Positions 1 to 24,096 of a stretch of 24,096 bases of DNA are shown in pieces. The stretch lies in IMG/VR virus record IMGVR_UViG_3300018080_002687, positions 1-24,096 of that record; one strand, given 5' to 3'. The stretch's first letter is position 1, and each line of letters opens with the position of its first letter. The notes beneath the pieces were generated by a model. That model was given only the letters and a program-made list of their open reading frames with translations, was not told where the DNA came from and did no database searches. The translations under genes were made by a program, and so were the position numbers. The stretch is from a virus.

Positions 1-27
1 AATTTGTCTTGACAGGAAAAATAATAT

Positions 28-273
28 ATGTTATGCGTAAAATGTCAATACAGGAAAGCAACTGAAAAACATCATATGTTTTCGAATACTAAACTAAATA
101 GGAAATTATATAGGGAGTTCATTGACAGACCTGAAAATATACAAATGTTATGTTATGAGTGTCATCATAATAGGACATTGGATAAATTAACAGAAATACA
201 ATTTTGCGACTTATTTGGAATTATACCACGCTCTAAGAGTGGACTATCAAAATATAATCGGGGGGTTTTATGA
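28..273 (+). CDS. Small HNH-like zinc-binding protein (putative phage HNH nuclease)
   Basis: An 81-residue protein with the layout of a compact HNH/McrA-type domain: a CxxC pair at residues 3 and 6, HH at 15-16, Asn37 in an 'ENIQMLC' context, then C42xxC45 followed by HH at 46-47. The two CxxC pairs probably hold a structural zinc, and the His/Asn residues would form the beta-beta-alpha-metal nuclease core. HNH proteins are common in tailed-phage genomes, where some assist terminase (known for HK97-type phages), but here the terminase lies about 8 kb away. The ATG follows an AGGA at positions 14-17. The stop overlaps the next start as ATGA. It is shorter than most HNH nucleases, so it could be a non-catalytic zinc protein. 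Confidence 0.6.
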   Translation: MLCVKCQYRKATEKHHMFSNTKLNRKLYREFIDRPENIQMLCYECHHNRTLDKLTEIQFCDLFGIIPRSKSGLSKYNRGVL

Positions 274-407
274 TAGGTTTAGTGATACTTTCAGGATTAT
301 TTTTATTTCTACTTCTTTTTTATCTACTTTACGCAACCCGCCAAATTGACATTGATATTGAAAATAGACAAAATTATGTAAACAGAATTTTAAACAGGTA
401 TAAGTAA
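270..407 (+). CDS. Tiny single-span membrane protein
   Basis: A 45-residue frame starting at an ATG that overlaps the upstream TGA (ATGA). GGGGG at 261-265 lies just upstream and may act as a ribosome site. Residues 3-21 are almost wholly hydrophobic (Leu/Phe/Ile/Val) and form one transmembrane helix, followed by a short charged tail (TRQIDIDIENRQ). No family is recognised. It belongs to a run of five or six very small membrane proteins whose starts and stops interlock, which argues that it is translated. Its topology resembles small phage membrane peptides such as spanin or holin accessories, but nothing shows a role. Confidence 0.5.
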   Translation: MIGLVILSGLFLFLLLFYLLYATRQIDIDIENRQNYVNRILNRYK

Positions 408-586
408 TGTATTTATTTAACTCAATATTATTTATGTCTTTATGTGTTTCAGTTTATTATCAATATAGACAACGACGATTTATAAAACTACAACGGCAAT
501 TTATAAATGACTTACTTGATATTGAACAAGTGGAAATTATTTGTAGAGATTTAGATAAAAAAATTGATTTGGAGGTTGTACATTGA
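407..586 (+). CDS. Small protein with N-terminal membrane helix
   Basis: A 59-residue frame whose ATG shares its A with the upstream TAA (TAATG). Residues 2-18 form a hydrophobic segment. Then comes a basic stretch (YRQRRFIKLQRQF) and an acidic/basic amphipathic tail, which suggests a membrane anchor with a cytoplasmic helix by the positive-inside rule. No domain is recognised. Its TGA overlaps the TTG start of the next gene (TTGA), and GGAGG at 571-575, inside its own last codons, is the ribosome site for that gene. Existence is supported by this interlocking rather than by homology. Confidence 0.45.
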   Translation: MYLFNSILFMSLCVSVYYQYRQRRFIKLQRQFINDLLDIEQVEIICRDLDKKIDLEVVH

Positions 587-813
587 TTGATTTATATTTA
601 AAAAAAACATGGAAAACGATTAAAGCACAACTATTTCCTACAATCCCGAGGGCAATGTTTTCAATATTTATGATTATAATTTTTGTTGATTTTATTTCAG
701 GGGGTAAATTTGGATATATCGCATTTTTGAGATTTGAATTACAAAAGATTTTCGTTGGTGCAAACTGGCAATTTATGTTAATACTTTTGATTTTATTGTG
801 GAGAAGAAAATGA
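583..813 (+). CDS. Small two-span membrane protein (holin-like topology, unproven)
   Basis: A 76-residue protein starting at TTG 583, eight bases after GGAGG (571-575). This is the best ribosome site in the stretch and fixes the start. Two hydrophobic segments (about residues 25-40 and 63-73) are separated by a loop containing FISGGKFG; the C-terminus is WRRK. Size and two-span topology are compatible with a phage holin, but no endolysin is visible nearby and no family motif is recognised, so this is only a topology-based possibility. The stop overlaps the next ATG as ATGA. Confidence 0.5.
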   Translation: MIDLYLKKTWKTIKAQLFPTIPRAMFSIFMIIIFVDFISGGKFGYIAFLRFELQKIFVGANWQFMLILLILLWRRK

Positions 814-905
814 ATTTTATAATTGCATGCGTAGTTATTGTAATATTATATTTTTTAATTTTAGAAATATTTAAAAAAATTATGGAATGGGAAAATGATA
901 ATTGA
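810..905 (+). CDS. Very small membrane peptide
   Basis: A 31-residue frame, ATG overlapping the upstream TGA as ATGA, with GAGAAG at 801-806 as a possible ribosome site. Residues 3-21 are hydrophobic, then the peptide ends in a charged segment (KKIMEWENDN). Nothing in it is diagnostic of function. It is reported because it sits exactly in the overlapped chain of tiny membrane genes: without it there would be a gap in otherwise gapless coding. Confidence 0.35.
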   Translation: MNFIIACVVIVILYFLILEIFKKIMEWENDN

Positions 906-1020
906 TATTGGTGAAAACTTACAGGCAGTTTTAGTTGGCGCCCTGGTAATAACTGTTATTGTGTCAGTACTTAAAGCAATATTTAATTTTATTACTGCAT
1001 ATTGGACAAGGAGAAAATAA
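895..1020 (+). CDS. Very small membrane peptide
   Basis: A 41-residue frame beginning at ATG 895 inside the end of the previous small gene (GGGAAAATGAT context, with ATGGAATGGG just upstream). A hydrophobic span covers about residues 11-28 (VLVGALVITVIVSVLKAI), followed by an aromatic/basic C-terminus (FITAYWTRRK). A short acidic N-terminus, one helix and a basic tail are typical of tiny phage inner-membrane proteins, but no family is recognised. Its terminal TAA overlaps the next ATG (TAATG), and AAGGAG inside its last codons serves that next gene. Confidence 0.4.
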   Translation: MIIDIGENLQAVLVGALVITVIVSVLKAIFNFITAYWTRRK

Positions 1021-1325
1021 TGATTAAAATTGAAAAGCCGATGAATTGGTTAGAAAGACGCTCACAGCTTATGACTTATATTGAAGAGTGGACTAAATCG
1101 AATCATCCGAAAGCATCAGATTTAATCAATAGAATAATAGCAGATGAACAAATAATGATGAATGATTTTGGAGAACAAAATTTTAAGGCAGGGGATAAGG
1201 TTATATATATTCCATCTGGGGCAGATGCAGAAATTATAAAAATTGAAAATAATGAAGTTTATTTACAATTTGATAATGATACGGCAAAAACAGAAATAAA
1301 TAAAATAAGGTTATTTTGTGACTGA
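1020..1325 (+). CDS. Hypothetical protein with possible SH3-like C-terminal barrel
   Basis: A 101-residue protein. ATG 1020 is preferred over an in-frame TTG at 1002 because AAGGAG at 1008-1013 lies between them at normal spacing from the ATG. The N-terminal half is helical and charged (WLERRSQLMTYIEEW). The C-terminal half has alternating beta-type segments (FKAGDKVIYIPSG, AEIIKIENNEVYLQF) that resemble small KOW/SH3-like barrels. This is a shape impression, not a family match. It lies between membrane-peptide genes, and the next gene starts inside its last codons. Confidence 0.55.
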   Translation: MIKIEKPMNWLERRSQLMTYIEEWTKSNHPKASDLINRIIADEQIMMNDFGEQNFKAGDKVIYIPSGADAEIIKIENNEVYLQFDNDTAKTEINKIRLFCD

Positions 1326-1509
1326 ATCATTTTTAATATTATCAATTATTTGTATGATATTATTTTCGATAATAATATATAGGGCAAAAGAGATTGGCAT
1401 TATCCTGCTGGCCTGTTTAATAGGGTTATGGCTGGCGGGATTTGTCGGTCTTTTATATGTTAGCAATGAATTTTTGTATAAACTGCAAGTATTATTCGCA
1501 CCTGTTTAG
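1318..1509 (+). CDS. Small two-span membrane protein
   Basis: A 63-residue protein from GTG 1318, overlapping the previous gene by 8 bases, with an AAGG at 1306-1309 as a weak ribosome site. Two strongly hydrophobic segments (about residues 4-21 and 27-47) are joined by a short basic turn (YRAKEIG). A short amphipathic C-terminus follows. No family is recognised. It overlaps the following Cys-rich frame by about 44 bases. That frame also looks coding, so either the overlap is real or one of the two starts differs from that given. Confidence 0.45.
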   Translation: MTESFLILSIICMILFSIIIYRAKEIGIILLACLIGLWLAGFVGLLYVSNEFLYKLQVLFAPV

Positions 1510-1645
1510 TCAGTGCAAGCACAAAAATAATATATGGCTATCAGGTTGGAGCTTGAAATTTGTTAAAGATATAACAGAGCTTAATCAGGATTATGAATGC
1601 AAAAAGTATAAGGTAAGTTTTTATGTTAAAATATTTCAGAAATAA
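1466..1645 (+). CDS. Mini Cys-rich protein (putative zinc binder)
   Basis: Taken from ATG 1466 this frame gives 59 residues with Cys at 4, 7, 17 and 45 (a CINCKYY start, CKHK, then YECKKYK). This spacing recurs in many small phage and bacterial Cys4-type zinc proteins. An in-frame ATG at 1457 and a TTG at 1442 are alternatives. None has a convincing Shine-Dalgarno site, so the start is uncertain. It overlaps the membrane gene before it and the coiled-coil gene after it (23 bases). Function is unknown; nucleic-acid binding would be a guess. Confidence 0.45.
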   Translation: MNFCINCKYYSHLFSQCKHKNNIWLSGWSLKFVKDITELNQDYECKKYKVSFYVKIFQK

Positions 1646-1979
1646 AAAGAAATTATATCAGCAAGGATTCAATGACGGCTATGAGTGCCATAAGGCAATG
1701 GCTGATAGAAAAATAAAAAATTTAAAAAAGAAAATACATCAGCAAAATAAAAAAATACATGATATAGAAAATAGCTTAAAGATAGTATCAACTATTTTTA
1801 ATGATGCCAGGATGTTTGCTGAAAAATTAGATAAGTTTACAAACATTAAATTATTAGAAATTGCTAAAGAATATCAAGAAGATAAAAACACAGCTAATAA
1901 TATTATGCAAATATGTAGATCATATGAAAAAGAACTTCCTGGCATAACTGAAAAAATAGAGCGGTATAAAGTAAATTGA
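1623..1979 (+). CDS. Hypothetical coiled-coil protein
   Basis: A 118-residue protein starting at ATG 1623 behind AAGGTAAG (1609-1616). The N-terminus is basic (LKYFRNKKKLYQQGFNDGYECHK). A long helix with heptad-like spacing and many Lys/Gln/Asn (about residues 28-60) indicates a coiled coil, and the rest is also predicted-helical by eye. No family is recognised. Small QGxxDG-like N-termini followed by coiled coils occur in phage proteins of unknown role. It is followed by a TTGA-overlapped zinc-ribbon frame. Confidence 0.5.
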   Translation: MLKYFRNKKKLYQQGFNDGYECHKAMADRKIKNLKKKIHQQNKKIHDIENSLKIVSTIFNDARMFAEKLDKFTNIKLLEIAKEYQEDKNTANNIMQICRSYEKELPGITEKIERYKVN

Positions 1980-2083
1980 AATGTCCAATTTGTCATATTA
2001 AACTAATAGAATCAAAATTATCTGGTGTAATGTTTGAGTGTCCTCAATGTTCATATCAAATTTTAAAATTAAAAAATAATTGA
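1976..2083 (+). CDS. Mini zinc-ribbon peptide
   Basis: A 35-residue frame from TTG 1976, overlapping the previous TGA (TTGA). It reads KCPICHIKL, about eleven residues, then FECPQCSY: two CPxC knuckles 16 residues apart, the classic rubredoxin-like or zinc-ribbon layout. Such free-standing ribbons are common in phage accessory regions and may bind nucleic acid or a partner protein. No in-frame ATG precedes the motif, so TTG is the only good start. The ribosome site is weak, so coupled re-initiation after the upstream stop is likely. Its own stop overlaps a TTG that may start the radical SAM gene. Confidence 0.45.
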   Translation: MKCPICHIKLIESKLSGVMFECPQCSYQILKLKNN

Positions 2084-3009
2084 CATTTATAATGCGACAT
2101 AATAAAAATTGTAAAATACTGATGAAGAAATTAAAATATTACATATATCGGTTGCGATGGATATTAGCACCATTTTTTAAAAATGGCCTTTTAACTCATA
2201 TAGACATTGAGCTTAACACTTCATGTAATCAAAAATGCCTGTCTTGCTGGCACTCCTCACCTGACACTAAACCCATAAATCTCAGAATGAACAAGAGTAA
2301 ATTATCTCACCTTTTAGTAGGTGCCAGCCTGGCAGGCATTAAAGCTGTTAAATTTAATTTACGGGGTGAGCCGTTATGCTCTACAGATTTAAAGCTTGCA
2401 GTAGAACTTGCTAACAAGATTGGATATACTGACATAATGATAAATACAAATGGTATTTTATTAGATAAAAAGAAAGCTATTGAACTTGATAGGGCAGGCC
2501 TTACAACTTGTATTATATCGGTTGACAGTTTAGAGGCTAAAACATATTGCAAAATTCATGGTTGCGATATGGCAGATTATGGAAATTTAATAAGCAATCT
2601 TGACGATTTAAGAAAATATAAAGTAGCAGGACTTATAAATTTTAATATTAAATTAAACTTTCATATCAATAAAATAAATGAATCTGAAAATGTTGAAAAG
2701 TATAAAGATGTTTTTCCGATGTTTGATGTAATAATAAGATATACAGAAAATAGGAAAGGTACTCATATTGCAATAGAACGACAGCGGAAAAGGAAAAGAG
2801 CTTGCCCACATATGAAGAGACGGCTAACTGTTATGGCTGATGGCAAAATATATCCTTGCTGTGTGTGTTATGATGAGCCTAAAGATATTTTACTGTCAAA
2901 AGATTTTAAAGAGGCATTACAGAAAAGAAAAAATTTAATAAAAAATTATAGAAAGGGATTTTTGCCAGTTTCTTGTCAAAATTGTACTTCAGGGGATATA
3001 TATAAATGA
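2080..3009 (+). CDS. Radical SAM enzyme with SPASM-like C-terminus
   Basis: A 309-residue protein (from TTG 2080; ATG 2092 and ATG 2122 are alternatives that keep the whole domain). The radical SAM motif is Cys49-x3-Cys53-x2-Cys56 (CNQKCLSC) after a beta strand HIDIELN, with the GEPL glycine-rich motif at 96-99 and a TNG strand near 124. These bind the 4Fe-4S cluster and S-adenosylmethionine. The C-terminus carries further Cys (242, 260, 261, 263, 299, 302) around MADGKIYPCC, typical of SPASM/twitch auxiliary-cluster domains. No precursor peptide is evident, and the genes downstream are sugar enzymes. A tailoring role on a sugar or glycan is therefore more likely than peptide maturation, but the substrate is unknown. 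The start overlaps the zinc-ribbon stop as TTGA. Confidence 0.85.
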   Translation: MTFIMRHNKNCKILMKKLKYYIYRLRWILAPFFKNGLLTHIDIELNTSCNQKCLSCWHSSPDTKPINLRMNKSKLSHLLVGASLAGIKAVKFNLRGEPLCSTDLKLAVELANKIGYTDIMINTNGILLDKKKAIELDRAGLTTCIISVDSLEAKTYCKIHGCDMADYGNLISNLDDLRKYKVAGLINFNIKLNFHINKINESENVEKYKDVFPMFDVIIRYTENRKGTHIAIERQRKRKRACPHMKRRLTVMADGKIYPCCVCYDEPKDILLSKDFKEALQKRKNLIKNYRKGFLPVSCQNCTSGDIYK

Positions 3010-4310
3010 TTGAATGTGGCTTAATCTTAACCTCAAGGATAAAATCTTCCAGGTTGGAAAATAAAGTTTTACAGAAAATTAACGGCAAGCCAGCAATTGA
3101 AATTTTACTTGATAGACTTATAAATAATAAATATCCTGTTATCCTTGCAATACCTGAAAACAGTGATAATGATGTTTTAGCAGAAATAGCAGAGCAGAAA
3201 GGGATTGAAGTTTATAGGGGTTATGATGAAAGCCCACTACATAGATTGACTTATTGTGCGATAGAAAATGATTTTAAAAATGTTGTAAGAGTGACACATG
3301 ATGATATTTTAATTGATCAAATTGTTTTAATGAATCAAATTAAAATGCATATACGGGGCAATAAAGACTATACATTTTGTAGAAAAATTCCTGATGGGTG
3401 CGCTGCTGAAGTTATTAGAACTGACATACTAAAAGAGGTAGTTGACTTAGTGGGTGATAAGCCAGTTGAATTTATAAGTTATTACATTAAAAATAAATAT
3501 GATACTTTTGAATATTATCCAGATAAAGAATTTCAATATCCTTTTAGACTGACAATGGACTATGAAGAGGATTTAATGTTGCTCAGGCTTATTTTTGCAA
3601 GCCTTGCCGAGCCTATTGGTACATTAGATATAATTAACTTTTTAAAACGGCATCCATATTTTCTAAATATAAATCGATTGCCGGCAATAACAGTATATAC
3701 ATGTAATTATAATACATCAGATTATATAATTGATGCGATGCAATCAGTTCTTAATCAGACATTTCAGGATTATGAGTATATAGTTATTGATGATTGCTCT
3801 ACTGATAATAGCATGAATATTATAACAGAATATTATGCTAAATTAAAAAGACCAGATCAGGAAAAAATAAAAATATTAAGGAATGATAAAAATATAGGAT
3901 TGCCTGCATGTTGTAATAAAGTTTTAGAAATGGCAAGAGGTAAAAATATAATTCGGCTTGATAGTGATGACACAATGAATTCGGATGCTTTACAAAATAT
4001 GTTTGATGAAATGAAATTAAACCAGGCTCAGGCTGTAATTACTGCATATAATAATACTGATGAGAATTTAAATATAATAGATACTATAAATAAAAATATG
4101 TGGCACCCTGGATGCGCTTTAATTAGTACATGGGCGGCAAATGAATTAAAATATCAAGAAAATTTAGAGTTCATGGAAGGAAAAGATTTTTATGAACGAT
4201 TTAGGCAAAAATATAAATGGTCTTTTTATGATAAGCCAATGTGGAATTATCGGAAAAGGCCAGGACAAAAAACTCAACAAAAAGAACACCCACTGAATAA
4301 AGGAGAATAA
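3006..4310 (+). CDS. Bifunctional cytidylyltransferase-glycosyltransferase (SpsF/NeuA-KdsB-like + GT2)
   Basis: A 434-residue two-domain protein. Residues 1 to about 222 are a nucleotidyltransferase of the SpsF/KdsB-like type. The nucleotide loop is SRIKSSRLENKVL (9-21), with GKP at 27-29, VTHDD at 96-100 in place of the usual metal-site RxTxDxP, and RLTMDYEEDL at 181-190. This family makes CMP-activated acidic sugars. Residues 228-434 are a GT-A family 2 transferase: TCNYN start, VIDDCSTDNS at 260-269 and the DSDD metal/nucleotide motif at 319-322. A GKDFYERF at 392-399 sits where GT2 enzymes carry the catalytic base. It would couple sugar activation to transfer in the cytoplasm. ATG 3006 overlaps the upstream stop (ATGA). 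The acceptor is unknown. Confidence 0.85.
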   Translation: MIECGLILTSRIKSSRLENKVLQKINGKPAIEILLDRLINNKYPVILAIPENSDNDVLAEIAEQKGIEVYRGYDESPLHRLTYCAIENDFKNVVRVTHDDILIDQIVLMNQIKMHIRGNKDYTFCRKIPDGCAAEVIRTDILKEVVDLVGDKPVEFISYYIKNKYDTFEYYPDKEFQYPFRLTMDYEEDLMLLRLIFASLAEPIGTLDIINFLKRHPYFLNINRLPAITVYTCNYNTSDYIIDAMQSVLNQTFQDYEYIVIDDCSTDNSMNIITEYYAKLKRPDQEKIKILRNDKNIGLPACCNKVLEMARGKNIIRLDSDDTMNSDALQNMFDEMKLNQAQAVITAYNNTDENLNIIDTINKNMWHPGCALISTWAANELKYQENLEFMEGKDFYERFRQKYKWSFYDKPMWNYRKRPGQKTQQKEHPLNKGE

Positions 4311-4311
4311 A

Positions 4312-5259
4312 ATGAAAATACTCGTAACAGGTGGCAAGGGCTTTATTGCCTCAGCCTACATTAAAGAAATTGAAAAAGAAGGCCATGAATGTATTATTTA
4401 TGATTTACCAGAAAATGATATTTGTGATAATATCGGGTTAAGGCTTTCAATTCAGAAAGTTGATATTGTTGCACATTTTGCGGCGATAGCAGACTTAAAC
4501 GTTTCAATTGCTGAGCCTGATCTTAATTTTAATGTTAATGTCTCTGCAACTTATAATATTTCTAAAATATGTGCAGAATATAACAAAGGATTATTATTTA
4601 TTTCTACGTGTTGTGTGTATGGAAATACACTTGATAATGTTGAAAAAGAATTTTATACCAATCCGATGGCAGCCGAGCCATACGCAACAAGCAAGATTGC
4701 AGGTGAAGCTATTATCAGGGGCATGCCTAACCTGGAATATTGTATATTGAGAATCGGCACAGTTTATGGATTGGGAATGAGAGATAATTTATTTACTGGT
4801 ATTGTATTTAATAGACTAAGAGATAATGAAACTGTTTATATTGATGGAGATGGCAAGCAAACAAGACAGCTTGTTTTTATTGATGATTTGATTGATGGGA
4901 TTAAAAGGGCAACAGTAAGATTTAATAATTTGCATGGTGAGATTATAAACTTATGTGGAATAGAAAAGACCTCAGCGGTTGAAACTCTTGATATAGCTGA
5001 AAAGATTGTAGGAAAAAAAGCACACAGGGTGCACAGAGAACAGCGCTATGGTCAGACTTTTGAAGAAAACATTAGTATTGAAAGGGCTTATCAATTATTA
5101 GGCTGGCACCCGAAAACTAAATTTTTCGATGGAATGAAATATACTTTTGAAAATGACGCGAGGTGGAATGGCACAGGATTTAATGCAGATCAGTCTGCAG
5201 GCATTCGAGCTGCAGCTTTACAAGATACCGACAGGAAATCTGAAAACATTATTGCGTGA
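4312..5259 (+). CDS. NAD-dependent sugar epimerase/dehydratase (extended SDR)
   Basis: A 315-residue extended short-chain dehydrogenase. The Rossmann motif is TGGKGFIA (6-13, with Ala in place of the usual third Gly), AHFAAIAD lies at 54-61, Ser98/Thr99 are active-site candidates, and Tyr124-x3-Lys128 (YATSK) is the catalytic pair. The substrate-binding signature DGDGKQTRQLVFIDD spans 178-192. The family acts on nucleotide sugars (4-epimerases, 4,6-dehydratases, decarboxylases); which reaction cannot be read. The start follows AAAGGAG at ideal spacing. The domain should end near residue 285. The last 30 residues are not family-like and overlap another frame that looks coding, so the tail may be a read-on extension. 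It probably feeds the same glycan pathway as its neighbours. Confidence 0.85.
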   Translation: MKILVTGGKGFIASAYIKEIEKEGHECIIYDLPENDICDNIGLRLSIQKVDIVAHFAAIADLNVSIAEPDLNFNVNVSATYNISKICAEYNKGLLFISTCCVYGNTLDNVEKEFYTNPMAAEPYATSKIAGEAIIRGMPNLEYCILRIGTVYGLGMRDNLFTGIVFNRLRDNETVYIDGDGKQTRQLVFIDDLIDGIKRATVRFNNLHGEIINLCGIEKTSAVETLDIAEKIVGKKAHRVHREQRYGQTFEENISIERAYQLLGWHPKTKFFDGMKYTFENDARWNGTGFNADQSAGIRAAALQDTDRKSENIIA

Positions 5260-5440
5260 TATTTACGATTTTAAATGGAGTAAAGGAAAATATTTTTCTG
5301 ATGAACAGATAATTGAGCTTGAACGGAAAGAATCTAAAATTGTAAAAGAACTTATGAGGCGCAAGTATCTTACCAAATCTGATTCTGGAGATTTCCAGAA
5401 ACATTTAAATTCAATGAATTTCAGGAAGAAAACATTTTGA
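5168..5440 (+). CDS. Hypothetical small charged protein, start uncertain
   Basis: A 90-residue frame if started at ATG 5168. TTG 5147, ATG 5153 and TTG 5252 are alternatives; the last has AGGAAA at 5232-5237 but long spacing. The body (LKTLLRDIYDFKW, then an Asp/Glu/Lys/Arg-rich amphipathic helix around ELERKESKIVKEL) looks like a genuine helical protein. No family is recognised. It overlaps the epimerase tail by about 90 bases in another frame, and its TGA overlaps the TTG start of the synthase gene (TTGA), so it sits in the translational chain. GGAAG at 5424-5428, within its end, is that next gene's ribosome site. Function unknown. Confidence 0.45.
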   Translation: MAQDLMQISLQAFELQLYKIPTGNLKTLLRDIYDFKWSKGKYFSDEQIIELERKESKIVKELMRRKYLTKSDSGDFQKHLNSMNFRKKTF

Positions 5441-6150
5441 TTATTGCTGGAAATTGTTCTTTTATCGATATATCTGATATTCCTCTTGTATGGAATACAG
5501 CAAAAGTACTCAGAAAGCATATTGATTATTTCCGTTGCAAGGTGTTTCTTGGAGGTACCAGGCCAGATAGATTTGTAAAAGGAATTGAAGAAGATGGAAT
5601 GGAACTTTTACAGCGGATTGACGAATTGGTTGTTCCTGTAATGACAGAAATTCAGACAGAAAGACATATTGATATATGCAAGGGGAATGTTAGTTCTATC
5701 TGGATTGGCGCCAGGAATTGTCAGAATTACGGTCTTATGCCTGAAATTTCAAAATGGAAAGGTGAAGTATTAGTCAAGCGTCATCCAGGCATGACAATAG
5801 ATGAGACAATTGGGATGTATGATATTTATAATCAGATATACAATAAGCAAATCTATGTTATAGAAAGGGGAATAAATACATTTGACAGGCAAGAAGATTC
5901 CAGGTGGTCACCTGATTTAAAAGGTGTTATAAGAATTAAAAATGAAAGGCCAGATATATTTGATAGACTTGTAATTGATTGTAGTCATTCTGCAGGGAAA
6001 AGAGAATATATAAAAGACGTTTATAATGCATTTAAGGCTATAGGATGTCAACATTATATGTTTGAGTGCACTCTTACAGGTAGAAGCCGAACTGATGACA
6101 GGCAAATGTTAAATCCTTTGCAGTTGTGGGATATATTAAATGTTAATTGA
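5437..6150 (+). CDS. DAHP/KDO8P synthase-family enzyme (type I-beta-like)
   Basis: A 237-residue TIM-barrel enzyme that should condense phosphoenolpyruvate with an aldose (phosphate) to give a 3-deoxy-ulosonic acid. Landmarks: IIAGNCS at 2-8 (family AGPCS), PVMTEI at 67-72, IGARNCQNY at 90-98, VLVKRHPGMTI at 111-121, IERGINTFD at 142-150, DCSHSAGKR at 181-189. The four expected metal ligands are present as Cys7, His184, Glu210 and Asp220 or Asp221. The IGARN-QN and ERGI-TF blocks favour the DAHP-synthase I-beta branch over KdsA. The acceptor-binding loop is unusual: GGTRPD (39-44) stands where family members have KPRTSP or KANRSS. It is slightly short for the family. TTG 5437 is the start (GGAAG upstream, TTGA overlap). 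The product is likely the acid activated by the neighbouring cytidylyltransferase. Confidence 0.85.
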   Translation: MIIAGNCSFIDISDIPLVWNTAKVLRKHIDYFRCKVFLGGTRPDRFVKGIEEDGMELLQRIDELVVPVMTEIQTERHIDICKGNVSSIWIGARNCQNYGLMPEISKWKGEVLVKRHPGMTIDETIGMYDIYNQIYNKQIYVIERGINTFDRQEDSRWSPDLKGVIRIKNERPDIFDRLVIDCSHSAGKREYIKDVYNAFKAIGCQHYMFECTLTGRSRTDDRQMLNPLQLWDILNVN

Positions 6151-6655
6151 AATTAAAAAAGATAATATTGAAATTAGAAGTTTGTCACAAAAACCGATAG
6201 TAAAAAAGTTTTTAGAATCAGGATTAAAGCTAAAAGTTTTTGAAAAAATACATGCAGGATATAAATTAGTTGACTGGATATATAAAGAGCTTAAAATAAA
6301 TGATAATGAAATATATATAAATAAATTTTGGGCTTATAAATTTTGCGAGCAGGAAGGTCTTGAAAAAAAGGAATTTATAAATTTTCAAATTTTAGCTTTT
6401 GAAATAAAAGAAATAAATGATAGTTTGAATTTTATCAAAGTTTTTAAAGATAATAAAAGATATGCCCCTAATTGGGAAACGACGGCAAAACGACTTGGCA
6501 GAGATACAAAAAAAATGATTAAATATTATAAAAGGATCCATCCAACAACACCAGGAGAATGTAATTACACACAAATAAATCCATTGGCGGGTTATAGTAA
6601 ATTATGTTGTGTATGTGGGAATAAAGATATTTTATTACTGAGGAGTTTAAAATGA
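6140..6655 (+). CDS. Hypothetical protein with C-terminal CxxC
   Basis: A 171-residue protein not assigned to a family. ATG 6140 overlaps the end of the synthase gene by 11 bases. The N-terminal half is beta/helical with many Lys/Ile (EIRSLSQKP, LKVFEKIHAGYKLVDWIYKEL), and the middle is rich in aromatic and charged residues. The C-terminus has a small HPTTPGECNYTQINP loop followed by KLCCVCGNKD, a single knuckle. One zinc would need further ligands, perhaps the Cys of GEC and the His of HPTT. Its stop overlaps the methyltransferase start (ATGA). That gene begins with a zinc finger, so the two products may act together, but this is inference. Confidence 0.6.
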   Translation: MLIEIKKDNIEIRSLSQKPIVKKFLESGLKLKVFEKIHAGYKLVDWIYKELKINDNEIYINKFWAYKFCEQEGLEKKEFINFQILAFEIKEINDSLNFIKVFKDNKRYAPNWETTAKRLGRDTKKMIKYYKRIHPTTPGECNYTQINPLAGYSKLCCVCGNKDILLLRSLK

Positions 6656-7956
6656 TTAAATTAGAAAGTTGTCCAATATGTGAACAAAATAACTGGCATG
6701 ACTTGGATTATTTAAGAGATCAAAAATATTGGTATAATAGGGATATACGAGAAGATAAAGAGCCAGTTGGGTTTAAAATATGCAAAGAATGTGGATTTGT
6801 TACATATGACTATATAGAACTTGAAAGGCTTTCTGAATTTTATGATTTGCAGAGACAGATAATGTCACCAAATAATATTGTAACATGCAACAGAAAAAAC
6901 GAATATCATAAAAAGTTTTTAGGCAATATAATAAAATCAGAATGGAAATGTTTAGATGTAGGATGCGCCCAGGGTGCATTTTTAGATTTATTACATAATT
7001 ATTATAAAGTACCGATATCCAATTTGTATGGCACAGAGTGGTCGGATGCATTCAGAAAATTTGGCAAATTTGAATATAATTTAAATATAACTAAAGAAAT
7101 AGACCAATCAATACAGTATGATTTTATTAGTTATTATCATGTTTTAGAGCATGTCCAGTGGCCTGATGAAGAAATGGAGTTGATAAGTAAACTATTAAAA
7201 GATAATGGATATTTATATATTTCAGTTCCTACATTCCTGGACATATTAGAAGAGCCGTCAGGTGCAATATGTGATAACTTTGAAAATTTATATCACTTAA
7301 ATCATGTAAATGTATTCACAAAGCAATCATTTAAGAATTTACTGCATAAATACGGATTTAAAATAATACAGGACAATGACCACCTATACGGCTATACTGT
7401 ATTATGTCAAAAAGGAGAGATTCAAGAAATAGTAAAAGAAAAATATCTGCAGCATATCGACACTTTGGAAAAGCAAAAAAAAGCTATTGAATTATTGATA
7501 ACTAAAAAATCAGATGAGGCATTTAAATTATATCCTAAATTTCCGGATGCATATGTATTTTTTAGTCTCAATAAGGATAACATGAAAGAATACGATGCAC
7601 AGATAAATTTATTAAATAAATGTTTAGAAGTATGTCCGGATGATACTAAGATATTGAGTCAAAAAGGAAAAGTATTGTTTCAATGGGATGAAAACGATTC
7701 AAAAAAACAATATTATTCAAATAACATAAAAGCAGCAGAAAAGATATTTCTTGATCTTACAGAACGAAAGCCAGGGCAGGAAGATAGTTATTATTTCCTT
7801 TCGCTTATAGAAGGAAAATATAAAAAGAATTATGACAAAGCAGTTGAATATCTTAAAACATTTATTAAAATAAATCCTAATAAGTTTACAGAAGGATATA
7901 ATTTAATCTCATATTTTTGGAAAGAAAAAAATGAATTCAATAATAATATTCTTTAA
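6652..7956 (+). CDS. Zinc-finger SAM methyltransferase with TPR-like C-terminal region
   Basis: A 434-residue protein. The N-terminal Cys4 finger is C7xxC10 and C44xxC47 (CPIC and CKEC), as found before the catalytic domain of sugar C-methyltransferases and related enzymes. A class I methyltransferase follows: motif I LDVGCAQGAF (101-110), motif II acidic position GTEWSD (127-132), and HVLEHV (163-168) with NGYLYISVPT (185-194). From about residue 285 on, helical repeats with TPR-like features occur (DAYVFFSLN, CLEVCPDDTKILSQKG, AVEYLKTFIKINPN), probably for protein-protein contact. It would methylate a sugar or glycan made by the cassette. ATG 6652 overlaps the previous TGA. The combination with a TPR-like tail is uncommon to my knowledge. 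Confidence 0.8.
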   Translation: MIKLESCPICEQNNWHDLDYLRDQKYWYNRDIREDKEPVGFKICKECGFVTYDYIELERLSEFYDLQRQIMSPNNIVTCNRKNEYHKKFLGNIIKSEWKCLDVGCAQGAFLDLLHNYYKVPISNLYGTEWSDAFRKFGKFEYNLNITKEIDQSIQYDFISYYHVLEHVQWPDEEMELISKLLKDNGYLYISVPTFLDILEEPSGAICDNFENLYHLNHVNVFTKQSFKNLLHKYGFKIIQDNDHLYGYTVLCQKGEIQEIVKEKYLQHIDTLEKQKKAIELLITKKSDEAFKLYPKFPDAYVFFSLNKDNMKEYDAQINLLNKCLEVCPDDTKILSQKGKVLFQWDENDSKKQYYSNNIKAAEKIFLDLTERKPGQEDSYYFLSLIEGKYKKNYDKAVEYLKTFIKINPNKFTEGYNLISYFWKEKNEFNNNIL

Positions 7957-8068
7957 GGTATTTTGGATTATGCTTAAATTTTTTTATAAATTTATACTTG
8001 AAGCAAGAAAAGAGAAATGGTATATTCCAGAAAACAAATACATAGAAAAGGATAAATTTTTACACTAA
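7931..8068 (+). CDS. Tiny membrane-anchored peptide (tentative)
   Basis: A 45-residue frame starting inside the end of the methyltransferase gene (26-base overlap). It has a hydrophobic/aromatic N-terminal half (SIIIFFKVFWIMLKFFYKFI) and a charged tail. There is no clear Shine-Dalgarno site, only A-rich sequence. Its stop falls in the loop of the 8058-8080 inverted repeat. It fills an otherwise empty 137-base interval, but nothing besides membrane character supports it. Confidence 0.3.
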   Translation: MNSIIIFFKVFWIMLKFFYKFILEARKEKWYIPENKYIEKDKFLH

Positions 8069-8080
8069 AACGGTGTAAAA
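8058..8080. promoter_or_regulatory. Perfect 8-bp inverted repeat upstream of terminase
   Basis: TTTTACAC (8058-8065) and GTGTAAAA (8073-8080) are exact reverse complements separated by TAAAACG. There is no T-run downstream, so it is not a typical intrinsic terminator. It lies 13 bases before the small terminase ATG, which itself lacks a Shine-Dalgarno site. It could be an operator, a translation-controlling hairpin, or a recognition site near the packaging genes. Confidence 0.5.
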
Positions 8081-8093
8081 CAATAAAAAAACT

Positions 8094-8357
8094 ATGCCAT
8101 TCAAAAAAGGTGACCCGAACATAAACAGGCAAGGCAGACCGAGAGAAGGAACTACTCTTACAGATATATTAAAAGAGAAACTTGATAAAGATGATTTTAT
8201 TAAAAGGCTTATTGACCTTGCAAAGTCTGGAAACACTAAAGCAATAGAGATGATATATGATAGAATCGACGGCAAGCAAAAAGAACAGATTGAACACTCT
8301 ACAGATAATTTTGAAATTATAGTCAAGAGTATAAAAAAGAATGAGTCTACAGATTGA
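8094..8357 (+). CDS. Putative small terminase subunit (DUF5681-like)
   Basis: An 87-residue protein beginning with FKKGDPNINRQGRP, the lysine/glycine 'KGxPxNxxGRP' N-terminus of DUF5681-type proteins. These sit directly upstream of large terminase genes in many tailed phages and prophages. A helical segment follows (LTDILKEKLDKDDFIKRLIDLAKSG), then MIYDRIDGKQKEQIEH, also a family hallmark. In packaging it would bind phage DNA and guide the large subunit. It is short for a small terminase. The ATG is preceded only by A-rich sequence and the hairpin at 8058-8080. The large terminase starts inside its last 17 bases. Confidence 0.7.
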   Translation: MPFKKGDPNINRQGRPREGTTLTDILKEKLDKDDFIKRLIDLAKSGNTKAIEMIYDRIDGKQKEQIEHSTDNFEIIVKSIKKNESTD

Positions 8358-9567
8358 ACTAATAGACCCGCATCAATTAGAATTTGTTCATAGTAAAAAA
8401 AGATATGTTTTAAATTCTGGCGGGGTTGGTTCGGGTAAAACATACAGTATTGTTATTAAAACACTTTTGTTAATTGCCAATTATCCTGGCATATTTATAT
8501 TGATCGGTGCTCAGACATATCCATTGTTAAGAGATACAACATTAAGAGAGTTTTTAAATGTTGTCCCTGATGATATCATTCAAAGCTACAATAAAACACA
8601 ACAGCATTTTATATTTAAAAATAAAAGTGAAGTTATATTCAGGTCTTTTGATGACCCGAATAAATTAAAATCTCTAAATTTAGGCGCCTGCGGAATTGAA
8701 GAAATGACTGACATCAATGAAGAAATATTTAAAATGATTCGTACAAGGATGAGACAGGATAAAATGCCTGGTTGTATATTTGGTGCAACTAATCCAGGTA
8801 CTTTTGGGAATTGGGTATATAAAACATTTATTGAAAGTCCGATAGATAATAGCGAAGTAATATATTCAGTGTCTGCAGACAATTTATATTTGCCTGGTGA
8901 ATATCTTAAAGACCTTGAAAGCATGAAAAAGACTAATCCCGAATATTATGAAAGAATGGTCATGGGCAAGTGGGGAATGCTTGAAGGTTTTATATATAAT
9001 CTACCTATCAGGCAGCGGATAAAAGAATTACCAGACAAAAAACTAATACATAGATGGATTGCAGGACTTGACTTTGGATTTACTCATCCTACAGCAATGG
9101 TAATTATAGGAGTAAGAGAAGATATTTATTATATATATGATGAAGTGTATCAGCACAAAATGACAAGCTCAGACATAATAAACAAAGTACAAGAAAAGAT
9201 GCTTGAATATAACATTGATATTATATATTGTGATTCTGCCAGGCCTGAGATAATAGAAGACCTAAACAGGAGTAACATTCCAGCACAGGATAGTGTTAAA
9301 GATGTATTTGACGGAATTATGTATATTAAAGGCCTTATCAATGATGAGAAGTTATATGTAAATCAGGATTGCAAATATACATTAAGAGAATTTGACAGTT
9401 ACATATGGGATGCTAAAAACACGGTAAAGGAAGTACCGCTAAAAGTAAATGATGATGCTATGGATGCAGTCAGATATTGCATATACTCGGACGCAAAAAA
9501 GAACAGTTACTCAGGGATTGAATTTGATTCTAATGATGGTCGTGTTACGATAGAAATGGATTTTTGA
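8341..9567 (+). CDS. terL: Terminase large subunit (ATPase-nuclease)
   Basis: A 408-residue packaging motor. The N-terminal ATPase has Walker A GGVGSGKT (27-34) and a Walker B/catalytic Glu region CGIEEMTD (117-124). A coupling-type motif GATNPG lies at 148-153. The C-terminal RNase H-like nuclease has three acidic clusters: GLDFGFTHP (Asp244), IYCDSARPE (Asp298) and NDDAMDAVRY (Asp371/372 and Asp375), all expected metal ligands. Length is normal for the SPP1/XtmB-like (Terminase_3/6) group. It translocates DNA into the prohead through the portal encoded next. The start overlaps the small subunit gene. A promoter lies immediately after its stop, separating the packaging genes from the head genes. 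Confidence 0.95.
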   Translation: MSLQIELIDPHQLEFVHSKKRYVLNSGGVGSGKTYSIVIKTLLLIANYPGIFILIGAQTYPLLRDTTLREFLNVVPDDIIQSYNKTQQHFIFKNKSEVIFRSFDDPNKLKSLNLGACGIEEMTDINEEIFKMIRTRMRQDKMPGCIFGATNPGTFGNWVYKTFIESPIDNSEVIYSVSADNLYLPGEYLKDLESMKKTNPEYYERMVMGKWGMLEGFIYNLPIRQRIKELPDKKLIHRWIAGLDFGFTHPTAMVIIGVREDIYYIYDEVYQHKMTSSDIINKVQEKMLEYNIDIIYCDSARPEIIEDLNRSNIPAQDSVKDVFDGIMYIKGLINDEKLYVNQDCKYTLREFDSYIWDAKNTVKEVPLKVNDDAMDAVRYCIYSDAKKNSYSGIEFDSNDGRVTIEMDF

Positions 9568-9575
9568 CTTGACAA

Positions 9576-9590
9576 AAATATAACACAATG
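9576..9590 (+). repeat. 15-base direct repeat, copy 1 (operator half)
   Basis: AAATATAACACAATG here recurs exactly at 10526-10540 within the portal gene. This copy contains the left operator arm and the spacer. The second copy lacks the right arm. It may be chance in AT-rich DNA. Confidence 0.4.
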
Positions 9591-9597
9591 TTATATT
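9577..9597. promoter_or_regulatory. Perfect 21-bp dyad (operator candidate) over the promoter
   Basis: Arms AATATAACA (9577-9585) and TGTTATATT (9589-9597) are exact reverse complements around CAA. The dyad covers the spacer and the complete -10 box of the promoter, the usual place for a repressor operator. As RNA it would mostly lie upstream of the transcript start, so a DNA-level role is likelier than a hairpin. Confidence 0.65.
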
Positions 9598-9647
9598 ATG
9601 TATATACTGATTAAATTTAATAAATAGATTTTTTGCAAAAGGTTTTT

Positions 9648-9659
9648 ATGTCGATTTGA
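9648..9659 (+). CDS. Three-codon minigene leading into the portal start (tentative)
   Basis: AAAAGG at 9637-9642 is correctly spaced for ATG 9648, yet this ATG reads only Met-Ser-Ile before TGA (9657-9659). The portal frame opens at TTG 9656, overlapping that stop as TTGA. The portal has no better-placed start, so ribosomes may load at the minigene and re-initiate. A base error here is the alternative. Confidence 0.35.
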   Translation: MSI

Positions 9660-12040
9660 AATATTATCCTGCCAAAAACTATGAGCGGACAGCATCAACT
9701 TTTGTCGATGACGCTCAGCCATCTACAAATTTATTCGCAGAAACTACCAAAGCTGATTCAAGTTTATATAATGCCTACAATTTAAGGCCTTATAATCCAG
9801 ATGATATCTGGCAGAAAAGGGGCAATTATGATATATTCGATGAGATGCGAACAGATGACCAGATAAGCGCATTACTTACACTTAAGAAGTTTTTTATTTT
9901 AAATGGTGATAGAGATATCCAATGCGAAGATGAAAAAATAAAAGACTTCCTGGAAATGAATCTTGATTATTTTTATGATGGATTTTTTGAAAAAGCATTA
10001 TTTAATATTTTATCATGTATTGATTATGGATATAGCCTTACGGAAAAGATATTTGCATATGAAGATGTACCAGAGTTTGGGAAAAAGATAATCTTAAAAA
10101 AGCTTAAAACAAGACCACCGCATAGTTTTGAATTTGACCAGGACGATAAGGGAAATATAATAAATATCAGACAAGATCAGAGCAAGGGCGCAGATATTAA
10201 GATTGACCCTAAAAAAATGATACATTATGTTTATCAGATGGAATTTGATAATCCATACGGTAAATCAGAATTGAACATGGGCGTATATCGGGCCTGGTGG
10301 TCAAAAAATGCAATAATTAAATTCTGGAATATTTATCTTGAAAGATTTGGAATGCCGACAGCCGTGGGAAAATATCCTACAGGTAGAATTGCCAATCTTG
10401 CAGATTTTAAAAAGACGCTAAAGAATTTACAGGCCAAGACATCTATTACAATGCCAACAGATTTTGAAGTACAATTGCTTCAGGCTGCGAGTAGTGGCTC
10501 AGACGGTTACGAAAAAGCAATTGATAAATATAACACAATGATAGCACGCAAGATGCTGATTCCTGATTTATTTGGTATGTCAGGAAGTGAGACTGGCGGC
10601 GGTTCTTATGCATTAGGTAAAGAACAATTTAATATGTTCTATAACAATATACAACATGAAAGAGAAAATTTAGAAAGGATTATAAATAAGGAAATCATAT
10701 ATCCGCTTGTTACCTGGAATTTTGGCTCTAAAGCATATGCACAATTTAAATTTAGCCAGCCAGATAATGAAAGAAAAGAAAAAGATTTAAGGACATGGCT
10801 GGATGCTGTAAATACTGGAAAGATACCAGTGACAGATCAGCACATAAATTGGTTTTTGAAACAGGTTAATGCGCCTGAAATAGATGAAAAAGAGCTTGAA
10901 GAAATAAACGAACAAAAAGAAGAAATGCGGGAAAGCATTACAGGAAATAAAGAAGAGGGAAATGATGAACAAGAAGACAAAAAAGATAGCGAGGGAATGG
11001 CTGAAAAAGATGAAAAAGGAAATGATGAAGAAAAACCAGAGCGAAAAGAAAAACAATTCGCAAAGTTAAGCCGGCCGATTACTCAATACGAAAAGAAAGT
11101 TGATTTTGCAAAAATAGACAGAGCAACAACTCAAACGGAAATAAAATATATAATGCAGCTTGCTGCAGTATTCAAGCTTGCCATAAATGGCCTTATCGAT
11201 GATATCCGAAAAAGAAAAATAATTGAAGGTAGAAAATTAGATCAGATAAATAAACTACAATTAAGGCATGAAAATAAAGTAGTCAAGACTGTTAGGGATA
11301 TGCTAAATGAAGCTTATCAGGTAGGCGCACAAACAGCAGAAACACCGAGAACATATAAATTATCTCCGGGGGTGGAAATATTAAGCAATAAAGAAATCGC
11401 ACAGTTATTTGATGTATATGCTTATAATACAGCAAGCACGGAATATGCTTATATATTAAGCAAGGTTAAGCCTATACTTGCAGAAAGCATTAAATCGGGT
11501 ATGGGTGTACAGGAAACTGTTAAGCTTATGAATCAAGCTTTAACTGCTTATGATGTTGATTATGTTATTGATAACTACGAAAAAATAAAAGGGATAGCGG
11601 AAAGTCACGGCTATAAAGATATTGATAGTTTTTTTCAGAATTTAGGAAGATTGACCGCAGAAGAATTTGAAGCGATTGAAAAATATGTTATACCACTTGC
11701 AAGTGAGACCGGAGCATTCAGGCTTGAAACTATTGCAAGGACGACAACAAGCACGGCAGTAAATGAGGCAAGACTTTCAGAATTTAAAGATTTGATTGAT
11801 GTAGGTGAAATAGCTGCTTTTCAGTATTCGGCTATTCTCGATAATAGAACTACTGAATTGTGTAGAGATTTAGACGGAAAGATATTCAAAACTGATGAAG
11901 CTCAATATTATAATCCGCCTAATCATTATAATTGCAGGTCTTTACTTATACCGATATTCATAGAAGAGAAATATGAATATAGCGAAATGCCAGCAACTAA
12001 AAGAGAAGATGGAAATTTTTTAAAGTTAAATAAGGAGTAA
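9656..12040 (+). CDS. Portal protein (DUF935, Mu gp29-like) fused to MuF head-morphogenesis domain
   Basis: A 794-residue fusion. Residues 1 to about 430 are a DUF935-type portal, with blocks such as DEMRTDDQISALLTLKK, DYGYSLTEKIF, HYVYQMEFDNPYGKSEL, WNIYLERFGMPTAVGKY and GSYALGKEQF. It forms the dodecameric DNA gate. About residues 430-485 are a highly charged Glu/Lys linker. The rest is a Mu F/gp30-type minor head protein ending in the hallmark FQYSAILDNRTTELC...PPNHYNCRSLLIPI (about 722-767). In Mu these are two genes (gp29 and gp30); here one chain would fix their one-to-one ratio. The start is TTG 9656, probably coupled to the preceding minigene. The next gene follows after four bases with AAGGAG. 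Family calls are clear; the linker role is inferred. Confidence 0.92.
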   Translation: MKYYPAKNYERTASTFVDDAQPSTNLFAETTKADSSLYNAYNLRPYNPDDIWQKRGNYDIFDEMRTDDQISALLTLKKFFILNGDRDIQCEDEKIKDFLEMNLDYFYDGFFEKALFNILSCIDYGYSLTEKIFAYEDVPEFGKKIILKKLKTRPPHSFEFDQDDKGNIINIRQDQSKGADIKIDPKKMIHYVYQMEFDNPYGKSELNMGVYRAWWSKNAIIKFWNIYLERFGMPTAVGKYPTGRIANLADFKKTLKNLQAKTSITMPTDFEVQLLQAASSGSDGYEKAIDKYNTMIARKMLIPDLFGMSGSETGGGSYALGKEQFNMFYNNIQHERENLERIINKEIIYPLVTWNFGSKAYAQFKFSQPDNERKEKDLRTWLDAVNTGKIPVTDQHINWFLKQVNAPEIDEKELEEINEQKEEMRESITGNKEEGNDEQEDKKDSEGMAEKDEKGNDEEKPERKEKQFAKLSRPITQYEKKVDFAKIDRATTQTEIKYIMQLAAVFKLAINGLIDDIRKRKIIEGRKLDQINKLQLRHENKVVKTVRDMLNEAYQVGAQTAETPRTYKLSPGVEILSNKEIAQLFDVYAYNTASTEYAYILSKVKPILAESIKSGMGVQETVKLMNQALTAYDVDYVIDNYEKIKGIAESHGYKDIDSFFQNLGRLTAEEFEAIEKYVIPLASETGAFRLETIARTTTSTAVNEARLSEFKDLIDVGEIAAFQYSAILDNRTTELCRDLDGKIFKTDEAQYYNPPNHYNCRSLLIPIFIEEKYEYSEMPATKREDGNFLKLNKE
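10526..10540 (+). repeat. 15-base direct repeat, copy 2 (inside portal gene)
   Basis: Exact copy of the bases at 9576-9590, about 950 bases downstream of the operator. It lacks the right half of the dyad (ATAGCAC follows instead of TTATATT). It encodes part of KYNTM of the portal, so protein constraint or chance is a full alternative to an auxiliary binding site. Confidence 0.35.
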
Positions 12041-12044
12041 TAAA

Positions 12045-12551
12045 ATGAGAGACCCGAAAACAAATATTGATATTATCATGGATTACAACCATTATAAAAT
12101 TCATGATTCTCAGATGTATAATATATCATTTTCAGATACTATTGCGGCCGCTGCAACTAAAGAGTTTTATATGTACACTGGAACAGGTGAACCGCACATA
12201 AAATTTGATGTTACTACAGACGGGCAGGCTAAAATTGAAATGTATGAAGGCATAACAGTGTCGGCTAATGGTACTTCTGTTACTGTTCATAATATGCACC
12301 GAGATTCTACAGATTCATGCGCAGCAGTAGTATTTGCAGCACCCACATGGTCAACAAATTCAGAAATATTGCTTGCAGTGGATTTAATACCAGGTTCTGG
12401 AAAAAATGCATCACAGATAGGTTCTACCGCAAGGGTTGATACAGAATGGATATTTAAAAGTGATGAAAAATATTTATTAAGAATTACAAATCAGGCAGGA
12501 AGCACAATTACTGCTTATGTTAATTGTGAATTTTATGAATTTGATGTATAA
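12045..12551 (+). CDS. Putative virion accessory protein (beta-rich, decoration- or fibre-like)
   Basis: A 168-residue protein following AAGGAG. After a polar N-terminus (DYNHYKIHDSQMYNISFSDTI) it is made of alternating short beta segments with Gly/Thr/Ser-rich turns (YTGTGEPHIKFDVTTDG, IEMYEGITVSANGTSVTVHN). It ends in YLLRITNQAGSTITAYVNCEFYEF. This look is shared by capsid-surface or head-fibre proteins encoded near portal and protease genes in many phages. No enzyme motif is present. Ser and Thr are frequent. Exact role and family are not certain; a decoration protein or an adhesin-like head fibre are both possible. Confidence 0.6.
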   Translation: MRDPKTNIDIIMDYNHYKIHDSQMYNISFSDTIAAAATKEFYMYTGTGEPHIKFDVTTDGQAKIEMYEGITVSANGTSVTVHNMHRDSTDSCAAVVFAAPTWSTNSEILLAVDLIPGSGKNASQIGSTARVDTEWIFKSDEKYLLRITNQAGSTITAYVNCEFYEFDV

Positions 12552-12606
12552 TACTGATTGATAAAAATAATATATAGAAGAATAACTTAAAATAAGGAGA
12601 AAATAA

Positions 12607-13008
12607 ATGGCAACTATAACAGCTAATATGTATCAGCCTTTTGCTGAGAAAAAAGATGATTTTACACCGCCAATGTGCGAATTTCTGCAGACTGCAGGAA
12701 GTAAAGCAACCGCGGGCAGCGTTCCAATTTTCGCAAGTGCAACAAGTTCAAACGATTTCTTTCTTACAAGTTTAAATATTTCATTTCTTGCGCCGACAGC
12801 GAATGCAGTATTCAGTGCATATACTGGCAAGACTAAAATAGCAACTTTTCCGACACTTGCAGCCGATACTCCTACAGTTTATAATATGGCATTCGGTGCC
12901 CCGGGGATTTCTGGCGGAACTACTACTACAGCAACTGTTTCAATTGTAGGCGATACAAGTAATACTGCAACAGTACAATTTTTTGCAGCAGGTTGGAGAA
13001 AACTTTAA
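12607..13008 (+). CDS. Small beta-rich Ser/Thr-rich virion protein (putative)
   Basis: A 133-residue protein with a good ribosome site (AAGGAG, then AAAATAA before ATG). It is low in charge and rich in Ala/Thr/Ser/Gly, with beta-sandwich-like periodicity (FFLTSLNISFLAP, AVFSAYTGKTKIATFPTL, GGTTTTATVSIVGDTSNTATVQFFAAGW). It resembles small capsid-decoration or stabilising proteins in composition and position. No specific family is recognised. Its TAA overlaps the protease start (TAATG). The run of Thr residues near the end would be a plausible O-glycosylation target if the phage glycosylates its virion. Confidence 0.6.
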   Translation: MATITANMYQPFAEKKDDFTPPMCEFLQTAGSKATAGSVPIFASATSSNDFFLTSLNISFLAPTANAVFSAYTGKTKIATFPTLAADTPTVYNMAFGAPGISGGTTTTATVSIVGDTSNTATVQFFAAGWRKL

Positions 13009-14030
13009 TGTCGGTTAAGACTTTAGAAAACGTAGAAATATTTGCTGCTGGAAAGTGGAACGGCGATGTTTACACAGAGAAAGACCTTGATTCAATGGTA
13101 GAAGCTTTTTCTGAAACAAGAGAAAAATTAAAGCCATATTTAAAATTAGGTCATTCGACAAATCAAAGTTTATTACAGAAAGACGGCCTACCATCTGCAG
13201 GATGGATAACAGGCTTAAAACGGCAAGGAAAAAAACTTCTTGCAACTATTGAAAATATTCCAGAAAAAATATATAACTTGATTGTTAATAAAGCTTATGG
13301 CAGGGTATCGAGTGAAATATTCTGGAATTTAAAATTAGATGATAAAAGTTATTCAAGAGCATTAAAAGCAGTGGCTTTATTAGGAGCCGATACGCCAGAA
13401 GTGCATGAATTAAATGATTTTATCAATTTATATACTGAAGAATTTGAAGCAGAATTAAAAGAATATCATCATTTAGAAGATGATAAAGAAATTACAGAAG
13501 AGGAGGACATTATGTCTGAAAATAATGACAGATTGATTCAAATTGAAAATGAATTGAAGCAGTACAAGTCAGAACTTGAAAACAGTAATAAGAAGCTTGA
13601 AGCGATTGAAAAAGAAAATGCAGAATTAAAAGCATATTCTGCTAAAATTGAATATGAAAAGAAAGTTTCTGAAATTACTAATTATCTTGAAGGACAAGTG
13701 GCAGAAGGTAAAATTACACCCGCGCAGGTAGATTATTTTACAGCACTTTGTCTGGATGATAAAGAAGTTAAAGCTTATACTAATTCAAGCAATCAGAAAA
13801 TTGAGGGCAAGGCTTTTGATCTTATCAAGTCAATTATCGGATTAAGCAATCCAGTAATTGATCTTGGAGAAAAAAGTAATCACTCAGTTATAGAATCAAA
13901 AGTGTATTCAAAAGATAATCCAGAGCACATGGATGATGAACTTGACAAGAAGATTAAGGAATACATGAAAGAAAATAATGTTAATTATGCTGAAGCTTTT
14001 GATGCTGTCAGCTATGAAGGAGGTCAGTAA
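13008..14030 (+). CDS. Prohead protease-scaffold protein (Mu gpI-like)
   Basis: A 340-residue protein. ATG 13008 with GGAG at 12995-12998 is preferred to an in-frame TTG at 12993. The N-terminal part (1 to about 140) looks like a Mu-like prophage I protease: VEIFAAGKWNG, LKPYLKLGHS with His49, GLPSAGWITGL, GRVSSEIFWNL with Ser101 or Ser102 as nucleophile candidates, and AVALLGADTPEVHEL. An acidic linker and long coiled coil follow (about 150-230), then a charged tail: the scaffold. In the Mu family the protease processes head proteins, and the scaffold guides coat assembly and is then removed. A second in-frame start within the gene (13512) would yield scaffold alone. The decoration and coat genes follow directly. 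Confidence 0.82.
   Translation: MSVKTLENVEIFAAGKWNGDVYTEKDLDSMVEAFSETREKLKPYLKLGHSTNQSLLQKDGLPSAGWITGLKRQGKKLLATIENIPEKIYNLIVNKAYGRVSSEIFWNLKLDDKSYSRALKAVALLGADTPEVHELNDFINLYTEEFEAELKEYHHLEDDKEITEEEDIMSENNDRLIQIENELKQYKSELENSNKKLEAIEKENAELKAYSAKIEYEKKVSEITNYLEGQVAEGKITPAQVDYFTALCLDDKEVKAYTNSSNQKIEGKAFDLIKSIIGLSNPVIDLGEKSNHSVIESKVYSKDNPEHMDDELDKKIKEYMKENNVNYAEAFDAVSYEGGQ
13501..13514 (+). promoter_or_regulatory. Internal ribosome site for the nested scaffold
   Basis: AGGAGG (13501-13506) stands five bases before ATG 13512, which is in frame with the protease-scaffold gene. It is one of the strongest Shine-Dalgarno sites in the window and lies at the protease/scaffold boundary, so it looks purposeful rather than accidental. 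Confidence 0.75.
13512..14030 (+). CDS. Nested scaffold protein (Mu gpZ / lambda Nu3-like arrangement)
   Basis: An in-frame internal start gives a 172-residue product equal to residues 169-340 of the protease-scaffold protein. It begins SENNDRLIQIENELKQYKSE and is mostly coiled coil. In Mu (I/Z) and lambda (C/Nu3) the scaffold is made the same way, from a start inside the protease gene, so that many scaffold copies accompany a few protease-bearing ones. The evidence here is the strong internal ribosome site and its position exactly after the acidic linker. Confidence 0.7.
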   Translation: MSENNDRLIQIENELKQYKSELENSNKKLEAIEKENAELKAYSAKIEYEKKVSEITNYLEGQVAEGKITPAQVDYFTALCLDDKEVKAYTNSSNQKIEGKAFDLIKSIIGLSNPVIDLGEKSNHSVIESKVYSKDNPEHMDDELDKKIKEYMKENNVNYAEAFDAVSYEGGQ

Positions 14031-14557
14031 TGGCAATCGGTGGAAATGGAAGAGAATATGATATAACTTTTCTTGCTGGTGCGCAACTTAGAACTACCAC
14101 TTCACAGTATAAGTGCGTAGGATTTGCACCAGGGACGACAACTAATGCAAATAGAACAGTTGACTTGTGCGGCAATACTGGAACGATATCAGAGCCAACA
14201 GCAACAGCTGCTTTTGTTATTGGTATAAATCAAACTTATATGAGTTCAGGGGCACTTGAATGTAATGTAAGGATGCATGGAGTATCTAAGGCGGTATGCG
14301 CTGAATCTATTACAGCTGGAATGTTTGTTGCTGCATATGGTGGAATTGGTGCGGCCGCGTCTACAACTACAATGGCGGGCAAGATAATCAACATTGACAA
14401 TGCTGTTACTTGTACCGCGTATGGTGCAACTGTATCAAGTCAGTTTGTAGTTTTAGGTAGAGCACTTGAAAATGGAAGCACTAACGGTGTTATTTCTGTT
14501 TTTGTTAATCCTCAATTGTACGATAGGCAGTTGGCCGGTACAGTTGGAACTACATAA
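14030..14557 (+). CDS. Putative capsid decoration/stabilising protein (DUF2190-like position)
   Basis: A 175-residue protein starting at ATG 14030 (TAATG overlap, GAAGGAGG upstream). It has low charge, is rich in Gly/Ala/Thr/Val, and has short beta segments (GREYDITFLAGAQL, TATAAFVIGINQTYM, CNVRMHGVSKAVCAESITAGMFVAAY). It ends in SQFVVLGRALENGSTNGVISVFVNPQL. The pattern 'initial value, then reset of capsid-surface state, then LGRALENG' and its place between scaffold and coat genes match DUF2190-type head decoration proteins. It would bind the outer capsid shell. The role is read mainly from position and composition. Confidence 0.65.
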   Translation: MAIGGNGREYDITFLAGAQLRTTTSQYKCVGFAPGTTTNANRTVDLCGNTGTISEPTATAAFVIGINQTYMSSGALECNVRMHGVSKAVCAESITAGMFVAAYGGIGAAASTTTMAGKIINIDNAVTCTAYGATVSSQFVVLGRALENGSTNGVISVFVNPQLYDRQLAGTVGTT

Positions 14558-14575
14558 GGGAAGGAGGAAATAATT

Positions 14576-15502
14576 ATGCCACAAGGTTCAACCAGAGTAA
14601 GTAAGCCGCTCACTAACATGAGTGTGCATTATATGAACGAAGAATATATTGCAGGTAAAGTTTTACCTGATATAGCAGTTAAAAATGAATCCGATCAATA
14701 CTGGGTATATAATTCAGATAGAAGATTGGAAGATACTTATAGAGCGAATGGAGCACTTGCAAATCAGGCTACATGGGATGCATCGACAAGTTCTTATATT
14801 GTAAGAGAACATTCTTTAAAAGATGTTATCACAGATAGGGATTATAATAATGCTGATTCTGCACTACAGCTTGAAAAGCACACAATGGAAAATTTGATCG
14901 ATAAAATACTAATGAGGCAAGAGTATGAAGTACATAAATTACTTTTTACTACTACCACATTTAGCAACAATGCAACTTTGACAAGTGCGACAAGTTGGAA
15001 ATATCACACAACTACATCGGCACCGATTGCAAATGTACTAAGTGCAACTGGTTATATAATCGAACAGTCAGGTAAAAGACCTAACAAAATGGTTATGAAC
15101 TGGGATGTATTCGCAGCACTAAAAGAGAATCCAAATGTGTACGGTAGGATTCAATATGTAGAAAGAGCGATAATCACAGAGCAAATTCTTGCCAGCCTTT
15201 TTGATGTGCAGCAGGTTCATGTTGGTACTGCTGTTTATAATTCAGCACAGGAAGGTCTTTCTGATGACCTCGGTGAAATATGGGGCGGTGATTGTGTACT
15301 TGGATATTTTAAAGATAATGCAGGCTTAAGAGATGCTTCAGCTGCTGGAATATTCAGAGTTAAACAATATGGCTCACCATACAAAGTTAAGAAATGGAGA
15401 GAGGAAGATGTAGAAGGTAATTACATTGAAGTACAGTCAATGTATGTACCGAAAGCAATAGCGACCTCTTGCGCATATCTGTTTAAAACAGCTGCGCTGT
15501 AA
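14576..15502 (+). CDS. Major capsid protein
   Basis: A 308-residue protein with a very strong ribosome site (GGAAGGAGG). It follows protease, scaffold and decoration genes, the standard place of the coat gene. Sequence features fit a HK97-fold coat of the Mu T/P22-adjacent type: N-terminal arm (TRVSKPLTNMSVHY), charged E-loop-like segment (YNSDRRLEDTYRANG), long spine helix (ALQLEKHTMENLIDKILMRQEYEVHKLL), then SGKRPNKMVMNWDVFAALKENP and EQILASLFDVQQVHVGTAVYN typical of coat P-domains, and a C-terminal beta strand region. No cleavage site can be set with confidence. A stem-loop follows the stop. Confidence 0.85.
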   Translation: MPQGSTRVSKPLTNMSVHYMNEEYIAGKVLPDIAVKNESDQYWVYNSDRRLEDTYRANGALANQATWDASTSSYIVREHSLKDVITDRDYNNADSALQLEKHTMENLIDKILMRQEYEVHKLLFTTTTFSNNATLTSATSWKYHTTTSAPIANVLSATGYIIEQSGKRPNKMVMNWDVFAALKENPNVYGRIQYVERAIITEQILASLFDVQQVHVGTAVYNSAQEGLSDDLGEIWGGDCVLGYFKDNAGLRDASAAGIFRVKQYGSPYKVKKWREEDVEGNYIEVQSMYVPKAIATSCAYLFKTAAL

Positions 15503-15513
15503 AGTCTATATAT

Positions 15514-15537
15514 GTGGGGTGGGATTTCTCACCCCAC
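15514..15537 (+). terminator. Stem-loop after the major capsid gene
   Basis: GTGGGGTG (15514-15521) pairs perfectly with CACCCCAC (15530-15537) around GGATTTCT, a GC-rich hairpin in AT-rich DNA. Only a weak T stretch follows (TAATTT), so it may be a leaky terminator or an mRNA-stabilising 3' end that lifts capsid expression over the downstream genes. Confidence 0.6.
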
Positions 15538-15564
15538 TAATTTAAAACTGATAGGAGAAAATAA

Positions 15565-15768
15565 ATGGAAGAGAGACAGAAAAGGCAGACTATAATTGAG
15601 AATGAATTAAAATCAAATAAGGATGCATATAAAGAAGGAAAAACAAGCACTTATACAAGAACGATAGGTGATAAAACTAAAACAATTGAAAAAATTGAAT
15701 TTCCAAATGGAGTTATAAAAGAAAAAATAATTAAATTGCAAAAAGGCAATAAGGTAATATTTGGATGA
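15565..15768 (+). CDS. Small hypothetical protein
   Basis: A 67-residue protein with a clear ribosome site (AGGAG before AAAATAA and ATG). The first half is charged and helical (EERQKRQTIIENELKSNKD); the second reads as short beta strands (STYTRTIGDKTKTIEKIEF, GVIKEKIIKLQKGNKVIFG). It lies between coat and connector genes, where small head-joining or accessory proteins are usual, but no family is recognised. The stop overlaps the next ATG as ATGA. Confidence 0.55.
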   Translation: MEERQKRQTIIENELKSNKDAYKEGKTSTYTRTIGDKTKTIEKIEFPNGVIKEKIIKLQKGNKVIFG

Positions 15769-16253
15769 GAAATACAATTATAGATGAGCCAAAAGGAGTA
15801 ACCAAAATATGGGATGTAAACCAGGAAGAAAACCTAAAATCAAGAAGGGAAAAGCTGGAAGCGGAAGCATTGGAAAAACAGCAAAAACAGCAGGCAGCAT
15901 TACAGGCAAAAAAGGAACAGGAAGAAAAGGCATTAAGAAGTAAACATCATGAGATTGTCGATGAGGGAATTAAAAAACTTGATGAAGAATTTGAAAAAGA
16001 ACATCCTGAAGAAATGGTCAAGGCTAAAACAGTTAGTGAAGACAGCGCAGAGAAAGCTTTTAATTCATTACCTGATAATTATAAAACTGTTTCGGGTGAA
16101 AGTATTGGCAAGATTAAAAAGGGATGCGCAGGAGTAAAGGGCGGGAAACTAATAAAGCGATGGCATACAGTTAAGACAATTAAATTGATATGCCAGAGAG
16201 TAGACGAAAGAGGAATAACACTTGAAAGGATAAAAGGATATATTAAATTATAA
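15765..16253 (+). CDS. Hypothetical coiled-coil protein in head-tail region
   Basis: A 162-residue protein bounded by overlapping start (ATGA) and stop (TAATG), which supports the full frame. Residues about 25-95 form a Glu/Gln/Lys/Ala-rich coiled coil. The middle (SAEKAFNSLPDNYKTVSGESIGKIKKG) looks globular, and the last 45 residues are basic with VDERGITLERIKGYIKL. No family is recognised. The coiled-coil stretch is overprinted by another frame that encodes a Gly/Lys-rich peptide with its own ribosome-site-like AAGGAG, so the DNA may serve two proteins. Confidence 0.6.
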   Translation: MRNTIIDEPKGVTKIWDVNQEENLKSRREKLEAEALEKQQKQQAALQAKKEQEEKALRSKHHEIVDEGIKKLDEEFEKEHPEEMVKAKTVSEDSAEKAFNSLPDNYKTVSGESIGKIKKGCAGVKGGKLIKRWHTVKTIKLICQRVDERGITLERIKGYIKL

Positions 16254-16747
16254 TGGCATACGCAACAGCAACAACTATAATTACATTACTTCCCGGATTG
16301 CCTAACTCTTCAGGGGCTGCAGGCTATACAGCTATTACTACACTTATTGATGCACATATTACAAGAGCGGATAATGTAATAAATGCTAAAATATCAAGAC
16401 GGTATGAAGTAAGTAATTTTACAAGTTCTGTTCCGCCATTATTAAGAACGATAAGCGAAGATATTACAAGTTATTATACAATGCGTTCAGAATATTCTGG
16501 AGACACTCAGAACGATAATGAGTGGACAGATAAATATAATGAAGCTATGTCTTTATTAGATGAGATAAGAGACGGAAAGATTGATCTGGTAAATACAGCC
16601 GGTGCGATAATATCCGATAGGATAGAATCAAGCGTTGATATGGTTGTTAGTGATACGATGGATTACCAACCGTTTTTTGATGTAGATGAGCCATTAGAGT
16701 GGGCTTTTGACGATGACTTGAAAAATAGCATTAAGGATAATAGATAA
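16253..16747 (+). CDS. Head-tail connector, DUF1320 / Mu gp36-like
   Basis: A 164-residue protein with DUF1320 features: a MAYAT start, DAHITRADNVINAKISRRYEV (helix with Asp/Ala/Arg-Tyr), PPLLRTISEDITSYYTMRS (compact helix with Tyr pair), and KYNEAMSLLDEIRDGKIDL. In Mu-like phages this gene follows the head genes and precedes gpG-type and terminator genes, and its product is an adaptor that docks on the portal. Starts by TAATG overlap and ends in one with the next gene. The acidic C-terminal extension (FFDVDEPLEWAFDDDL) is typical of the family's variable tail. Confidence 0.8.
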   Translation: MAYATATTIITLLPGLPNSSGAAGYTAITTLIDAHITRADNVINAKISRRYEVSNFTSSVPPLLRTISEDITSYYTMRSEYSGDTQNDNEWTDKYNEAMSLLDEIRDGKIDLVNTAGAIISDRIESSVDMVVSDTMDYQPFFDVDEPLEWAFDDDLKNSIKDNR

Positions 16748-17151
16748 TGCCTGCGTCAGTAGAATTTAAAAATTTAAATACTGTAATTAAAAGATTTGAT
16801 AATGTTGTTAGTGCATTAAAAAATCCTGATTTGGCATTAAAGGATATTGGCGCAAGAGGATTTAAAGACATAACAGAGCATTTCAATAAATCAGAGGGGT
16901 CAACTAAAGAATGGGATAAATTAGAATATAGAAAGGGAAAGCCATTGATGGACACAGGAAGATTAAGAAATAGAATGTCTTTTAAATATAATAGAACTTC
17001 AGTGGAATTGATTAAAGATATATCATATGCAGCTTATCACCAATATGGCACAAAACATATACCTAAAAGGGATTTTATGTGGATAAGTAAAAAAGCAAGA
17101 GATGCGATGAATAAAATATTTATGAACTTTATTATGAGGTCATATAAATAA
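16747..17151 (+). CDS. Virion morphogenesis protein (Mu gpG-like, tail completion)
   Basis: A 134-residue protein with hallmarks of the phage virion morphogenesis/gpG-S family: FKDITEHFNKSEGSTKEWDKL, GKPLMDTGRLRNRMSF, then ISYAAYHQYGTKHIPKRDFMWIS. The 'GxPLxDTGxLRxS', 'YAxxHQxG' and 'IPxRxF' blocks are diagnostic. It helps complete the head-tail joint. It begins by TAATG overlap, and the next gene follows directly with no gap. Confidence 0.85.
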   Translation: MPASVEFKNLNTVIKRFDNVVSALKNPDLALKDIGARGFKDITEHFNKSEGSTKEWDKLEYRKGKPLMDTGRLRNRMSFKYNRTSVELIKDISYAAYHQYGTKHIPKRDFMWISKKARDAMNKIFMNFIMRSYK

Positions 17152-17652
17152 ATGGCGGTAGATTTAACAAGCATATTGGGCTCACTTGAAAACTTATTAC
17201 ACAAAAATAATACAGTGTCGAGTAGTAGCGATATCTCAAACAGCCTGAATAAAAGAGTGCAAGTATTTTATAAGGGCAGCAGGGGGATGAGCAATAAACA
17301 GCCTGTACCTAAAACACTTTATCCATGCGTATTCGTAGAGCTTGGAAATAAGACAGAAGAATTTATTACAGTTGGCAATAATGCCAAAAGGGATATGAAT
17401 ATTGAATTTGATATAGTGCCTGTAGTTGATTATGGGATAGGTACATTTGATTCCAGGGAAAATTCAGATATCGAATTGATTAAATTATCTCAGAATATAG
17501 AAAGTTTAATCAGAGCTAATATAACATTAAGCAGTACAGTTCATCAGGCTTTAATTATAAATAGCACTTACGATGTAGAGCTTAAAGCCGATGATACTTA
17601 TATAAGTGTATCAAGAATCACATTACTGACAAAATTATATAATCAGAGGTAA
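17152..17652 (+). CDS. Putative tail terminator/completion protein
   Basis: A 166-residue protein immediately after the gpG-like gene and two bases before the Maf-like gene. Segments such as RVQVFYKGSRG, LYPCVFVELGNKTEEF, DMNIEFDIVPVVDYG, ELIKLSQNIESLIRANITL and YISVSRITLLTKLYN give the alternating helix and strand pattern of tail terminator proteins (lambda gpU or Mu gp37 class), which form a ring at the head-proximal end of the tail tube. Assignment rests on position and fold look; no strict motif is present. A weak GAGGT upstream is its ribosome site. Confidence 0.6.
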   Translation: MAVDLTSILGSLENLLHKNNTVSSSSDISNSLNKRVQVFYKGSRGMSNKQPVPKTLYPCVFVELGNKTEEFITVGNNAKRDMNIEFDIVPVVDYGIGTFDSRENSDIELIKLSQNIESLIRANITLSSTVHQALIINSTYDVELKADDTYISVSRITLLTKLYNQR

Positions 17653-17654
17653 CA

Positions 17655-18680
17655 ATGCTAAATAAGAATGAAGTTTTAGAGCAATCAAAAAGCGCGCTCA
17701 GTCAATGGGAACCAATCTGGCGAGCTAATGCACAAAAGAATGGTGAATTATATCGAACACTTGGAACAACGCATCAAGACTTATTATATGTAGGCGCAGG
17801 TCGTAAACTATTATGTATCGGAACAGGTCCTTCACTTGAAAAGAATTTAGATATACTTGAAAAATATAAAGATACTACTCAGATTGATATAGCATGCATT
17901 GATAAAGCATTTTCTATTTTAATGTCAAAAGGAATTAAGCCAGATTATGTTTATATTGCGGATGCTGCGGTAAGTTATGAAAAATATTGCAAGCCTTATG
18001 TCGATCAGACTGAAGATATAGTTTTAATCTCAAACATTACTGCTCAATCGGATTGGGCAGCAAATTGGGAAGGTCTTAAATTTTTCTACGTTAACAAAGA
18101 TAATATTGAAAGTGAAAAAATATTTATTGAGATATCAGGCTGCAAAGAAGTTATTCCGGCAAGTTCAAATGTTGGCAATACCGTAGTAGTTGCCAGTACT
18201 CAGTTATTAGGATATGATGAATACTTATTATTAGGATATGATTTTTGTTGGGGTGATGATGAAAATTATTACGCAGGTGAAGACAGCATAAAACGTCATT
18301 GGATGAAACACTTAAATATAATAGACAATATAGGAAGATTGGTGAATACAAGTCAGAATTTATTTTTTTCGGCCAGGTGGTTACAGGATTTTCACGATAT
18401 GGTAAAAGGTCAGGGGATGAAAATATATAATTGCTCAGGTCAGGGGCTTTTATATGCAGAAAAAAGAAATCTTGAAAATGAATTGAAAAATACTACAGTA
18501 AGAGAATTAAGCGAAAAAGAAAAACAAGAAATACTACAAAAGAGAATGAAGCAGGTTATTATAGATTCTAAGGGTGGAAATGATGCGCTTAATAATGCGC
18601 TTCAGAATTGTAATGTATCTAATATAATTATAAATCATATACCTCAGGAGGTAATAGAATGGCTGCAACTAAACAACTAA
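17655..18680 (+). CDS. Maf/DUF115-like (MptE-like) putative glycosyltransferase
   Basis: A 341-residue protein resembling the central domain of motility-associated factor (Maf) and MptE-like DUF115 proteins. It has LCIGTGPSLEKNLDIL at 53-68 (nucleotide-binding GxGPSLxxN loop), VYIADAAVS at 99-107 with Asp103, SSNVGNTVVVASTQLLG at 170-186 and LLLGYDFCWG at 191-200, the family's 'SVGxTAxxxAxxLG...LxGxDxxx' block, and NCSGQGLL at 259-266. Maf proteins transfer nonulosonic acids such as pseudaminic or legionaminic acid from CMP-sugars to flagellin Ser/Thr. Here the gene lies between tail-completion and tail-tube genes, two bases from its neighbour, with AGAGGT as ribosome site. The acceptor may be a virion protein. 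The C-terminal 70 residues are helical and of unknown role. Confidence 0.8.
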   Translation: MLNKNEVLEQSKSALSQWEPIWRANAQKNGELYRTLGTTHQDLLYVGAGRKLLCIGTGPSLEKNLDILEKYKDTTQIDIACIDKAFSILMSKGIKPDYVYIADAAVSYEKYCKPYVDQTEDIVLISNITAQSDWAANWEGLKFFYVNKDNIESEKIFIEISGCKEVIPASSNVGNTVVVASTQLLGYDEYLLLGYDFCWGDDENYYAGEDSIKRHWMKHLNIIDNIGRLVNTSQNLFFSARWLQDFHDMVKGQGMKIYNCSGQGLLYAEKRNLENELKNTTVRELSEKEKQEILQKRMKQVIIDSKGGNDALNNALQNCNVSNIIINHIPQEVIEWLQLNN

Positions 18681-18898
18681 AATATGTAGATCATAAAAAA
18701 ATATGGTTTCCATCTTTATTTTTTTATCGGGGAGGTCTTGCGCTTCCGAGTGGAGACAATATAATAAAAGTTACTGAACACGAAGCGGAAAATTTACTTA
18801 AAAGAAAAAACGGTAATAAATCTTGTTTTGAAGAGATCAAGGGAACAAGGGCTAATACTGTTATCGAAACACCTGAAATTAAGGAGGATAATGAATAA
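18659..18898 (+). CDS. Small tail-region hypothetical protein
   Basis: A 79-residue protein with AGGAGG at 18647-18652 and a start inside the end of the Maf-like gene (22-base overlap). It reads KIWFPSLFFYRGGLALPSGDNIIKVTEHEAENLLKRKNGNKSCFEEIKG. The 'G-D-N-I-I-K-V-T-E-x-E-A-x-x-L-L' block looks like small proteins found before tail sheath or tube genes, the same slot as Mu gp38 (DUF2635), but similarity to that family is not clear. It ends by TAATG overlap with the tube gene. Function unknown, structural role likely. Confidence 0.55.
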   Translation: MAATKQLKYVDHKKIWFPSLFFYRGGLALPSGDNIIKVTEHEAENLLKRKNGNKSCFEEIKGTRANTVIETPEIKEDNE

Positions 18899-19938
18899 TG
18901 GGAATAGGAAACGGAACACCTAAACTGGGATATGATAGTGTAATAGGTATTGCACAAGAGACCGCTTATGGAACTTTTGTGACTACTACAGCGAGTTTTA
19001 TAGAATTTAATACAGAATCAATGAAACATAGTAGAGAAGAAATAAAGCTTGAATCTGTAAACAATTCGAGAGATTACACAAAAAGAATTATTGGAAATGA
19101 AACTGTTGAGGGAAGTATTGAAGCTGATCTTGACGTAAATGCAGACGGCCTTGTGTACATTATGAAGCAGGCTATGGGCGGCACTGTAGGAATAAGCACA
19201 ATATCTGCAACAGAATTTGTACATACTCTTAATCCTGGAAACATGGAAAGCAATAAAGGAACTTCAACGGCATCAGATATTAAAAGCCTTTCCATTGCAG
19301 TAAGAAAAGGAGATGCGAATACATGGAATGCGGCAGGATGTAGAATAAACTCGCTCACAATTAAAGGAGAAGTTGGCGCACCAGTAATAATGACAGCTGA
19401 AATAATAGGCCAGTCAATGAGTATAAGTTCAACTATCGGCGGGGCTGTAAGTTATAGCGATGTCACTCCGATGTATTTTAAAGGCGTAACAATTAAAACA
19501 AGCGATACAATGACAAGCGCAAGTTTAACGGCTGAATGTTTTACAGCATTCGAATTTACTATCAATAATAATCTTGACGGTGACCAGAGATGTCTTGGAA
19601 GTAGAAATATTTCTGTATTGCCTCCAGGAAAAAGGGAGGTAATGTGTAAGCTAACACAGAGATTTGACACAACAACAGCATATGAAAGATTCATCCAGAA
19701 TACAGCAACAGCTATTCAGATAATTATTGATTCTGAAACTACTTGCGGAAGCACTGCAGGAAATACAACTTATTCATGTATTATTAACATTCCTCAAGCT
19801 TATTGGAATAGTAACATGCCTGAAGTTGGCGGGAATGAAGTTTTAATACATGAGATTGAAGCGAGTGGCATGTATAACTCCGAATATGGATATGCTGCAC
19901 TAATACAAATAAGAAACGATACGGCTAATTATTTCTAA
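18898..19938 (+). CDS. Major tail tube protein
   Basis: A 346-residue protein starting GIGNGTPKLGYDSVIGIAQETAYGTFVTTTASFIEFN. The 'GxxxExxYGTxxT' N-terminus, then NNSRDYTKRIIGNETVEGSIEADLDVNADGLVYIMKQAMGG, is the standard N-half of tail tube proteins. The remainder is beta-sandwich in pattern, with CRINSLTIKGEVGAPVIMTAEIIGQ and a matching second half, as in tube proteins of phages with hexameric ring stacks. It is followed by the frameshifted chaperone and the tape measure, the conserved order. GGAGG lies upstream of the TAATG start. No sheath gene precedes it, so the tail is probably non-contractile. Confidence 0.85.
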   Translation: MGIGNGTPKLGYDSVIGIAQETAYGTFVTTTASFIEFNTESMKHSREEIKLESVNNSRDYTKRIIGNETVEGSIEADLDVNADGLVYIMKQAMGGTVGISTISATEFVHTLNPGNMESNKGTSTASDIKSLSIAVRKGDANTWNAAGCRINSLTIKGEVGAPVIMTAEIIGQSMSISSTIGGAVSYSDVTPMYFKGVTIKTSDTMTSASLTAECFTAFEFTINNNLDGDQRCLGSRNISVLPPGKREVMCKLTQRFDTTTAYERFIQNTATAIQIIIDSETTCGSTAGNTTYSCIINIPQAYWNSNMPEVGGNEVLIHEIEASGMYNSEYGYAALIQIRNDTANYF

Positions 19939-19959
19939 AGGAGTTTAAAATAAATACTG

Positions 19960-20346
19960 ATGAAAATAACAAATTTAGACAGTTTAAATAATGAAGATCA
20001 AAAAATAATTCTGGATGGAAGGGAATGGATTATTCCTGGTGAACTTCCCGTTGATATAGTATTGAGATTGATAGGATTGCAACAGCAACTTGAAAGTAAT
20101 CCTACAGATTTTGAATTATGGGAAAGCCAGTATTTAATAATTCATAAGATTTTTAAAAAAAGACATCCAGAATTAGAGCTTGAAGAATTAAAGTCTATGA
20201 TGACAGCCAGACAGACCGGCGCTCTGCTTGCGGTTTTTATGAACAGCCTGGGGGGTGCGGAAATGACAGAGGAAGAAAAAAAAAGCCTGAGCACGACAAG
20301 CGTGCAGAGCGTAGATATGACAAGCGAGGACGTGATGCAGTTGTAG
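19960..20346 (+). CDS. Tail assembly chaperone, short (G-like) product
   Basis: A 128-residue protein between tail tube and tape measure, the lambda gpG slot. It opens with MKITNLDSLNNEDQKIILDGREWIIPGELPVDIVLRLIGLQQQLE and is helical throughout, like other tail chaperones. The visible ribosome site AAAGGAG (19937-19943) is about 16 bases from ATG 19960, unusually far. An in-frame TAA at 19951 rules out earlier starts except CTG 19957 or ATA 19954. Near its end it runs over a nine-A slippery stretch where a minority of ribosomes should shift to the -1 frame. In lambda G and GT together bind the tape measure and recruit tube subunits. Confidence 0.8.
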   Translation: MKITNLDSLNNEDQKIILDGREWIIPGELPVDIVLRLIGLQQQLESNPTDFELWESQYLIIHKIFKKRHPELELEELKSMMTARQTGALLAVFMNSLGGAEMTEEEKKSLSTTSVQSVDMTSEDVMQL

Positions 20347-20534
20347 ACTGTATTGCTTTAATAGGTGAATTTAGTAAGTATTATTATATGTCACCAATGG
20401 CTGTCAGAAAGATGCCCTGGCTGTTCTTCATAGACTTATTGATATATAAAAATAAATGTATTGAGGAAGAGAATAAAGCACAGCAAGAAAGTTTAAATAA
20501 GATGAAAAAAGGAAGAAAACGTGGGGCAAGTTGA
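19960..20534 (+). CDS. Tail assembly chaperone, frameshifted long (GT-like) product
   Basis: If ribosomes slip one base back at 20277-20283, the first 108 residues of the short product join 83 new ones (KPEHDKRAERRYDKRGRDA, then VVDCIALIGEFSKYYYMSPMAVRKMPWLFFIDLLIYKNK and a basic tail), giving 191 residues. The T-like part has no start codon of its own near its beginning and exactly fills the 174-base gap between the short stop and the tape measure gene, ending 14 bases inside the latter. This is the classic G/GT design of long-tailed phages, where the extension recruits tube protein and is needed at a low ratio. Evidence is the open frame, the slippery run and the hairpin. Confidence 0.8.
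20277..20305 (+). promoter_or_regulatory. Programmed -1 frameshift signal (A-run plus hairpin)
   Basis: Nine A residues (20276-20284) contain A-AAA-AAA (20277-20283) in the correct phase for tandem slippage. Seven bases later GCACG (20291-20295) pairs with CGTGC (20301-20305) around ACAAG, at the usual distance for a stimulatory hairpin. The shifted frame stays open to 20534. Confidence 0.8.
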
Positions 20535-22665
20535 TCAGATAACATTATTGATTAAAGCAGAAGTTGACAGAGCTATTAAAGAAATGAATAGCTTTAATAG
20601 CACGCTTGATAAAACGCAAAAAGAAACTTCAAAAACATCTAAAGTGTTTGGCTCAGCCCGTTCGGTAATGATGGGATTGGCAGCCGCTGCAGGAACTATG
20701 TATGTAGCATATAAAGCTTTAATTGAGCCCGCAAGTAATTTAGAAGAAGCACATAATAAGTTTTCAGTAGTATTCAGGGATAACATAGAACAGGCTGAGG
20801 AATGGGCTAATGTATTAGTTGAATCTTATGCTATGTCTACCAGGGAAGCATATCAATATTTATCAGCTGTACAGGATTTACTTAAGCCGATGGGTATAGC
20901 ACCGCAAATGGCAGCTGAAATGTCAAACGAGGTTGTCAAGCTTGCTGCAGACCTTTCAAGTTTTAACAATGTGCCAACATCTCAGGTAATACAAGATATT
21001 AACAGCGCGCTTGTTGGAAACTTCGAGACAATGAAAAAATATGGTGTTGTATTAAATGAAACAACACTAAGACAAAAAGCAATGGCTATGGGATTATGGG
21101 ATGGAAAAGGAGTTCTTGACGCTGCAACTAAGGCACAGGTAGCTTTTAAATTGTCGCTTGAAGGCTCAGCGGATGCACAGGGTGATATGCTAAGGACTTC
21201 AGATTCATGGGCAAATATACAGAAGAAAATAAGTGCACGTCTTGAAAATATGGGTGCGACATTAGGCAAAGATTTATTGCCAGCCATGAAGCAATTAGGA
21301 AATTTATTTCTAGAAGTCACTGAAGATGGCGGTGTTTTGATGGAAACACTTAAATCTATAATAAAGCTTGTTGGATATACATCATCAGGCATAAATAAAT
21401 TATTTGTAATGTCTGAGCTGAGCAGCGTAAATGCACCGTTAGAAGGCCTACAAAATCGGATTGCAAAAATAGGAGAAGAAACAAAAAAAACAAGAGCAGA
21501 AGCAAATCAGGCTCTGGCAGCATATGGCGGATATGCTGCGGCATTAAAGTCTGGCAATCAAGATGCAGTTTCTGCAGCTGAGCCGTATAGAAAAAAACTT
21601 GAACAACTGAGAAATGAATATGTAAAAACTAATACATATATAGAACAAAAATCATCAAGACAGCAAGAACTATGGAAAAAAGCCGATGTATTACAGGATA
21701 GCGAAATAAACAAAGTTAAGTCACTCACAGAAGCAAGAAGAATAGAAAAGGCACAATTTGAAGCGAATGAAGATGCAAAAACAGAAAAAACATTGTCGGC
21801 ATCACAAATAAGATTACAGGCAAGACAAACTGCAGAGCAAGCATATAAAGATTTTATAAAAGGCTCTCAGGCGCAAACTATCGCAGACCTTGCAGTGCAT
21901 TATGAAACACTGCTTGAAATGGATGGCGTAACTAATGAAATGCGTCTTGAATTATATGCAGCATATCTTGAACAAAAAAAAGAAATGGAAATGCAATCAG
22001 CACAGGATGCAATGCAAGTTATGCAGACAGCCAGCCAGGGTATTCAAACTATATTAAATTTAGAAAACAAAAGACGGAATATAATTTTAGACAAACAATA
22101 TAAAAAAGAGAAAGCTGCAATACTTGCAAATGTAAAAGATGAAGAAGAAAGAAAAAAAGCACTCGAAGCCCTTGATGCAAAGTATGAAGCAAAAAGGACA
22201 GCTTTAAGAAAAGAACAGGCAAAGCAAGAAAAGGCAATGGCTTTAATGAATGCTATAATCAACACGGCCGCAGGGATTACTGCAGCGCTCACAATGCCGC
22301 CGCCTATGAGTTTTATTATGGCAGCGATTACAGGCGCTATGGGTGCAGCACAGATTGGACTTATTGCAGCAACTCCAATTCCAGCTGCAGAAGGTGCGCT
22401 GATCAAAGGAAGTAGAGAAGGAACTTTAATGCAGGCCGGTGAGAATAACGCAACAGAAGCGATAATACCACTTGAAAACGATGAAGCAATGGAAAGACTC
22501 TCACCGATAATGGGCGGCGGTGGAACTGTAATAAATTTAAATATTGATAATTTATATGCGGCTGAAGATGTACCGGAGAAGATGGCAATGGCAATTGATA
22601 AAGCATTACTTGATTTACGACAGAATAATAATAGCGCATTTTCCAGGGCAGTAGAGGGCAGATAA
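20521..22665 (+). CDS. Tape measure protein
   Basis: A 714-residue protein from GTG 20521, with GGAAG at 20511-20515, just after the chaperone. The N-terminal part (MGQVDQITLLIKAEVDRAIKEMNSFNSTLDKTQKE) is typical of tape measures. A first hydrophobic stretch covers about 47-65, then NLEEAHNKFSVVF and a helical TMP core, long coiled coils at about 300-570, a hydrophobic segment at about 573-623, and the C-terminal GTLMQAGENNATEAIIPLEND motif common in TMPs. It sets tail length: at about 0.15 nm per residue, roughly 100 nm. No lysozyme or peptidase domain is seen. Confidence 0.9.
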   Translation: MGQVDQITLLIKAEVDRAIKEMNSFNSTLDKTQKETSKTSKVFGSARSVMMGLAAAAGTMYVAYKALIEPASNLEEAHNKFSVVFRDNIEQAEEWANVLVESYAMSTREAYQYLSAVQDLLKPMGIAPQMAAEMSNEVVKLAADLSSFNNVPTSQVIQDINSALVGNFETMKKYGVVLNETTLRQKAMAMGLWDGKGVLDAATKAQVAFKLSLEGSADAQGDMLRTSDSWANIQKKISARLENMGATLGKDLLPAMKQLGNLFLEVTEDGGVLMETLKSIIKLVGYTSSGINKLFVMSELSSVNAPLEGLQNRIAKIGEETKKTRAEANQALAAYGGYAAALKSGNQDAVSAAEPYRKKLEQLRNEYVKTNTYIEQKSSRQQELWKKADVLQDSEINKVKSLTEARRIEKAQFEANEDAKTEKTLSASQIRLQARQTAEQAYKDFIKGSQAQTIADLAVHYETLLEMDGVTNEMRLELYAAYLEQKKEMEMQSAQDAMQVMQTASQGIQTILNLENKRRNIILDKQYKKEKAAILANVKDEEERKKALEALDAKYEAKRTALRKEQAKQEKAMALMNAIINTAAGITAALTMPPPMSFIMAAITGAMGAAQIGLIAATPIPAAEGALIKGSREGTLMQAGENNATEAIIPLENDEAMERLSPIMGGGGTVINLNIDNLYAAEDVPEKMAMAIDKALLDLRQNNNSAFSRAVEGR

Positions 22666-23450
22666 TGAGTAATATGGAATTTTTATATAATAATCACTTA
22701 AACACTTCCACAATGATATATGTTTCCACTGGAACAAGTACAGCAGATAATCTATTTGATAGGGATAAATCAGAGCAATATATTAGTAGTGGTGATTCAA
22801 ATGATGCGACCACAACAACTATAAGAATAGATTTTTCAGGTTATGTTGATTGTGATAGAATTATATTGCAAAATATAAATTTTAAAAGTTTTAAAATGTA
22901 TTATAATTCTGCCAGTGCTAATCTATTCAGTATTACAAGTGCTGATACTGGAACAAGTGAATGGACACAAAACAGCGCAACAAGTTTATATTTAAAATTA
23001 GAAAGTACTATTTCAGTGACATCTGTATGGTTAGAAGTTACAGCAACAGCCATAGCAGACAGCGAAAAAAGAATAGGCCAACTTATTATTAGTAATCAAT
23101 GGTTCGCATTAGAAAGAAATCCATCTGCAAAAAATTATAAGGCAAAAATTGAGTCTGAAGAATATGCGCATAAAATGAGCGATGGCGGATATGCGCTTTA
23201 TAGAGTAGCTGAAAAATTTACAGCAGATATTAAACTTGATTATGTAAGCCAGGCGGAAAGAGATAACTTATATGATCTTTATAGTTCATGGGAAGATTTT
23301 ATTTTCGTGCCATTTCCAACAGGGACTTCATGGGATAATAGATTGTATCCTGTAAACTGGATTAAAAGTTTTGATTTTGAAGAATATAAAAACAATTATA
23401 AAGACAATGGATATGTCGGAACTGTACGGTTGAGGGAAATTGCAAGTTGA
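22665..23450 (+). CDS. Distal tail-type protein
   Basis: A 261-residue protein after the tape measure, the Dit position. The N-terminal half (residues about 15-140) reads like a carbohydrate-binding jelly-roll of discoidin/F5-8 type (TIRIDFSGYVDCDRIILQNINFKSFKMYYNS, WLEVTATAIADSEKRIGQLIISN). The C-terminal half (about 150-261) with KFTADIKLDYVSQAERDNLYDLYSSWEDFIFVPFPTG, YPVNWIKSF and TVRLREI matches proteins that cap the tail tube. It would join the tube to the tip. Starts by TAATG overlap; its TGA overlaps the TTG of the last gene. The jelly-roll call is by appearance only. Confidence 0.65.
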   Translation: MSNMEFLYNNHLNTSTMIYVSTGTSTADNLFDRDKSEQYISSGDSNDATTTTIRIDFSGYVDCDRIILQNINFKSFKMYYNSASANLFSITSADTGTSEWTQNSATSLYLKLESTISVTSVWLEVTATAIADSEKRIGQLIISNQWFALERNPSAKNYKAKIESEEYAHKMSDGGYALYRVAEKFTADIKLDYVSQAERDNLYDLYSSWEDFIFVPFPTGTSWDNRLYPVNWIKSFDFEEYKNNYKDNGYVGTVRLREIAS

Positions 23451-24096
23451 GTCTAATAAGTGAAATTAAAAAAAATAAAATGGATGTATTCAGGCGTATT
23501 TATATTAAGCGTCGGATGTCAGACGGTGAATATGAGACCGATTGGGTAAGAATAGAAAACGAATATATTAAAAAGTTTGGGCAAATCACATGGTCAGTTG
23601 ATGAAATAATTCCATCATTTTATCGCACTTCTGGAATACAGTTCCAAGTAACAAATAAAGACGGTAGGTTTTCAGGCACAGAAGAAGAACAAAGTATATT
23701 TAGTGATGCGCTCACTGTTTATCGGACACTTGTCAAAGTTGAAGCTGGATATAAGGCAAGCGACGGAACAGAATACCCAACAAATCCATCTTTATTTTTA
23801 GGCTTTATTTCTGAAGATATAACATATACAGAAGATTCATTAGTTAATATCAAGACTAAACATATTAGTTCAGTTTTTGAAGAATTTAGTGCGGATTTAA
23901 TTCCTGGACTTGGTGCAACTCAAAGCGCAAGTGATATTATAACAAAAATAAGAGATTATCTTGACCCGAATAGTATTTCTGTATTTCAAAAATATATTAG
24001 TCTTGGTGCCTGGTATATTCAGACTACTACAAATCAATATAACATGGCAACAAGTACAAGTTTACAAAGTCTTAATTGCTGGCAACTGATGGAGAA
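23447..24096 (+). CDS. Tail tip/baseplate hub-like protein, 3' end cut by the window
   Basis: A frame of at least 216 codons starting at TTG 23447 (TTGA overlap with the Dit-like gene) and open to the window edge. It starts SLISEIKKNKMDVFRRIYIKRR and goes on with YETDWVRIENEYIKKFGQITWSVDEIIPSFYRTSGIQFQVTNKDGRF. A LFLGFISEDITYTEDSLVNIKTKHISSVFEEF segment follows. The 'GxIxWxVDxxxPxxYxxSGxxFxVxNxDGxF' opening looks like proteins of the tail tip after the Dit gene, where the next product would be a tail-associated hub or adhesin. No catalytic motif is visible in this part. Whether it carries a peptidase or receptor-binding domain lies outside the window. Confidence 0.65.
   Translation, partial: MSLISEIKKNKMDVFRRIYIKRRMSDGEYETDWVRIENEYIKKFGQITWSVDEIIPSFYRTSGIQFQVTNKDGRFSGTEEEQSIFSDALTVYRTLVKVEAGYKASDGTEYPTNPSLFLGFISEDITYTEDSLVNIKTKHISSVFEEFSADLIPGLGATQSASDIITKIRDYLDPNSISVFQKYISLGAWYIQTTTNQYNMATSTSLQSLNCWQLME

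Follow-up and report, generated by a model that had tools for sequence, protein, structure and literature searches.

Glycosylation of flagellin by Maf enzymes, as in Campylobacter, Clostridium botulinum, Geobacillus and Magnetospirillum, combines a glycosyltransferase domain of family PF01973 with a PEP-condensing synthase and a CMP-sugar synthetase encoded in the same genome, and the glycosyltransferase gene lies near the gene for a filament-like structural protein. Maf enzymes accept both CMP-Neu5Ac and CMP-Kdo (PMC11339370), and an eight- or nine-carbon ulosonate is therefore an acceptable class of donor. The pseudaminic acid system of Caulobacter is a soluble cytoplasmic O-glycosylation system that includes a TPR module and draws its sugar-acid donor from a NeuB-type pathway; its FlmG, whose TPR region binds flagellin (PMC7591256), is a single protein made of TPR and glycosyltransferase parts and does not belong to the Maf enzymes. 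Glycosylation of phage virions is known from the mycobacteriophages (Freeman et al. 2023, cited in PMC10568470), where it is shaped by phage genes and relies, as far as known, on phage glycosyltransferases (PMC11256854); neither a synthase for ulosonates nor a CMP-sugar synthetase nor a PF01973 protein is known to be reported for that system. A lysis-module ORF with a NeuB_NnaB conserved domain is reported from Stenotrophomonas phage DLP4 (PMC6469090), in a different context.

The viral fragment described here, virus record IMGVR_UViG_3300018080_002687 (24,096 bases, the whole of which is referred to as the window), resembles the Maf systems in carrying a PF01973 protein, a PEP-condensing synthase and a putative CMP-sugar synthetase. 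It differs from them in that the genes are phage-encoded, with the PF01973 gene among tail genes and no flagellin; the proposed transferase is a single-domain protein; the synthase is, across the related phages, mostly DAHP-like rather than NeuB; and there are additional genes for a radical SAM enzyme, a methyltransferase with a TPR-like region and a small ORF. With the FlmG system it would share soluble O-glycosylation in the cytoplasm, a TPR module and a donor pathway of the NeuB type, but here the TPR-like region is on the methyltransferase and the proposed transferase is the PF01973 protein. Phage virion glycosylation and bacterial Maf-type glycosylation are both known, and what appears new is a putative set of phage genes combining the two. 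No phage system uniting virion and Maf/DUF115 glycosylation was found in the open-licence literature, and a DUF115 search of the INPHARED phages gave no match, in agreement with a first-pass annotation of this DNA that knew of no described phage system with the combination; because the literature searched comprised open-licence papers only, a description elsewhere is possible.

Organization of the locus

The window derives from a tailed phage, as terminase, portal, protease, major head and tail genes (a late structural region) lie downstream of the cassette, the major head gene at 14576-15502. The cassette itself is a tightly packed operon on the plus strand (2122-7956) located immediately upstream of the terminase gene, and most of its junctions abut or overlap, the overlaps ranging from 4 to 92 nucleotides (Table 1). 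Families were assigned with Pfam, PHROGs and NCBIfam profiles. The Pfam matches recover every enzyme that the first-pass annotation had named, at the positions it gave, together with the operon-like run directly before terminase and the Maf/DUF115-like protein inside the tail genes. Its radical SAM enzyme is likewise present, but the start changes, since the ORF opens at a TTG at 2080 and an ATG at 2122 is conserved in relatives and is the likelier start. The small ORF and the 171-aa ORF were absent from its list. A hydropathy screen predicts no membrane segments in the cassette, and a tRNA gene search found none.

Table 1. Cassette genes and tail-region genes of interest, with positions in the window
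Feature	Coordinates	Strand	Profile match or remark
Radical SAM/SPASM protein	2122..3009	+	PF04055 1.8e-8
SpsF/KdsB-like cytidylyltransferase-GT2 fusion	3006..4310	+	PF02348 9e-11, PF00535 1e-25
SDR-family NAD-dependent epimerase/dehydratase	4312..5259	+	PF01370 (Epimerase) 4e-35
Small conserved ORF, cassette marker	5168..5440	+	relatives in other cassettes
DAHP-synthase-fold PEP-condensing enzyme	5437..6150	+	PF00793 (DAHP_synth_1) 1e-20
171-aa protein	6140..6655	+	only in the window; cassette membership uncertain
Zinc-finger class I methyltransferase, C-terminal TPR-like region	6652..7956	+	PF13489 (Methyltransf_23) 3e-20, TPR_8 1e-6
PF01973 (Maf/DUF115/MptE-like) protein among tail genes	17655..18680	+	PF01973 2e-21
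phrog_290 tail protein, two genes downstream of DUF115 gene	18898..19938	+	phrog_290 2e-39

The radical SAM protein passes the Radical_SAM cut-off (35.2 against 29.5 bits), and its SPASM domain scores 18.7 bits, below the cut-off of 21.5, compared with 56.5 bits in the relative from contig G016; the CxxxCxxC motif (Cys 49/53/56) and a C-terminal Cys cluster are invariant in the alignment with relatives. The cytidylyltransferase half of the fusion protein (CTP_transf_3, 42.4 against a cut-off of 22.6 bits) has 6oew as its closest solved relative (7e-14), followed by KdsB, and falls short of the KdsB equivalog threshold (30 bits against a cut-off of 155). Twelve other cassette contigs encode full-length relatives of the fusion and G003 encodes its GT2 half, and a GT2 search of the INPHARED phages returned generic matches. 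The SDR is an optional member that is absent from G001 and G002, is a different SDR in G010, and follows a NeuB gene in G014.

The small ORF overlaps the end of the SDR gene by 92 nt and has no Pfam or PHROG match, and its relatives are found in 13 of the 15 cassette contigs (window counted). Its relative in G014 is located in the tail module, and the small ORF may link the cassette and tail halves of the system. The 171-aa protein has no Pfam or NCBIfam match and no relative among the compared contigs. The methyltransferase contains a CxxC..CxxC array, a DxGCA motif and a C-terminal region that are conserved in six aligned phages, and has one weak match among the INPHARED phages; by analogy with FlmG, its TPR-like region is a putative binding site for the acceptor protein.

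Distribution of the cassette and its linkage to DUF115

Relatives were collected from IMG/VR using the DAHP-like enzyme, DUF115 protein, cytidylyltransferase-GT2 fusion and methyltransferase as queries, and were read gene by gene. Synteny of the cassette extends over 15 distant contigs of uncultured tailed phages (the window, G001, G002, G003, G010, G011 and G014-G022). Identity to the DAHP-like enzyme of the window ranges from about 58% down to 24%, which points to an old arrangement. The cassette is usually positioned before terminase or TerS, but in G011 it is flanked by the genes for the large terminase and the portal, and in several members the large terminase has no recognisable kinship to that of the window; given these shifts and the lack of recognisable terminase kinship, the cassette behaves as a unit. 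Comparison of G001 with G002 gives dN/dS values of 0.036 for the radical SAM protein, 0.06 for the cytidylyltransferase-GT2 fusion and 0.05 for the methyltransferase, and values of about 0.04-0.06 indicate purifying selection, as in working proteins. With a syntenic block kept across distant phages and under such selection, the cassette is not a chance assembly.

Eleven contigs span both the cassette and the tail region (the window, G002, G003, G010, G011, G014, G016, G017, G018, G021 and G022), and all of them encode DUF115 together with a PEP-condensing synthase, with the DUF115 gene at the same tail position. A cytidylyltransferase domain is present in 10 of these, the G003 contig starting within the gene for the fusion. 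G001, G015, G019 and G020, which show only the cassette, stop short of the tail region. Among contigs with DUF115 and no visible synthase, several are too short to show the cassette: G004, G007, G008, G009 and G013 begin at or after the portal gene, and in G005 and G006 less than 0.9 kb lies ahead of the large terminase gene. G012 starts 1.3 kb before the methyltransferase gene and has a PseF-like cytidylyltransferase. The one real exception is G023 (52 kb), in which DUF115 and a cytidylyltransferase are present and no synthase was found. A random distribution of the Maf-like gene and the sugar-acid cassette among related phages, which the first-pass annotation had named as refuting its reading, is therefore not what these contigs show, and much of the co-occurrence could be due to shared descent.

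The PEP-condensing synthase and the tail-gene transferase

The DAHP-like enzyme passes the PF00793 cut-off (74 against 25.5 bits) and is well below those of the NCBIfam DAHP synthase models (114 against 335 and 102 against 268 bits). Its predicted structure is about as close to DAHP synthases as to KDO8P synthases (Z ~15), and its closest relatives of solved structure are DAHP synthases. It has in common with type I-beta DAHP synthases and KDO8P synthase the TIM-barrel fold and the metal- and PEP-binding residues; relative to the Pyrococcus DAHP synthase, the metal-binding Cys, His, Glu and Asp and the GAR, KR and ERG motifs are all retained. In DAHP synthases the KPRTS motif binds the phosphorylated acceptor. 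The K and R of this motif are replaced in all 10 distinct aligned phage sequences. The phage enzyme further differs from its DAHP and KDO8P synthase counterparts in having no chorismate mutase domain and in its linkage to a cytidylyltransferase. Given the loss of the K and R, the phage proteins are probably not shikimate enzymes, and as the DAHP synthase cut-offs are also widely missed, they should use an acceptor other than that of DAHP synthases. Matches among the INPHARED phages are weak, with at most about 30% identity, and pattern scans of a bacterial genome collection, which can miss distant relatives, found no relative of this enzyme or of the major head protein.

That the DAHP-like enzyme belongs to a sugar-acid route is most strongly indicated by its replacement by NeuB in sister phages. 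Eleven of the 15 cassette contigs encode the DAHP-like synthase and the other four (G014, G016, G018 and G019) encode NeuB, with PF03102 E-values down to 3e-61; the two never occur together, and no NeuB (PF03102) was found in the window record. The NeuB gene of G018 sits between the small ORF and the methyltransferase gene, which is the slot of the DAHP-like gene elsewhere. That of G014 (PF03102 2.8e-59) is preceded by a gene for a PseF-like cytidylyltransferase and followed by one for an SDR related to that of the window, and that of G016 adjoins the genes for a GT2 and a CTP_transf_3 protein. With the given margins, complete complementarity is expected in 1 of 1,365 random assignments (our own arithmetic), a value that is only a guide because the contigs share descent. 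This pattern supports the assignment of the DAHP-like enzyme to a sugar-acid route in which NeuB can replace it, and the sugar-acid reading of the first-pass annotation gains from it.

Repeated synthase swaps gained no rooted support. The portal tree places the NeuB carriers in scattered positions and needs three synthase changes (3-4 in bootstraps), but the well-supported branches require only one switch, and shuffled synthase labels do equally well in about 30% of cases.

The protein encoded among the tail genes (341 aa) matches PF01973 with 77.1 bits against a cut-off of 34.6, a family that includes both the Maf glycosyltransferases and archaeal MptE. Its predicted structure (pLDDT 62, with a higher core) is closest to Magnetospirillum Maf (5mu5; Z 17.5 over 240 residues), which bears out the earlier description of it as Maf-like, followed by an archaeal HPPK (8sd5; Z 15.3) and then by CstII (about 8.6) and mammalian sialyltransferases (Z about 7-8.6). 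It also matches the PseD profile (4e-15, 55 bits against a cut-off of 670), covering only positions 231-460 of 640. The three-domain Maf architecture is not present, and because the N- and C-terminal domains are missing we do not file the protein as a Maf, although a Maf-like mode of action is plausible. Its gene follows one in the tail-completion position and precedes a small ORF and the phrog_290 tail protein gene; besides phrog_290, neighbouring structural proteins are encoded at 17152-17652 and 18659-18898. This phrog_290/DUF115 neighbourhood is conserved in the compared contigs, and we infer that the phrog_290 protein is a candidate acceptor.

Proposed pathway and alternative readings

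We propose, with a probability of roughly two in three, that one of the phage's own virion proteins is O-glycosylated in the cytoplasm by a phage-encoded system acting through a CMP-activated ulosonic acid and DUF115. The DAHP-fold enzyme would condense PEP with an aldose to form a 3-deoxy-ulosonic acid, a step suggested by its fold, its kept PEP and metal residues and the NeuB replacement in sister phages, and the SpsF/KdsB-type domain, judged by its family, would activate this acid with CTP to give a CMP-sugar. The SDR, methyltransferase and radical SAM enzymes may tailor the precursor or the product, in no assigned order, and the GT2 domain may add a further sugar. Expressed along with the tail genes, the DUF115 protein would then use the CMP-sugar to modify Ser/Thr residues in a structural protein, as Maf does on flagellin, its Maf-like fold and gene position both pointing to this role; the acceptor would most likely be a neighbouring tail protein. 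A more specific claim is offered tentatively, as one that is possible but somewhat doubtful: that the route from PEP to protein O-glycan is complete in one phage lineage, where a DAHP-fold synthase that has lost the phosphate-acceptor motif and can be exchanged for NeuB would produce a new ulosonic acid, and a minimal Maf-like transferase of one domain would place it on a tail protein.

GT2 enzymes usually use UDP-, GDP- or TDP-sugars as donors. The GT2 donor is unexplained beside the proposed CMP-sugar, and this counts against the glycosylation reading. So do the modest pLDDT of the DUF115 model, the lack of the outer Maf domains, the synthase-free result for G023 and the share of the co-occurrence that descent could account for.

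The activated acidic sugar could instead alter host surface glycans, in lysogenic conversion or superinfection exclusion, rather than virion proteins. Similarity of the GT2 half to TuaG, EpsE and GtrB-type enzymes, the occurrence of nonulosonic acids in O-antigens and capsules, and a recombinase-like ORF in G002 (judged by eye) are consistent with such a role, but the cassette has no flippase, polyprenyl-phosphate transferase or membrane segment, DUF115 is fixed among the tail genes in all contigs, and the targets of PF01973 Maf enzymes are cytoplasmic proteins. With DUF115 in the tail genes and no membrane segments, a cytoplasmic protein acceptor is favoured over a host-surface glycan, and the host surface is the less likely target, indeed an unlikely one. 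It is distinctly improbable that the PF01973 protein is pterin pyrophosphokinase-like or structural, lies outside glycosylation, and is paired with the cassette merely by descent; HPPK is the second-best fold match and G023 has DUF115 without a detected synthase, yet Maf leads HPPK by more than 2 Z units as the best match, with CMP-sialyltransferases coming after HPPK, the PseD profile is matched, and the pairing persists despite the change in synthase type and relocation of the cassette.

A role of the DAHP-like enzyme as an auxiliary metabolic gene feeding host aromatic amino-acid synthesis, with unrelated neighbours, would fit its DAHP_synth_1 family and its closest solved relatives. The loss of the KPRTS K and R in every distinct phage sequence, the distance from the DAHP synthase cut-offs and the presence of NeuB instead in four sister phages make this very improbable. 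Still less credence is given to sugar hypermodification of phage DNA rather than protein: phage GT2-type and radical SAM enzymes are generally known in DNA-modification pathways, but no hydroxymethyl-pyrimidine, deazaguanine or other base-modifying enzyme was detected among the scanned proteins, and we know of no CMP-ulosonates that act as DNA-modification donors.

If the proposal of virion protein glycosylation is correct, phages would encode donor synthesis, activation and transfer for glycosylation of their own proteins, and phage tails would offer a viral parallel to flagellin-type glycosylation. As synthases that can stand in for each other, the DAHP-like and NeuB enzymes would point to a new branch among the sugar-acid synthases whose product is directly testable, and the minimal Maf-like transferase would be useful as a tool for protein O-glycosylation. 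It would also raise the question of the sugar's role in the particle, which might be to stabilize it, to help it assemble or to act in its contact with the host surface.

Variants of the cassette in related phages

The cassette variant of contig G012 comprises the methyltransferase, a PseF-like cytidylyltransferase and a SPASM protein, and by eye a TnpB/IS605-like ORF adjoins it. The G003 methyltransferase gene is present as two ORFs whose match is interrupted by stop codons, reflecting either an assembly error or a broken gene. In G014 a radical SAM gene is followed shortly by a GDSL-lipase/acylhydrolase-like protein, which is possibly a sugar O-acetyl enzyme. The 52-kb relative G023 encodes the DUF115 protein and a lone cytidylyltransferase, a search of this contig for a synthase found none, and its system perhaps uses a host sugar acid.

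Small proteins and terminase exchange

A small ORF family without matches in Pfam or PHROG is retained in 13 of the 15 cassette contigs, and its G014 relative sits in the tail module, not the cassette. The 171-aa protein was seen in the window only. Phages with the common cassette and portal-to-tail block carry differing large terminase types, and this is modular exchange.

Coordinates of features in the window and related contigs
Feature	Coordinates	Remarks
Small ORF family	5168-5440	members 89-115 aa
171-aa protein	6140-6655	flanked by DAHP-like and methyltransferase genes
Large terminase	8341-9567	window copy
TnpB/IS605-like ORF	56-1306	L035 (G012)
Methyltransferase	2560-3876	L003 (G003)
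GDSL-lipase/acylhydrolase-like	17461-18228	L037/L038 (G014), reversed 40-kb stretch
DUF115 + lone cytidylyltransferase	10038-10799 and 17310-18164	L098/L099 (G023), contig positions
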